Shown here in pieces: positions 1 to 52,533 of a stretch of 52,533 nucleotides of DNA (its first letter is position 1; each line of letters begins with the position of its first letter). The notes under the pieces were generated by a model. The model was not told the DNA's origin. It ran no database searches and was given only the letters and a program-made list of their open reading frames with translations. The stretch is taken from positions 1-52,533 of IMG/VR virus record IMGVR_UViG_3300014932_000216. The stretch is one strand, 5' to 3'. Made by a program: the position numbers and the translations under genes. The stretch comes from a virus.

Positions 1-643
1 CCTGTAGTTTTACCCCCGCCGCCGCCACTAACGGGGCATTTTCTCCGAAGGATGCGTTAAGTCCCTCCATTTTAGTTTTACCCTCCTTTACGGTGAGGAA
101 AAATGAATTGGCAATTTGATCGGCCGTCATTCCTTGGCTTTTGAATGACACCATTGCCGATGTTACAGCCTTAGTTGCGTCGGTAGCAGATGACAACCCT
201 GCAACGCTCAATTTTGCAGATGTTTCCAATACGCCCATTGCGTCCGCTGCGCTTACGCCGGAACTCCTGATTTGATAAAGCGACTCGGTTAGGTCGGATA
301 TTTTAACCGGCACCTTGGCGGCAACTTTCAAAACAGCATCGCCCATATCAGACATGCTTTCCTTTGTAGTATCTACCAGAGTTGCGACATTACCCATCTG
401 CTTTTCAAAGTCAATGGCCGCTTTCGTTGCTAACCCAAGTGGAATCAATAAAGCTGCTGCCATTAATGCAGAGTTCCCCGCAACGCTCATAGCCTCTGCG
501 GATGTTGCTTGGTACGATTGCCTTAGTTTGGCATTCGTCGCCATTGCTGCGGTGCCAAAACGAGTAGTGTCGCCGGTCATTTTATTGACCGGGCGGCTGT
601 ACTGATTTACGGCTGTGAATATGGTTGGAACAATAAACTGCAT
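1..643 (-). CDS. Phage tail tape measure protein, N-terminal part (continues at 52533)
   Basis: This is the N-terminal part of the tape measure protein, which sets tail length and fills the tail tube. The ATG at 643 overlaps the stop of the upstream frameshift ORF (TAATG), which fixes the start. The readable 214 residues contain the typical core: an Ala-rich hydrophobic stretch near residues 55-75, then FEKQMGNVATLVDTT, then the TESLYQIRSSGVSAADAM and FGENAPLVAAAGV segments of the TP901-type core. The frame is open at base 1 and joins in frame to the minus-strand ORF that enters the window at 52533. The gene follows the tail assembly chaperone directly, as in most long-tailed phages. Family assignment is secure; the junction is discussed in the findings. 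Confidence 0.9.
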   Translation of the reverse strand, partial: MQFIVPTIFTAVNQYSRPVNKMTGDTTRFGTAAMATNAKLRQSYQATSAEAMSVAGNSALMAAALLIPLGLATKAAIDFEKQMGNVATLVDTTKESMSDMGDAVLKVAAKVPVKISDLTESLYQIRSSGVSAADAMGVLETSAKLSVAGLSSATDATKAVTSAMVSFKSQGMTADQIANSFFLTVKEGKTKMEGLNASFGENAPLVAAAGVKLQ

Positions 644-849
644 TACTTTTTCCTTGTCAACTCCTTTACTAAGTCATACCAATAAAACAAACCTTTATAA
701 TCCTCCCTATCACAATAAAACCCGTCAATAACAGACGGGTTCCATTTAAAATAACATATCACAATCTTTATCGCGCCATCAATGTCAATTTCAATGTCAC
801 CCTCATCAACCAAGTTTGTTAGATAAAAAAAAGGCTGATACAGTCGCAA
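643..849 (-). CDS. Tail assembly chaperone, -1 frameshift extension ORF
   Basis: This reading frame lies -1 relative to the upstream chaperone ORF and overlaps its end by 31 bases. A run of eight T (minus strand, 825-832) in the overlap reads T TTT TTT in the upstream frame, a canonical -1 slippery site. It is therefore best read as the T-like extension of a GT-type fusion and not as an independently initiated gene. After the shift it would add about 60 residues beginning YLTNLVDEG and ending VKELTRKK. Its stop overlaps the tape measure start. The M at 849 is probably not an initiator. Confidence 0.7.
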   Translation of the reverse strand: MRLYQPFFYLTNLVDEGDIEIDIDGAIKIVICYFKWNPSVIDGFYCDREDYKGLFYWYDLVKELTRKK

Positions 850-1238
850 ATATTCCTATCCTGCGGTTCAAGCTTATCGAGCATTCCGACCGGTTGCTCG
901 GTCAAAAGGCTAGCCACGGCAACGGTTTGGGTTGTTTGATTTTGAACCTTTAGCGCGGAAATTTTCTTATTCACTTCGGAAGGTTCCAGCCGCGACTTGT
1001 AAGTAAGCGTTTCCAGCGCATTTTCTCCGGTAACTTTATCCTTAATGGGGTCGATAAGAGTATGGGTGATTGTGCTATCGTTAGCAATGACAATAAATCC
1101 CAACGAAATGCCTTCCGCAACCGCTTCAACCGCCGGTGTCAACGTCTCCCTTCTTTTGGGTAGCATTCTTTTTTTATCGAGATATGCATTGACATCTTTT
1201 AGCGCTACTTCGTAATCAATTTTTATTTCAAAAGACAT
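819..1238 (-). CDS. Tail assembly chaperone (Mu gp41 / lambda G-like position)
   Basis: A 139-residue protein between tail tube and tape measure, the position of tail assembly chaperones that coat the tape measure protein during tail polymerisation. The sequence is mainly charged and helical, without clear domain motifs. Assignment rests on position and on the -1 frameshift site at its 3' end, a conserved hallmark of this gene class in long-tailed phages. The unshifted product ends SLFFI. Confidence 0.7.
   Translation of the reverse strand: MSFEIKIDYEVALKDVNAYLDKKRMLPKRRETLTPAVEAVAEGISLGFIVIANDSTITHTLIDPIKDKVTGENALETLTYKSRLEPSEVNKKISALKVQNQTTQTVAVASLLTEQPVGMLDKLEPQDRNICDCISLFFI
825..832 (-). 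promoter_or_regulatory. Probable -1 ribosomal frameshift slippery site
   Basis: On the minus strand CC is followed by eight T and ATC TAA. In the chaperone frame the codons are CTT TTT TTT ATC TAA, so T TTT TTT matches X XXY YYZ. A one-base backward slip places the ribosome in the open frame that ends at 643. Five bases after the T run the zero-frame stop is reached. Confidence 0.65.
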
Positions 1239-1256
1239 GAGAGGTGGTATTTAGAG

Positions 1257-1658
1257 TTAGATTATTTGTAATGAACCGCCGCCAGCTACCTTGACGGGTA
1301 TTTTGCTATCCATGCCGGACGCGGTTAATGCGCCAACCGGCTTGCCTGTTATTTTATAAACAGTGCCGTTTATGTTTGTGCCTGTCCATACGCCAAATAC
1401 GGGGTCGCCTTGCAGGGCTTGCAGATTTTCGATAGTCCCATCTCCGGGACTCCCGGCCAATGTGAATGAAAGCGACGCCCGCTGCAATGTCATCTTATCG
1501 ACCATTACACCCTTCCCGGTTATCGCGGTATCGTCATCATCTGACATTATCGCGCCGAGTTGATATGTGCTATCCTCGCTGCCATACGGGTCAAAGGTGA
1601 ATGAACCAAGGGTAGGGTGGTTGCAGGTTATGTCCGTAAGTGATCCGCCGCTTGGCAT
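1257..1658 (-). CDS. Phage tail tube protein
   Basis: A 133-residue beta-rich protein between the sheath and chaperone genes. It starts MPSGGSLTDITCNHPTLGSF and has the polar, Gly/Thr-rich character and roughly the length of contractile-tail tube (Mu gpM-like) proteins. It forms the inner tube through which DNA passes. The assignment is from order (sheath, tube, chaperone, tape measure) and size, not from a diagnostic motif. Confidence 0.7.
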   Translation of the reverse strand: MPSGGSLTDITCNHPTLGSFTFDPYGSEDSTYQLGAIMSDDDDTAITGKGVMVDKMTLQRASLSFTLAGSPGDGTIENLQALQGDPVFGVWTGTNINGTVYKITGKPVGALTASGMDSKIPVKVAGGGSLQII

Positions 1659-1673
1659 AGAATGAATGATTTA

Positions 1674-3194
1674 TTAATTACTAAAATTTGAACCTGCCGC
1701 TACTGTTGTAGCCAAAATGTAGGCCGTACCCGTGCGCTTATACGACCATGTATTATCAAGCCGGTTGTTATTGCTAGGGTTGATAATAACGGTTACGCTA
1801 TTTTTTGAGAATGTATCGTCCGCTATCCACGCCTTTGTGACTATCTGGTCGATGTAGTCGAAAATCAACCCCTTTAATTGCTTTGGCTTAATGATTTTTG
1901 CCGCGTTCACATTATCGCTGTCCTTGCATATGGTCGCGCCCTGTACGTTGGTAATCTCAATCAACTTCAACCCATAGGCTATGTTAAAATCAATCATCAG
2001 GTTGCGCGCAAAGCGATATGCGGGCGTAAGGGTGCCGTCAAAGAATGTAGTAACGAATTGCTGAACCTTCCATTGATTCTGCTCAATGATAATAGTTGAA
2101 CACCCAGCCTGCACGTAGGTATCGCGTATGTTGTAATTCATCATTGCAGGAACCGTACCGGCGGGAGGTAATGGCATATCTGGGTAAACCTGTCCGTAAA
2201 CATCATCTTTAGGGTCGTTAGCCCATGTATTGCCGGAAAGAACAGCCATGTTAGCGGCTGCTTCGTAATGTTGCGCGGGGCTTAAAGGGGCTGGACAAAT
2301 AGCTATTGTACATTGTGCGCTACGAGGTGATGTAAAGCTTGTTGGGTCGTCATCTACGCTACCTGTAAGGGCAACAAACGGTTTGAATGTAATACCGGCG
2401 AATCTGCCAGTACCGCCGCTTTGCGCCGGGAATCCATTAGCCGCTTCAAGTGCTGTACAAACCGTTGCATTCTCGCCGTAGCAATTAATTATCTGAGTAC
2501 CCCATTCGCTACCGAATAAAGTAAGGGCATTTGTTACGCTCGGTGTTCCTACTCCTGCCTGAGTTTCGGCCACGGTGTAGGTAAGTGATGTAGATGGAGC
2601 CAAAGACGCATCCATAGTAAGCCCAAGCGTTTCCGCCGTCAGTCCATACCATTTGGTAGTGACGGTAACAACCGCGCCAGATGACGTAGCGGTTACGGGA
2701 CTTCCGGCAACTGCATTGATGGCATTTTTTATCTTTGTTGCAACTGCCGTAGCCGTATCGGCACTAGCGATATTCACCTGATAGTATGCGCCATCTACAT
2801 TATTGCGGCCACCTACATTTACGTAGTGTGTGCCGCCTGCTGTAGCCGGGCCGGTAACGGTAATAGTCTGAATCCTTGCTGCTGCGCTGTCCGCTTCGGC
2901 TTGTGGATAGGCATACACAGGAACATTCGTGCCGCCACCATTGATTGGGAATAAAATGCGGCAAACGGCATGAATTGGCGAACCTGCACCGTATAATGTG
3001 GCAGCCTGTGTCGCCGATGTGATTTGCGCCGGAGTGTCCGCCACCAATGCGCCTTGATTGGCGTGGTTGGCTTCGCCGAGAATGTTTATCCTCTGTGGCA
3101 GATTATCGGTAGTCGTATTGAAATTGCCGGAAGTGAGCATGTAACCCACCGCTGCGGCGATTCTGTTTTGCGATACCGAATTACTTACTGACAT
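1674..3194 (-). CDS. Contractile tail sheath protein
   Basis: A 506-residue protein with the features of the Mu gpL / sheath family: an N-terminal region, a variable Thr/Ala-rich insertion (about residues 105-215) and a C-terminal domain with the pattern RFARNLMIDFNIAYGLKLIE followed by IKPKQLKGLIFDYIDQ and a terminal beta strand near TWSYKRTGTAYILA. It polymerises around the tube and contracts on infection, so the phage is a myovirus. The start at 3194 lies 40 bases after a promoter-like repeat that also occurs at 38029, and no gene lies closer upstream. Confidence 0.85.
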   Translation of the reverse strand: MSVSNSVSQNRIAAAVGYMLTSGNFNTTTDNLPQRINILGEANHANQGALVADTPAQITSATQAATLYGAGSPIHAVCRILFPINGGGTNVPVYAYPQAEADSAAARIQTITVTGPATAGGTHYVNVGGRNNVDGAYYQVNIASADTATAVATKIKNAINAVAGSPVTATSSGAVVTVTTKWYGLTAETLGLTMDASLAPSTSLTYTVAETQAGVGTPSVTNALTLFGSEWGTQIINCYGENATVCTALEAANGFPAQSGGTGRFAGITFKPFVALTGSVDDDPTSFTSPRSAQCTIAICPAPLSPAQHYEAAANMAVLSGNTWANDPKDDVYGQVYPDMPLPPAGTVPAMMNYNIRDTYVQAGCSTIIIEQNQWKVQQFVTTFFDGTLTPAYRFARNLMIDFNIAYGLKLIEITNVQGATICKDSDNVNAAKIIKPKQLKGLIFDYIDQIVTKAWIADDTFSKNSVTVIINPSNNNRLDNTWSYKRTGTAYILATTVAAGSNFSN

Positions 3195-3233
3195 GGAAGA
3201 TAATTATTTCCATGCAAGGTAAAATGAGGATAA

Positions 3234-3266
3234 GCGGGGGTAATATTTTAAGCCCTAGCGGGGCTA
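3234..3266 (-). promoter_or_regulatory. Repeated late promoter-like element with hairpin (copy 1)
   Basis: The plus strand reads CGGGGGTAATATTTTAAGCCC, then TAGC, then GGGGCTAT. The AGCCC/GGGCT arms form a small hairpin, and on the minus strand it is followed by an AT-rich TTAAAATATTACC. The same element (20 of 21 bases, then the hairpin) is found at 38029-38062. Both copies lie 40-46 bases before the start of a minus-strand late gene. Confidence 0.5.
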
Positions 3267-3294
3267 TTATTATTTAGCTGTAGTCGTTGAGAAT

Positions 3295-3699
3295 TTATTT
3301 TTTGACAAATTCGCCGAAAAATTTATTCCCCTTAATGCCCATGAACTCAATAAACTTAGCTTGTACTTCTGGTGATTTGTACTCGGTTATGTAATCAATG
3401 GGTGTATTCCGTTTTAAAAAATCATCCCTCTGATCCGGATTTAAACTGTCGGCATACCACTTAATTGAAGTTTCCACAATAGATATTTTCTCATCCGGCG
3501 CGGGTATGCGAGTTTCGTTGATTACGGAGAAGTCGTGGTCGTAAAACCGCTTATCTTCTCCGGCAATACGCCACATTAGATCAGACCCATCGCCATTATT
3601 ACAATACCACAATGCCGCCCGCCAGTGATCTCCGTAGAATTTAAGCTCATCGTCGGTCGTATCTATCTTCACCCAATAATAACCAGATTTGCGTTCCAT
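3295..3699 (-). CDS. Hypothetical protein starting MERKSGYYWVKI
   Basis: A 134-residue protein of unknown function. It begins MERKSGYYWVKI and contains INETRIPAPDE; the protein at 6097-5744 begins MERKEGYYWVR and has INETRIPTPDE, so the two are paralogues on either side of the large terminase. The GYYWV start followed by a Trp-containing beta-rich stretch resembles small DUF551-like phage proteins. The leader carries the GCAAACCACATG boundary sequence shared with several neighbouring genes. Confidence 0.6.
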   Translation of the reverse strand: MERKSGYYWVKIDTTDDELKFYGDHWRAALWYCNNGDGSDLMWRIAGEDKRFYDHDFSVINETRIPAPDEKISIVETSIKWYADSLNPDQRDDFLKRNTPIDYITEYKSPEVQAKFIEFMGIKGNKFFGEFVKK

Positions 3700-3709
3700 G
3701 TGGTTTGCT

Positions 3710-5707
3710 TTAACTCAATACAAAATTAACAAAATCAGTCCATGTAAATTCCTTTTCGCCCTGCTCCTTGCCAACACGAGCAACAATAATATCTCTTAAT
3801 GCCATCGCGTATATCCGGCAATCAAACATGTGATTCTGCACTACACTATTTTTCTTAGCCCACCGAAACAGACTACTGCCGTCTTTATTTTTTATCATAC
3901 TCCTGCTCTCCGCCTCGAAATGCGAAAAGTAATTTTCATACATATACAGTCCGTTGGTTGGGTTCGGGAAGTTCATGTAATTGGGCGGCTGTGTATCGTC
4001 TTTGCCGGATTCCCATTTCAGTTTCATATATTCCGCTAACTTGTCTTTGAACAAGCCAACTTGCAGGTAATACACGTCATTACGTGCGGCACCCACATTG
4101 AATAGCTTTAGATTGTCTCCGTGGGCCTTATATTTTTCCTCCCTGAATCCACGCACCCCGACGGTTGGATTTGCCGGGTATCTGCCAATTGTCCAGTCGA
4201 TAAACGGTTCGATATGCTCAGACATATGCCCCATATCTATACCGGGCGTGTTGACCTGATAAAATAACCCATCATCGCCCTTGTACCAATCCCTCATTAT
4301 CTTGTCCAATTCCGGCCACACACTATTTGGCCGGTTGTGTTCATACGTCCAATGCTTGCGGTCTGCCTTATTTGAACCTTCGCGGGGAATAAAAGTACCT
4401 ACGGATCCGTGGAGTACTGAATATGTAGCCCCGGTTTCACTATGTGCGAGTATCTCAAAATCAATTCTGGCATCATCTAGCGTACCGTTACCGTCCGTTC
4501 CCATTGTGAGTAACACAATGCGTCCGTTTCCGTCTTTTTTGCTTAATTCTACAGGGACAATGCCGGGAAGATAATCTCGGTAGTGCATTATGTCGGTCGC
4601 TTTAGGAGCTTCGGCAAGTTCCTGGTATGTCTCACCGAGGCATGTATTTACAAAAACCTTCCATTCACCCTCTTTTCGCGGTTCATTGTATGGGTTCGCC
4701 TCTACGTAGTTATTGACGTATCGCCACCAATCATACATGCCCAATGGGGCGTAAAGACTGGAAATATGGTAGCTGTAATAACCCTCCTGCGAAGGTATTG
4801 CGGTTGGGTTCCAATAACCATCATTCAATTGTTGGTGCTTATTGTTGTCCTTGAAAAATCCGGCGCACTTTTGGCAGATATACCCAACACTGCTTTTGAT
4901 CGGCTTATTCAAATCGTCGGGCTTCCAGTAGATGCCGCCACCTTCCGGCGTACTCCAAACAAGCTCAATGAATTCATGGCAATGCGGGCATGGTATTAGA
5001 AACTTTCTTTTGTCGCCAAGTTCATATGCCGGCTCAATATTGCTCGTCCCTTTTACCTGCGGCGTGCTTATGTAAAATATCTTATGGGTGTCAGCGTAAG
5101 ATGCAAACCGCTGCTCTATCAATTTTCGTATATCTCCGTCAGATTCGGACACCTTTTTAAAACGCTCGAAGTCGTCAAAAAAACCTATCTGCCAATCTAC
5201 CTGTGCAAAATTCTTGTGATTGTTTGCGCTGCCAAGCGTAACATATCCGCCGGGAAATTCTTTGAGTAAATTAGTGTCGCCGGATTTGTTGTTGCGGTTT
5301 CTGAGTGCTTGCGGCCTGATATAGTTACGCAACCCGCAACTATCAATCATCAAATCAACCTTCCCCATCGCCTTTTCTACGAGGTCGGGCGCGCCAACAA
5401 TAAAGGCAATATTAGCGGGATGGTTCTTTATCGCCCACCCGATTCCGGGGTAAATTACACCGCTCGAAAATCCAATTTGGGCTCCTTTCATTACGGCAAC
5501 CCATCTCGCCGGGTGGTCGGGCATCAGGCAATCGATAATCTCGCGGGTGTACGGTGTTTTGGAGTACTTGAACGGCCCCGGAAAGGGCTTTTGCATTATC
5601 ATATTCTGCTCAGTCCAATCGGACGGCTTAATATCAGATAGCAGGACGTTTCCGGCGTCAATTATGCTGTGAAGTTGCGGGATATATAGGTTGGAGTCGT
5701 TGAACAT
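3710..5707 (-). CDS. Terminase large subunit, lambda GpA type
   Basis: A 665-residue packaging motor and nuclease (lambda gpA is 641). Visible features: a degenerate Walker A, KGAQIGFS (about residues 74-81); a Walker B-like GFFDDFERF (about 174-182); a zinc-binding pair CPHC...CQKC (about 238-282), typical of the GpA ATPase/nuclease linker; and DMGHMSEHIEPF in the nuclease half. It cuts concatemers and pumps DNA into the prohead through the portal. GpA-type enzymes usually make cohesive ends, so cos packaging is expected. Start at 5707 is the only ATG before the conserved TEQNMIMQKPFPGPF region. Confidence 0.9.
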   Translation of the reverse strand: MFNDSNLYIPQLHSIIDAGNVLLSDIKPSDWTEQNMIMQKPFPGPFKYSKTPYTREIIDCLMPDHPARWVAVMKGAQIGFSSGVIYPGIGWAIKNHPANIAFIVGAPDLVEKAMGKVDLMIDSCGLRNYIRPQALRNRNNKSGDTNLLKEFPGGYVTLGSANNHKNFAQVDWQIGFFDDFERFKKVSESDGDIRKLIEQRFASYADTHKIFYISTPQVKGTSNIEPAYELGDKRKFLIPCPHCHEFIELVWSTPEGGGIYWKPDDLNKPIKSSVGYICQKCAGFFKDNNKHQQLNDGYWNPTAIPSQEGYYSYHISSLYAPLGMYDWWRYVNNYVEANPYNEPRKEGEWKVFVNTCLGETYQELAEAPKATDIMHYRDYLPGIVPVELSKKDGNGRIVLLTMGTDGNGTLDDARIDFEILAHSETGATYSVLHGSVGTFIPREGSNKADRKHWTYEHNRPNSVWPELDKIMRDWYKGDDGLFYQVNTPGIDMGHMSEHIEPFIDWTIGRYPANPTVGVRGFREEKYKAHGDNLKLFNVGAARNDVYYLQVGLFKDKLAEYMKLKWESGKDDTQPPNYMNFPNPTNGLYMYENYFSHFEAESRSMIKNKDGSSLFRWAKKNSVVQNHMFDCRIYAMALRDIIVARVGKEQGEKEFTWTDFVNFVLS

Positions 5708-5743
5708 TTATTTATGCAAATTCCGTGTAGGTGTGGAGGGCCA

Positions 5744-6097
5744 TTAGATTAAATTTTCTAATTCCCGAATCTCAGCATCGGTAAATGTCACATCGCTGTC
5801 TGGGTGGTTATTGCATCCCGGAAAGAAGTTAGTACCCTCTGTTTGATATACATGATTTATATATTTTTTTAGAATTAACCTATAATCAAGAGATGTGACG
5901 AAGATTTTATTATTGGTATCGGTAAGGGGCGGATCCTCTTCATCCGGCGTGGGTATGCGGGTTTCGTTGATTTCTAATAGTTTAATAGGTTTTACACTAT
6001 GAAGCCCTATTCCATCAGCAAAATTATTCCCGTCAAAATGCGCTACATGCCATCCTGATAATGATCTCACCCAATAATAACCTTCTTTGCGCTCCAT
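5744..6097 (-). CDS. Hypothetical protein starting MERKEGYYWVR
   Basis: A 117-residue paralogue of the protein at 3699-3295: shared N-terminus MERK-GYYWV, a WHVAHFDGNNFADG segment and the INETRIPTPDE motif near residue 45. The C-terminus is unrelated. Function unknown; the beta-rich GYYWV domain resembles DUF551-like phage proteins. It lies directly upstream of the large terminase. Confidence 0.55.
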   Translation of the reverse strand: MERKEGYYWVRSLSGWHVAHFDGNNFADGIGLHSVKPIKLLEINETRIPTPDEEDPPLTDTNNKIFVTSLDYRLILKKYINHVYQTEGTNFFPGCNNHPDSDVTFTDAEIRELENLI

Positions 6098-6103
6098 AAT
6101 TAG

Positions 6104-6295
6104 TTATTCAATAATGATAAATTGCTTTCTCGCGTCTGCCATTTGCGCCTCGTTTGGTTCGTGTCCTAGCATCAACGCGATATGGTGTTTTGTAAGCATA
6201 GCGGTATGTGGCCCTTTGGTGCTACCTTGTTGTTTTAGCCATTCGGCGGCCTCGGCAAGTGCTTTATTCTGGTCTATAGGTTCTTTGCGCTCCAT
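6104..6295 (-). CDS. Small hypothetical protein starting MERKEPIDQ
   Basis: A 63-residue helical protein of unknown function. It shares only the first MERKE with its neighbours. The leader (AACTAAACCACATG) is a variant of the conserved boundary sequence of this gene cluster. Confidence 0.5.
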   Translation of the reverse strand: MERKEPIDQNKALAEAAEWLKQQGSTKGPHTAMLTKHHIALMLGHEPNEAQMADARKQFIIIE

Positions 6296-6300
6296 GTGGT

Positions 6301-6411
6301 TTAGTTATGTTTAAAATAATCATTCATCCAAGCCCATCTTGCAAGGATGGCAAGTGCAATAAGTAGAAATAAACCTATTTTCTCGAAAATACTGGGCCAG
6401 TCGCGCTTCAT
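6301..6411 (-). CDS. Small single-pass membrane protein
   Basis: A 36-residue ORF, MKRDWPSIFEKIGLFLLIAL and onwards, with one hydrophobic segment (about residues 12-26) and a short charged tail ending DYFKHN. The start ATG is reached from the upstream gene through AAAACTAAACCATATG, like its neighbours. Function unknown. Confidence 0.5.
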   Translation of the reverse strand: MKRDWPSIFEKIGLFLLIALAILARWAWMNDYFKHN

Positions 6412-6416
6412 ATGGT

Positions 6417-6713
6417 TTAGTTTTTAAGACAGAAAATAACTTTTATTTCCTCGCGTGCTGGCAATCTCATTAATTCAGATAAATCCATCGGCGGCTGAAC
6501 TTCGCGAAAACACCTGCTACATATGCCAAGCGGCAGCCTCAACTCTTCAAAATAAAGCATAACATACTTCTTTTGTTTTGCCATATCGCCAAAAGTGTAT
6601 GGCTCTATATCTGTAATAGTAAGTATGTCGCCTTTGTTTGGATAATTAAAACCCCAATCCCTGCGAACATCGTCGAAATCTTCTATTGCTTGAACTAAAC
6701 TACCTATTTGCAT
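6417..6713 (-). CDS. Hypothetical protein with CSRC motif
   Basis: A 98-residue protein of unknown function. The first half (SLVQAIEDFDD, YPNKGDILTITDIEPYTF) looks like a small SH3-like beta barrel. The C-terminal half has one CSRC pair, not enough for a zinc knuckle by itself. The start ATG follows AAAAAGCAAACCGC, a copy of the cluster's shared leader. Confidence 0.5.
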   Translation of the reverse strand: MQIGSLVQAIEDFDDVRRDWGFNYPNKGDILTITDIEPYTFGDMAKQKKYVMLYFEELRLPLGICSRCFREVQPPMDLSELMRLPAREEIKVIFCLKN

Positions 6714-6725
6714 GCGGTTTGCTTT

Positions 6726-6830
6726 TTAAATAAAAAAATGCTCCTTGCCATCAATAATTAGAGAGAATGGGAGCTGATACTTGCCAGACAATAGGGCATC
6801 AATCCCCGCTGTAAATATTTTTGTGGTCAT
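6726..6830 (-). CDS. Small hypothetical ORF (34 residues)
   Basis: The ORF MTTKIFTAGIDALLSGKYQL and onwards ends DGKEHFFI. Its ATG overlaps the stop of the preceding gene (ATGA at 6827-6830) and is preceded by AAAAAGCAAACCAC. Translational coupling and this shared leader are the only support. Function unknown. Confidence 0.4.
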   Translation of the reverse strand: MTTKIFTAGIDALLSGKYQLPFSLIIDGKEHFFI

Positions 6831-7462
6831 GTGGTTTGCTTTTTAACTGCGTAATCATTCACGATAATAACAACAGCGCGTTTACTCATCTCTGTCGCCT
6901 TGGTAATAGCGGTATTTATCCATTTCACGCTTTCACCTTTAGATACCGCCACATCTGCGCCAGATAGATCGTATTTCTTTGCCAGCAGCCTCAACCATTC
7001 GTCGAATTCATCCTTGTAAGCCTTAGATATGCTTTGGTTGTGTTGAAGAAAAACAGGCATAACGAGGGCGTAGGGGATAACTTCGCCCCGGATTTTCTCG
7101 GTCTTTAGGGCTAAAAGTTCTGAATTCCGTTCAGATACAAGCGCATCAAAGTGTTTTTTGTTCCTTTCGGAAATAGGGAGGGGTAAAATGCCGCTTTCGT
7201 CTGGCTCTCCTTCATATTCACTAGACGGCTCGATAAATGTTTCCTCGCGAGGTATTTGAACAGGTTTGGGTTTTAGCCCTTTATGCTCAGTCAATCCTTT
7301 AGCCTCCCGTTTGTTGAAAAAACTTACATTCTTTTCATGGTTGGTATCTATCATATCGCCGTCAGCAACAACAGAACCACGTTTTGGATTAATATAAACC
7401 ATCAATGCCCGGCGAGGCATATTACACTTTGTTGCAAACTGGTCTATCGTAAGAATTGCCAT
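6827..7462 (-). CDS. Putative terminase small subunit (Nu1-like)
   Basis: A 211-residue protein. The N-terminus (LTIDQFATKCNMPRRALMVYI) looks like a short winged-helix DNA-binding segment, followed by a charged linker. The C-terminus has SERNSELLALKTEKIRGEVI, which resembles the helical, R-G-E-containing region of lambda Nu1-like packaging proteins. Two exact 10-base direct repeats at 7461-7490 abut its start codon. It precedes the large terminase by five small genes. The alternative is a DNA-binding regulator; the packaging role is inferred from layout and partial resemblance. Confidence 0.5.
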   Translation of the reverse strand: MAILTIDQFATKCNMPRRALMVYINPKRGSVVADGDMIDTNHEKNVSFFNKREAKGLTEHKGLKPKPVQIPREETFIEPSSEYEGEPDESGILPLPISERNKKHFDALVSERNSELLALKTEKIRGEVIPYALVMPVFLQHNQSISKAYKDEFDEWLRLLAKKYDLSGADVAVSKGESVKWINTAITKATEMSKRAVVIIVNDYAVKKQTT

Positions 7463-7502
7463 TGTTGCAAATATACGAAGATTGTTGCAACATTACTGCA
7501 AC
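7461..7502 (-). promoter_or_regulatory. Direct repeats and -7 box before the small terminase candidate
   Basis: ATTGTTGCAA occurs at 7461-7470 and again at 7481-7490, exactly 20 bases apart, and an inverted TGCAAC follows at 7497-7502. Between the two repeats the minus strand has a perfect Bacteroidetes-type -7 box, TATATTTG (7475-7468), only a few bases before the ATG at 7462. No good -33 box is seen at the usual distance. This could be an operator or a cosB-like binding region. Confidence 0.5.
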
Positions 7503-7595
7503 GCTTTTTGAAAAATATCGATACACCCAAACTTTCGAGAAGTTCCATACATTGCACCTATTGAAATATATTCTGGGAGTACCTATTGTTTTTTA

Positions 7596-8138
7596 TTAAG
7601 CCGCTATGGGATTCCTTTGCACTTTGCGCTTATTGTTCTGCTGCTCCTTCATTGTAGCCCATCGACAATTGAACGGCTCGTATATGCCGTCATTATTGCG
7701 TCTATCGAGGCTATGTAACTTTGTTGGTTTAACTCCCATATCCTTCACAAACATATCAAATGACCTCAGCCATCTATCGCATACTGTTATCCCTCTGCGC
7801 CCGTAATCATTATATTTTGGGTGTGATGGCTTCGTACACCTATATATCATGTTCTTCCATGTCCAGTAGAGAGGGTGTTTATATTTCGCATTTGGATTCC
7901 GAATATGAATTACATGAGCGCGACCCTTTTTTACGTACGGCCCTTTCTTAGGTAGATTAATGCACCCGCAGTGTTTTGCAGATTTACCGCGACTCGCATT
8001 AGATACATTCACTATGAAATTATTATGGCAATGCGGGCATTTTACGATTGCTGACCGCCTACCATGTATCATACCTAAGTCGGATATAACAATTAATGCC
8101 CCTAAAGTATCAGGTATTTTGTCTAATGTTTTTGGCAT
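7596..8138 (-). CDS. HNH-type homing endonuclease with zinc ribbon
   Basis: A 180-residue protein. The N-terminal zinc-binding segment has CPHCHNNF and a distal HCGC (about residues 34-58). The C-terminal half has the pattern W-MIYRCTKPSHPKYNDYGRRGI, then LHSLDRRNNDGIYEPFNCRW and ATMKEQQNNKR, typical of a widespread phage free-standing nuclease family of the HNH/His-Me type. Such enzymes are selfish and cut phage DNA near their own insertion site. It sits between two interrupted or short ORFs and the terminase promoter region. One of four HNH-type genes in the window. Confidence 0.8.
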   Translation of the reverse strand: MPKTLDKIPDTLGALIVISDLGMIHGRRSAIVKCPHCHNNFIVNVSNASRGKSAKHCGCINLPKKGPYVKKGRAHVIHIRNPNAKYKHPLYWTWKNMIYRCTKPSHPKYNDYGRRGITVCDRWLRSFDMFVKDMGVKPTKLHSLDRRNNDGIYEPFNCRWATMKEQQNNKRKVQRNPIAA

Positions 8139-8305
8139 AACAATATATTTTTGAGTGTATTTCGTCCTTCGTCAACCCCAGAACCCCTTAGAAAACTGAT
8201 AATTTCGCGCAACCGGATTAACCGATGTTGTACTAATCTTTTTGAAGGCATTTTTATTGAAAAGAAAGGAAAGGACATAGAACCAACCACATTGCGCTCG
8301 GACAT
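8123..8305 (-). CDS. Small hypothetical ORF (60 residues)
   Basis: An ORF starting MSERNVVGSMSFPFF whose ATG overlaps the stop of the preceding broken frame (TAATG at 8303-8307) and whose end overlaps the HNH gene start. It is basic and has no recognisable domain. The coupling favours translation, but composition is weak, and it may be a remnant left by HNH insertion. Confidence 0.35.
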   Translation of the reverse strand: MSERNVVGSMSFPFFSIKMPSKRLVQHRLIRLREIISFLRGSGVDEGRNTLKNILLCQKH

Positions 8306-8482
8306 TACCCGTTTGCGTCGTTCGCCATGCGTTGTTGCACTGCTGCATAATAGGCACCTGAATTGGCAGCATCTTCTACCGTGATAGGGTCACAGAACTT
8401 CAAAATTACGCCAACTTTCTCCACAATTCCAAATAAAACATCCTCACCTGATCGATTTAATAAAATCTTTCACTTTTGTCAT
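8305..8482 (-). pseudogene. Frameshifted small gene
   Basis: The ATG at 8482 (after AAAAAGCAAACACC, the cluster's leader) opens MTKVKDFIKSIR and stops after 12 codons. The +1 frame overlapping it is open and protein-like: KILLNRSGEDVLFGIVEKVG, then FCDPITVEDAANSGAYYAA, up to a stop that overlaps the next ATG at 8305. A single-base change near 8447-8460 would give one intact protein of about 58 residues. This is either a real frameshift mutation, a programmed +1 shift or a sequencing error. Confidence 0.5.
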
Positions 8483-8679
8483 GGTGTTTGCTTTTTAAAT
8501 AGGTCAATGGCTTTTTGTGGGGTTTCCATTTGCAGCAATGAAAGTATATTATCAACATACTTACCATTAGGAACATCTTGCAGCAGCCTTGCAATCTTGA
8601 TTCGGGCTGTCATAATATCCTCGCTGAATATCTCATACAGCGCATCTACTTTCTTCTTACTTATGGTGTGTTTGTTCAT
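8479..8679 (-). CDS. Small hypothetical protein (66 residues)
   Basis: A helical, lysine-rich protein (MNKHTISKKKVDALYEIFSE, and a C-terminal AIDLFKKQTP). Its TGA overlaps the ATG of the following broken gene (ATGA). No family recognised. Confidence 0.5.
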   Translation of the reverse strand: MNKHTISKKKVDALYEIFSEDIMTARIKIARLLQDVPNGKYVDNILSLLQMETPQKAIDLFKKQTP

Positions 8680-8680
8680 G

Positions 8681-8905
8681 TCAGATTGTTTTAGTTAGTT
8701 TTTCGTAGGCGTCTTTCCATGCATCCTGCTCGGTAAATCCGTGTGAGATTATTTTGTCTAATATTGGCAACTTAAAGCCGAATACCCTATATCTGCGAAT
8801 GACATATAAACCCATTGCCAAAGCACAATAAGGATCGCGAGCAATGCAGGTTTCTGCATCAGGGTACACCTTCTTAACCTCGACCTCATAATTTATGTTG
8901 CTCAT
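8681..8905 (-). CDS. Hypothetical protein (74 residues)
   Basis: Start set at the ATG at 8905 (MSNINYEVEVKKVYPDA), because the longer in-frame start lies inside the preceding small gene and the leader GTGTGGTTTAAG is in keeping with its neighbours. It contains ISHGFTEQDAWKDAYEKL near the end, a pattern seen in small phage proteins of unknown role. Confidence 0.5.
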   Translation of the reverse strand: MSNINYEVEVKKVYPDAETCIARDPYCALAMGLYVIRRYRVFGFKLPILDKIISHGFTEQDAWKDAYEKLTKTI

Positions 8906-8915
8906 TTTGTGTGGT

Positions 8916-9080
8916 TTAAGTAAGGTCAATGAATATTTTATCGACTCCCTTGTAATCTTTCTTTGCTCGTTTTACTATGTCGGCAACCAAGGCTACATAC
9001 TCCTTTGGTGTTAACTTTTTTTCTCCAGGAAGTAATCCTGAGTTCCATTCTTTACAAAGCTGTATGATGTGCCTTTTCAT
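8916..9080 (-). CDS. Small hypothetical protein (54 residues)
   Basis: The ORF MKRHIIQLCKEWNSGLLPGE and onwards ends GVDKIFIDLT. Its ATG overlaps the stop of the preceding gene (ATGA at 9077-9080), indicating translational coupling. It is helical and charged. Function unknown. Confidence 0.5.
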   Translation of the reverse strand: MKRHIIQLCKEWNSGLLPGEKKLTPKEYVALVADIVKRAKKDYKGVDKIFIDLT

Positions 9081-9484
9081 TTCTCATTTTGTTTTTTAAT
9101 GAATGAATCGTATTCCTGTTTTGTGTCGGGGAGCATAAGTGATTTATTGAGCCTAACCATATGCCGTAAATACTCATTGGGTTCCGACAAATCGAACGGA
9201 TGATTTTCAAACCATTCAACATGATATACCTTTCCGGTTGCTATACCTCGCAAATAGTCCGGCATATCCCCGATTTCCCGCCGTTCGTACCAAGGGATTG
9301 GGCGGAAGATGTGTGGGTATTTTTTTACAACATCTACGCCGTTTGGGCGACCTTCTAATCTACCTCGGAAAGTAAGAATATCGCCTACTTTATAAATAGC
9401 CTCGGGATATGGGTCGCTTCCGTCTTTTAGTCCGGCACATTCAACAATGTACCTCGGTATCATTAACTCTTCTACTGTTTTCAT
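9077..9484 (-). CDS. Hypothetical protein (135 residues)
   Basis: No family recognised. It contains YKVGDILTFRGRLEGRPN and the Trp-rich segment VYHVEWFENHPFDL. Part of the leftward small-gene array, with overlapping downstream coupling. Confidence 0.5.
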   Translation of the reverse strand: MKTVEELMIPRYIVECAGLKDGSDPYPEAIYKVGDILTFRGRLEGRPNGVDVVKKYPHIFRPIPWYERREIGDMPDYLRGIATGKVYHVEWFENHPFDLSEPNEYLRHMVRLNKSLMLPDTKQEYDSFIKKQNEK

Positions 9485-9558
9485 ATCACTTTGTTTTGAA
9501 TGGTTTGATTAGTGTTAATGTTTGATTGTGTCGCCTACGTTTCTTTTTAATTGCGAGG

Positions 9559-10806
9559 TTATGCTGTTGGGGATTTGAATAGTTTGAAAGCATCTTCAAA
9601 AGTTATCTCCGTAGCTGGCAATTCATACCCTATATCTGTTCTCATAAGAAACAACTGACCGTTTTGGAATTCAGTACACAGGCCAAGCCAATGCCCAAAC
9701 TCGCACGCCACTTTCTCATCACTTACGCCGGAAGTGGAGAGGCGGGATTTGACGAAAGAAATAAACTTTTTTAAATTCCAATTAGGAATATGAGGCATAC
9801 TCATATCGGCATGAAAGTCGCTTTCTATCTTATCCCAGTCCACAACCTTATCGGCTTGCTCACACATAAATATCGCCGTATTTACCATTTGCTCAAATGT
9901 CTGTCCAGTTGTATTTATGCCAAGTTTTTTAAACTTTTCAATTTGCCTATTCATTTCAATTGTAAGATATTTGAACGTATGGCTTTCAGAAACCTTATCG
10001 GCTTGCTTGTAGGATCTTAATTGCTCTAATTCCAATAGCTTTCCTTGCAGTAATTTTACTGCATCATAACTGCCGCGAACATACATATCCCCGCTACCGT
10101 CGCCTACTCCAATGGTAGCCCCCGCACTCACCCCATGCGACACTTCTGGCTTATGTTGAGATAGGGCGGTGTGGTAATATTTTGCATACTCCGTACAAAG
10201 CCTATTCTGCGCAAAATCATGGTAGCTCTGACCTTTGTAGTTTGATTTAAACCATTCAGGGAAATTCATTACTTCGCTCGGCACATCAGCGGGTTTACTT
10301 GGGGTATCACTCATTTTTGAGAATATGTCCAATATCTCACCTTCTTGGGGTGGTACAATTTCCAGCGCAATAAATCCGGATTCTAGGCGGGGTGAAGATA
10401 TACAACACACTTCACAGCAATCACAAGCCTGATTATATAATGTTGAATGACATTGCATCTCGCACCACACCTCCCCATCTGGATTCTCGCAGTACATCTT
10501 CATAAACTCGGGGGATATTGGCGGCAGTCCTTCGATGGTGGGGTAGGCGGCTTCGATGCGCTGACAACCGTTTTTTACACAATATTTCTCCGCCTTATGT
10601 GCGGTATAATCGCTAAATACATCATCTCCTTCATTGAATGCGCGGTCGGAAAGTAGCAGGAATTGTTGTGGCAAATCAATATTAATATACGGATCTTCTC
10701 CAACTATATACAATCTGCCAAATATTGCGCCTTTGCATAAATTACCGGCTTCTACTTCTACAGGGTCCATCCCGATCAAAACGGGTGTTAATTTTAGTTT
10801 GCTCAT
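9559..10806 (-). CDS. Hypothetical protein with Cys-rich centre (415 residues)
   Basis: A large protein of unknown function. Residues 100-140 are Cys-rich (CENPDGEVWCEMQC, then CDCCEVCC). The middle has a Gly-rich linker (GVSAGATIGVGDGSGDMYV) followed by a coiled-coil-like stretch (KLLQGKLLELEQLRSYKQA). The mosaic composition suggests several fused segments of the type found in Bacteroidetes phage early regions. The start at 10806 follows AAAACACACAACATG. No catalytic motif is visible. Confidence 0.55.
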   Translation of the reverse strand: MSKLKLTPVLIGMDPVEVEAGNLCKGAIFGRLYIVGEDPYINIDLPQQFLLLSDRAFNEGDDVFSDYTAHKAEKYCVKNGCQRIEAAYPTIEGLPPISPEFMKMYCENPDGEVWCEMQCHSTLYNQACDCCEVCCISSPRLESGFIALEIVPPQEGEILDIFSKMSDTPSKPADVPSEVMNFPEWFKSNYKGQSYHDFAQNRLCTEYAKYYHTALSQHKPEVSHGVSAGATIGVGDGSGDMYVRGSYDAVKLLQGKLLELEQLRSYKQADKVSESHTFKYLTIEMNRQIEKFKKLGINTTGQTFEQMVNTAIFMCEQADKVVDWDKIESDFHADMSMPHIPNWNLKKFISFVKSRLSTSGVSDEKVACEFGHWLGLCTEFQNGQLFLMRTDIGYELPATEITFEDAFKLFKSPTA

Positions 10807-10816
10807 GTTGTGTGTT

Positions 10817-11203
10817 TTAAATTTCTGTGATTGTAATACCTAACTCCTTTTTCATCATTTTACATTTCAACCTGTATGCCGGCAGTCTCTTTGTGGCTTT
10901 GCTTTTCACATCTTCAACAACAATCAATCCGCTTTTATCTACATACTGAAAGTCGGCGAAATATTTGCAAACACTTAACTGAAAGCATACCTGCAATTGC
11001 AATTCCGATATTTCACCGATGCATTGTAATAACTTCAATTCGCTATATCGACACGCCTCCTTTTTTGAATCAAACACTATCCCGTCAGAGCTGGTTTTTT
11101 GGCTGCGATATTTACTAACCTTTGGCGCTTTATCGGTCGGCAATCCGGTTACCTTCATTCCTCGGCCGGCTAGTTTCTGTATGGCGGATAAATCCCACTT
11201 CAT
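10817..11203 (-). CDS. DUF1064-family putative nuclease
   Basis: A 128-residue protein with the DUF1064 signature: SKYRSQKTSSDGIVFDSKKE, then RYSELKLLQCIGEISELQLQ, and the VVEDVKSKATKRLPAYRLK strand near the end. The E...DxK pattern fits a PD-(D/E)xK-like nuclease fold. It is often encoded near phage replication or recombination genes, where a structure-specific nuclease role is plausible. The ATG overlaps the stop of the preceding 46-residue gene. Confidence 0.75.
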   Translation of the reverse strand: MKWDLSAIQKLAGRGMKVTGLPTDKAPKVSKYRSQKTSSDGIVFDSKKEACRYSELKLLQCIGEISELQLQVCFQLSVCKYFADFQYVDKSGLIVVEDVKSKATKRLPAYRLKCKMMKKELGITITEI

Positions 11204-11340
11204 TTGATAGCTTTTAATATTTCGTTCATAATGGCAAAATCAAAAACCTCACGCAGCAACAATTCATACTTTCTTATCGGAAACATTATGTACAAGTCGA
11301 AAACGAAATACAGGAAGTAGGCTAGTATGGTTTGTTTCAT
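11200..11340 (-). CDS. Small hypothetical protein (46 residues)
   Basis: The ORF MKQTILAYFLYFVFDLYIMF and onwards has an aromatic, hydrophobic N-terminal half that may be a membrane segment. Both ends overlap neighbours by ATGA, upstream at 11337-11340 and downstream at 11200-11203, which strongly suggests it is translated. Function unknown. Confidence 0.5.
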   Translation of the reverse strand: MKQTILAYFLYFVFDLYIMFPIRKYELLLREVFDFAIMNEILKAIK

Positions 11341-11564
11341 TTTATTTTCGCTTCATTGAAAAGGTTAATCAATTTCCTGCCGGTCGTAGGGTATGCTGTT
11401 ATTCCGTTCTTCATAAACACCTCGAACGCCTGCATGAATTGTAGCATCTTGGCGGGGTCGTAGCTGGCGCCGTAAGTGTTGTTGATGGCGGACAATATCA
11501 ATCCGTCCGACACGCTGTTTAGTAAATTTTCTATGTCTGTGTATTTTTCTTCGTTCTGCTTCAT
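11337..11564 (-). CDS. Hypothetical protein (75 residues)
   Basis: A helical, acidic protein (KYTDIENLLNSVSDGLILSA ... FMQAFEVFMKNGI). No family recognised. Coupled to the following small gene by an ATGA overlap. Confidence 0.5.
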   Translation of the reverse strand: MKQNEEKYTDIENLLNSVSDGLILSAINNTYGASYDPAKMLQFMQAFEVFMKNGITAYPTTGRKLINLFNEAKIK

Positions 11565-11592
11565 TTTATTAAGTTTTTAATAGATTGTACGG

Positions 11593-11781
11593 TTATAATT
11601 GAACCGCATCCGCCGTCGTTACCATCATCTTTTTATACACCTTCTTTTTGTGACTTGGTGGGTATCTTTCAAACCACACATTAGGTATCATTTGGTTAAT
11701 GATATGGTTTACCTCTTCGTCGGGCGGCTTGCTGCGGATTATCGCGCAGATTTCGTGAAATGATAGGTGTGTTATTCTCAT
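11593..11781 (-). CDS. Hypothetical protein (62 residues)
   Basis: Start set at 11781 (MRITHLSFHEICAIIRSKPP), because this ATG overlaps the upstream stop as ATGA; the longer in-frame start would lie inside that gene. Function unknown. Confidence 0.5.
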   Translation of the reverse strand: MRITHLSFHEICAIIRSKPPDEEVNHIINQMIPNVWFERYPPSHKKKVYKKMMVTTADAVQL

Positions 11782-12317
11782 ATCGCTTTCCTCCTTTCGA
11801 TATAACATTTGCGCTCCGGCACATACACCCGTTCATGCGTGGCAGGATTAAATGGATTTCGCAGCGCAATAGTGCTGTTTTGGTTTATCAACCCTTTGCC
11901 GGCTAACATAGGGCCGTGCTGCGTTGCCTGCGTCGCCATGGGTTTCTTTTTGAGTATCGGCATTTTTATAGTTTTAGTTTTGATCAGTTTTGCTTTTTTC
12001 ACCTTACCAACTCTTATCGGCTCCATGCGCTTTCCGGCTGTCTTGGTGAACCTGATACGCATGTTGTCGGGTAGTTCTTTATTCATCAGGAACACCCATG
12101 TACGGAGCGTAGGAACAGGAATACCGATGTGCGATGCAATATCTTTCGATAGTGATGTTTTACAGTTGGCATGGACATACCCCAGCCATGAAAACTTTTC
12201 ACCCGTCCGGCAAACATTATCACAGTAGTTCTTTTTGAACTTACCGATATGGCACGGACGTAGCTTTATTGGTTTGTCGCATGTTGTGCAGGTTGTATGT
12301 GTTGTGGCGGGTTTCAT
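11778..12317 (-). CDS. Putative zinc-finger and HTH protein
   Basis: A 179-residue basic protein. The N-terminus has two Cys pairs (CTTC at residues 9-12, then CDNVC) with intervening basic residues, fitting an HNH- or zinc-finger-like knuckle. The middle has SLSKDIASHIGIPVPTLRTW, which resembles a helix-turn-helix. The C-terminus is Lys/Pro-rich. DNA binding is likely; the target is unknown. It overlaps the stop of the C5 methyltransferase. Confidence 0.5.
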   Translation of the reverse strand: MKPATTHTTCTTCDKPIKLRPCHIGKFKKNYCDNVCRTGEKFSWLGYVHANCKTSLSKDIASHIGIPVPTLRTWVFLMNKELPDNMRIRFTKTAGKRMEPIRVGKVKKAKLIKTKTIKMPILKKKPMATQATQHGPMLAGKGLINQNSTIALRNPFNPATHERVYVPERKCYIERRKAI

Positions 12318-13069
12318 GTTGCTGGGTTTGGGGTGAGTGTGGATTCTATCGCTTTGAATATTTCGTAGGCTATTTGTGGGACTATGGCGTTGCCTAAGGC
12401 TTTAACTCTGTCCATCCAATCGGGTAGCCCATCATCTGCTCTAATAAGTTCGGATTCACTTTCAGCCGAATATCCTGTGGTAAATTCTCTCTGGTTGAAC
12501 AGATGCGCCTGGCTATCCGCCCCCCCTTGTCTATACTTGAAAGTGTTTTTGGCAACCCCACATCTTTCCATTCCATAGCTGACGGGGTGGGCAATAATCC
12601 ACACCCTTTCCCGCTTGTGATTCGTCCCAACGCTTGCAGATGGAATAATAAACGGAATGACGGCGTAATTAATATCTTCCAGGTCAGAGCATATTCTTTC
12701 GATAACCATTCCTTCTGAAATATTAATAAGTCCATATACATTTTCGGCCAGGAACACTTTGGGGCGTATTGCATCAACTGCGGCAAACATGAAATCCCAT
12801 AAGAAACGTTCGTCTTTTTCGCCTTTCCTTTTCCCGACTTGGCTGAATGGCTGGCAAGGGAATCCACCTGTGATAATGTTGATTTTATCTCTATATTGAA
12901 CAAAGTCTGTTGTTTTAATGTCTCCATGTTGTATGCAGTTTGGAAAATGTTTTTTTGTTACTTTATTGCAGAATTCGTCAATCTCAACGCTTGCTACATT
13001 CTCCCAGCCCATCCAATGCGCTGCGAGTTGAAATCCGCCAATTCCGTTAAATAGCGATAGGTGCTTCAT
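12314..13069 (-). CDS. DNA (cytosine-5) methyltransferase
   Basis: A roughly 250-residue C5 methylase. Motif I is LSLFNGIGGFQLAA, the catalytic motif IV is GGFPCQPFSQVGKR (Cys nucleophile in PCQ), motif VI is LAENV, motif VIII is NHKRERVWI, and motif X is KALGNAIVPQIAYEIF. It transfers methyl groups from S-adenosylmethionine to cytosine, probably protecting phage DNA from host restriction; no cognate restriction nuclease is seen. It is short for the family, with a small target-recognition region (about residues 165-220). Start set at MKHLSLF by homology to motif I. A second coding-like frame overlaps it (12927-12394). Confidence 0.9.
   Translation of the reverse strand: MKHLSLFNGIGGFQLAAHWMGWENVASVEIDEFCNKVTKKHFPNCIQHGDIKTTDFVQYRDKINIITGGFPCQPFSQVGKRKGEKDERFLWDFMFAAVDAIRPKVFLAENVYGLINISEGMVIERICSDLEDINYAVIPFIIPSASVGTNHKRERVWIIAHPVSYGMERCGVAKNTFKYRQGGADSQAHLFNQREFTTGYSAESESELIRADDGLPDWMDRVKALGNAIVPQIAYEIFKAIESTLTPNPAT
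12394..12927 (-). other. Overlapping reading frame resembling a phage methylase-associated protein
   Basis: This frame overlaps the C5 methyltransferase in another phase. Its second half contains EYALTWKILITPSFRLLFHL, GCGLLPTPSAMEWKDVG and NPNLLEQMMGYPIGWTELKP. That is the LTWK ... LPTP ... NP..-MMGFP-GWT pattern I recognise from proteins encoded next to, or as part of, phage cytosine methylases. The first half (to about residue 65) is probably just the shadow of methylase motif IV. Whether it is translated is unknown. Confidence 0.4.
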
Positions 13070-13136
13070 ATTTGTTTTTTGATCGTTAAAAATCTTCACC
13101 TAAACAACTCCTTTTGTAACACTCTCAATCCCGGTA

Positions 13137-13418
13137 TCATCGCGTACAACTCGCATCTTTGAACCTGTTCAACTTTCTCAATTGATTCCTACTTTCAATC
13201 GGTAAGTTTGAAATATGCCATTCAACCAATTCTTGACGGGCTACATTGCCATCAGCTAACATATGCTGACACCATAACTCCCAATAATCCATTTGCTCCA
13301 ATTCACGCTGTAATGGTGGTGTAGGGGTATATTGCCTTATTGGGGTGTTTGTCGCGAATAGTGTTTGTTGGTTCATATATTTTTCAAAATGTTCGTTGTC
13401 GATTATTATGTGGGTCAT
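13137..13418 (-). CDS. Hypothetical protein (93 residues)
   Basis: No family recognised. It contains QRELEQMDYWELWCQHMLAD and a helical C-terminus. It lies between the HAD phosphatase and the C5 methylase in the leftward early operon. Confidence 0.45.
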   Translation of the reverse strand: MTHIIIDNEHFEKYMNQQTLFATNTPIRQYTPTPPLQRELEQMDYWELWCQHMLADGNVARQELVEWHISNLPIESRNQLRKLNRFKDASCTR

Positions 13419-13449
13419 AGGGTTTTACTCGTTTGAATTATTGAGGTTG

Positions 13450-13980
13450 CTATTCGGTAAGGTTTAGCGATTTACCGAAAGTCATATCTCGGCACAGTAT
13501 GTATTTTGCGCGGTAGCAGTGATTCGGGGATAGTCCCGCATATGGGTCTATTTGGATGAAGTTATTGCGCTGCCACAAAAGCATATCACTATCATCATCG
13601 AAAATCACGTATTCTTTAAAGTCACTGCCAGTTGATACGCCTAACATTTCAGTATGTTGCTGAATCCACAGATAAATTTCATTTCCCCTTAAAGCCCCTT
13701 CATAATGCAATATGGGTGTATATGCAATTATCTCCCCAATGAATCCTTTCTTTTCTAACAATGACTGCATGTATGGCATTGTATTACCCATACGCCATGT
13801 GGAACTTAAAACAACTTTTGCACCCGTTTCCTCTATTAATGAGTTAAGAAAGATAATTGATTCACTGTCTAGTTGATGTAAGTGATAATCTTCCTTGGAG
13901 TCACCTTCATTATTTCCCCTATTTGTATAAAACAGTTGGCTATTGAGAACACCATCTATATCAAGGAAGATTATTTTCAT
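13450..13980 (-). CDS. HAD-family phosphatase of the RNA-repair (Swiss Army Knife) type
   Basis: A 176-residue protein. Motif I is FLDIDGVLN (Asp7 and Asp9), motif II is VVLSSTWRMG (about residues 55-64), and an acidic IFDDDSDM (about 125-132) follows. This spacing, with DIDGVL and SSTWR, is typical of HAD domains linked to polynucleotide or RNA repair and of small phage HAD phosphatases. The reaction would be removal of a phosphate, for example a 3' phosphate on RNA ends. An RNA ligase lies 3.4 kb upstream. No polynucleotide kinase domain is seen. The exact substrate is inferred. Confidence 0.7.
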   Translation of the reverse strand: MKIIFLDIDGVLNSQLFYTNRGNNEGDSKEDYHLHQLDSESIIFLNSLIEETGAKVVLSSTWRMGNTMPYMQSLLEKKGFIGEIIAYTPILHYEGALRGNEIYLWIQQHTEMLGVSTGSDFKEYVIFDDDSDMLLWQRNNFIQIDPYAGLSPNHCYRAKYILCRDMTFGKSLNLTE

Positions 13981-14036
13981 ACTCGTTATTTTTGTTTTAC
14001 GTTTATTATTTCCATTGGGTTGGGTCGTATCGGCGG

Positions 14037-15551
14037 TTATGATTCATCGTCCCAGTTAACGTTATTCCCGGATTCAGACGGGTTGCGGTATGTCTGGTAA
14101 TTACCTGTGATAAATGAAGCTGGAACACTTTGGTTCATATCTTCCAAATTCATCCACCGTTGAATAGAGAAGTTTGTTTTCAGCTCCACCGATGTTGTTT
14201 CACCGTCCTTATTCTTAGCGACAATGATGTGGGTTTTTACTGTCAATTGTCCGCCCGGCTCCTGTATCTGTTCATGCCAAATCAAAAGAATTACCTGTGC
14301 ATCCTGTTCGAGCTGGCCAGAGTTTCTAAGGTCTGTTGTTTGTGGTTTATCGCTCCCTCTTTTACCCACTTCCCGGTTAAGCTGAGCTAATCCAATTATG
14401 ATAATATCTAGCTCAGTACCTAGTTTTTTAAATGCTTGGCTAATCCTTGAAACCCTCGCTTCGTCATTCAAGTTGCCGGGAACGGTTATTAATTGGAGGT
14501 AGTCTATACCGACTATAAAAGGTAGTCCTTGTTTGCCCTTCGGGGTCTTCGTGTATTTTTTATGAGCGTTACGGATCGCGGCAACAATAGCATTTAGGTT
14601 TTGTGTCTTGTCGTCTATACGAATTGGCATACGGGAAAACTCAGCCATATATCGCATCATTAGTTGGTCTTGAAATTCATTGGTGCTACCTTCCCTGATA
14701 TTCTTTAGCGGCACACTACATTTTGACGCCGCGAACCTGCGGCCCAGATTTACCTTTGAACTTTCTATTGAGAAAATAAGAACCTCCCCAGCGGCACTAA
14801 CCTTACTTTCAACCGCATTTTGAGCAAAATTGAGCAATAGCGCCGTTTTCCCTTGGCTTGGCCTCGCACCCAACATTATAAAATCCCCTTTACATAATCC
14901 AAGCAAAACCCGGTTTAATTCCACAAAGCCTGTATCTACCCCTAATAGTTCCGATTTGCGCTGCTTCTGCTCTTCGATACCCATTAGCACCTCTTGGAAG
15001 ATTTCACCTAATGGCGCGGCTGTATTGCCCTGTATTATGCCATCCCGCAACTCCTGTACCTGCGTATCAATTCTGTCGAGTAAATCAAATACATCGGTTG
15101 AATCTTCGTAGGCGTCGCCGATAACAGCCCCACTGATCCTGATAAGCTCCCGCTGTATGAATTTCTCCATAACAATCCGGGCGTGCGTTTGAACGTGAGC
15201 GGAAGTAAGTACAGCTTGTGTTAATCTTGTCAGGTAGTAAGCGCCGCCAATAATCTCCAATTCATTCCGTTTACGCAGTTGCTCTGTTATGGTTAGTAGA
15301 TCCACCGGGCTACCTTCGTTGTGAAGCTCACAGCAAGCGGAGTAAATCTTTTGGTGAGCATCCATGTAGAAACATTCGGGGCTTTGTAGTATTTCCATCA
15401 CCTGCTCGAATGCGTCACGTTCCAGCATACACGCGCCTAATACGGCCTCTTCAAGTTCAATCGATTGTGGTGGCACCTTACCCCATACAAGCGTGTTTAG
15501 GTCTGGTTTGCGGCTGCGGGTTGAGTAATCTTTTTTTATGTTGACTGCCAT
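14037..15551 (-). CDS. dnaB: Replicative DNA helicase DnaB
   Basis: A 504-residue hexameric replicative helicase. The N-terminal DnaB domain (PPQSIELEEAVLGACMLERD, VDLLTITEQLRKRNEL) is followed by a RecA-like core with Walker A GARPSQGKTALLLNFA (about residues 229-244), IDYLQLI and a conserved QLNREVGKR. It unwinds the phage origin after loading by the initiator encoded directly upstream, whose stop overlaps this start. C-terminal tail is polar and short. Close to full length for phage DnaB proteins. Confidence 0.95.
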   Translation of the reverse strand: MAVNIKKDYSTRSRKPDLNTLVWGKVPPQSIELEEAVLGACMLERDAFEQVMEILQSPECFYMDAHQKIYSACCELHNEGSPVDLLTITEQLRKRNELEIIGGAYYLTRLTQAVLTSAHVQTHARIVMEKFIQRELIRISGAVIGDAYEDSTDVFDLLDRIDTQVQELRDGIIQGNTAAPLGEIFQEVLMGIEEQKQRKSELLGVDTGFVELNRVLLGLCKGDFIMLGARPSQGKTALLLNFAQNAVESKVSAAGEVLIFSIESSKVNLGRRFAASKCSVPLKNIREGSTNEFQDQLMMRYMAEFSRMPIRIDDKTQNLNAIVAAIRNAHKKYTKTPKGKQGLPFIVGIDYLQLITVPGNLNDEARVSRISQAFKKLGTELDIIIIGLAQLNREVGKRGSDKPQTTDLRNSGQLEQDAQVILLIWHEQIQEPGGQLTVKTHIIVAKNKDGETTSVELKTNFSIQRWMNLEDMNQSVPASFITGNYQTYRNPSESGNNVNWDDES

Positions 15552-16318
15552 TACTTTTTCAGGTTGTTTCTATGCCATGCCAAAATGCACAGATAAGGTG
15601 AACGATATTTTTTTAAATACTGCTTGTTGTTCTCGATTTGCAAAAGCATATCCAAACACTCTTCTTTTGGGATAACCGTAGTTATCCCCTTGCTATTCGG
15701 GAGCAATCCGCGTAGGATGAAAAGCTGCTTAATGGTGATTGGTATTTCCATCTTTGCAACCGTAGGCGTGTTTTCGTCCATCCATGCCTTGAAACTCTCA
15801 AATGATTTTACCTGAGCTTCATTAGGAATAAATTCATTTTTCTTTTTCGCCGTAGGCGGCAAAACTCCTTCCTTTCCTTTCCCTTCCCTTCCCTTCCCTT
15901 CCCCATCTATTACAAGACTTGGAATAGTCTTTAACAAGTCTTGTGGTTGACTTGCGGGCAATAAGGACGGTTTTTCGTTGTACCCGTCTATCTTCTGGTG
16001 CTTCAAAAAGTTGACGATTTCAATACAGTTTAGTTCGGTTGTAGGCTGCTCTGGGGGTAATATCCTATCCGTGATATTTGCATTACCCTTGTACCTAATG
16101 ATGAACCCTTTCGATTGTAAATCATTCAATGCTTTTTCTACATCCATATTGTCGTACGGGAAAACATCTGCCTTTATTCTCTTTGGCCTATCTTCCAACC
16201 TTCCGGATCTATCCGCTAAAGTCCACAACCCAATAAAAAGTAGTCGCGACATTGCTGGTAATTCCGCAAGCTGCTCATTCTTAAAAAATTCAGGTTTAAT
16301 CGTTCTTATTCGTGCCAT
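15551..16318 (-). CDS. Replication initiator protein (lambda O / DnaD-like)
   Basis: A 255-residue protein starting MARIRTIKPEFFKNEQLAEL, the typical start of phage replication initiators with an N-terminal winged helix; LLFIGLWTLADRSGRLEDR and the RIKADVFPYDNMDVEKAL region follow. A low-complexity hinge (GEGKGREGKGKEG, about residues 140-152) separates this from a helical C-terminus that probably contacts helicase. Start chosen at 16318 by the conserved MARIRTIKP; the longer start lies inside the preceding gene. It directly precedes DnaB, as initiator and helicase usually do. Confidence 0.8.
   Translation of the reverse strand: MARIRTIKPEFFKNEQLAELPAMSRLLFIGLWTLADRSGRLEDRPKRIKADVFPYDNMDVEKALNDLQSKGFIIRYKGNANITDRILPPEQPTTELNCIEIVNFLKHQKIDGYNEKPSLLPASQPQDLLKTIPSLVIDGEGKGREGKGKEGVLPPTAKKKNEFIPNEAQVKSFESFKAWMDENTPTVAKMEIPITIKQLFILRGLLPNSKGITTVIPKEECLDMLLQIENNKQYLKKYRSPYLCILAWHRNNLKK
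15868..15904. repeat. Purine/pyrimidine tract in the initiator hinge
   Basis: The plus strand has CCTTTCCTTTCCC followed by repeated TTCCC units (minus strand GGGAA repeats), encoding the GEGKGREGKGKEG hinge. In lambda-like phages the replication origin lies inside the initiator gene at its hinge, so this strand-asymmetric tract is a candidate origin. It could equally be only a coding repeat. Confidence 0.4.
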
Positions 16319-16541
16319 TTTTATAAGTAGGTTTATTAGGAAAAATTTCTGTCTCCCCAGTAACAGGCGCATACACTACAAAGTATCTACCCATAAATCC
16401 GGTACCCGATCTCGAATGGCGCTTTATCGCTTTGTAGTTAAGATTTAAAACAGAGCAAAGATGCTTTAGGTGAAAGAACAAATAGCAACCACCTGTCTTT
16501 TCATCCATAAGTATTCCGCGCCTAAAGTTTCCTTTATCCAT
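16296..16541 (-). CDS. Hypothetical protein (81 residues)
   Basis: Starts MDKGNFRRGILMDEKTGGCY. It is basic, contains HLKHLCSVLNLNYKAIKRHS (possible HTH) and ends in a Lys/Asn-rich tail overlapping the initiator gene by 23 bases. Function unknown; perhaps a small DNA-binding partner of replication. Confidence 0.5.
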   Translation of the reverse strand: MDKGNFRRGILMDEKTGGCYLFFHLKHLCSVLNLNYKAIKRHSRSGTGFMGRYFVVYAPVTGETEIFPNKPTYKNGTNKND

Positions 16542-16542
16542 A

Positions 16543-16959
16543 CTACCCGCAGTTTATTTCTATTTCCAGATCGTGCAATTCCTTTATTATACTCCAGCTA
16601 AATGAATTTTGGTGGTGGTACCCATCGCTGTCTTTTGTTTGGGACTCAACCGAAAAAGGATCGCAGGCAAAGAGACGGCAGTCGCCCATATTGTTCTTTA
16701 TTTTCAAAACCTTAGCGACATAATCTAGGTCCTTTATGTTATGCAAAAGTCCGTGACAATCTTCGCACACTGTTTTTAGCGCGCGGTTTGGAGCATCCCA
16801 TGGTTCGCCAGTGTATTTCTCATGGTGTACATGTAGCTGAGATTTATCATCCCCGCATAAGGTACATTTCCATTGATCTCTGTTGAGAATTTCTAATCTG
16901 CGCTTTTGCCAGCGCACGTCTTTGAGTTTGTCCGAATAGGACTGGTTTTGATTAAGCAT
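16543..16959 (-). CDS. HNH endonuclease
   Basis: A 138-residue HNH nuclease beginning MLNQNQSYSDKLKDVRWQKR, the common start of this family. Zinc ligands are CTLC and CEDC, the HNH core is LHVHHEKY ... LKTVCEDCHGLLH, and a C-terminal tail follows. The family start supports 16959 over the longer 17010 start. The ATG lies directly after AATCCGCGAAAT, the third copy of a sequence that can base-pair within the structured leader upstream (see 16961-17139). Role unknown: selfish nuclease or packaging-type HNH. It is the first gene of the unit leading to the initiator and DnaB. Confidence 0.8.
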   Translation of the reverse strand: MLNQNQSYSDKLKDVRWQKRRLEILNRDQWKCTLCGDDKSQLHVHHEKYTGEPWDAPNRALKTVCEDCHGLLHNIKDLDYVAKVLKIKNNMGDCRLFACDPFSVESQTKDSDGYHHQNSFSWSIIKELHDLEIEINCG

Positions 16960-16960
16960 A

Positions 16961-17139
16961 TTTCGCGGATTTTTGATTGTGAAAGAAAGGAAACTGAAAT
17001 GTATGGACACGCCGGTAGGGTGCCAGAATCCGCGAAGAAACTAACAACCCCGTGCAGGGCGACCCTAACCGACTTATCTTGAGTGATATTTGTTTGCAAT
17101 TGGCACGGAATTGAGATTGTTTGAATTTCGCGGATTCGA
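16961..17139 (-). ncRNA. Candidate structured regulatory leader RNA with alternative pairing
   Basis: Minus strand, 5' to 3': arm A GAATCCGCGAA (17137-17127); a small hairpin CAATT/AATTG with loop CCGTGCC (about 17113-17097); B GTCGGTTAGGGT (17073-17062); a CCC/GGG hairpin (17059-17048); A' TTCGCGGATTC (17036-17026), the perfect complement of A; D/E TGGCACCCTACCGGC (17025-17011), complementary to GTGCCA (17106-17101) and to B; and A'' AATCCGCGAA (16971-16962), next to the HNH start. A' can pair with A or with A'', while E-B forms a pseudoknot. The B-E helix has a U-G pair on the minus strand that would be a C-A mismatch on the plus strand. No known RNA family recognised. Confidence 0.6.
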
Positions 17140-17142
17140 CCC

Positions 17143-17174
17143 CGAAGATACGAAAACAATAGCTTTCAGCCAAA
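17143..17174 (-). promoter_or_regulatory. Bacteroidetes-type promoter before the structured leader
   Basis: On the minus strand TTTG (17174-17171) is followed after 20 bases by TATCTTCG (17150-17143), which matches the -7 consensus TAnnTTTG at all but one position. The expected start of transcription is near 17137-17139, exactly at arm A of the structured leader. Confidence 0.6.
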
Positions 17175-17268
17175 AAAATGTTAACCATAATCTAAAGAAT
17201 TTTGTTACCTTTATTTCTCCCGAATATTGGCACAAAAGTTGTTTAGGCTATTGTACCTTTTAATCAAT

Positions 17269-17310
17269 AGCTCTGGTAGGACTGCAATCCAATAATCCAG
17301 AGCTTTTTTT
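17269..17310 (+). terminator. Intrinsic terminator on the plus strand
   Basis: AGCTCTGG (17269-17276) and CCAGAGCT (17297-17304) form an 8-bp stem, followed by TTTTTT. On the minus strand the stem is followed by ATTGATTAA, so the signal is plus-strand. No plus-strand gene is seen upstream, which suggests a short untranslated plus transcript or a barrier to antisense transcription of the RNA ligase. Confidence 0.6.
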
Positions 17311-17348
17311 ATTTCCTCGCGGGCTGTTAGCTATTGCGGGGGATTTTT

Positions 17349-18365
17349 TTATGCTTCTTTTAAAAGAAATTTATTGCTTATCACCTTAAAGGAAATATTC
17401 CGGTTGTGACTGCGAATTACAAGCCCTTCACGCTCCGTATTTTGATTTATAATACTCTTCCCTTCCGCAGATGCAATAAGTGTCTCTATTGTGTCGGGAA
17501 GCGAATAGGATTCAAAAAGGAATGGCACACTATCGAGGCAAAGTATATTTAACAGGGCGCGGAAGTTTTCATAATCCAGGTACTCTTGTTTATCTATGTT
17601 GTAGGCGTTGAAAAATCTAACGCTATGCCCCTTTATTTTATAAGGGTTGCCTTGTATTCCTTCGCCTATAAGCTCACCTTGCAGGGCGTAATTTCCTAGG
17701 CTAGAAAGTTTAGTTTCTAAATCTAGGTCCCGCGCCATCTTCCAAAAAGTATTATCAGGCGTTTCGATCAGGTCAATATTCCGGCTGCAAACTCCAAAAA
17801 AATTATTATTGTTGTAGAATGTCGCGCTGCTGCCGTCCAGCTTTTCAGTAACATAAAATGTATTGGTCTTAAAATTTTCATAAACTGGCGAAAGGTTTTG
17901 TATTCTCTCTTCGTCTGTTTTTGGTATAAATAAGGGGAATGAACTGCGCATAATTCCGGCAAGCTGCGCCGGTATAGGCATTTCATATTTCCACACCCCG
18001 AGCGTTTCGGTAATATCATCACCAACCTGCAAAGTGTTGTAAACGCCGTTATCTATCAAACCTTTCAGGTAAGACAATGGAAGTATCAACCCTTGTGACA
18101 CCTGCCCGCGCAATTTTATTGTTTTCAGTCGGAATCCTTCTTTGCCATTCATTTTCTTGAATGAGGATTTGCGGAGAAATTCAAATTCCTCGCGGACTGG
18201 TAAAAGGCTGTCTATTTCAAAATAAATAGCCTTGTCGCCTATTTTAAATTCACCTTTTTTGACTACCAATTTCCATGCGTTTATGGTAGCCACTTCGATA
18301 AGGTCTGCGCCCTCTATCGGTTGTAGGTCTGCAACGACCTGAATTGATGCTAATTTTCTTTCCAT
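17349..18365 (-). CDS. RNA ligase (ATP), DRB0094/Rnl5 type
   Basis: A 338-residue ATP-dependent RNA ligase. The N-terminal module (MERKLASIQVVADLQPIEGA ... GDKAIYFEIDSLLPV) is the OB-like domain of the DRB0094 family. The nucleotidyltransferase motif I is TEKLDGSS with the lysine nucleophile at about residue 175, GELIGEGIQGN (about 230) is motif III, and EGLVIRS and FKVISNKFLLK are motifs IV and V. It seals nicked RNA by a ligase-adenylate intermediate. Length matches the family. Together with the HAD phosphatase it suggests RNA or tRNA repair against host nucleases. Confidence 0.9.
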   Translation of the reverse strand: MERKLASIQVVADLQPIEGADLIEVATINAWKLVVKKGEFKIGDKAIYFEIDSLLPVREEFEFLRKSSFKKMNGKEGFRLKTIKLRGQVSQGLILPLSYLKGLIDNGVYNTLQVGDDITETLGVWKYEMPIPAQLAGIMRSSFPLFIPKTDEERIQNLSPVYENFKTNTFYVTEKLDGSSATFYNNNNFFGVCSRNIDLIETPDNTFWKMARDLDLETKLSSLGNYALQGELIGEGIQGNPYKIKGHSVRFFNAYNIDKQEYLDYENFRALLNILCLDSVPFLFESYSLPDTIETLIASAEGKSIINQNTEREGLVIRSHNRNISFKVISNKFLLKEA

Positions 18366-18424
18366 TGTTTTTTTTTATTTTTACTCTCCTTTAAAAACTA
18401 ACTCCCTAACTTTTATCGGGGGTG

Positions 18425-20620
18425 TTATGCTGCGAATAGTTGTGCTTGTTCTTTAGATTTTTCAGCGTTCTTTACATTCTTTTCAGCAATGTTGTAGTAG
18501 CTGGTTTTTAGCTCAAACCCAATGCCTTTACGTCCCATCTGAATAGCCTTAAATACTTCACTACCTATGCCCATAAAAGGAGTTAAAACGGTATCACCAT
18601 CATTGCTCCATAGATGTATGGCCCTCTCAATAGTTTGCAGCTGCAATGGGCATATATGCTTCTCGTCTTTCTCGGCGCGGGCTTCCGTCCGGTTTAATGT
18701 TTCGCCGTAATCAATATCCATCCATACCGGGCTGGCGTATTTCTGCCATAGGTCAACCGGAATATCATCTTTTCTTACAGGGTGTTTATGTTCGCCCGGC
18801 TTACGGAATACTAAAAGATAATCGGGTATGCCCACGCGGGACATTGCAGCGTCTTTCTTTACTTGCTTATGGAGTAGTCCCAACGCCTTTGTACGTTGCA
18901 TTTCAGTAACAGGATCTTTCCATATTGTTACCCTGCTATGGTAGATAAAACCTGCATCCTGAAACGCCTGCAATATCATTCCCGAAAAATCACGCAGTCC
19001 GATATACCCCTCTTTACCTTTCTGTATTGGTAAATCCATACAGTGAACAGCAACATTGCGACCAGACCACATCACCCTAAACAGATCCGCTACAAGGAAT
19101 TTAAAGGCGGTAAAAAATTCTTTGTAATCCTTGCTATTACCCATATCCTCTAATTCATCGGAATAGGTGTATAGCTCTGCAAATGGCGGGCTGAAAATGC
19201 TAAACCCTATACTTTCATCAGGTACGGATTTAATGCCCGTTACGCAGTCTCCGAGGCGTATATCGGCCATTTCTGATTTGTAGGAACGTTCCATTCTAAT
19301 AGATTTTTTTTGGTGTTTAAATGAGCTATTCATGCTTATTTGCATTTCCTTTTGCATTTCCTCAAACTGTGCCTGTTTACGCTTTATTGATAGGATAACA
19401 TTCTGCATAGTATCAGTAGTTATCAACCATGCATTAACAGTGTTCTTTTGCCCGAAACGCCATTCTCTACGAATAGCCTGATACAATCCCTCAAAGCTAA
19501 AATCAGGGCTGGCAAATATCATGTTGTGGCATGACTGAAAATTCATCCCAAAACCGCCTATTTTTACTTTGGTCAATAAAACGCGAAACTCATTATTAGC
19601 AAAACCTAATAACTTATCTCGCTTCCATTCGGCACTATCTGAACCTTTTACCTCAATTGCTTCGGGTATTAGTTTACGCAACGTTTCACCTTCCTCATTC
19701 TGCTTTACCCAAATGATAAAACTTTCATCAGGCCGGGAATTAACGATTGCTGCCACTTCATCGAGCCGGACAATTTTAGTAAGTCTCAATTCTGCGTTGT
19801 GGGTAGTGGCGGATATGGCAGTATCATTAAACAAAGTGCCGTTATCTTTCTTTTCGGTAACGATCATTTTTTCTATATACTCCAATGGCGGCAGGTTGTA
19901 ACCTTCATCAGAAAAACCAATATCAGAAGGTTTGGAAAGCATGATAGCCCAGCTACTAACGAAGTCCCAAAATAGCTTTCCGCAATGCCCCTTCAATCTC
20001 CATTTAGCAGTTTCCCCACCATCATGCACGAAATACATTGCCAGCATTTCATTGTAATTCATGGCGTTTAGAAACTCCGCATGATTACCTAACTCCATAG
20101 GGTCGTTAGGGCTTGGTGTAGCTGTGCAGCATAGTTTATATGGCGTGTCGCCAAAGTTCTCAATTAGCAGGTTGCGGTAAGCCCCCTCAAAGTTTTTAAT
20201 GATGCTGCTTTCGTCTAATACTATCCCGGTGAAGTCAGAAGATGTGATATTTTCCAACTGCTCATAATTGGTTATATAAACAGCAGTCGGCAGATCACGC
20301 AATGAATAAAACCCCTCATGGTATTCTATCGGCTCAATGCCGATATTTATACCTTCCTGAATAGTCTGCGATACGACCGCCAAAGGAGCTAATATAATAA
20401 CAGGGCGATTTGTGAAGTTCACCACCTCATGCGCCCATGTTAATTGCTGGCGGCTCTTGCCTAATCCACAATCCTCAAACATTGCAAACCTGCCTTTCTT
20501 TAGAGCTAATTTGACGCAGTATTGCTGAAAAGGGTATAGATGTTGCCATCCGCCTGCGTGGTCAAATCCGCTATCTATGTGCGTTTTTACTTTTGTCTCT
20601 AAAAATTGATCGTAGTTCAT
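18425..20620 (-). CDS. SNF2-like helicase fused to DNA amino-methyltransferase
   Basis: A 731-residue fusion. Residues 25-420 form a superfamily 2 helicase: Walker A CGLGKSRQ (51-58), VLDESS (DExx box, 135-139), CTATPSPND (motif III), and QAIRREWRFGQ (motif VI, 381-391). Residues 445-731 are a DNA N4/N6 methylase: FSPPF in place of DPPY (476-480), and DTVLTPFMGIGSEVFKA plus GRKGIGFELKTSYYNIA as the SAM-binding motif I. Both halves look intact. No nuclease domain is present. Start set at MNYDQFLE after AAAAAGAAGTGAGATT. It probably translocates on DNA and methylates adenine or cytosine; the target is unknown. Confidence 0.85.
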   Translation of the reverse strand: MNYDQFLETKVKTHIDSGFDHAGGWQHLYPFQQYCVKLALKKGRFAMFEDCGLGKSRQQLTWAHEVVNFTNRPVIILAPLAVVSQTIQEGINIGIEPIEYHEGFYSLRDLPTAVYITNYEQLENITSSDFTGIVLDESSIIKNFEGAYRNLLIENFGDTPYKLCCTATPSPNDPMELGNHAEFLNAMNYNEMLAMYFVHDGGETAKWRLKGHCGKLFWDFVSSWAIMLSKPSDIGFSDEGYNLPPLEYIEKMIVTEKKDNGTLFNDTAISATTHNAELRLTKIVRLDEVAAIVNSRPDESFIIWVKQNEEGETLRKLIPEAIEVKGSDSAEWKRDKLLGFANNEFRVLLTKVKIGGFGMNFQSCHNMIFASPDFSFEGLYQAIRREWRFGQKNTVNAWLITTDTMQNVILSIKRKQAQFEEMQKEMQISMNSSFKHQKKSIRMERSYKSEMADIRLGDCVTGIKSVPDESIGFSIFSPPFAELYTYSDELEDMGNSKDYKEFFTAFKFLVADLFRVMWSGRNVAVHCMDLPIQKGKEGYIGLRDFSGMILQAFQDAGFIYHSRVTIWKDPVTEMQRTKALGLLHKQVKKDAAMSRVGIPDYLLVFRKPGEHKHPVRKDDIPVDLWQKYASPVWMDIDYGETLNRTEARAEKDEKHICPLQLQTIERAIHLWSNDGDTVLTPFMGIGSEVFKAIQMGRKGIGFELKTSYYNIAEKNVKNAEKSKEQAQLFAA

Positions 20621-20709
20621 AATCTCACTTCTTTTTAAATCCAAATCCCGCGCCTTGTGAGCTAACGGGTTATTTGGTGTGGGGTGGAGTGGGGCGGTGC
20701 CTAACGGAA

Positions 20710-21141
20710 TTACATTTTCCCGAGTTCCAAAAGGAGTTGTTTTATCTTATTCTCTTGTGGCATATACGGCAACATCTTCGCCCGCATATCCTTTAGCTTT
20801 TGCAACTGTCCGTTGTACTTCATCAGCTTAAAACGTAGCTTAATATCATGCTGCCAATCTTCCGGCGAAAAACCGCACCATTTAAAAACAGGGTATTCAG
20901 ATATGCCGATTTCGGAAGCGGCGGCATGGTATTGTTCATTTTTGTTTTTCACAAAAGCGAACGCATGTAACAATTCCGACTCATTCATTGTCGAAGTAAT
21001 GTCAACACTTGAATAGTTGTTGGTGGGGTTGTAGCGAAAATTACCGTTAGTTCGGTATGCCTCGCTATGCACCTTTTCGAGTTCGGCAATATTTGCTTCT
21101 ACTTCTTTGAATTTGCTTTCTAATTCTGTTTGAAAATCCAT
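20710..21141 (-). CDS. Hypothetical coiled-coil protein (143 residues)
   Basis: N-terminal coiled coil (ELESKFKEVEANIAELEKVH), a central FKWCGFSPEDWQHDIKLRF and a C-terminal helical region (QLQKLKDMRAKMLPYM). Located between RecT and the helicase-methylase, so perhaps a recombination or replication accessory. Family not recognised. Confidence 0.5.
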   Translation of the reverse strand: MDFQTELESKFKEVEANIAELEKVHSEAYRTNGNFRYNPTNNYSSVDITSTMNESELLHAFAFVKNKNEQYHAAASEIGISEYPVFKWCGFSPEDWQHDIKLRFKLMKYNGQLQKLKDMRAKMLPYMPQENKIKQLLLELGKM

Positions 21142-21196
21142 CTTTCTATTTTTTTTACGTGAACAATTATTTTACTTCAATTATTACTGGGGTGGG

Positions 21197-22006
21197 TTAG
21201 GCGGCGATTGCGTTTTTAACAGCGTTTTTTGCATCCCCGGCGTTCATATTTTGCCGGTCTTGTGGGGCTAGTTGGTTTAGTTGCAGGTAAGCTATTTTCG
21301 CTTTCGCTTCACTAGATGAAATTCCGTTCTGACACTCCCATAGAATGCCGCGCCGTTTGCTATCCTCGAATGTTGAAGTAGATACAAGGCTTTCGATAAA
21401 CTGCATTTGCCCATCACTTATCAGCTCTGTAAAATCTTCCACCTCTTCAACCGTTGACATGCCCATAAGAATGTCGGGGCAATAGACGCGACCGAAAAAA
21501 GCCCCGGCCCTGTATTGCATCATTTGCTCAGGCATTGTCTTCCATTTGCTGCCTGACTTATTAACCCATCCCTCACCGTTAGCCATAGCCATAGTGATTA
21601 GCGTCCCGTTAAGGCGCTCTCCTGTCTTTTTATCATTAGCCCATGCCCGGCATTGCAGCGTATCACCTTCTCCTTTCATCTCAAACCGAAGGGGCGTAAA
21701 ACGACCGCAACCGTTGATTGCAGCTATCGTGAATTGACCAGACCATGCAGGTTTTCCGTGGACTACGTACAGGTTTTGCATGACCATAACGGCGGGTAGG
21801 TTCATGCGCTGAGCTATGTCCATAGCTATAAGCGTATTGGGGATATTGTTGCGGTATGCTTCCGGGATAACCGCCGCTTTGCTTATTGCGACCGCTACGC
21901 GCTGGGCGTGTTCAAACTGGTCTTTGTTGCCGAATGATATTTCGGTTGATTGCTGGGGCTGCTGTATTTGCAACTCTGTTTGTGGCTGTAATGCTTCGTT
22001 TTCCAT
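21197..22006 (-). CDS. recT: RecT-family single-strand annealing protein
   Basis: A 269-residue protein. After a Gln-rich N-terminus comes the RecT core: NTLIAMDIAQRMNLPAVMVM, QNLYVVHGKPAWSGQFTIAA, CGRFTPLRFEM, KTMPEQMMQYRAGAFFGRVY and CPDILMGMSTVEEVEDF. It anneals complementary single strands during phage recombination and repair. The usual partner exonuclease is not obvious; the DUF1064 protein at 11203 is the nearest nuclease candidate. The C-terminal 60 residues are variable. Confidence 0.9.
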   Translation of the reverse strand: MENEALQPQTELQIQQPQQSTEISFGNKDQFEHAQRVAVAISKAAVIPEAYRNNIPNTLIAMDIAQRMNLPAVMVMQNLYVVHGKPAWSGQFTIAAINGCGRFTPLRFEMKGEGDTLQCRAWANDKKTGERLNGTLITMAMANGEGWVNKSGSKWKTMPEQMMQYRAGAFFGRVYCPDILMGMSTVEEVEDFTELISDGQMQFIESLVSTSTFEDSKRRGILWECQNGISSSEAKAKIAYLQLNQLAPQDRQNMNAGDAKNAVKNAIAA

Positions 22007-22031
22007 AACTATTATTTTATCTGGTTAAATT

Positions 22032-22475
22032 TTAGGCCGCTTTTCTCGATGAATTACGAATGATGGTAAACGCGTGTTGTAGCTCCTCTGCGGATGGGTA
22101 CGGAATATGCTGGTCGAGGTCGGTCGTCTGGTCTTGTTCCTCATATTCTATTTCTTGCCCGAAATGAGCCGCTATTTCGGCTTTGAATACCCATTCGAGA
22201 TGTGAGTAGGTAGCCTTTTCGATCACGTCTTTAAGTGTATCGTCCAGCATACATTTCGCGTGGTACAACTTTGTAATGTCGATACCCTCCCATTTAATGC
22301 TCTCAATGTCGAAATTGAAAACGGTGTCCCAAATATCTGCGTCAATCATCGACCATTCCGGCTCCATGTTCTTGGCGATAAACTTTGCCTTACCAATAAT
22401 TATCAGCTCTCCGAAATCCTTCTTATAGTATGGGTCGAAGTATCTAGTCTGAAATCCGAATTGTGTAGGTTCCAT
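22032..22475 (-). CDS. Hypothetical protein next to RecT (147 residues)
   Basis: Acidic, with two predicted beta segments (FGFQTRYFDPYYKKDFGELI) and a helical C-terminus ending RNSSRKAA. No exonuclease motif is seen. It ends 26 bases before the RecT start and probably shares its transcript. Confidence 0.5.
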   Translation of the reverse strand: MEPTQFGFQTRYFDPYYKKDFGELIIIGKAKFIAKNMEPEWSMIDADIWDTVFNFDIESIKWEGIDITKLYHAKCMLDDTLKDVIEKATYSHLEWVFKAEIAAHFGQEIEYEEQDQTTDLDQHIPYPSAEELQHAFTIIRNSSRKAA

Positions 22476-22623
22476 CGTTTTGAAATTTTAGTTTAAAAAA
22501 TGAAAATGTTCGATGCAGGATTGCAAGGCGTTCTGTTTGTCCATTGTTTTAGGCTTATCCCACCACGGTAAGCGTTCCAGTCCGTCCTTTGAACTATTAA
22601 AGTCTCCTTACTTTCCCAATTCA

Positions 22624-22821
22624 CTAATCCATTACGTGCATAGAATCATCAATACTCTGCTTTGGAGCGCAAGCCACTCCACCCCAAACCATCTTACCCA
22701 TATCGGCACCTGCTTTATATCTATCGTCTGCATAGTTGGAAATTGCCTCCAATATCTCAGAGTAGTTTGCCGGCGTTCCGTGCCTTTTGATTTCGGCGTA
22801 AACTTTTTCAAGTAGGTTCAT
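22624..22821 (-). CDS. Small hypothetical protein (65 residues)
   Basis: Helical N-terminus MNLLEKVYAEIKRHGTPANY, then YADDRYKAGADMGKMVWGG. Unknown function. The 148 bases between it and the next gene contain no well supported ORF. Confidence 0.5.
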   Translation of the reverse strand: MNLLEKVYAEIKRHGTPANYSEILEAISNYADDRYKAGADMGKMVWGGVACAPKQSIDDSMHVMD

Positions 22822-22836
22822 CGTTTCGTTTTTTAA

Positions 22837-22953
22837 TTATCTTTCACATTTACTATTTAAAAATTGCAGGTACATAAACAGCCCAACAAGTGCAGCGGAG
22901 ACTAGCGTTATCGCCCAATGGTTCGCGTCCAGGTATGTTGTGAGTGCGTCCAT
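22837..22953 (-). CDS. Small membrane protein (38 residues)
   Basis: The ORF MDALTTYLDANHWAITLVSA and onwards has one strong hydrophobic segment (about residues 14-32) and a short SKCER tail. The ATG overlaps the previous stop (TAATG at 22951-22955), so translation is probably coupled. Function unknown. Confidence 0.55.
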   Translation of the reverse strand: MDALTTYLDANHWAITLVSAALVGLFMYLQFLNSKCER

Positions 22954-23108
22954 TAGATGCCTATAAAGTCTTCGTGAGCGCAATCTCTTAGCTTCCTTTT
23001 ATAGTAGGCTACCCGCAATGAAAAGCCTATGTAAATCAGGTCTGCGACAATCGTAATGCAGATGTACGTTGCTATTATTCCGGGGTGATTTTGGATGAAG
23101 TGTATCAT
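22953..23108 (-). CDS. Small membrane protein (51 residues)
   Basis: The ORF MIHFIQNHPGIIATYICITI and onwards has a single transmembrane helix (about residues 11-31) and a basic cytoplasmic tail (YYKRKLRDCAHEDFIGI). Its ATG overlaps the preceding stop (TAATG). Unknown role. Confidence 0.55.
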   Translation of the reverse strand: MIHFIQNHPGIIATYICITIVADLIYIGFSLRVAYYKRKLRDCAHEDFIGI

Positions 23109-23323
23109 TATCCTAGTATTTTAAAGATTCGTTTATCGTCATTGAATGTTAGCAAGCTGCGGTGTTGTCCTATCGGGCTATCAATAAGTATCTCCATTAT
23201 CTGTAACCCGCAATCTGAGCCTCTTACGTGCGTAACGGTGGCATTTAACCGCTCCGTACTATCGAATGGATCGCCACACACTTGTACTCTTTCTGATTCG
23301 GTGAAATATTGGAGGATTGGCAT
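23108..23323 (-). CDS. Hypothetical protein (71 residues)
   Basis: A beta-rich small protein (SERVQVCGDPFDSTERLNAT ... QIMEILIDSPIGQHRSLLTF). The pattern of a short internal strand followed by LIDSPIGQ resembles DNA-binding small phage proteins, but no family is assigned. Confidence 0.45.
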   Translation of the reverse strand: MPILQYFTESERVQVCGDPFDSTERLNATVTHVRGSDCGLQIMEILIDSPIGQHRSLLTFNDDKRIFKILG

Positions 23324-23331
23324 GGGTGCAA

Positions 23332-23583
23332 TTATTTACGGCTGTTCTTTACTTTGGTGCGGTAGGCGGTGCGGTTACGGCGTTTCGTAGCGAGGCGCGA
23401 ATATTGCCTTACAGACAACCCCTGTCCGCGTCCGGCACCACATCTACGTTCCGCCTTTGTCCTCAGCGTTTTAGGGTTCATGGTGCCACTATAGTCATTG
23501 CCCTTTACTGGGCTGCTAATCATTGCCATTGTTGCTGCAAGTAATGCCAGCATGCCGCGCATATTCCCGTTTCCTTGTTTCAT
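23332..23583 (-). CDS. Basic protein with N-terminal signal-like segment (83 residues)
   Basis: Residues 10-27 (GMLALLAATMAMISSPVKGN) look like a signal peptide, followed by a very basic Arg-rich C-terminus (KAERRCGAGRGQGLS ... KRRNRTAYRTK). The basic part suggests nucleic-acid or membrane interaction. Function unknown. Confidence 0.45.
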   Translation of the reverse strand: MKQGNGNMRGMLALLAATMAMISSPVKGNDYSGTMNPKTLRTKAERRCGAGRGQGLSVRQYSRLATKRRNRTAYRTKVKNSRK

Positions 23584-23629
23584 AAATCAGTTTTTGAGGT
23601 TAAAAGCGAACTTGCCTTCACCCAGAAAG

Positions 23630-23650
23630 CCCCGCCGTGTTATGGCGGGG
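23630..23650 (-). terminator. GC-rich hairpin, possible terminator
   Basis: CCCCGCC (23630-23636) and GGCGGGG (23644-23650) form a 7-bp stem. On the minus strand it is followed by CTTTC, so termination would be weak. It lies between the genes at 23672 and 23583. Confidence 0.45.
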
Positions 23651-23671
23651 TTCTGGTTAACACACACATCT

Positions 23672-23989
23672 TTACTCTGCTGGCGCTACTTCCGTGGCCG
23701 GTGCGGTCACATTAGCCAATGCGTCAAGATTTGACACAGCGGCATTTAAGTCCGCGAGGCTTGCATCCGAAATGGTGTTTTCGGGATTGCTGATAACATT
23801 TGTCAGCATCGTTTTGATCGCTGTTGCATCGTTGTTGATGCGGGTTACTAAACCCTCAATTGTGGTACTCTGGTCTGCCATCTTGTTTAGTTTTAGGCGG
23901 GTTAACAATAAAAGAGCTATAATGAATAGTAGCATTGCGAAGAACGCAACAACTATTACTATTTGTTCGGTCGGGGTGAATGTTTGCAT
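23672..23989 (-). CDS. Hypothetical membrane-anchored protein (105 residues)
   Basis: An N-terminal transmembrane helix (IVIVVAFFAMLLFIIALLLL, residues 10-29), then a Thr/Asn-rich helical domain (EGLVTRINNDATAIKTMLT) and an Ala/Pro tail. Domain order suggests an external helical domain tethered by one helix. Function unknown. Confidence 0.55.
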   Translation of the reverse strand: MQTFTPTEQIVIVVAFFAMLLFIIALLLLTRLKLNKMADQSTTIEGLVTRINNDATAIKTMLTNVISNPENTISDASLADLNAAVSNLDALANVTAPATEVAPAE

Positions 23990-23995
23990 GGTCCG

Positions 23996-24142
23996 TTATT
24001 TAAAAATGTAAAGGCAGTAAAGCGTAAACCATGTTGCGGAAATACCTAGCGCAAGCAATACGTATTTTGTATAGTTGCCGCCATCTGTGCCGCCAAGGTC
24101 ATACTTGCCTCTGTTCATGTGGTATTCGTAATTACGTTTCAT
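23996..24142 (-). CDS. Small membrane protein (48 residues)
   Basis: The ORF MKRNYEYHMNRGKYDLGGTD and onwards ends in a hydrophobic helix (YVLLALGISATWFTLYCLYI). It stops six bases before the next gene. It is one of a run of small membrane proteins (22837-24142). Function unknown. Confidence 0.5.
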   Translation of the reverse strand: MKRNYEYHMNRGKYDLGGTDGGNYTKYVLLALGISATWFTLYCLYIFK

Positions 24143-24176
24143 GATGATTTGTTTGAACTTGTTTTGAATGGTGGGT

Positions 24177-24656
24177 TTATGCTGCTAAAAGTTTTTTCAA
24201 ATTCACATAAGAAAGTTTAAGGCCTTTCATTGCTTCGCGCTGCGATTTATAGATAATACCGTTGTGGGTTATGGCGATCCTATTGTTAGTTCTATGATCA
24301 CACAATCCACTTTCCCATGCGTGCGCTATATTTTCCTTAGCGGTGCACCACTCTAAATTTTCTATACTGTTATCTGTTTTTATTCCATTTATGTGGTTAA
24401 TAAATGGTTTGTTATTTTGGTTCGGCACAAAAGCTATAGCTATTAATCTGTGAACTTTTTTGTGCTTAGGGGTTCCATTTTTTGACAAGCAAACGTGCAA
24501 ATAGCCGCCTATTTCATACTGAGTTGTGGGCTGACCATTATAAAAACGCACCCTTCCGCTATTTCCCCGTAGTGTTCTATCCACACTTCTTACATTACCA
24601 AGATTGCTAACCTGATAAATACCCTCATATCCTTTTATGTCTTTCCAGATTTCCAT
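24177..24656 (-). CDS. NUMOD4/HNH homing endonuclease
   Basis: A 159-residue protein. The NUMOD4 start, EIWKDIKGYEGIYQVSNLGNV, is followed by the HNH core VHRLIAIAFVPNQNNKPFIN and HINGIKTDNSIENLEWCT, with a C-terminal NUMOD-like DNA-binding stretch (IYKSQREAMKGLKLSYVNLK). A selfish free-standing endonuclease. Its ATG overlaps the stop of the upstream HTH gene. Confidence 0.9.
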   Translation of the reverse strand: MEIWKDIKGYEGIYQVSNLGNVRSVDRTLRGNSGRVRFYNGQPTTQYEIGGYLHVCLSKNGTPKHKKVHRLIAIAFVPNQNNKPFINHINGIKTDNSIENLEWCTAKENIAHAWESGLCDHRTNNRIAITHNGIIYKSQREAMKGLKLSYVNLKKLLAA

Positions 24657-24904
24657 TATGCGTAAATTTTATTGTACTCTCTCAGATTTATTTGAACGCC
24701 CTCCCCTTCTCTTTCTCTGCGCAGTTCCGGGCGTTTCTTCAAAAGGTATTTTACAGACTCCCTGCTTTTCCCTGTTATCTCAATGAACTCCGGCATACGC
24801 ACCCATGTTTTATTTATCGCTTTGCCCTTAAGCATTTTGAGCAGTTCGGAAACATTCTCATTTAGTTGCCTCCATTCGTCCGCCGGTACTTGTATCAGGT
24901 TCAT
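24656..24904 (-). CDS. Putative HTH DNA-binding protein (82 residues)
   Basis: N-terminal helical part, then RMPEFIEITGKSRESVKYLL, which reads as a helix-turn-helix, and a C-terminal charged region. The arrangement resembles excisionase or MerR-like small DNA-binding proteins. It lies between two HNH genes near the Cro-like gene, so an early regulator or excisionase is possible. Confidence 0.5.
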   Translation of the reverse strand: MNLIQVPADEWRQLNENVSELLKMLKGKAINKTWVRMPEFIEITGKSRESVKYLLKKRPELRREREGEGVQINLREYNKIYA

Positions 24905-24944
24905 TGTTAAAAGTTTCGTTTCGATTGGTATTATATAGCGGTTG

Positions 24945-25355
24945 TTAAATCATTGCTGATGAAAAGGTGAAGAACTTTTTTGCGTAAGATTTCGTGCTTG
25001 TGTGCACCTTATCCCTTCTGATTCCCCCATAAAGCAACTCCATAGTAGCTTTTGACTTGTGAGATAAATTCTCCGATTTAGTACACCATTCCAGATTTTT
25101 AACTCTCGCATCTGTCTTGTCGAAATTTCTGTGGTTCACCTCTGGCTTGTTTTCTGGGTTCGGAATAAAGGCGATTGCCACACATCTATGCACCGACACA
25201 TTGGCAATCTTTCCAGACTTATCTGGCATCGAAACCATTGGATAACCCATGCACATAACAGATTTTCTAACCAGCGTAGACCCTATTAGCCGTATGTTCC
25301 CAAGCGTACTAACCTCATATCTCGGGCACCTTTTTATTTTCTTCCACTTCTCCAT
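24945..25355 (-). CDS. NUMOD4/HNH homing endonuclease
   Basis: A 136-residue protein. MEKWKKIKRCPRYEVSTLGN (NUMOD4), VHRCVAIAFIPNPENKPEVN (HNH core) and LEWCTKSENLSHKSKA are present. It differs from the copy at 24656-24177, so it was probably acquired separately. Located between the Cro-like gene and the HTH gene. Confidence 0.9.
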   Translation of the reverse strand: MEKWKKIKRCPRYEVSTLGNIRLIGSTLVRKSVMCMGYPMVSMPDKSGKIANVSVHRCVAIAFIPNPENKPEVNHRNFDKTDARVKNLEWCTKSENLSHKSKATMELLYGGIRRDKVHTSTKSYAKKFFTFSSAMI

Positions 25356-25393
25356 GTTAAAACGTATTAACTTTTTTTGGAACTAAAATTGTT

Positions 25394-25609
25394 TTAGGCA
25401 GCTAACGCTTTTCGTATGATTTCTGTGTTGGTTGGTGATGCGCTTCCGTAAAGCATAGTTCTTTCTAATGTTGACCGAGGTATGCCGATTTCGTCCGCAG
25501 CCTGCGATAAAGAAGGATATTTAGCTACATACTTCGCTAAAGCATTTTTTTCTTTTGGCAGAAGCGGTGCGCTTTTATACTTTTTTGTAACTTGGTTGCT
25601 TGTTGGCAT
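25394..25609 (-). CDS. Cro-like HTH regulator
   Basis: A 71-residue protein with a central HTH, KYPSLSQAADEIGIPRSTLE (about residues 30-49), and a basic N-terminus. It is divergent from the repressor gene at 25720. This first position in the leftward early operon is where a Cro-like regulator is expected. Confidence 0.7.
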   Translation of the reverse strand: MPTSNQVTKKYKSAPLLPKEKNALAKYVAKYPSLSQAADEIGIPRSTLERTMLYGSASPTNTEIIRKALAA

Positions 25610-25719
25610 TTTGTAGTTATTTTGTCGTGATTATAACACAAAGCTAAACATTCTTTAGATAACTTGTACACTTTTACTAAAATATTTTTAAAGAAATTTA
25701 AAACTAATACGAAAATGCC
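25610..25719. promoter_or_regulatory. Lysis-lysogeny control region
   Basis: AT-rich intergenic region between the divergent Cro-like and repressor genes. On the minus strand TAGCTTTG (TAnnTTTG) and, closer to the gene, TATAAT are present; the plus strand has TTGTAC followed by AT-rich sequence. GTACACTTTT (25666-25675) is the inverse of AAAAGTGTAC found before the integrase. No perfect operator palindrome is seen. Confidence 0.55.
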
Positions 25720-26235
25720 ATGAAAACGTTACTGCAAGCGGTTTACGATGATTTGCTCCATGAAGGGAAAGTTAAGAGCAAGACGGATTTGGGGCTGAAA
25801 TTAGAGCTTTCAAGGGGTAGAATAAGCCAAGTTATCGCATCTAATGATCCGTTACCTAAAACAATGCAAGAAAAGCTAAACAAACTTTATGGATATTCTC
25901 TGGAATGGCTTGCTAGTAATGGAAAACAAGGCACAATGTTTGCTCGAAATGGAGCGCATGAAAGAAAGCATGAAACAAATAGCGAAACAATTAAAAATGA
26001 CAAATTAAATATTAATCCTCAATTACAATTCGGTACAGATTTTGACGTTAGTAAAAGTTCACCAAGCACCCAAACAGATATGGATAGAATACTAAGAATT
26101 GCCGAACGCCTATCAATTGCGATAGAAGAAGATGCCTTTACGAAAAGAGAACTGGCAAAAACATTAACCTACTTCCGCGAGATGGCGGAAGAAAACCGGG
26201 AACGCGGTAGCGAACGATCAAAAAAGACGGCCTAA
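25720..26235 (+). CDS. Putative CI-like phage repressor
   Basis: A 171-residue protein. The N-terminal HTH (KVKSKTDLGLKLELSRGRIS, about residues 18-37) is of Xre type, followed by LPKTMQEKLNKLYGYSLEWL, an unstructured polar linker and a C-terminal helical acidic/basic region (MDRILRIAERLSIAIEEDAF). No LexA-like Ser-Lys protease motif is visible, so induction may need another route. It is plus-strand, upstream of the integrase. Confidence 0.75.
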   Translation: MKTLLQAVYDDLLHEGKVKSKTDLGLKLELSRGRISQVIASNDPLPKTMQEKLNKLYGYSLEWLASNGKQGTMFARNGAHERKHETNSETIKNDKLNINPQLQFGTDFDVSKSSPSTQTDMDRILRIAERLSIAIEEDAFTKRELAKTLTYFREMAEENRERGSERSKKTA

Positions 26236-26384
26236 TTACACCCTTCTACCCGCCTATCAAAAGAAAATTAGTATCACCAAGAATACATGAAATCTATTAG
26301 AAATACACCAACAAATAATACACCTCGGACGAAAGCCCCTAGAATCAACACATAGGCTTTACCAACGGAATCACTCTAAAAATG

Positions 26385-26420
26385 AAGCCCACAGCGTATT
26401 CCCGTTGTGGGCTTTGTGTT
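26385..26420 (+). terminator. Intrinsic terminator after the repressor
   Basis: AAGCCCACA and TGTGGGCTT form a 9-bp stem (26385-26414), followed by TGTGTTT. It is in the right place to end the repressor transcript before the integrase gene. Confidence 0.7.
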
Positions 26421-26437
26421 TACCGGGATTCCCGGTA
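26421..26437. repeat. Perfect inverted repeat upstream of the integrase
   Basis: TACCGGG and CCCGGTA are separated by ATT. The site lies between the repressor terminator and the integrase start, with no T-run, so it is more likely a protein-binding site than a terminator. Confidence 0.4.
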
Positions 26438-26516
26438 AAATAGTTGGGTTAAAATGGGGCAAAAAGTGTACTATTGTTGCTATAAATAATACACAAATAA
26501 GCAACGGCAAGACACC

Positions 26517-27680
26517 ATGAAACTACCTACCGTAAAAAACGTGCTTCGTAAGAAATTCAAGGGGGACAAAGAGGGTTATCTTTTCCTTCGTGTTGGTATG
26601 CCTGGTAATAAGATTCCAAAATTCAGGTCGTACAACTACAAGATTCCGGCGGCGCAATGGGACGAAGTGAGCGAGGTTGTAAAAAAGCCTCATATTGATG
26701 CTGGCCAGATAAATGCGGAGATAAGTGCGGAGAAAGACCGCATAGCTGATTTACTTAAATCGGAAGCCCGTAAAGGAACGACAATAACCAGTGATTATAT
26801 AGATGCCGTTCTTAACCCATCGGCCTCGCACGGGTCGTTCCTGCGATTCTACGATAGCTTTATTGAATTGCAGCGCACGAGGCATAGTAAAGGATATGCC
26901 GACCATCTGCTTATTGAGTATAACGGTGTAAAGCGATTTGCCGGGAATAACTTGCAGTTTGAGGACATTACCAGCGATTTCCTAGAGCGGTACGAAATGA
27001 GCCTTGCAAGCGGCAAAAAAAAGATTGCAGGCACCACCTTACATATCAAGATGAAGCGATTAAAAGAAGTTATTGCAAAGGCTGTTGATCGCGGGCATAT
27101 CGAAAAGAAAAAAGTAGCCGGGTATAAATACCCACCATATCCTGAGCCGGAGACGTTTTATTTGACGCTGGAGCAAGCGGATAAGATTTTCAACAATCTA
27201 AAGTCGGGTATTTATGACTATGACAGCAATGTAAGGTCGGTTGTTGCTTTCTTTCTGGTGGAATGCTTCTCAGGGATCCGGTTTAGTGACTGGAAACGAT
27301 TTGAGATTGAAAAGCTACTGCATGATGACAATTTGAAGGTAAGGGCAAAAAAGAACGGGGAGCCTGTTTACTTACCGCTAAGGGTATTTAAAAGGCTTGG
27401 GGCTATCATTGACTATATATCGGCAAACAAGGTCGCGTTTGACCTAGAGGAACAAAGTACGAACAGGATATTAAAATCTATAGGGCATGATTTGAAATTA
27501 AAGTTCCCGCTAACAACCCATGTGGGCCGGAGAACATGCGGGACTATGCTTGGTGAGCTCGGCTACTCTACGAGGGCGATTGCCGAGGTGTTGGGCATTA
27601 CAGAAATGACGGCAAAAAGATACGTGAAGCAGACCCGCCAGTCGTTAAATAATGAGTTTGAAAAGTTCGGCGGTATATAG
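26517..27680 (+). CDS. int: Tyrosine recombinase / phage integrase
   Basis: A 387-residue integrase. The N-terminal SAM-like arm-binding domain (about 90-180) is followed by the catalytic domain: Arg in CFSGIRFSDW, Lys in VRAKKNGEPVYLPL, HxxR in THVGRRTCGT, and the tyrosine nucleophile in AKRYVKQ. At the position where most members have His (LGHxxxxxT), this protein has LGITEMT, so the H/W residue appears replaced. It catalyses integration and excision at attP 27901-27940. The start codon follows the integrase leader AAGCAACGGCAAGACACC. Confidence 0.9.
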   Translation: MKLPTVKNVLRKKFKGDKEGYLFLRVGMPGNKIPKFRSYNYKIPAAQWDEVSEVVKKPHIDAGQINAEISAEKDRIADLLKSEARKGTTITSDYIDAVLNPSASHGSFLRFYDSFIELQRTRHSKGYADHLLIEYNGVKRFAGNNLQFEDITSDFLERYEMSLASGKKKIAGTTLHIKMKRLKEVIAKAVDRGHIEKKKVAGYKYPPYPEPETFYLTLEQADKIFNNLKSGIYDYDSNVRSVVAFFLVECFSGIRFSDWKRFEIEKLLHDDNLKVRAKKNGEPVYLPLRVFKRLGAIIDYISANKVAFDLEEQSTNRILKSIGHDLKLKFPLTTHVGRRTCGTMLGELGYSTRAIAEVLGITEMTAKRYVKQTRQSLNNEFEKFGGI

Positions 27681-27722
27681 GCCGGCTCGATGCCGCTATG
27701 GCGTTGTGGGAGAAATAAAAAA

Positions 27723-27743
27723 GCCCCCATTTACGAAGGGGGC
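27723..27743 (-). terminator. Intrinsic terminator on the minus strand near attP
   Basis: GCCCCC and GGGGGC with a 9-base loop. On the minus strand the stem is followed by TTTTTTATTT. After integration it would lie about 160 bases downstream of the rebuilt tmRNA gene and would stop antisense transcription into the integrase gene. Confidence 0.7.
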
Positions 27744-27876
27744 AAGTTTCGTTAGGCGGCGATACTCACAGAGTACCGAGGCGTAAAGGCAATAGTTCTG
27801 CCGTTTATTGTTACATCTCCTCTTCTTCCCATCCCTTGCTGTCAAAACCAGTCGGCCCCGGTAATTTATCTATAAG

Positions 27877-27896
27877 GCGATGTTCTTACTCATCGC
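27877..27896 (-). terminator. Small hairpin just downstream of the tmRNA-like 3' end
   Basis: GCGATG and CATCGC with an 8-base loop, starting four bases after the CCA-like end on the minus strand. It may act as a terminator or processing signal for the rebuilt tmRNA, but the following sequence is not U-rich. Confidence 0.4.
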
Positions 27897-27900
27897 TTTG

Positions 27901-27940
27901 TGGAGCCGGTGGGAGTCGAACCCACGTCCAAACAAGTTTT
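27901..27940 (-). other. attP core: 3' end of a tmRNA (ssrA) gene
   Basis: The minus strand reads GTTTGGACGTGGG, TTCGACT, CCCAC, CGGCTCC, A: a T-arm (GTGGG/CCCAC, TTCGA loop) and acceptor strand with U70, the base that forms the G-U pair recognised by alanyl-tRNA synthetase. The preceding TTTGGAC is typical of tmRNA. Only the 3' portion is present, next to the integrase, which fits a phage attachment site copying the end of the host gene. It could also be a tRNA-Ala fragment, but the TTTGGAC context favours tmRNA. Confidence 0.7.
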
Positions 27941-28094
27941 CAAAAAGCGTCAACGGTTATGCTTTGTAAAGATAGTGGTTTTATAGATTTACCATTTCAA
28001 TTTAATTCGTTAGTTGTTTGCCGATTCATTTAAAATACCATTGATGCGCCGAAGCTGATCGAGGCCTTATTTCCGTCCTTTACCTGTTCTGTGT

Positions 28095-28376
28095 TCATTT
28101 TGAGTAGGTTTTATCGAAGTAATCGGATTGGCCTTTAAAGTTAATATCATCAACTTTGCCGTTTATTCTACCTACGCCATACGCCTCCTCTATCTCCTTC
28201 CGTTCTTCCGGCAGCAGGGAGGTGAGAATGTCGATGGCTTCCAAGTGTAATTCTATCTTTCCATCTAGGATATTTTTTACAGACTTAGAATCGCCGAATA
28301 TTTTATATTCATTTCGTAGGTTCTCTATTCTAGCCTTTATCTGCTCAATCGCAGTTTCTATCGGTGTATTTTTCAT
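28095..28376 (-). CDS. Hypothetical coiled-coil protein (93 residues)
   Basis: MKNTPIETAIEQIKARIENL and EYKIFGDSKSVKNILDGKIE suggest a short coiled coil; the end is RINGKVDDINFKGQSDYFDK. Helical, charged, no known family. It is the last gene of the leftward unit starting near 29409. Confidence 0.5.
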   Translation of the reverse strand: MKNTPIETAIEQIKARIENLRNEYKIFGDSKSVKNILDGKIELHLEAIDILTSLLPEERKEIEEAYGVGRINGKVDDINFKGQSDYFDKTYSK

Positions 28377-28385
28377 GTTCGGTTT

Positions 28386-28646
28386 TTAAGGGGTTGTTAA
28401 AGTGTTACTCTTAGCGATAATGTATTCTTCCGCCAGCCTGCAAGCTATTTTAGCTATTCTCTCTGGGAATAAGGATGATGTCCACACATCGCCAAATGAT
28501 GAAGGACAATGTATTCTCAACTGATTACAAATATTCATCATCATAGCATCATGCAAACCAGAATAATGTTCCCTATCTTCTTGCAGGTGTACCATTTCAT
28601 CTAATAGTTCTTTTGGTGAGTTCGGTAGTAATGTATTTATTTTCAT
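28386..28646 (-). CDS. Hypothetical protein (86 residues)
   Basis: Helical protein with FGDVWTSSLFPERIAKIACR in the second half. No family recognised. It ends just before the next gene start. Confidence 0.45.
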   Translation of the reverse strand: MKINTLLPNSPKELLDEMVHLQEDREHYSGLHDAMMMNICNQLRIHCPSSFGDVWTSSLFPERIAKIACRLAEEYIIAKSNTLTTP

Positions 28647-28775
28647 ACTATACTTTTAGGTGGTTAAAGTGAAATAAAAACAGTTTCTTTTTCGTGGTAA
28701 GTCTTTCGGCTATTAAAGAAACTATAAAAGAAAACCAGATTTTTACTTTTAGGTGTGAGGGGTGGGGGTTAGGAA

Positions 28776-28994
28776 TTAACGGTGTATTTGTTGGCAATTC
28801 ATTAATTTGGCCAACTCTATTTTAGAAAACAAATACCTACCGGAATATGACCCATCAGTCTTTCTGCTAGCTAGCCACATAAATATGTCATTTATTTCAA
28901 CCACCTTAAAATGGTGTGCGCCATCTACAAGTCGCTTATTGCCCACCGTGGTAAAAGATATTTGTTGTCCGGTAATCAGTATTTGAGTGTTCAT
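28776..28994 (-). CDS. Hypothetical protein (72 residues)
   Basis: Start at 28994 (MNTQILITGQQISFTTVGNK), whose ATG overlaps the upstream stop (ATGA); the longer in-frame start lies within the upstream gene. Beta-rich, basic. Unknown function. The 129 bases after it contain a GTTTCTTT/AAAGAAAC inverted repeat followed by a minus-strand T-rich tail (about 28681-28724), a possible terminator. Confidence 0.5.
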   Translation of the reverse strand: MNTQILITGQQISFTTVGNKRLVDGAHHFKVVEINDIFMWLASRKTDGSYSGRYLFSKIELAKLMNCQQIHR

Positions 28995-29209
28995 ATTTCT
29001 TGTTGTTGGTGAGGTGTTAAATGACGCGTAACGTTGTTGATCGGTTGAAGTCCTTTTATTTTTTGCCCTGTCAGGTTTGTGCCGTAAAGCAATTTGACCC
29101 ACCCAGATTTATAAACCTTTAGTATCGTTCCGGTTGCACCGGCCGGTATGTCGCACATGAGGCGAACGGTGCAGACCGTATCACCTTTGGTTAAAAGTCT
29201 GTCGCCCAT
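28991..29209 (-). CDS. Hypothetical SH3-like protein (72 residues)
   Basis: LLTKGDTVCTVRLMCDIPAG, ATGTILKVYKSGWVKLLYG and the beta-strand spacing suggest a small SH3-like barrel. Overlaps its neighbours at both ends (29191-29209 and ATGA at 28991), so it belongs to a coupled unit. Unknown role. Confidence 0.5.
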   Translation of the reverse strand: MGDRLLTKGDTVCTVRLMCDIPAGATGTILKVYKSGWVKLLYGTNLTGQKIKGLQPINNVTRHLTPHQQQEI

Positions 29210-29409
29210 GTGTGCGCTTTGGTAAGTTTGTTAAACTTAGCATCGGTAACTTTCTGTGTAGCGCCGTTAGTCCATGTAATAACCTTTGGTCCTACCTGAA
29301 TAAGTCGGAAATCAACGGTAGATTTATTTGCATCTACGCTTGTTGGTTTATACTCGCCCATCGGTTGTGCGTCTGCTATTTTGCGGAATGTTACTGTGCA
29401 GGTGTTCAT
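29191..29409 (-). CDS. Hypothetical protein (72 residues)
   Basis: Start at 29409 (MNTCTVTFRKIADAQPMGEY), preceded by CCTTCCAAAAA. The longer frame would start upstream near the promoter/operator. Beta-rich, Thr/Lys-rich. First gene of the leftward unit; a candidate for control by the operator at 29475. Confidence 0.5.
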   Translation of the reverse strand: MNTCTVTFRKIADAQPMGEYKPTSVDANKSTVDFRLIQVGPKVITWTNGATQKVTDAKFNKLTKAHTWATDF

Positions 29410-29474
29410 TTTTTGGAAGGTTTTTATCTCCGCTTCATTGCTTTGATACACAAATGTACACAACATTTTGATAC

Positions 29475-29490
29475 TACCAAATATTTGGTA
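29475..29490. promoter_or_regulatory. Operator 1 (perfect 16-bp palindrome)
   Basis: TACCAAATATTTGGTA reads the same on both strands. It contains the ACCA-N6-TGGT pattern found in two further copies at 29701-29742 and lies between the HTH gene and the start of the leftward unit. Confidence 0.7.
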
Positions 29491-29491
29491 A

Positions 29492-29686
29492 TTATTTTTT
29501 GACTTTTATTTGTAGCTCCTTAATTATCTTGGTAAGTTCTTTCAACTTCGTATCGGGCAAACTGATAATGCCATTGACTACCTTATGAAAGTTGCTAACA
29601 TCATATTCAAGCCTGTTTGCAACCTCTCGCAGACTAATTAATTTCCTATTTTTGCGTATATATTCAATTGCTTGTTCCTTATCCAT
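29492..29686 (-). CDS. Small HTH repressor-like protein
   Basis: Start set at 29686 (MDKEQAIEYIRKNRKLISLR), as the longer start would cross the operators. The 64-residue protein has an HTH: SLREVANRLEYDVSNFHKVV, of lambda-repressor-like type. ACCA-N6-TGGT sites lie on both sides of the gene, so autoregulation and control of the divergent and leftward units are likely. No Cro- or CI-sized partner is present here. Confidence 0.75.
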   Translation of the reverse strand: MDKEQAIEYIRKNRKLISLREVANRLEYDVSNFHKVVNGIISLPDTKLKELTKIIKELQIKVKK

Positions 29687-29699
29687 AAAAACAAAATTA

Positions 29700-29742
29700 T
29701 ACCATTTTTTTGGTAGTACAAAATACATACCATATATTTGGT
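29700..29742. promoter_or_regulatory. Operators 2 and 3
   Basis: ACCATTTTTTTGGT (29701-29714, within the pair TACCA/TGGTA) and ACCATATATTTGGT (29729-29742) fit the ACCA-N6-TGGT pattern of operator 1, 28 bases apart. They lie between the HTH gene and the divergent gene at 29758, where they could block both promoters. Confidence 0.65.
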
Positions 29743-29757
29743 GAAAAATAGAAAGAT

Positions 29758-30030
29758 ATGAACGCGCCAACAGCAATATTTATAGCAGTTATTTTATTGA
29801 TTATTTTAGAAGTAGTTTATTTATGTTGCAAAATGGCAATCATATTTAATAGTAGAACTGATGAGCAAAATAGTTCTAATGCTTATTTTTATGGCGAACG
29901 AGAGCGATGGCACAAAGAGCAAGGACATAAAAAAATAAGTATGACAGTTATTGATATGAAAATGGGTCGATTTGGCTATAGATGGGAGGATATGCACGGC
30001 AATGATGTAACATACAGGTCGCAATATTAA
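29758..30030 (+). CDS. Hypothetical membrane protein (90 residues)
   Basis: An N-terminal transmembrane helix (AIFIAVILLIILEVVYLCCK) is followed by a charged soluble region (NAYFYGERERWHKEQGHKK). First gene of the plus-strand unit, 16 bases after operator 3. Function unknown. Confidence 0.55.
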   Translation: MNAPTAIFIAVILLIILEVVYLCCKMAIIFNSRTDEQNSSNAYFYGERERWHKEQGHKKISMTVIDMKMGRFGYRWEDMHGNDVTYRSQY

Positions 30031-30035
30031 CACGC

Positions 30036-30239
30036 ATGGAAAAGAAAGAAGTAGAAAATAAAGTAAAGGCGGACTATTCGGGTAGTTCGAGTGATGGGCG
30101 TACAAGCGTATGGCTAATTACCTGCATTTGCGGCAAGCAATATACCCCGCCGACCACCATTTTTGCACAACAGCAGGTGCATTGCCCAAAGTGCGGGCAT
30201 TACGAAGTTATTGATTACAACAAAATAACCCACCCATGA
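30036..30239 (+). CDS. Zinc-ribbon protein (67 residues)
   Basis: Two Cys pairs, CICG (about 30-33) and CPKCG (about 50-54), form a zinc ribbon. Basic N-terminus. A small DNA- or RNA-binding adaptor is likely. Overlaps the next gene by four bases (ATGA). Confidence 0.6.
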   Translation: MEKKEVENKVKADYSGSSSDGRTSVWLITCICGKQYTPPTTIFAQQQVHCPKCGHYEVIDYNKITHP

Positions 30240-30490
30240 GCGAAGTAAAGAAGGTGAAGCTGAGTGAAGCGCAAAAAAATGTAATAGAGGTAATGCGAGG
30301 TGGTAAACCTGTGTTTAAATGCACTCACGCCCCATACAGGTACGAATGGACAATGGGAGGCAAAATACAGATACTAAACGGGCAATCTATGCGCGGGTTG
30401 CGAACCCTAGGACTTATCGTAGGCAGACCGCACACGCTTAACTTTGAAATGATTGAATTAACTCCCCTCGGCCGCACCATCGAACTTTAA
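30236..30490 (+). CDS. Hypothetical protein (84 residues)
   Basis: Contains FKCTHAPYRYEWTMGGKIQI and LRTLGLIVGRPHTLNFEMIE, the latter suggesting a winged-helix tail. No family recognised. Last gene of the plus-strand unit. Confidence 0.5.
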   Translation: MSEVKKVKLSEAQKNVIEVMRGGKPVFKCTHAPYRYEWTMGGKIQILNGQSMRGLRTLGLIVGRPHTLNFEMIELTPLGRTIEL

Positions 30491-30533
30491 TTCGCGAACA
30501 CGCGATCTAGGTAGCAACGAGTAAAACGGGGCA

Positions 30534-30559
30534 TAAAAAAAGGCCGCCAATAAGCAGCC
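30534..30559 (-). terminator. Intrinsic terminator ending the late lysis unit
   Basis: On the minus strand GGCTGC-TTATTG-GCGGCC (30559-30542, one U-G pair) is followed by TTTTTTT. It lies 82 bases beyond the endolysin stop. Confidence 0.7.
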
Positions 30560-30640
30560 CTTTACCCCAATTTAAAATCTATACCCTCAGCAAGTGTGCG
30601 CAGGGGATGCGCATGCCGAGGCTGTTATTTACCGGATCGA

Positions 30641-31138
30641 TTAAGCCGTCACGGTAGTTCCGCCGCTGCTAACATAAACCGATTCTACGTCAGATAAAGT
30701 ATGTGTAGGCTGGCCATATGGGGAGAGCGGAAAACTCGCCCATTGTCCGCCTAATGCAGTCTGTACGGTCGTACTCATAAAATACCCGTTGATTATTTTG
30801 CCAAGTACGTTTATTTGGTCGAATAGAGCCACACAAAGCAAATCCTGGGTAGGCGCATCGAACCCACTTATGCCATAAGTATTGCACAATTCAACGTATG
30901 TCTTATGCAGGAATTGATAAGCTCCCGCAGCGGTGCTTGTAAGACCGTTTGCGGTTATTGCCCTGTTCGGATGCGCGGACATATCCGTAAAGCGCACATC
31001 GTTGCGTGGTGAGCTTGTAAATAGGTAATTATAGCAGTCGGGCGCATTGTTACACTCTGTTGTTCTGATTACCTTTAACGCCGCCTGTATATTTGCGTTA
31101 TCTAAAGCCTTTAGTAAAAACTCTTTGCTTGTTGCCAT
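30641..31138 (-). CDS. Endolysin, lambda R-type
   Basis: A 165-residue lytic enzyme. It has the R-type features: the catalytic Glu in IRTTECNNAPDCYNYLF, HPNRAITANGLTSTAAGAYQ, then TQDLLCVALFDQ and WASFPLSPYGQP. It cleaves the glycan strand of peptidoglycan. Start chosen at MATSKEF (31138), which gives the length of lambda R (158); the longer frame to 31216 would add a Cys-rich leader MSLPCEICYRG that I consider less likely. Last gene of the lysis block. A transcript start for it is not obvious. Confidence 0.85.
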   Translation of the reverse strand: MATSKEFLLKALDNANIQAALKVIRTTECNNAPDCYNYLFTSSPRNDVRFTDMSAHPNRAITANGLTSTAAGAYQFLHKTYVELCNTYGISGFDAPTQDLLCVALFDQINVLGKIINGYFMSTTVQTALGGQWASFPLSPYGQPTHTLSDVESVYVSSGGTTVTA

Positions 31139-31249
31139 TTTCTTATCTTTTAAAAACCAGTAATCGCACTCGCAGTCATTCGCGCCACGGTAACATATTT
31201 CGCATGGGAGTGACATTTTGTAATTACTATTTCTGTATCTTTGAAGTCA

Positions 31250-31352
31250 TTTATTAGTCGGAATCAACCGACACTTTAATTTTCGATCAGCGCAAAAGCG
31301 CAAAGATTGCCCGGATTATAAAAAGCACTCAATTTATTGGGTGCTTTTTGCT
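31250..31352 (+). ncRNA. Candidate small RNA with three hairpins
   Basis: A perfect -7 box, TATCTTTG (31236-31243), is followed on the plus strand by GTCGG-AATCAA-CCGAC (31257-31272), GCGC-AAAA-GCGC (31290-31301) and AAAAGCACTC/GGGTGCTTTT (31321-31348) ending in a T-run. Stem pairing with a U-G pair on the plus strand (a C-A mismatch on the minus) favours plus-strand transcription. The -33 box TTTG is 15 bases away, shorter than usual. No ORF. It lies between two minus-strand genes. Confidence 0.55.
31319..31352 (+). terminator. Terminator of the candidate small RNA
   Basis: AAAAGCACTC and GGGTGCTTTT form a 10-bp stem with an 8-base loop, then TTTGCTTTT. On the plus strand all pairs form (one U-G); on the minus strand a C-A mismatch appears, though it may still act in both directions. 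Confidence 0.65.
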
Positions 31353-31455
31353 TTTAATTACCCCGAATTCGGTATAATTAAAGTATCGTGACTCTAATTA
31401 AAAACAACCGGGCTTTCGCAGTCCCGAACACATTTACTCTACTCGCCCGATTGAA

Positions 31456-31836
31456 TTACCCTACAAATGCGGCCTGAAAGTCGGCAATATAACCGCTGAT
31501 GCCAGTTGGCTTTTTACCGCCGTCAAGTATGCTCCATGCCTCAGCACCGAGCCGCTCCGCAATAGCCTCTAATGTGGCTATGCTTTTAACTGCAAGCATA
31601 TCAGTAAGCAGGCCGGATAGAATAGCGATAGCGGGTGCCTCCAATGCCCCTACGGCTGGAAATGCAGATGCTATTATGGTCTCTACTGCAACGCCATCAG
31701 GAGATTTAGCCCATGCAAGTGCTTTCGTAGAAAACTGTGCTGCAATAGCCATATCAGATACCACCTTTGGTTCTGTGTTTTTAATCCAAGCGATAAGTTT
31801 TGCTTCATCTGTTTTTAACAGGTCAATTAGTTTCAT
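31456..31836 (-). CDS. Hypothetical protein in the lysis block (126 residues)
   Basis: Two long amphipathic helices rich in Ala and Ile/Leu (VETIIASAFPAVGALEAPAI, AILSGLLTDMLAVKS) suggest membrane association. It lies between the holin candidate and the endolysin, so a lysis role is possible. Family not recognised. Confidence 0.5.
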   Translation of the reverse strand: MKLIDLLKTDEAKLIAWIKNTEPKVVSDMAIAAQFSTKALAWAKSPDGVAVETIIASAFPAVGALEAPAIAILSGLLTDMLAVKSIATLEAIAERLGAEAWSILDGGKKPTGISGYIADFQAAFVG

Positions 31837-31841
31837 GCTTT

Positions 31842-31916
31842 CTATTTTTTGTTGTCAATATAAATGAGATAACAGCATAGCCACATAGCGAGCAGTATGC
31901 ATGTTGTTGTAATCAT
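31842..31916 (-). CDS. Tiny membrane protein (24 residues)
   Basis: MITTTCILLAMWLCCYLIYI and onwards: nearly all hydrophobic with a short IDNKK tail. The ATG overlaps the stop of the preceding holin candidate (TAATG at 31914-31918). Lysis helper or accidental. Confidence 0.45.
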   Translation of the reverse strand: MITTTCILLAMWLCCYLIYIDNKK

Positions 31917-32200
31917 TATTTAGGCTGGTCATTATTTGGTAGCCCCGTAACTTGTGCGTCTTTTGCCAAGTACCCAAATAGGGCAATCCCAGCCGCCGTA
32001 ACAAGGTTTTTCCAATCCTTGTGTATATCGAAGTTGCCTGTATTGATAAGCGGCAATAGAGCCACCCAAATAGCGCCGGCACAACCTGCCGCAAATGTTC
32101 TCCAGTTTTTCATCTTTTCGTTTTTAAAATGGTTGATAATTATTGTTACCGCCTTTTCTTCGGCGCGGGTCTTCAATTCGTTTCGCAGTTTGTTGAACAT
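31916..32200 (-). CDS. Putative holin (94 residues)
   Basis: Membrane protein with two hydrophobic segments: TFAAGCAGAIWVALLPL (about 36-52) and LVTAAGIALFGYLAKD (about 67-82), in the style of small phage holins with a charged C-terminus. An alternative start, MKNWRTF at residue 30, would give a shorter form, a typical holin dual start. Lies four genes before the endolysin. Confidence 0.65.
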   Translation of the reverse strand: MFNKLRNELKTRAEEKAVTIIINHFKNEKMKNWRTFAAGCAGAIWVALLPLINTGNFDIHKDWKNLVTAAGIALFGYLAKDAQVTGLPNNDQPK

Positions 32201-32202
32201 AA

Positions 32203-32334
32203 CTACCTGTTTTTATTAAGTTCTTTAGTTCTAAAATTCGTTACATACAGATTCCAAAATGGCGTGACAATCATTGCGCTTAGACTGAAAGCAGCGATTG
32301 CGTAGCCGATTATTGCGAGAGCGTAACGGATCAT
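32203..32334 (-). CDS. Small membrane protein (43 residues)
   Basis: MIRYALAIIGYAIAAFSLSA and onwards: single transmembrane segment with a basic tail (FRTKELNKNR). Start overlaps the previous stop (ATGA at 32331-32334). Belongs to the lysis block by position. Confidence 0.5.
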   Translation of the reverse strand: MIRYALAIIGYAIAAFSLSAMIVTPFWNLYVTNFRTKELNKNR

Positions 32335-32633
32335 GGTTCTATTTTTTTAACTACAATGCTTTTATTGTATTCGGCGCGAAGGATATTCTTTTCACTCTGC
32401 GAATTGTCTATGTGGGTGCGAAATTCCTGCCTGTCCTTGTCCACGTCAATTCGCCATCCGCGCCAATCACCAAACCACGCCCCAGCACCAAACACACTGC
32501 CAAAGGAGCACAATACCAAAGTCAGTATCTTGTATTTATTCCACCTAACATCTATTTTCTTAGAGGACGCCGTGGACTGCTCTACAACTTCCGCTATTAA
32601 CTGTATCAATTCCGATTTATCCTGATCTGACAT
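32331..32633 (-). CDS. Putative spanin- or holin-like membrane protein (100 residues)
   Basis: A soluble N-terminal helix, one transmembrane segment (ILTLVLCSFGSVFGAGAWFG, about 50-69) and a charged periplasmic tail. An inner-membrane spanin or holin helper is plausible; not certain. Confidence 0.45.
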   Translation of the reverse strand: MSDQDKSELIQLIAEVVEQSTASSKKIDVRWNKYKILTLVLCSFGSVFGAGAWFGDWRGWRIDVDKDRQEFRTHIDNSQSEKNILRAEYNKSIVVKKIEP

Positions 32634-32646
32634 AAAATATTTTACG

Positions 32647-32721
32647 CTATATTTTAGTGAACCACTTTTTTTGTACCTCCTCGAATAGCTTTTCTACCTG
32701 TGCGAGTTCGTGTGTTGACAT
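32647..32721 (-). CDS. Tiny ORF (24 residues)
   Basis: MSTHELAQVEKLFEEVQKKW and onwards. Charged helix, no family. It lies between the fibre-like gene and the spanin-like gene. Weak support. Confidence 0.35.
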   Translation of the reverse strand: MSTHELAQVEKLFEEVQKKWFTKI

Positions 32722-32730
32722 GGGTTTGGG

Positions 32731-33225
32731 TTATGGCACTATGCATTGAAATGTAATTCCGCCTACTGTTGTTTTATAGAGATTACCCGTAGAAAGCCCT
32801 CCCAAAATAGCTGCTGCATCATTTGCATAGGTGGGTACATTAGTTATTTGTACTGTTTTCATACTATCATTTACAATTATAACAGTACCTCCACCATTTA
32901 AACTTCCTATAGATACAGTGCCGTTAGGAGCATTTATTTCGCATGCAGTGGGAGTAATTTGCATTACAATAACACCTGACCAACCAACATTAAATGCATC
33001 GCGCCCACTAGCCGAATCCGCATATATAAAATCACCACTACCAGTAAGTAGATTACTAATATCTCCATACCCTATATAGGTAGCACTAAGTGGGCGAGAT
33101 ACAAGATTGACCGGCGTTAGCTTATCCGTAAATGTCCCATCTCCATTATCAACTACAGATACGACCGAAACGGTATCGTCTATCGTGGTATTGGCCGGGA
33201 ATGCGCTAAGTTTTATATCTGCCAT
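32731..33225 (-). CDS. Virion-surface or fibre-like protein (164 residues)
   Basis: A beta-rich, Thr/Asn/Gly-rich protein (ADIKLSAFPANTTIDDTVSV; GSLNGGGTVIIVNDSMKTVQ). Such composition is usual for head fibres or decoration proteins. Located at the end of the head gene block. Confidence 0.45.
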   Translation of the reverse strand: MADIKLSAFPANTTIDDTVSVVSVVDNGDGTFTDKLTPVNLVSRPLSATYIGYGDISNLLTGSGDFIYADSASGRDAFNVGWSGVIVMQITPTACEINAPNGTVSIGSLNGGGTVIIVNDSMKTVQITNVPTYANDAAAILGGLSTGNLYKTTVGGITFQCIVP

Positions 33226-33234
33226 AAAATATTT

Positions 33235-33924
33235 TTAATCGCTAATAATATTGTTTCCATCCTCGGTTAGTAAATAGCCGCCGCCCGATTCGGGTATCAG
33301 ATATGGCAGCCCATTTATTTGCACCTGATAGCCATTCGGGCCGCTACCTATTGTAATCCCGCTGGTGCCGATCTCGAATAAATAACCCGAACCAAGTGGC
33401 GAACCTTCGGCGCATTTCACCGTCAATACAATTCTACCTACCGTTGAGCTTAGCGAATCCCACGCTTCCGCTTTACTCATTATGCCAAACCCCGTAACGC
33501 TAACACCCTCTATGCCTGCATACCCGGCTGGTATAGGATTTGCAAATCCTAATGTCAAATAAGCCTGATTCATAAGTATTGTACGAATCTTGCCCATTAT
33601 ATTTTGCATCTGAACTTTTGCGAGCTTATCGCCCGCGTCCAAAGGCGTAGATGCCGAATCGGTGTAAACGTCTATGTAAAAAGTATAGATGCCATGCTGT
33701 AGCCGGGGTGTGTTGCTTATATACTGACATTTATATAGGCAAATATTTATTAGCGGCACTGCCGTTTGGTTTACGTCAGTGACGCGCTCTATTTCTATTG
33801 TTGGGTTGATGAATGTATTATCAAGAACACTTTGTTCCGTAAGCTCCAACCCAATAATACCTCCGAGCTGATTGCGAATCAACTCATAATTTTGAAGCAG
33901 TATTTTGGTGGTTATCAGAGCCAT
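33235..33924 (-). CDS. Putative tail terminator / neck protein (229 residues)
   Basis: N-terminus MALITTKILLQNYELIRNQL and a central region (RIVLTVKCAEGSPLGSG) with the length and position of tail terminator proteins: directly after the FII-like head-tail joiner. The last 50 residues are a Gly-rich beta extension (GNNIISD end). No motif is diagnostic. Confidence 0.5.
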   Translation of the reverse strand: MALITTKILLQNYELIRNQLGGIIGLELTEQSVLDNTFINPTIEIERVTDVNQTAVPLINICLYKCQYISNTPRLQHGIYTFYIDVYTDSASTPLDAGDKLAKVQMQNIMGKIRTILMNQAYLTLGFANPIPAGYAGIEGVSVTGFGIMSKAEAWDSLSSTVGRIVLTVKCAEGSPLGSGYLFEIGTSGITIGSGPNGYQVQINGLPYLIPESGGGYLLTEDGNNIISD

Positions 33925-33926
33925 TC

Positions 33927-34298
33927 CTACGGGGTGTAATCATCGAGTATGCAAACTATCGAACCGAGCGTTTCGCCGGGTATCGTAATCTTTATTTTGT
34001 AAGTCCACGAATTGCCAACAACGTCCGTCCATGCAACAAGGTGTCCGATTAGCGCAACCTCTTTATTTACATTCCTAACTGTATATCCAACCGCATTTAA
34101 AGCCAACTCACTAACACTTATCCTTGTTGTTTTAGAGCTTATCGGTGCGCCATATTCATCATATTTCAGGTGATGCTTTACGCCAATACCTTTTATTGTT
34201 TTTGGGCTTCCGGTTGGCGGGGTAAATAAAATATCAGTGCCGAAATCACCTGTGGTAATTTGCAGTAGATCCGCCGCCGCTTGCTCCATCATGCCCAT
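33927..34298 (-). CDS. Head-tail joining protein (lambda FII-like)
   Basis: A 123-residue protein with a beta-rich second half (VALIGHLVAWTDVVGNSWTY, KIKITIPGETLGSIVCILDD) matching FII-like joiners in size and order: MCP, small protein, FII-like, terminator. It seals the head for tail attachment. Assignment is by synteny and pattern. Confidence 0.6.
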   Translation of the reverse strand: MGMMEQAAADLLQITTGDFGTDILFTPPTGSPKTIKGIGVKHHLKYDEYGAPISSKTTRISVSELALNAVGYTVRNVNKEVALIGHLVAWTDVVGNSWTYKIKITIPGETLGSIVCILDDYTP

Positions 34299-34495
34299 TA
34301 CTTGATAATTTTAGTTGTATCGGGCGTTATGCTTACAGCCTCATCAACCTTCGGCACATAAACAGCAATCGCCTTATCGTCCAAAAGGTCTTTAATGTGG
34401 TCGGGCGTTATCGCCGCATCTTCAATTATACTCCCCGATTTGTATGTCTTGCCGTACTTTCCGGTTATTGATAGCGCCTTTACTTCGTATTGCAT
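34298..34495 (-). CDS. Small head protein (65 residues)
   Basis: MQYEVKALSITGKYGKTYKS and IEDAAITPDHIKDLLDDKAI. The size and place between MCP and the joiner correspond to lambda FI-type proteins, but no clear homology can be seen. Confidence 0.45.
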   Translation of the reverse strand: MQYEVKALSITGKYGKTYKSGSIIEDAAITPDHIKDLLDDKAIAVYVPKVDEAVSITPDTTKIIK

Positions 34496-34510
34496 AATAT
34501 TGTTTTTAAA

Positions 34511-34538
34511 AAGCCCCGCCGTGTTTATTGGCAGGGCT
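34511..34538 (-). terminator. Terminator after the major capsid gene
   Basis: On the minus strand AGCCCTGCC and GGCGGGGCT (34538-34512, one mismatch) are followed by TTTTT. It lies 24 bases after the MCP stop and before the next head gene, so it would reduce downstream expression and keep capsid protein in excess. Confidence 0.6.
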
Positions 34539-34561
34539 TTGTTTATAAAATCGTATTGTTA

Positions 34562-35659
34562 TTACGCTATCGGCTGTAGCGTGTACATCTGGTCAACTGC
34601 GAGCGGAACAGGCAGCGGTGAACTTTCCAGATAAGAACGGTCGTAGCCATGCTCTTCATTCACGTAACGCTTAAATATCTTGGTGCCTACCGCAAGACTG
34701 GCCGTATTTGTGCCAAGCGCAACAACCTGCGGTATTGCCCCGTAAAGCATTGTGAACTTTGGTTTTTCCGGCAGCATGTAGATTTTCTTAGGATCCATGT
34801 ACGGCGTGGATGCCCCGGCGGTGATAATACCATTTGCGTCTATGCTTGGCATATCGAACACATCGTTGTACGTCCAACACATTAGCATGTATGTATCGCA
34901 GTCGATGTACCCCTGAAATATCGCACCGGTGCTTGCTAGCTGTGCGGGCTGAATGAAATCGCGCTTGTTGTTAAACTCTTTTAGCCGCTCCTGTACGGCA
35001 GGGTTTGCGCGGTACGCTTGCCATGCTTTTATGCCAAAAATAGCATTGATGGCATATCCGCTATACTTTCCTTTTTGACGCAGCCAATCTCCGCCCGCCG
35101 CAAGGTCAGTATATGGGTTCGTGCCTGCATTATCCCATGTTGCACCACCCGTAAGCGTCACCATAGACAACGGTTGGCGCTTAAAGTCCACTACGCTGCC
35201 GTCCTTAATGGATGTGCATGTACCATTGTTCATAACGGACGCGCAATGTATCTCCTCTGCGCGGTCGTACATGTCGGCCATGAGGCGGTTTTGAACCGCT
35301 ACTCCGTTAGCTAACTCGGCCATATCATTCACGTTGAATGAAGTCGATCCGAATACGCGGTAATATGGAGCAAGCTCTGTAGCGTCAAAGTATGACTTGT
35401 AATAGAACGGGTCATACGCCTTTTGACTCGACTTGTCAATGGCAATCCTGCGCCCCTGATGCCCGCGCATAACGTCAATTGCCACCTGCTCTGAACCCCT
35501 GCGAATATCAATCACAGGGTATCGGTCGGTCGCGGTTGTAGTAGGGAAGAACGAACGAAAAAAGTTATTCACTTTAATTTCGCTCAACTCGTCATACTTC
35601 GCATGTATGGCGGATGTAAATATTGGGCTTGCTTGACCTAATGGAATTTGTCCCGGCAT
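34562..35659 (-). CDS. Major capsid protein (lambda gpE-like)
   Basis: A 365-residue capsid protein with the gpE-family signature: DRYPVIDIRRGSEQVAIDVM and RGHQGRRIAIDKSSQKAYDP, then FNVNDMAELANGVAVQNRLM in the first half and YGAIPQVVALGTNTASLAVG near the end. It forms the icosahedral shell. It follows the decoration gene, as lambda D precedes E. Confidence 0.9.
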   Translation of the reverse strand: MPGQIPLGQASPIFTSAIHAKYDELSEIKVNNFFRSFFPTTTATDRYPVIDIRRGSEQVAIDVMRGHQGRRIAIDKSSQKAYDPFYYKSYFDATELAPYYRVFGSTSFNVNDMAELANGVAVQNRLMADMYDRAEEIHCASVMNNGTCTSIKDGSVVDFKRQPLSMVTLTGGATWDNAGTNPYTDLAAGGDWLRQKGKYSGYAINAIFGIKAWQAYRANPAVQERLKEFNNKRDFIQPAQLASTGAIFQGYIDCDTYMLMCWTYNDVFDMPSIDANGIITAGASTPYMDPKKIYMLPEKPKFTMLYGAIPQVVALGTNTASLAVGTKIFKRYVNEEHGYDRSYLESSPLPVPLAVDQMYTLQPIA

Positions 35660-35694
35660 TGTTCTATTTTTTAAAAGTTGAGTTTATAGGTTGA

Positions 35695-36135
35695 TTACTG
35701 GTTAGGGTCTTGTACTGTCAGTTCGGTTGTAGGCACTAATGAAATGTGTGTATTTCTTATAAGAACGCTTTTCATTGTACCACCTCCGGTACCTTCCGCC
35801 CCAACCGCAGTTGTGAGCGTATCGGTGCCATTTTGGAAAACAATTTTGTTTTGGTTCACGCGGCCTTTGAAGCAATAAGTAAGCAACGCACTAGCGCCAT
35901 TGGCGATAGTGACGGTGTCGTCCGCATAAATCGCCATTGGATATTGGCTGCCGTCTGACGAGCCGCTATCCGTAGGTAATAATTTAGCAGAACTTTCCAC
36001 CTCACCCATGAGCGTGCCACGTACTATAGTTACAGGCGAACCGGTACTATTAGTATAGGTTTTGTCGTCATACTCGTTATCGCCCAGAAATATCTGCGAA
36101 ACGTCATAATTGGTTACTAACTGTGTTGCTGGCAT
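35695..36135 (-). CDS. Head decoration protein (lambda gpD-like)
   Basis: A 146-residue protein. The Thr/Ser-Gly-rich beta pattern (YTNSTGSPVTIVRGTLMGEV and LLTYCFKGRVNQNKIVFQNG) matches the HDPD family, which stabilises the mature capsid surface. It lies between protease-scaffold and MCP, as in lambda. Confidence 0.8.
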   Translation of the reverse strand: MPATQLVTNYDVSQIFLGDNEYDDKTYTNSTGSPVTIVRGTLMGEVESSAKLLPTDSGSSDGSQYPMAIYADDTVTIANGASALLTYCFKGRVNQNKIVFQNGTDTLTTAVGAEGTGGGTMKSVLIRNTHISLVPTTELTVQDPNQ

Positions 36136-36163
36136 AGCCGTTGCTTATTTGATGGGTTTATAA

Positions 36164-36529
36164 TTATTTTTTGATGTTCATTGCCCGCAGAACTTCTTCT
36201 GTATTCGCTTCTATGGCAGCGTCCGTTTCGCTCTTTGCCTTTGGAACAGGTGCGGTGTTTATCTCCGGTGCGTTTTCTGCTTCGGCGGCTTTGATGTGCT
36301 TTGATGTAGCCGCCTTTACCGCGAACTGAGAGTAATCGGCGCGGCTCATATCTTTGCCGCTATCTATGCCTTTAGCGACAGATTCCGGGTCAATATCTTT
36401 CCATGCCTGCCACTCCTTGACCCTTTCCTGTTCCGCGCCAACACCCTTTTCGATTCCCGACTTTTCGCCAGCCTCAAATATTGCATTGTATGTGTCCGGG
36501 TGTGCCGCTTTTAATTCTGTTGTTGTCAT
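36164..36529 (-). CDS. Probable internal scaffold (Nu3-like) start in the protease gene
   Basis: An in-frame ATG at 36529 (MTTTELKAAHPDTYNAIFEA) follows ATTCAAAAAATAAAAAA, a strongly A-rich leader of the kind used for gene starts in this phage. The product would be a 121-residue helical scaffold, as the Nu3 protein is made from an internal start of lambda C. Confidence 0.5.
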   Translation of the reverse strand: MTTTELKAAHPDTYNAIFEAGEKSGIEKGVGAEQERVKEWQAWKDIDPESVAKGIDSGKDMSRADYSQFAVKAATSKHIKAAEAENAPEINTAPVPKAKSETDAAIEANTEEVLRAMNIKK

Positions 36530-37411
36530 TTTTTTATTTTTTGAATAAAAGTTTGAACTTGTATTTGTCTGTTTTGAAAATGCGTAATCAAGGGTTTGTT
36601 CAAAAGATTTTATCCCATCTATCAACCCTACTTCTTTTGCCTGCTCGGCCATGTAGGTTTTACCCGTCAACACATTTTCTTCTGTCTCAATCTTTTTACC
36701 TCTGTTCTTTTTCACTGCACCCATAAACTCATTGTTCATAGGGTCGAGTATTTCACTTATCAGGGCTTTGCCATTTCCTTTTTCCGCTTCCGAAAACACC
36801 TTATTTTTATCCTTGCTTTCCGTTGCGTAGTATTCGCGTATCACGTACCCTTTCTTTTCAAGTGCCGCCGTAGAATCAACGAGGGCGCACATTGTGCCGA
36901 TTGAGCCGATAATGTCTGTAGTCGAACTGGCGTATATTTCATCGCAACTAGAGCCGATCCAGTAGGCCGCACTGCACATCATGCCGTTTACAAATGCTAT
37001 GGTTTTCTTACCACATGATTTGATTGCGTCGGCTAATGCTTTTGTGCCATCCACCGTACCGCCCGGACTGTCAATGTCGAAGATTATTGTTTGAACGCTT
37101 GGCGTGCTGGCGGCTAATTGTACAAGTGCTTTGTAAGAAGCTGTACCTAAGTCGCCGCAATAATCATTCTTCATTAGCGGGCCGCTGATAGGTATTATGA
37201 CCGTCTCTGCACCTTCAAAACTTTTAGGGTCTGAAAGGTTGTACCCGCTCCCGATTGCTACTTTCGATCTCGTTAAGAACTTCGGTATTGATTCACTTTT
37301 TACACTCCAATCCTCTTTACCACTCATCCACAAATCAAGCAACTGAACAGCCGCATTAGGCTCAATAAGCCATGGTTTGTTGTATATGGCTAATCCTGTT
37401 TTTATGTCCAT
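36164..37411 (-). CDS. Capsid protease of the S49 (lambda gpC) family, with scaffold domain
   Basis: A 415-residue maturation protease. The S49 core is IIFDIDSPGGTVDGTKALAD, AFVNGMMCSAAYWIGSSCDE and IYASSTTDIIGSIGTMCALV; the catalytic Ser is in NGMMCSAAYW and the Lys appears later (KSKDKNKVFS, KTYMAEQAKEVGLID). After residue 290 comes a helical Ala/Glu-rich scaffold domain. An A-rich leader before an internal ATG at 36529 suggests a separate Nu3-like scaffold product. It cleaves head proteins during maturation. Confidence 0.85.
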   Translation of the reverse strand: MDIKTGLAIYNKPWLIEPNAAVQLLDLWMSGKEDWSVKSESIPKFLTRSKVAIGSGYNLSDPKSFEGAETVIIPISGPLMKNDYCGDLGTASYKALVQLAASTPSVQTIIFDIDSPGGTVDGTKALADAIKSCGKKTIAFVNGMMCSAAYWIGSSCDEIYASSTTDIIGSIGTMCALVDSTAALEKKGYVIREYYATESKDKNKVFSEAEKGNGKALISEILDPMNNEFMGAVKKNRGKKIETEENVLTGKTYMAEQAKEVGLIDGIKSFEQTLDYAFSKQTNTSSNFYSKNKKMTTTELKAAHPDTYNAIFEAGEKSGIEKGVGAEQERVKEWQAWKDIDPESVAKGIDSGKDMSRADYSQFAVKAATSKHIKAAEAENAPEINTAPVPKAKSETDAAIEANTEEVLRAMNIKK

Positions 37412-37431
37412 AACGCGTTGCCATTGCTCAA

Positions 37432-37983
37432 TTAGTTTACTTCACTCTTCAAAAACCATTGACTTGTGAAAGACACCGATTCGGTGCCAGCCCCTACAAT
37501 ATGCCACCTCAAAAAAGGCGCTGTAATTACTGGCAAATTGCAGATAATGGTATTTGTGGTAACATTGGTAAGCGTAAATACGTAAGGTGTCGTGTAGGTG
37601 TACGTAGCAGTTACAGAGCCGGTAACAACTGTTGCAATCTGTGCGGGTGTTACCGGAACATCGCCCCAAACAATACCGTCTATAGACTGCTGCAAATGTG
37701 CTACTGCGGCGGGTGTACCACTGATTTTATGCCCTACAAGGTGAAATGACATTTTACCTTCGGTGTATATCCCCATCGTATCGGGCAATCCGTTGGTCAT
37801 CCATGATGCGATTGTCAAATCCAGAGTGCCTGCATCTGTTAGTGTATCGACCGTTGCTTTCGGAATAGAATTCGCAAGATTCAGCAACGGGCCATACTTG
37901 ACATATCCGTTAACCTTTACAACCTGAGCGTTTGAAAAACCCGCTACGAAAATCAGTGCAACCAGAAAAAAGATACGTTTCAT
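37432..37983 (-). CDS. Secreted late-region protein with signal peptide (183 residues)
   Basis: A signal peptide (MKRIFFLVALIFVAGFSNAQ, cut after NAQ) is followed by a beta-rich, Thr/Val-rich domain (YTYTTPYVFTLTNVTTNTII). It is the first gene after the second copy of the late promoter-like element and directly precedes the capsid protease. A virion or cell-envelope protein; function unknown. Confidence 0.55.
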   Translation of the reverse strand: MKRIFFLVALIFVAGFSNAQVVKVNGYVKYGPLLNLANSIPKATVDTLTDAGTLDLTIASWMTNGLPDTMGIYTEGKMSFHLVGHKISGTPAAVAHLQQSIDGIVWGDVPVTPAQIATVVTGSVTATYTYTTPYVFTLTNVTTNTIICNLPVITAPFLRWHIVGAGTESVSFTSQWFLKSEVN

Positions 37984-38028
37984 AAATGCTATAAGTTCTA
38001 ATTGGAAGCAAGTTAGAACGGGCGTTTA

Positions 38029-38062
38029 CGGTGGTAATATTTTAAGCCCCAATAGGGCTATA
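38029..38062 (-). promoter_or_regulatory. Repeated late promoter-like element with hairpin (copy 2)
   Basis: The plus strand is CGGTGGTAATATTTTAAGCCC, then CAATA, then GGGCTAT. It differs from copy 1 (3234-3266) only at one of the first 21 bases and in the hairpin loop. On the minus strand it lies 46 bases before the gene at 37983. Confidence 0.5.
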
Positions 38063-38130
38063 AATAAATTATGTGAAATATCAAAGTCATTACATTATAT
38101 TAAATATAAACACATGTTAATTGATAGTTG

Positions 38131-38138
38131 TAACTTTG
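38131..38138 (+). promoter_or_regulatory. Promoter box for the plus-strand gene at 38178
   Basis: TAACTTTG matches the -7 consensus TAnnTTTG and lies about 40 bases before the ATG; a second near match TAACTTTA follows at about 38151. The -33 box is not clear. Confidence 0.45.
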
Positions 38139-38177
38139 CACATTTTTTTCGTAACTTTATCGGCATAAATCAACCTT

Positions 38178-38501
38178 ATGCGGGAATTAAAAGTTAGCGC
38201 GGTATCTGGACAATTGCACGACGATTTTAAGAACATAGCAGCGCATAAGGGAATAACACTGAGTGCCGTTCTAGCACCAAAGGTTAGAGATATAGTGGGT
38301 AGATTCGCGCATCTGATAGAACCGAAGCCATGTGAAAAATCCTACTTCCGCATCAGGGGTATTGGCGAAAAAACAAAGAAGGAATTAAAGGCGATTGCAG
38401 ATAATATGGGTATCGATGTTTCCGACCTGCTAAAAATGGAATTGCAAAAGGATTCAGAGACGTACCCGGCGCATATGAAAACACCAATGATTGTTGATTA
38501 G
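38178..38501 (+). CDS. Ribbon-helix-helix-like protein (107 residues)
   Basis: Two similar halves, each with a short strand and two helices: ELKVSAVSGQLHDDFKNIAA with SAVLAPKVRDI, and FRIRGIGEKTKKELKAIADN with SDLLKMELQKD. This suggests tandem ribbon-helix-helix or similar DNA-binding folds. It is plus-strand inside the minus-strand late region, with its own promoter and terminator, so it is a cargo (moron) gene, possibly expressed in the lysogen. Confidence 0.55.
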   Translation: MRELKVSAVSGQLHDDFKNIAAHKGITLSAVLAPKVRDIVGRFAHLIEPKPCEKSYFRIRGIGEKTKKELKAIADNMGIDVSDLLKMELQKDSETYPAHMKTPMIVD

Positions 38502-38523
38502 TATGTAAAGCATACAATTGATT

Positions 38524-38549
38524 AGGCTACTTCGGTAGCCTTTATTATT
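38524..38549 (+). terminator. Terminator of the plus-strand cargo gene
   Basis: AGGCTAC-TTCG-GTAGCCT stem (38524-38541), followed by TTATTATTT on the plus strand. Confidence 0.65.
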
Positions 38550-38551
38550 TG

Positions 38552-38579
38552 AAATAAAAAGCCCCGTAGAAACGAGGCT
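38552..38579 (-). terminator. Terminator after the portal gene
   Basis: On the minus strand AGCCTCGT-TTCT-ACGGGGCT (38579-38560, one U-G pair) is followed by TTTTATTT. It separates the portal unit from the protease-capsid unit. Confidence 0.65.
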
Positions 38580-38608
38580 ATCTTACTAACTCACCACTAT
38601 CATGTACT

Positions 38609-40345
38609 TTATGAACTTCCGCCGCTCGATGGCTTTCTTTTAGTCTGTCCCTCCTTCTCTCCGTCTGCCGCATCTGGTGCAATTACATCTTGATCGGGCA
38701 ATTCTATCCCTGCCGTTGATGTCGCTTTTAATTCTTCTCCGGCCTGCTTAATGACTGCAAGTATATCCCCTTGGTCTATTAATTCCGCCGCCGCCTCTGC
38801 TGTCATAATTGGCACATGCTCAAACGCCACACCTAGAGCTTCGCGAATGTATTTTATAGTTTTCAGCGGGTCAATGTCCGGGAACATAGCGCCCACCCAC
38901 CTGTTGTACAGGTATGCTTCGACCGCCATCATATTTTTACTAAACAACGCCTCCAGGAACCCGGGAGCCTGCACTTTATTATTCAATACCCACAGGTACA
39001 TTTGCAGAGCATAAATCGGATTAAGGTATTGCTGTGAGAAATCCGCCCGCTCGGTCATGAACGTATGTTCCCAATCCTTACCGGCCATGCGTGATGCGCT
39101 AAAACTATCCTCATACTTTGACATTGCCACATTTGGCGGCATATTCACCGCTGCGCAGATAATATCCACATGGAACATGGAGAAGTCCTTAACGTAGTAT
39201 TCCCGCTTTGTGTCCGGCGTTTTAATGGTAACATCATTCGGTAGGTTAATAACCGTCCTTTTCGTGCTTACCGCCGTGTCTGCTGCAATCTTATTACCGG
39301 CAACATCTACGCCAATATCCGTAGCCGCTGCGCCTCCTGCGGTCGGTTGCGCTATCAACCCCTTTGCCCTGCGCCCGCTTAGAGGGTCTTCATTGTCGCT
39401 ATTCACTCCATGCTCAAAAAAGAACGGAAGGTTCGCAGTCTCTTCTGCCGCCGCCAATGCCGCTGAGTTGTACCGCTCCAGTTTCTTAGCAGTTTCCATA
39501 ACAACAGAGATAAGTGGTGTCCCTCTTGTGCTGTCAATCTCCGGCTTGAATCCGTAAATCATATACGCCCTTACCATGCCATTGCTGTCTCTGGCGGGAA
39601 CGCGGACATAATTTAGGGTAATTCCTACGCGGACATGGTACGCAACATGGTTCCCTGTTTTGTCTATTTCCACACCTAGCCGGATCCGGTTGCCCGTTGG
39701 TTGATAAACGTAATCATACCCGTTATATGCAGGACTTCCCTCTAATTTATCGGCATTGTTAGTTATGCTGCAATTTGGCGGATTACCTACATGCGAACTA
39801 TCTATGTGCTGAACCTTCGCTAGTCCACCGACAACGCGAAGCACCACAAGCATATCCCCTGCGATTTTGCCCTCCCGGTGCGCTTCTTCCATTAAAGCGT
39901 CGAGGCTCTGCTGCCCAGCATAGTCTGCAAGTTTTGAATGCGTGTAAACCTTAAATAAATTCTCCACCGACTTGTTAAATAATTCGGTATCAATGTTTAT
40001 TTTCTCGCTTTTCAATACTTCGATTTGAGGTTCGGCTTTTAACTTCAAACTAGGCCCGATAACCCATTGAGTGAACCTATTTACTACTATCTGGCAAATG
40101 GGGGATTCTAAATAAAGCTGCCGCGAACGAACGCGAAGAATATAAAAGTCCTTTTGATATTCTTTAGGCGGCCCCATCTCACCTAAACCCATCTCGCCGT
40201 CATAAATAGCGTACACGACGCCCTGCGTTGCTGCCATTGCCGAACTAGGGCCGTACACGTTAGCGGATATGCTGCCGCGTTTGACAGCCGTGTTTGGTTC
40301 GTCAATTTCTTTCTGTTTCGGCTTCAAAAAATCAAAAAATCCCAT
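38609..40345 (-). CDS. Portal protein (lambda gpB family)
   Basis: A 578-residue portal. Motifs: FYILRVRSRQLYLESPICQ, IVVNRFTQWVIGPSLKL, DALMEEAHREGKIAGDMLVV and RKHD-like MAGKDWEHTFMTERADFSQQ. It forms the dodecameric channel for DNA entry and tail attachment. Start set at MGFFDFLKPKQ (40345), one base after the gpW-like stop, rather than the longer start at 40369. Acidic/basic tail ends SSGGSS. Confidence 0.85.
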   Translation of the reverse strand: MGFFDFLKPKQKEIDEPNTAVKRGSISANVYGPSSAMAATQGVVYAIYDGEMGLGEMGPPKEYQKDFYILRVRSRQLYLESPICQIVVNRFTQWVIGPSLKLKAEPQIEVLKSEKINIDTELFNKSVENLFKVYTHSKLADYAGQQSLDALMEEAHREGKIAGDMLVVLRVVGGLAKVQHIDSSHVGNPPNCSITNNADKLEGSPAYNGYDYVYQPTGNRIRLGVEIDKTGNHVAYHVRVGITLNYVRVPARDSNGMVRAYMIYGFKPEIDSTRGTPLISVVMETAKKLERYNSAALAAAEETANLPFFFEHGVNSDNEDPLSGRRAKGLIAQPTAGGAAATDIGVDVAGNKIAADTAVSTKRTVINLPNDVTIKTPDTKREYYVKDFSMFHVDIICAAVNMPPNVAMSKYEDSFSASRMAGKDWEHTFMTERADFSQQYLNPIYALQMYLWVLNNKVQAPGFLEALFSKNMMAVEAYLYNRWVGAMFPDIDPLKTIKYIREALGVAFEHVPIMTAEAAAELIDQGDILAVIKQAGEELKATSTAGIELPDQDVIAPDAADGEKEGQTKRKPSSGGSS

Positions 40346-40346
40346 A

Positions 40347-40667
40347 TTAACAATTATTTTTACGCCCAATGAAATTACTTACCGGTTGCATTCTTACGCT
40401 TCTGCGCCCTTGGTTTAAATAGTGGTTGCGCTGTTTTTGCATAACAGCAATGCTGTCCTCTATTTGCTTGCCTGTCCGGTATATAGTTTTGATAGTCGTT
40501 TGCCCGTCATTAAGCATGTATTCCTGTATAGGGCTACCTCGCTGAGCAATGACTAGCATTTGAGCAAATAAAGCATCAATAATAGCATCTATCGCCGCAA
40601 TCTTCGCGGCTCTATCCGTACAGGAAATTATAAAATCGGTCTCTGTTATGTATGTTACCGGAGCCAT
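40347..40667 (-). CDS. gpW-like head-tail joining protein (106 residues)
   Basis: Sequence FAQMLVIAQRGSPIQEYMLN with DGQTTIKTIYRTGKQIEDSI and AVMQKQRNHYLN follows the gpW pattern (short helices, DGQT turn, YR). In lambda W lies between terminase and portal; here it is directly upstream of the portal. It connects the head to the tail. Confidence 0.6.
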   Translation of the reverse strand: MAPVTYITETDFIISCTDRAAKIAAIDAIIDALFAQMLVIAQRGSPIQEYMLNDGQTTIKTIYRTGKQIEDSIAVMQKQRNHYLNQGRRSVRMQPVSNFIGRKNNC

Positions 40668-40669
40668 GT

Positions 40670-40918
40670 TTAATGGTTTAAAAGTGAAATTCCTTTTTGA
40701 TTCATTACGTAAGTTTCCCCATATTCGCTATCCGCCTGCCATGCAGCTAAGTCGTCACCTGTCAGCGTATAATTACCGGTGTCTATATACGCACCCAGTG
40801 CATCATAAAGTGTCCATACGATAACTACCCACGCGTCCGTCTCTGGCAAATTGGATATATCCAGTTGTGTTGCTGTCAACTGCTGGTCTGTCGTGATATA
40901 TGGTTGTATCTGTATCAT
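40670..40918 (-). CDS. Hypothetical protein (82 residues)
   Basis: MIQIQPYITTDQQLTATQLD and WVVIVWTLYDALGAYIDTGN, a beta-rich small protein. Perhaps a fibre-assembly partner, because it follows the fibre gene directly. Confidence 0.4.
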   Translation of the reverse strand: MIQIQPYITTDQQLTATQLDISNLPETDAWVVIVWTLYDALGAYIDTGNYTLTGDDLAAWQADSEYGETYVMNQKGISLLNH

Positions 40919-40919
40919 A

Positions 40920-42956
40920 TTAATATCCTCTTAGCTCTTCATAAACTTGAACAATTCCTAATACCGGAGATACAGACGCACCACCAGAATTGGAAAGCAC
41001 ATGCCATAACATCTGAGTGCTTGCGGCTGGTATTTTAGCGCTGTTCGTTGCGCTGTTTTTGGTACTCGCCGTTTTAGTGCGCCTCTCTATTTGTACTGCT
41101 GAATATGTTGTATTCGATGGCATTGTCACCGTAATAATGTACTCATCATTTACTGTTGGTGTTATCCCGGTATTCACCTTGGTAGCAGTACCGGAGCCAT
41201 TATTGAACATAAAGAATAGAGTGGCATCTGCCGCATCCTTGCCTACACCTATCGTGTTCAATACGGTTGATGGGTCGGTGGTGGATGACATATTGCCGGC
41301 CGTATTCACGTACCCCGCGAAGAACCGCTGAGTAGATACATATGATGGTAGCACGCAATCAATAACCAACCTTGCCCCGCCTCCATATTGAGAGTTATTT
41401 ATAAAGGCATCTAGCCCGGAAGCGGACATTCTCAATTCTACCGAAGTATTAGGGGATGCAGCCCCGGCGAGGTTGTTATACATAAGCATCGGTGCAATGT
41501 TGGATGCATCATAAGCGGCTACGTGAAATGTAGGTGTTCCATTTGTACCGACCTGTGATGTGAATCTACCAAGTGACTGAGTAGCGACTCCGTTAGTTGT
41601 CCACAGCCCCCAATGATGCATTCCATTTGCGGTTTGTAATGGCAGGTCCACACCGTTAGAATTAGCAGTCCAAAGTTCATCTTCTCCGTTTATATTATTG
41701 CCATACGCCTTTACATTACCACTGGATGGCAGTGTAGCACCCACGGTGTAAATGCCTGTCACGAAGTACATAAGCCCGTCGTTACCTATCCCGGCTCCGG
41801 TTGCGCCGCTGAATAGGCCGGAATTGTCATATTGTATTGCTCCGTTCGGTGTGCCGGGGGCTGGTATCAATGCCGCTATACTATCGGTCCCTTTGCGCCT
41901 GTATTGCCATGTTGCAAACCGGCTGCTGTCTGGCCTGAGCGTCCACGCAGGGTTGCTCCCGATTGTCTGCGCCGAACCACCGCCTAACATGCCATACCCG
42001 TTAGTAATGGTTTCCGTCTTTGCTGTAGCGATAGGATCCGTTTCTGTGTATGAGGTTAAAAATGTCAATAGCGACCAAGCGGCAATACTATCCGTGCCTT
42101 TTCTCCTATATTGCCACGATGACACCATGGAACTATCGGCCTTTAGTGTCCACGCGGGGTTACTCCCAATAGTTTGCGCAGCTCCGCCACCGAGCACGCC
42201 CCACCCATTTGTTATAGTGGCAGTTTTGGCGATTGCTATCGGGTCAGTCTCGGTGAACCCGGTAATATATCCTATCCCGGTAATGCTGTCCCGCACCTTA
42301 TCGAGCCGGGCTTTAGATGCCACCAAATAACTATCCACAGCAATGTTATTGCTCGATGTGATTATCGTTCCCCACACATTCACAACATTAGAAATACCAC
42401 CAAGCCCGGCGAGCGTATATCCGGGAATATTCAGTACATTAGAAATAAAGGTTGCACTGCCGCTGGTGCCTGATGTTGTAAACGATGCTATTCTATTCCC
42501 ATATGCGGTATTCCAATTGCTTTGGTCGGTCGTAGTTGGCAGATAGTACCCGGCCGTAAGGCTCAATACACCAGTAGTATTGTTGTAGGTAATCCCGGTA
42601 ATGCTCGATGATATGTCGGTCAATGAAATAAATGCGTCCGGGTTGCTCAGCGGGTAGTACGTTGCTGCCATAACCCCTAGCAGACTATCAATCGCTTTTT
42701 GCCGCCATAGGCGCGTACACCATGTAAAGCTGTCAATGGCGGCGGCTCCTGAATAAACCGGTATATTCAGAACACCTCCGGTATAGGTAGCCGCGCCGCT
42801 AGTGCCGGTAGTGGTTAACGTAAAGGCTGTGCCAGATGAGGGGATTATGTATGAACCATTAACATTTAATGGAACGGGGACGCCATTCAATGTAATAACC
42901 CTTGGCGATTGAGCAAAGCAAGAAATAGAAATTAGTAATAGTATTATAATTCTCAT
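40920..42956 (-). CDS. Long fibre-like protein with signal-like N-terminus and internal repeats
   Basis: A 678-residue beta-rich protein. The N-terminus MRIIILLLISISCFAQSPRV looks like a Sec signal, unusual for a tail fibre. Two imperfect 57-residue repeats are at about 236-292 and 305-362; both contain TIGSNPAWTL and QYRRKGTDSIAA. The C-terminal half is a receptor-binding type (Thr/Gly/Asn-rich). ATGA overlap with the spike gene. Fibre or surface adhesin. Confidence 0.6.
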   Translation of the reverse strand: MRIIILLLISISCFAQSPRVITLNGVPVPLNVNGSYIIPSSGTAFTLTTTGTSGAATYTGGVLNIPVYSGAAAIDSFTWCTRLWRQKAIDSLLGVMAATYYPLSNPDAFISLTDISSSITGITYNNTTGVLSLTAGYYLPTTTDQSNWNTAYGNRIASFTTSGTSGSATFISNVLNIPGYTLAGLGGISNVVNVWGTIITSSNNIAVDSYLVASKARLDKVRDSITGIGYITGFTETDPIAIAKTATITNGWGVLGGGAAQTIGSNPAWTLKADSSMVSSWQYRRKGTDSIAAWSLLTFLTSYTETDPIATAKTETITNGYGMLGGGSAQTIGSNPAWTLRPDSSRFATWQYRRKGTDSIAALIPAPGTPNGAIQYDNSGLFSGATGAGIGNDGLMYFVTGIYTVGATLPSSGNVKAYGNNINGEDELWTANSNGVDLPLQTANGMHHWGLWTTNGVATQSLGRFTSQVGTNGTPTFHVAAYDASNIAPMLMYNNLAGAASPNTSVELRMSASGLDAFINNSQYGGGARLVIDCVLPSYVSTQRFFAGYVNTAGNMSSTTDPSTVLNTIGVGKDAADATLFFMFNNGSGTATKVNTGITPTVNDEYIITVTMPSNTTYSAVQIERRTKTASTKNSATNSAKIPAASTQMLWHVLSNSGGASVSPVLGIVQVYEELRGY

Positions 42957-43456
42957 TGTAGTAATTGTTCGAGGTTCGCTAAATCTTCCGCTATATCGGC
43001 TATATTTAATACTATATCGGCATTTACACTTGGCGGCGGTGAGCCTATTGTTGCAAACAAATCTGCAAATCCAGTATTCACATTCGTCATAAATGAGGAT
43101 AGGTGATTTATGAGATTTTGCAGATTAGTTAATAAACTTTGCTCTTGGTTTTTTATGCTTATCAGTCCGGTATTGTGCAGCCATATTTCCCCCATTAAAT
43201 TCCCGTCCGTATCTGTAGAATATTGCCTATACTCCCCCGGCTGCGCTAATGCGGAAATATTAACATAGCCCAACAGAACAGGCGCACCGCTCATTGACGT
43301 TTCATTATAGGCGGCCTGCATGCCGGGTATAGGTGAGCTGTCAACACCAAATGGCCCAACCTCTGTTGGTGTTCGGGCAAAGCCTTTACCCCACCCAGAA
43401 ACCGTTACGCTTCTATGCTCGTTATTGGTGGATGATATAACTTTTGCTATGTTCAA
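42953..43456 (-). CDS. Baseplate spike protein (Mu gp45-like)
   Basis: A 167-residue protein. GAPVLLGYVNISALAQPGEY, RQYSTDTDGNLMGEIWLHNT and GLISIKN match the C-terminal pattern of membrane-puncturing spikes (short OB domain and beta-helix start). It follows the hub (gp44-like) in the usual order, though a cargo segment separates them here. Tip contacts the membrane on contraction. Confidence 0.6.
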   Translation of the reverse strand: MNIAKVISSTNNEHRSVTVSGWGKGFARTPTEVGPFGVDSSPIPGMQAAYNETSMSGAPVLLGYVNISALAQPGEYRQYSTDTDGNLMGEIWLHNTGLISIKNQEQSLLTNLQNLINHLSSFMTNVNTGFADLFATIGSPPPSVNADIVLNIADIAEDLANLEQLLQ

Positions 43457-43473
43457 TTAAACCTCATTTGCAT

Positions 43474-43518
43474 GAAGTTCTTTGACATATTGGATTTGGT
43501 AAGTGAAATAAAAAAGAA
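43474..43518. repeat. Perfect 45-base inverted repeat, left copy
   Basis: Begins GAAGTTCTTTGACATATTGG and ends AATAAAAAAGAA. Its exact reverse complement is at 44189-44233. Together they bound 760 bases containing two convergent small genes. The left copy is 18 bases from the spike start. Confidence 0.9.
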
Positions 43519-43630
43519 ATCTTTGAGGTAGCAAAGGAAGATTTTGTTGCTATAATTTGACGTTATAGTTAAGCAGAAAGAAAACTACGGAAGAAAATAT
43601 TTGTTTTAATTTTTTGCTAGGCTTCTTATT

Positions 43631-43816
43631 ATGGAGAGTAAAAATAAAAACCTAATGACATTAGGTGAGCTTAGAGAAAAGCTTAAAATATACGGAGATG
43701 AATTTTATATCTCATTCGGAGATAAATACCTAACAAGGGTTGATAATAGAGATACAGATATTATCTTCTGCGAATGGATTTCTATTGAGGAATCCGACTA
43801 TTTAGAGAAGCCCTAA
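43631..43816 (+). CDS. Small protein in the inverted-repeat segment (61 residues)
   Basis: MESKNKNLMTLGELREKLKI with DTDIIFCEWISIEESDYL, acidic. Plus strand against the late genes. The upstream region is similar to that of the convergent gene at 43988, including ATATTTGTTTTAATTTTTT. No family recognised. Confidence 0.5.
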   Translation: MESKNKNLMTLGELREKLKIYGDEFYISFGDKYLTRVDNRDTDIIFCEWISIEESDYLEKP

Positions 43817-43988
43817 CCGGGTCTACGCCATCTAGTATGTGGCATATAAATTCTTTTGCTAATTCTCGCCTTACGGGCATCCATGACGATATGCCTTTGC
43901 CTGTTATTCTACTACGGATAATGAATTTATCCTTATAGGCCGTAATGGTGTATTCTTCCACTCCGTCAGGAACTTTCTCAAATGCCAT
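43782..43988 (-). CDS. Small protein in the inverted-repeat segment (68 residues)
   Basis: MAFEKVPDGVEEYTITAYKD and FIIRSRITGKGISSWMPVRR. It converges with the gene at 43631 and overlaps its end by 35 bases. Both genes share the same upstream leader in mirror orientation. Function unknown. Confidence 0.5.
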   Translation of the reverse strand: MAFEKVPDGVEEYTITAYKDKFIIRSRITGKGISSWMPVRRELAKEFICHILDGVDPVRASLNSRIPQ

Positions 43989-44188
43989 AATCTATGGCAG
44001 ATACTTTTTCCATGTAGCGTGCGCTCCGCGGCTTCAAAAAAATTAAAACAAATATTTTGTATCTAATCTTTCTTGCTCAACATAACGCGAATACATTATA
44101 GAACAAAATGCTCTCTTTGGTTATCTGCCACCTCAAAGATAAGGAGAAATTATTGGCATATCTGCCGCTAATCAAAATTTCTCCTTAA

Positions 44189-44233
44189 TTCTTTTTTATT
44201 TCACTTACCAAATCCAATATGTCAAAGAACTTC
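44189..44233. repeat. Perfect 45-base inverted repeat, right copy
   Basis: Exact reverse complement of 43474-43518. It ends ten bases before the hub gene stop at 44243. Inside it, on the minus strand, an extra hairpin TAAGGAGAAATT/AATTTCTCCTTA (about 44190-44144) is found that has no counterpart on the left. Confidence 0.9.
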
Positions 44234-44242
44234 AAAATCTTA

Positions 44243-45424
44243 CTAATTAAAAATATTTTTTACATCTTCATCATTATATACCTCAGGCAATACGCATGAG
44301 ATAACCGCCGTTTGCTCGTCTGCCGTTTGCCTGTAATCTACCTGCTCAATAAAGAATCTTGTGTTGTGGTATAGGTAGCATTCTGGATTCTTCGCGGTTA
44401 TTATCTGATTCGGCCTCACCAACTTTCCATTAAGTGTCCAACCAACTATTTCAATAGTTAGCGCGATTGCCTTTAATTCACTACCTAGTATTGTTCTAGA
44501 GGTGTCCGGCGTATCATTATCATCTCCTATAGATTGAATCTTTCTAGTGACACGCAAAACATTAGATGGTACATAGGGATTTGTTATTAAATCTTCTATG
44601 GCATTGCCGCCGTCCTGCTGGCCTATTACATGAATATGGCTGTGCATCTTCTGCCCATTTACGGGCATAGACATTTTAGTCCAGATAGATTGCCCCGGCT
44701 CAAAATGAAATATTGGTTTTGAGTTGAAATAAGTAATACTATTGGATAATGCGTTTGCCGCCGGTGCGCCGTCAATATCGCTAATGAATGGCGTCGTTGA
44801 TATGGGTTGCAGTGTCGTTGCCGTCTTGCTGCCCTTCTCTGCCTTTGACCTCGTGTAAAGCAATCTACCATCCACGGTATGAGACAATACAACATTTCTA
44901 TGCTCCGCCATTGAGGTTAAAAAATCCTCAATGGTCTGCGTTGGTGAAGCGGCTATTTTGGTATATACCTTGCTGCACTCATCCTTTACATTATCATCAA
45001 CTATACACGTACTGATATTTAGAGACGATGTGAGCCTATTTGAAATCTGCTCCAAACTTTGGTTCGCGAATTCAAGGCTGCCATTTGGCTGAATTGTCTC
45101 TGCACCCGTTTGCTGCAATAATGTAGAAAATACGCAGTTGTCAGCTAGCACCCCCGTAGTGGAATATCCCGATATGGCTGTTAATTCTTTCTTCGGTGAG
45201 CTACTAAACGCCTGCGATAAAAGCCGACCTGTTATTAACGTTTGCCCATTGTGTGATATGGTGCAGTGCTGGTAACTAACCGGCTTTAGTATGGATTTGT
45301 GAGCCGCATTAGTAGGGTCAAAATACAACTTAAAAGAAAAGGTATCGCCAATGCATGCATACCTGAGCGATACGCTTACTTCGCTGAACTTATCTATTGT
45401 ATGTGAGCCTACGGTTAGTTTCAT
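44243..45424 (-). CDS. Baseplate hub protein (Mu gp44 / late control D-like)
   Basis: A 393-residue hub protein. TVGSHTIDKFSEVSVSLRYA and FSFKLYFDPTN, then GRLLYTRSKAEKG and the C-terminal MVGWTLNGKLVRPNQ-like segment correspond to the gp44/gpD fold (three beta-domains). It sits on the tail tube end and carries the spike. Start overlaps the upstream gene by ATGA. Confidence 0.8.
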   Translation of the reverse strand: MKLTVGSHTIDKFSEVSVSLRYACIGDTFSFKLYFDPTNAAHKSILKPVSYQHCTISHNGQTLITGRLLSQAFSSSPKKELTAISGYSTTGVLADNCVFSTLLQQTGAETIQPNGSLEFANQSLEQISNRLTSSLNISTCIVDDNVKDECSKVYTKIAASPTQTIEDFLTSMAEHRNVVLSHTVDGRLLYTRSKAEKGSKTATTLQPISTTPFISDIDGAPAANALSNSITYFNSKPIFHFEPGQSIWTKMSMPVNGQKMHSHIHVIGQQDGGNAIEDLITNPYVPSNVLRVTRKIQSIGDDNDTPDTSRTILGSELKAIALTIEIVGWTLNGKLVRPNQIITAKNPECYLYHNTRFFIEQVDYRQTADEQTAVISCVLPEVYNDEDVKNIFN

Positions 45425-45654
45425 TTCTTTTTATTCTTAGCGCTTTTTTGAAACCCCACTATTTGATCATGAGATAATTCCTGAATCTTAACTCCCGGCG
45501 GTAAATTCACAGCCGCAGGCAATGCTTCTCGCTTAAACCAAAACACATTCCCGATTATCTTGTAGTTATCCCAACCGTCTTTGCCATACTCATTCATTTG
45601 CTCTTCGCTCATAGTGTGCTCAATCTGAACCACTTTTTTATATTCTATTGCCAT
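45421..45654 (-). CDS. Hypothetical protein (77 residues)
   Basis: Start set at 45654 (MAIEYKKVVQIEHTMSEEQM), because the longer start would overlap the gp43-like gene. Contains MNEYGKDGWDNYKIIGNVFW. Beta-alpha character; DUF4177-like composition. Coupled to the hub gene. Confidence 0.5.
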   Translation of the reverse strand: MAIEYKKVVQIEHTMSEEQMNEYGKDGWDNYKIIGNVFWFKREALPAAVNLPPGVKIQELSHDQIVGFQKSAKNKKK

Positions 45655-45664
45655 AACTGATAAT

Positions 45665-46906
45665 TTATACGTAATAAATAATTTGTCTGCCTTGTTGAAG
45701 TTTGAAAAGTTCGTAACCAACAATGTTGTTATTACTTATAATGGTTTTTATTGTGCTGTCATCCGGCAAAATACCGTACAGCTTATTGGCTACTAAAATC
45801 ACATTGCTGTCATACGGCAGTATATAGGTGCGCTGCTGCTTTGCGCTCGCTGCGATGCCGTACAGGCTGCCAACAGTGTAGTACAATAGCGAATCCAGCA
45901 ATGATAATCCGTCAGGATTTGGGATATAGCTATCGGGGCTACCTCCATCATGCGTCTGCATACCGCACAGATTATCGAGGTAGCCGTTATATTTCTGAAT
46001 AATCAACGCTATGGCCGCTACAACGTCATTCCTTGTCAGGTAATCCGTACTGGTAATGTTAGTCACAGATGCGGAGCAAATGCCGGCGATTAACGCCCCT
46101 GCATTATTCTCATACCCTTGCTTCTCCCCGGTTAATACCAAGTCGATAATATCGTCAGAAAGTGCGTCCAGTTGTTTTCCAAACATCGCCATTCTGTTAA
46201 CTATGGTATCATTAAAACCTACAGGCAACATAATCATGGCCTGCAATGTCCCTATAGCCGTTTCGGTAGCAAATACAGTCGCATTTAGTAACCCATTGCA
46301 TTGATTGAAGGCGTTGAAATATTGGTTATAATCTTCCGCGTCTGCTATTGTAGTATTTATGCTATTGAATGAAGATGCGAGATTAGTTCGTAATGCCGAT
46401 ATGCTCGTAGTGCTGGGCGTCGGCTGGTTAGCTGCGTATGTTTTAGCAAGCTGAGCATTAGATATAGCAGCCTTTGACGTTACAACATCTGGCGGGGAGA
46501 GCGCGGGTGCTAGCTGAGCGGTGCCGATCGTCTCAATTATAGTCCCGGTAATAACCGTTGTATTCAGCCCGCTATTATCCGACTTCAAACCGAGTGGCTG
46601 CACTACTATACCGCCATATTGCGGGTGGTTGATTTGCCACGCTGCGGGGTTATCTGCCGACTTGAAAAACTTTTCTCCGTCATCTACATTGGTTGCGCCT
46701 TGAAAGATTATCTCAATATCATATTGAACCCCCATTGGCAACCTGCGGTCAATCAAGCTACCTTTAAGATCAATAAATTCAAACTTAGAAACGTTGAACT
46801 CTTTAGACTTATTCGCGCTGGCATTCAGATACAATGGAGTGTATCGCTGACCGTCCCCGGTAACGATAACTAAATCCTGCTTAATCTTTTCCAGCCAACT
46901 TGCCAT
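45665..46906 (-). CDS. DNA circularisation N-terminus-like tail protein (Mu gp43-like)
   Basis: A 413-residue protein. The N-terminus SWLEKIKQDLVIVTGDGQRY and LPMGVQYDIEIIFQGATNVD, with FFKSADNPAAWQINHPQYG, is the Mu gp43/DNA circularisation family. In such tails it lies between tape measure and hub. The C-terminal 200 residues are helical. Here it comes after the fibre module. Confidence 0.8.
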   Translation of the reverse strand: MASWLEKIKQDLVIVTGDGQRYTPLYLNASANKSKEFNVSKFEFIDLKGSLIDRRLPMGVQYDIEIIFQGATNVDDGEKFFKSADNPAAWQINHPQYGGIVVQPLGLKSDNSGLNTTVITGTIIETIGTAQLAPALSPPDVVTSKAAISNAQLAKTYAANQPTPSTTSISALRTNLASSFNSINTTIADAEDYNQYFNAFNQCNGLLNATVFATETAIGTLQAMIMLPVGFNDTIVNRMAMFGKQLDALSDDIIDLVLTGEKQGYENNAGALIAGICSASVTNITSTDYLTRNDVVAAIALIIQKYNGYLDNLCGMQTHDGGSPDSYIPNPDGLSLLDSLLYYTVGSLYGIAASAKQQRTYILPYDSNVILVANKLYGILPDDSTIKTIISNNNIVGYELFKLQQGRQIIYYV

Positions 46907-46908
46907 AA

Positions 46909-47658
46909 CTATTTTTTAGCCAATCTTGCCATTTGCTTTTCAGCATTTTTAATATAAAATCCCTCAATCTTTGCCCCGCTCAATAACGAAGCCTTACGCA
47001 TGAAGTGTGTTGCTTTAGGGTGTACATGCCGGCCTGCTTGCACCGAGTAAAGCGGTGTGCTGTTGACAACCGTATTGCCATCATCCAGCCTGTGAACGCT
47101 GTTAATCCGCATCATCATCCTTTTGCCTTTGCGAATGGTATTGCCGATAACAACGCCGCCTTTGCCGGCATGAATAGCCGACTTTATGAACCGTTGTTTA
47201 TTGTTCGCGCCTTTTGCGTTTTTAGCATCAACGATGTTGCTACGTATCTGGCTAATCCTATTTGCCGCCCGCACATTGCCGCCATGTGAGCCACCAACAC
47301 GGGCGGCATCCAAAGGAATGAAAGTGCGCCCACCGATAGAGCCACCGGCGTCCTGCTGCTGCATATCTTCTACCGCCTGCTGCTGCGTTCCGTTATTTTC
47401 AACAAATCCCACCGTGGCCCTCATTGCGTCAACTTCCCAACCTTTCGCCTGCTCTACTTTGCTATTCGCTTTAAAGAAATTCTTTTTTCGGTGAAAAAAT
47501 ATATTGCTCTCATCAGGCATTGTTCGGGTCTTGACGTCAAACGCTGCATTATTCAGCGTGTCCCGTATTGCGTTTGGGATTGCCGAACGGTGCATTTGGC
47601 GCAGTGTTTGGGTAAACTCTACGACCGCCGATGCATCGATATTTAAGACCGTATTCAT
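46909..47658 (-). CDS. Minor tail protein (gpZ-like)
   Basis: A 249-residue basic protein. AIPNAIRDTLNNAAFDVKTR and EVDAMRATVGFVE are typical of prophage minor tail protein Z. A Gly/Gln linker follows, and the C-terminus (KGGVVIGNTIRKGKRMMMRI) is basic. It would act in tail completion. Ends three bases before the gp43-like gene. Confidence 0.6.
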   Translation of the reverse strand: MNTVLNIDASAVVEFTQTLRQMHRSAIPNAIRDTLNNAAFDVKTRTMPDESNIFFHRKKNFFKANSKVEQAKGWEVDAMRATVGFVENNGTQQQAVEDMQQQDAGGSIGGRTFIPLDAARVGGSHGGNVRAANRISQIRSNIVDAKNAKGANNKQRFIKSAIHAGKGGVVIGNTIRKGKRMMMRINSVHRLDDGNTVVNSTPLYSVQAGRHVHPKATHFMRKASLLSGAKIEGFYIKNAEKQMARLAKK

Positions 47659-47763
47659 TATTTCAAAGTTACGTTACTTTGTAAAGCAAAGTTCTTTTTA
47701 TTGCAAAGTACATTTTAACATTTATTAGCATTATTTGGATTTAAAATTGTATTTTGCAATCCT

Positions 47764-48162
47764 ATGAAACAAACACTACTCATTATCGCATTATCAGTTT
47801 TATGCTTTTCCTGCACAAAAAGCACCACGCCTGCCGCTCTCCCTTATTACAACAACGAAGGGATAACATTCACCGCGAATCACGCATTCACATACTCTAA
47901 TGCCAATGCGCCCGTTACTAATATTATACTTGACCAAAGCAAAGCAATTGATGGGAAAAAGGCGACATTCGCATTTACCGCCATCAACGGATATGATTTG
48001 GAAATCGTCACTACCCAGTCGCCCGGAGTGATTAAGTTTGAGACCGGCTCACTTGATTCAAAGAACTCGTTAACCGCCGAGTATAATATCAGCATTACAT
48101 ATCATGCTGCTGTCGGCGTGGAATCACAATATTTCAGCGTAAATATTGTTAAGCCAAATTAG
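47764..48162 (+). CDS. Lipoprotein encoded against the late genes (132 residues)
   Basis: MKQTLLIIALSVLCFSCTKS: a lipoprotein signal with the lipobox CFSC. The mature protein is a beta-rich, Asn/Thr-rich domain. Its stop TAG overlaps the stop of the fibre gene (48159-48162), and the promoter-like TTTG...TATTTTG lies just upstream. A cargo gene, probably expressed in the lysogen; lipoproteins of this kind can exclude superinfecting phages. Confidence 0.7.
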   Translation: MKQTLLIIALSVLCFSCTKSTTPAALPYYNNEGITFTANHAFTYSNANAPVTNIILDQSKAIDGKKATFAFTAINGYDLEIVTTQSPGVIKFETGSLDSKNSLTAEYNISITYHAAVGVESQYFSVNIVKPN

Positions 48163-49079
48163 GTTGTTAAAATGTATCGTGCGCTTACATACAAAGCCCA
48201 CCCAGAGCCGGACGGCAATAAGCTAGAGGCTTTTATTTTAACATTCCCGCTTGTATCTACCTCCATTGGTAGCATTGCACTAAAATTACCAGAGCCATCA
48301 AACAGTTGCCCGATAATCGCCCTACCGTGATTTGGAAAGTAGCTGCTTGATGGCATTGTAAATACAGTGAGTGCCGGGGTTGCACCGGTAGATACTACCG
48401 AACCTTCTACATACCCATAAAGGCCGTCTTTATTGTATTTCATCGCGGCAAAATCACCCTCCGCAACTGCCGACCAGTTAGTCCCCACGGACGGCGTTGT
48501 CCATGTTCCTATGGTTAAATCGGCAACAAGTCCATCAATCCCTACCGCCGTACTCCATGGCACCATAGCCGAATAGTTAAACTGGCTGGCACCGGGCGAA
48601 ACGGACGCACCCTGCGTGACATTGGCGTAAGGCTGCCCGTCTATCGTGAAGATGTTTATTAATGGAACATTGGAGCCGGTAAGCACCGCACCGCTCCCGG
48701 CCATATTCACAAACTGCCCGTTGTAAAAGAAGAAACCGGAACTAATAAGGTAAGCACCGGACGCGCCTGTGTTTACGCAGCCCGACATAGTAACGGGCGT
48801 AAACCCGGACGCGCCAAAAGCTGCCGCCATGCCGTTGAATCGACGCACGTAAAGGGTATTCAATGCCGTTGTTAGCTGAAAACCATTTGCCGCATTTTCT
48901 TCAAGGCTATTTGGCGTAACTCCCGCCAACGCCATCATGCGCTGAAAAAACACCTGCAAATCAAAGTTGCTCTTTGAATTTATTTTAGTGCCGCTTGGCG
49001 CGTTTTTGATGCCGCCGTACAAATTCGTACTATCTACCGGCAACACCGTACCATCGAAATCTACTATTTCCCTTGCCAT
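48159..49079 (-). CDS. Tail fibre protein
   Basis: A 306-residue protein. N-terminal MAREIVDFDGTVLPVDSTNL and GGIKNAPSGTKINSKSNFDL, followed by a long beta-rich, Ser/Gly/Thr-rich part with a short conserved tail (LPSGSGWALYVSARYILTT). Fits a baseplate-attached fibre after the gp48-like gene (ATG overlap). Confidence 0.65.
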   Translation of the reverse strand: MAREIVDFDGTVLPVDSTNLYGGIKNAPSGTKINSKSNFDLQVFFQRMMALAGVTPNSLEENAANGFQLTTALNTLYVRRFNGMAAAFGASGFTPVTMSGCVNTGASGAYLISSGFFFYNGQFVNMAGSGAVLTGSNVPLINIFTIDGQPYANVTQGASVSPGASQFNYSAMVPWSTAVGIDGLVADLTIGTWTTPSVGTNWSAVAEGDFAAMKYNKDGLYGYVEGSVVSTGATPALTVFTMPSSSYFPNHGRAIIGQLFDGSGNFSAMLPMEVDTSGNVKIKASSLLPSGSGWALYVSARYILTT

Positions 49080-49861
49080 TATGTGAAGTTTATAAAGGTG
49101 AACCCTATTGTTTGTAATGGTTTAATTTGTAACACAAGTTGCCTTAGCTCTGTTTGCCGTACCGCTGGAACGGTTGCGAATGTGGTCTGCCCCGCCGGGT
49201 CTGCAATGAAGAACGTACTGCTATAACTATCGCCAATATCAAAAGTATCATCCAGTGCAGGTTCTAAATGGTTAGCAATGATCGTTATGTCGTCGAGCGA
49301 ATAATCATCGCCATACTCCGAAAGTCCGTAGTCGGTTTCGCCGTAAATGGCATCGCCTGTTGATATACCCAATACCTCGGCCGGGCTTTTACTTATCCAT
49401 CCTCCAGACCCATCGCTGAAAATGTTTTCGTACACATTGACATTGAATCCCGCCGCCTGTAACTGGTCTTGCAGATATAAAGCTGACTGCCTCGGGGCTG
49501 TACTACCGGGGTAATTCATCTTGCGAATAATAGCAAGTTTCCGATTTGCTGTTGTTGGCGTAGATGCCGAGGTAACACCCCATTGTATCATGCCTAGCCG
49601 CCCCTCCCAATCATTACAGTCGTTATCCAGCGGGTCGCTGGTGCCGTCCGTAAACAGGCTTGTATCTGGTAGTATGCTATTGAATGTACTCCGGGCATCT
49701 CCCCATAGTTGCGCTTCGCTTATTGCCAACGCCCTATGCAGCCGGAACAGAAAGCCACCGTTACCGTCTGCGTCCGGGAATGGCATATTAAACGCACGGG
49801 CTTCCTGCGGGTACAAGTCCCGCGAAAGGTCGGCAAGTGCATTTGTTATGAAATCCCCCAT
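49079..49861 (-). CDS. Baseplate protein (Mu gp48 / DUF2313-like)
   Basis: A 260-residue protein in the gp48 position, with N-terminal LADLSRDLYPQEARAFNMPF, DWEGRLGMIQWG and RKLAIIRKMNYPGSTAPRQS, typical of DUF2313 proteins that join baseplate and fibre. The C-terminus ends TIGFTFINFT. Confidence 0.75.
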   Translation of the reverse strand: MGDFITNALADLSRDLYPQEARAFNMPFPDADGNGGFLFRLHRALAISEAQLWGDARSTFNSILPDTSLFTDGTSDPLDNDCNDWEGRLGMIQWGVTSASTPTTANRKLAIIRKMNYPGSTAPRQSALYLQDQLQAAGFNVNVYENIFSDGSGGWISKSPAEVLGISTGDAIYGETDYGLSEYGDDYSLDDITIIANHLEPALDDTFDIGDSYSSTFFIADPAGQTTFATVPAVRQTELRQLVLQIKPLQTIGFTFINFT

Positions 49862-51024
49862 TAGCTATAGGTTACAGTGTTAGTGAATGGGATTGCCCCA
49901 AAATCGAAATTATAGGTAGAGACAGCAGAGCCGCCAACAGTCATTGTCGCGCCAGTGAAATAGCACCCCGGAGCGGCATTTAGGGCAACTTGTATCAAAG
50001 TATTTACGGTTAGTGTATCATTCCTTTTGGTGATAATGTCGGCACCGGGAATAAAGGGTCGTATTAGCGCAATAGCCTCCGTAAGCCCCGCCGTTATTAA
50101 CACCTGCTGGTCTGCTGAGATACCTGGTGTTCCAGTACTGCCGGTAAATGTTATGTTCACGTCTTTTACGGTAACGGCATTTACCTGCACCGGCATAACA
50201 CCCAATGGCTTTAATCCGTTGCTTGCAGCCATAATAGCGGTAACAGCATCTAATATCGTAGATGTTGGCACCCCCTTATGTGGCGGTCCTACTGAATCGG
50301 CTAAAATCGCCTCTACGTAAACCGCGACGGTGTCTGCTTCGCCATCTACCGCATACGGGTATATCTGCGCAACACCCGCCGCCTCGCGCCCCCATAGCCG
50401 GTAATCTGCTGCCGCGCCGCCTTGTGGTTGCAATTGGTATGTTTCAACCACCCGCGACCGGAATTGCTCTATCGTCTCAGCATCAACAGGGGAAATAGAA
50501 ACACTTGCAACCGAAACGCCGGTATTTATGTTTATCAGCGGTTGTGTGCATGTGAGCGTGTCAGCTGCTTTTAATACCGCAATGGTGCCTACCGTAAGAG
50601 CGCGCAATGTGATCGTATCGCCTGAGCCGGAAAGCGTGTATGCATTATCAAGTACGAATAAATATCCGGGACTTGTGCTGCTATCGTCGCTTTTAAACGT
50701 CGTAGATGCATCAATGGTCTCACCTGCCGAACCTGTAACATTTACAATATATTGCCCCTGCGTCCCTTGTTGCGGAGACATATTTTTTATGCGCCCAAAC
50801 CATTCAAGTGTTCCTCCGTTAGCCTCGCTCGATGCGGTGGTTGGCCATACATTAGCCTGCACGTCAGCAATACCAAGATATTCAAGCCATAATTTGCCAG
50901 CCTGCACCATAGCTAAAGCCCGTAAGAAAGCCTTACCGTTTGGGTCTAATTCAACGCCGAACTCGGTTTCTATATTACCAAGTATGCTGGTGTAAAGTGA
51001 CTGTATCGAAGGTATTTGTACCAT
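49861..51024 (-). CDS. Baseplate J-like protein (Mu gp47)
   Basis: A 387-residue J/gp47 family protein. ANGGTLEWFGRIKNMSPQQG and the SPVDAETIEQFRSRVVETYQ segment with LQPQGGAAADYRLWGREAAG are typical, as is the IRPFIPGADIITKRN end. Forms the wedge ring of the baseplate. Confidence 0.9.
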   Translation of the reverse strand: MVQIPSIQSLYTSILGNIETEFGVELDPNGKAFLRALAMVQAGKLWLEYLGIADVQANVWPTTASSEANGGTLEWFGRIKNMSPQQGTQGQYIVNVTGSAGETIDASTTFKSDDSSTSPGYLFVLDNAYTLSGSGDTITLRALTVGTIAVLKAADTLTCTQPLININTGVSVASVSISPVDAETIEQFRSRVVETYQLQPQGGAAADYRLWGREAAGVAQIYPYAVDGEADTVAVYVEAILADSVGPPHKGVPTSTILDAVTAIMAASNGLKPLGVMPVQVNAVTVKDVNITFTGSTGTPGISADQQVLITAGLTEAIALIRPFIPGADIITKRNDTLTVNTLIQVALNAAPGCYFTGATMTVGGSAVSTYNFDFGAIPFTNTVTYS

Positions 51025-51437
51025 TAAATCTGATATTTTAAAAAGCCGCTATTGGGGCTCCATTGGTAAAAAAACTTTTGTCCGTTTATTGTTATGAGCG
51101 CATCTAATCGGTTCGCGGCGGCTATTGTGCAATTAACTGTTACGGTAGTTCCTGTAATGTCATCTTGCAGATATTGCAGGTCGGCCAACATCGCGTTTTC
51201 TATATTCTGCAGCCCGGCGCTATTCAAAACATTATCCTTTAATGCCTGTTCTGTTTTTGATGAAAACTGAATTTCAACCGGCGGATCTAAAAGGGCATTT
51301 CCCCACCAACTACCATCTCCGCCGAACTGTGCTAATATTGGTTGATTCTCATAACCCGTAGTGGTCGCCAGGTCGTCACCATGCAACACAAGATCGCCGC
51401 CGGTTCCGCTCATCATCAAGAGTAGGTCTATTGCCAT
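51024..51437 (-). CDS. Baseplate protein (Mu gp46-like)
   Basis: A 137-residue protein with GGDLVLHGDDLATTTGYENQ and FGGDGSWWGNALLDPPVEIQ, the gp46 pattern (oligomeric wedge subunit). ATG overlaps the tape measure end. Confidence 0.85.
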   Translation of the reverse strand: MAIDLLLMMSGTGGDLVLHGDDLATTTGYENQPILAQFGGDGSWWGNALLDPPVEIQFSSKTEQALKDNVLNSAGLQNIENAMLADLQYLQDDITGTTVTVNCTIAAANRLDALITINGQKFFYQWSPNSGFLKYQI

Positions 51438-52533
51438 GAGAACGTATTTTTGAGGTTGACCGGGATTGCTGAGCCGCCAGTATCGACACTTGCGGCATGG
51501 CCTGTTTGGTTGTCTATGGTGATTTTTATATCGTGCAATTGCTTTTTTAATGAATATGCCGTTTCTGCATCGTCATTATCGTCGTTGTTTGTCACCCCGT
51601 TTTCTATATTGCCAAAAGCCTGCCTTATTTCCGGGGTATTGTATTTTTGATTTTCCGAAATGTATTGCTGCGCCGCCTGCGGGTCTTTCATATACATACG
51701 CTCTAATGAACCCTTTACCGCTTCATTGTCGCCAATCATATTATTATACCCGCGCCCTATTGTGGTATCATTAGCCCAATCCATTATTGATTTGCGATTC
51801 CAAATAATTGCAAGTACAGCCGCAACACTTCCGAGCGTTCCGAGTAGTTTTGTTGCGCCGCCATTCATGAGGTTAAACCCAAGAGCGGCCCCTTTGGATG
51901 CAATGGCGTTTTCGAGTATCGCCCCGGTTAGCGTTCCGTTGGCGACAGATAAAAGACCTGTGATAAATAAACTTGCCTTTTGTATGCTTGTCCATATCAT
52001 CATTGCTTTGGCTGCTATTCCTATACTGCCCGCGACAACAGTTATAGCCAATGCAAGGCCGCCGAGAAGTAAAACCGCTCCGACAATCCATTTAGCAAGT
52101 GTCTTGTGGTGATGAACCCATTGCGCCATACCTTGCAACATTGGCGTTATTGCCTTAGCTAAGGCCGTCACCATCGGTAATAGTAATGAGCCAATAGTTA
52201 TACCCAATATCTGTAGATTATTCTTAGCTATTTGCGCCTGAGATGCGGTAGTGCCCAGTTGCTTATAATATGCATCATTCACGGCATTTACCCCCGCCAA
52301 CTGCTCTTTGGTATTATCCCTAAAGGCCTGCCTGAGATTGCCAACCAACAATGTGTATGACGTTAAGCCGGTGCGGTTAAACAACTTCGGGGCTTCGATA
52401 TTCATCTGCTTGCTTGCCTCCGCAACCGCATCTAGCGCACCGCCGAGACCATTCATTTTAGTTATCAATTGTTCACCAGTCACGACCCCGAGACGAGCGA
52501 ACACCTGCTTCATTTCGGTAGTTGGTTTTATAA
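51428..52533 (-). CDS. Phage tail tape measure protein, C-terminal part (continues at base 1)
   Basis: Minus-strand frame open at the window end: VIKPTTEMKQVFARLGVVTG, then EASKQMNIEAPKLFNRTGLT and YYKQLGTTASQAQ belong to the TP901-type tape measure core. Two hydrophobic segments (about VGAVLLLGGLALAITVVAG and neighbours) and an alpha-helical tail follow. The frame continues directly from 643-1, for 582 residues if the ends are joined. Confidence 0.9.
   Translation of the reverse strand, partial: IKPTTEMKQVFARLGVVTGEQLITKMNGLGGALDAVAEASKQMNIEAPKLFNRTGLTSYTLLVGNLRQAFRDNTKEQLAGVNAVNDAYYKQLGTTASQAQIAKNNLQILGITIGSLLLPMVTALAKAITPMLQGMAQWVHHHKTLAKWIVGAVLLLGGLALAITVVAGSIGIAAKAMMIWTSIQKASLFITGLLSVANGTLTGAILENAIASKGAALGFNLMNGGATKLLGTLGSVAAVLAIIWNRKSIMDWANDTTIGRGYNNMIGDNEAVKGSLERMYMKDPQAAQQYISENQKYNTPEIRQAFGNIENGVTNNDDNDDAETAYSLKKQLHDIKITIDNQTGHAASVDTGGSAIPVNLKNTFSWQ

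Follow-up and report, generated by a model that had tools for sequence, protein, structure and literature searches.

Structure of the leader before the HNH gene

The window, as we call the whole stretch of 52,533 nucleotides of viral DNA analysed here, carries on its minus strand an HNH endonuclease gene preceded by three matching sequence arms and a promoter-like sequence, which raises the question of whether the message begins with an RNA that controls translation of the nuclease. We judge it somewhat probable that it does, i.e., that a cis-acting leader RNA controls HNH translation, with one arm, A', being shared by two others, A and A''. The structure of this leader is well supported, and the leader is most likely a translational switch of the attenuator/pseudoknot kind. 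Reading of the sequence places the promoter, A, A', A'' and the ATG at 16959 exactly where the initial annotation had put them, and also yields a candidate upstream ORF. The features are as follows (L016 is a diverged phage, described below; P2 and S are the inner helix and the crossing helix).

17174-17143, minus strand: predicted -33/-7 promoter, TTTG-N20-TATCTTCG (TTTG element, 17174-17171; TATCTTCG element, 17150-17143), with the same spacing in L016
17137-17127, minus strand: arm A, GAATCCGCGAA, putative 5' end of the transcript; identical in L016
17112-17103, minus strand: 5' strand of P2 in the MFE fold, AATTCCGTGC; P2 is rebuilt with other bases in L016
17106-17074, minus strand: weak candidate upstream ORF, GTG start, 10 codons, with its stop just 5' of helix S
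17073-17062, minus strand: 5' strand of S, GTCGGTTAGGGT; compensated in L016
17055-17046, minus strand: 3' strand of P2 in the MFE fold, GCACGGGGTT
17036-17026, minus strand: arm A', perfect complement of A, able to pair with A or A''; identical in L016
17021-17011, minus strand: 3' strand of S, ACCCTACCGGC; compensated in L016
16971-16962, minus strand: arm A'', AATCCGCGAA, directly 5' of the HNH start codon; kept in L016
16543-16959, minus strand: HNH endonuclease gene, 138 aa, ATG at 16959 (phrog_119, E 5.7e-12); the start position agrees with that of its relatives

A'' equals A over 10 bases, and exact copies of TTTCGCGGATT occur in the window in A and A'' only, A' carrying TTTCGCGGATT with one mismatch. 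The claim that A' perfectly complements A and could pair with either A or A'' holds in the window. Helix S, in which one U is bulged, crosses the A:A' pairing, and the result is a pseudoknot. The fold of the minus-strand leader has a z score of -3.0 and was equalled by 1 of 200 shuffles, whereas the plus-strand fold of the same region is unexceptional (z = -1.5), in agreement with the assignment of the RNA to the minus strand. No Rfam covariance model matched the leader at its gathering score, and a threshold of E 10 added one chance match only, consistent with the initial annotation, which could assign the RNA to no known riboswitch class.

Conservation in a diverged phage

Direct relatives were sought in viral contigs by an exact-arm (two-arm) pattern, which returned only a contig near-identical to the window and one diverged phage, L016. 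The promoter (TTTG-N20-TACATTCG), all three arms and the HNH start are retained in this phage. Promoter and leader together are 68.6% identical between the window and L016 (shuffles: mean 47%, maximum 52%), whereas the HNH gene is 47.6% identical (shuffles up to 49.5%) and the upstream DNA and the next gene are at shuffle level. Since the promoter and leader alone stand above the shuffles, the leader is the conserved object. The window leader itself is represented by two distinct sequences only. A looser three-arm pattern gave 65 further stretches in viral contigs, mostly GC-rich coding DNA, which we read as chance matches; 23 matches came from genome contigs, several of them Bacteroidota palindromic repeats and none a homologue; and DNA searches of phage and plasmid collections gave no match.

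Read from the alignment, the window has CGGU(U)AGGGU/ACCCUACCG as helix S where L016 has GGCUGGGGU/ACCCCAGCC, and for the inner helix P2 the strands are CCGUGC/GCACGG in the window and CCCCA/UGGGG in L016; both helices are rebuilt by compensating changes. The covariation in homologues that had been proposed as a check on the leader is thus seen for S and P2, whereas A and A' give none because they are invariant between the two phages. The pseudoknot had originally been drawn with two segments pairing across A'. One of them, the crossing helix S, is present and compensated in L016, but the GTGCCA/TGGCAC pair is missing there, and its bases in the window also fit P2, whose place in L016 holds another helix.

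The same repeats could act as DNA rather than as RNA arms, being operators bound by a phage repressor or by the HNH protein, as A and A'' are direct repeats with A' as an inverted copy around the promoter, and the arm sequence is invariant between the window and L016. However, S and P2, which do not contain the arm sequence, are rebuilt by compensating changes, the fold is exceptional on the minus strand alone, and, in the related leaders described below, a loop-loop helix co-varies fully and the arms differ between loci, all of which makes operators improbable in our view. An overlapping coding sequence might also account for the conservation, given that one frame is open through the leader in both the window and L016. 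This frame is broken between the two by indels of 2, 1, 2, 1 and 15 bases, so protein coding does not explain the conservation of the leader, and the frame relation to HNH also differs between them; the coding explanation is largely refuted by the frame-breaking indels, and we regard it as extremely unlikely.

A wider class of HNH-gene leaders

Viral contigs were searched for relatives of the HNH protein, which yielded 134 non-redundant upstream regions, and 43 Bacteroidota-type promoter matches lying 80-200 nt upstream of the HNH start were compared with 572 other promoter matches from the same loci. In each case, complementarity to the pre-start region was scored for the initial ~35 nt of the transcript, with a threshold of 17. 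Complementarity between the 5' segment and the pre-start region was found in 84% of the 43 HNH leaders versus 10% of the 572 controls, with a Mann-Whitney P of 8.5e-18 that is indicative only, because the set includes related members, examples had been seen before the test was devised, and the searched region was up to 110 nt versus 75 nt in the controls.

In a short subfamily, A7 (11 alignable sequences), the first and the last hairpin are joined by pairing of their loops, that of the first being 7 bases long. This loop-loop helix of 7 pairs is 100% paired, with 5 of the 7 pairs changed on both sides, and the whole structure has a covariation score of 0.484 versus 0.163 in shuffles, slid versions being 33-50% paired. 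A model built from A7 (R1) gave 16 matches among 75 sources and matched neither the window nor L016, so the window shares with the short subfamily its architecture, not its sequence. Against 396 Bacteroidota genomes, R1 gave no match, and the HNH family is present in only 4 of these genomes; among isolate phages, a recognisable HNH relative was found in two only, with no such leader evident before either. Helix sequence differs completely among leaders of this design, so a ligand-binding riboswitch is not suggested; no ligand core is visible, and the data give no support to a metabolite riboswitch.

In the short subfamily, U-rich sequence fills the space between the last hairpin and the start codon, in the manner of an intrinsic terminator, as would be expected if the RNA were a separate small RNA, or a transcription attenuator, that ends before HNH, the gene being read by leakage. 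In the window and L016, by contrast, the hairpin is followed by GCGTGTCCATAC or GCGCGTCCATAC, with no U run, and conservation continues to the start codon. We therefore attach very little weight to this explanation.

The same leader design also stands before apparently non-HNH genes (L150:142-270, L196:778-930 and L124:353-500), so the class may reach beyond HNH to other phage genes; by inspection, the gene downstream of the L150 leader appears to be RecT-like. In the window, profile matches confirm the annotated succession after the leader, i.e., HNH, a replication initiator (phrog_16167, E 4e-44) and DnaB (PF03796, E 2.9e-60). The idea that the RNA gates replication functions fares less well than this gene order, as the leader class goes with HNH genes rather more than with genes of replication. 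The leaders of this design are absent from RNA databases and appear to be a previously undescribed type of switch for phage gene expression.

Before another HNH gene of the family, at L184:2413-2477, a match to int-alpA RNA (RF02996) ends ~20 nt upstream of the gene; this is a different structured RNA at the same position as the leader.

Alternative pairing at the start codon

In nested folding of the window leader with A available, A:A' has 10.8 expected pairs, A'' is mostly unpaired and the start is mostly open; when A is blocked, or the first 16 nt are removed, A'' pairs with A'. The earlier proposal that A:A' leaves the start free and that A':A'' hides it is upheld by this folding, and the pairing choice of A' would decide whether the HNH start of the window is open. 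The duplex energies are close, with A:A' the more stable (-18.0 vs. -15.8 kcal/mol).

The occurrence of A'' elsewhere was assessed from the complementarity of A' to the 21 bases ending in the start codon in 29 leaders. The scores are bimodal: 7 of the 29 leaders (those of the window, L016, L168, L173, L189, L191 and L258) score 15-25 and the remaining ones at most 10, while mispaired controls reach 15 in 0.8% of cases. By inspection, L130 is an eighth A'' leader. Since most leaders of the class are without A'', hiding of the start by A'' is no general rule, and the sign of control may differ between leaders with and without it. The HNH tree is too poorly resolved to tell the number of A'' origins. 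Upon blocking A, capture of A' by A'' was absent in L016 and the six other A'' leaders under nested folding, by which their pseudoknots are not computable; A' there occupies the loop of a strong hairpin and either pairing would be a pseudoknot, so nested folding cannot judge the switch in these leaders. Among the eight A'' leaders, the stronger duplex is A:A' in four and A' with the start in the other four, and this equal frequency points to a near-balanced competition.

A fixed structured leader without switching has also to be weighed, in which A:A' and S would stabilise the message or set a constant low HNH level, with A'' being incidental or duplicating ribosome-binding context. It would accord with the recurrence of the structure in many leaders without A'' and with A:A' as the more stable pairing in the window. 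However, eight leaders whose arm sequences differ have A'' at the start codon, well beyond the rate in the mispaired controls, and L016 has kept it, and we consider a fixed leader unlikely, although it deserves serious attention.

Proposed mechanism and the upstream ORF

In the translational switch that we favour, transcription would start at the -33/-7 promoter, as its conservation suggests, so that A would sit at the 5' end of the message. A would pair with A' within the loop of hairpin S, forming the pseudoknot to which the comparative evidence points, and A' could switch to A'' at the HNH start codon. With A holding A', the start would be largely single-stranded and HNH translatable; with A occupied or lost, A' would cover the HNH start. 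Both states are predicted by folding in the window and would apply by extension elsewhere, and we infer the switching, its direction and its trigger.

What naturally competes for A is probably a ribosome that initiates on an upstream ORF, because A in this class usually abuts or overlaps the start codon of such a short ORF. An ATG touches or closely follows A in 23 of 36 leaders versus 9.9 expected, a count inflated by related short leaders, and an early ATG is found in 16 of 18 long leaders versus 9.7 expected. Several upstream ORFs, such as those of L168, L166 and L127, run as far as the main start or close to it. The window leader has no ATG upstream ORF; at a place comparable to its GTG candidate, L016 has an ATG ORF of 12 codons. 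The leader would couple HNH output to translation of the upstream ORF, much as translational attenuators and the pseudoknot-coupled leaders of plasmid initiator genes do, and, by analogy with T4-like phages, might serve in the timing or dosage of a potentially harmful nuclease.

More broadly, and with less than even confidence, we suggest that an undescribed class of leader RNA is widespread among phages whose promoters are of the Bacteroidota type. In these RNAs a single hairpin loop would be contested by two partners, the start site of a phage gene and the message's 5' end, the latter doubling as the region where translation of a tiny upstream ORF is initiated. Such a leader would sense ribosome loading and time HNH genes as well as some recombination and replication genes.

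Comparison with known leader RNAs

Structured RNAs upstream of HNH-encoding genes include the HEARO/OMEGA RNAs of IscB, which is a large RuvC-HNH protein. In contrast, the protein of the window has 138 aa and an HNH domain only, and the Rfam HEARO model gave no match. In the repZ/repA leaders of plasmids, a loop pairs with a distant segment beside the start of the main gene, with coupling to a leader peptide. Formation of this pseudoknot turns expression on, and an antisense RNA vies for the same loop. With these leaders the window leader shares a pseudoknot near the main start, formed by A:A' with the crossing helix S that is compensated between the window and L016, but A:A' lies at the 5' end of the message, unlike in repZ/repA. 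Pseudoknot-dependent leaders of this kind, from ColIb-P9 and IncL/M, appear in titles cited in PMC10724649.

In T4-like phages, homing endonuclease genes (I-TevI, segB and mobE) are restrained by RNA structure (PMC2988022). The window leader resembles them in that leader structure would govern the start of a phage nuclease gene and a promoter lies nearby. It differs in two respects. First, the T4-like type has an inner late promoter that yields a transcript too short to contain the inhibitory structure (PMC2988022), whereas the window promoter at 17174-17143 precedes A and the whole structure, so the promoter placement that defines the type is not found here. Second, no pseudoknot or third arm has been described for the T4-like type (PMC2988022), unlike the window leader. 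As in a T4-type leader, the nuclease start is predicted to be hidden by structure, in the window only, through A':A'' when A is blocked.

Translational attenuators with a leader ORF, such as ermC and Bacteroides tetQ (PMC5418344), combine a short leader ORF with alternative pairings that hide or free the main start, and mutually exclusive pairings, one hiding the main start, are also predicted by folding in the window. However, ermC and tetQ respond to ribosome-stalling drugs and use hairpins, whereas the window leader pairs by a pseudoknot and its upstream ORF is weak. No description of a leader such as that of the window was found in the papers searched, and the main text of two large RNA surveys makes no mention of HNH.

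Few studies address post-transcriptional control in Bacteroidota phages. A leader architecture that recurs, has no Rfam counterpart, stands before a common selfish endonuclease family and has strong compensatory evidence in one subfamily would offer a testable mechanism for timing such genes or keeping them harmless, and would provide a compact natural switch design.

Other RNA-related features of the locus

On the plus strand, at 17266-17307 between the RNA ligase gene and the leader promoter, a hairpin (AATAGCTCTGG/CCAGAGCTTTT) with a T run looks like an intrinsic terminator, to judge from its sequence; none of the plus-strand genes has its end at this point. The replication genes lie between two minus-strand genes (13450-13980 and 17349-18365), for the RNA ligase and for an HAD phosphatase of the 'Swiss Army Knife RNA repair' type, and this arrangement suggests an RNA repair set. 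Further away, ARAGORN and Rfam (RF04321, 56.1 bits) agree in predicting a permuted, two-piece tmRNA at 27661-27990 on the minus strand of the window, where it shares sequence with a phage integrase gene (26517-27680) at the 3' end of that gene. Such a tmRNA is also predicted in L113 (L113:1940-2210), the contig of a phage whose HNH gene is related, and phage-borne permuted tmRNAs are perhaps worth attention.
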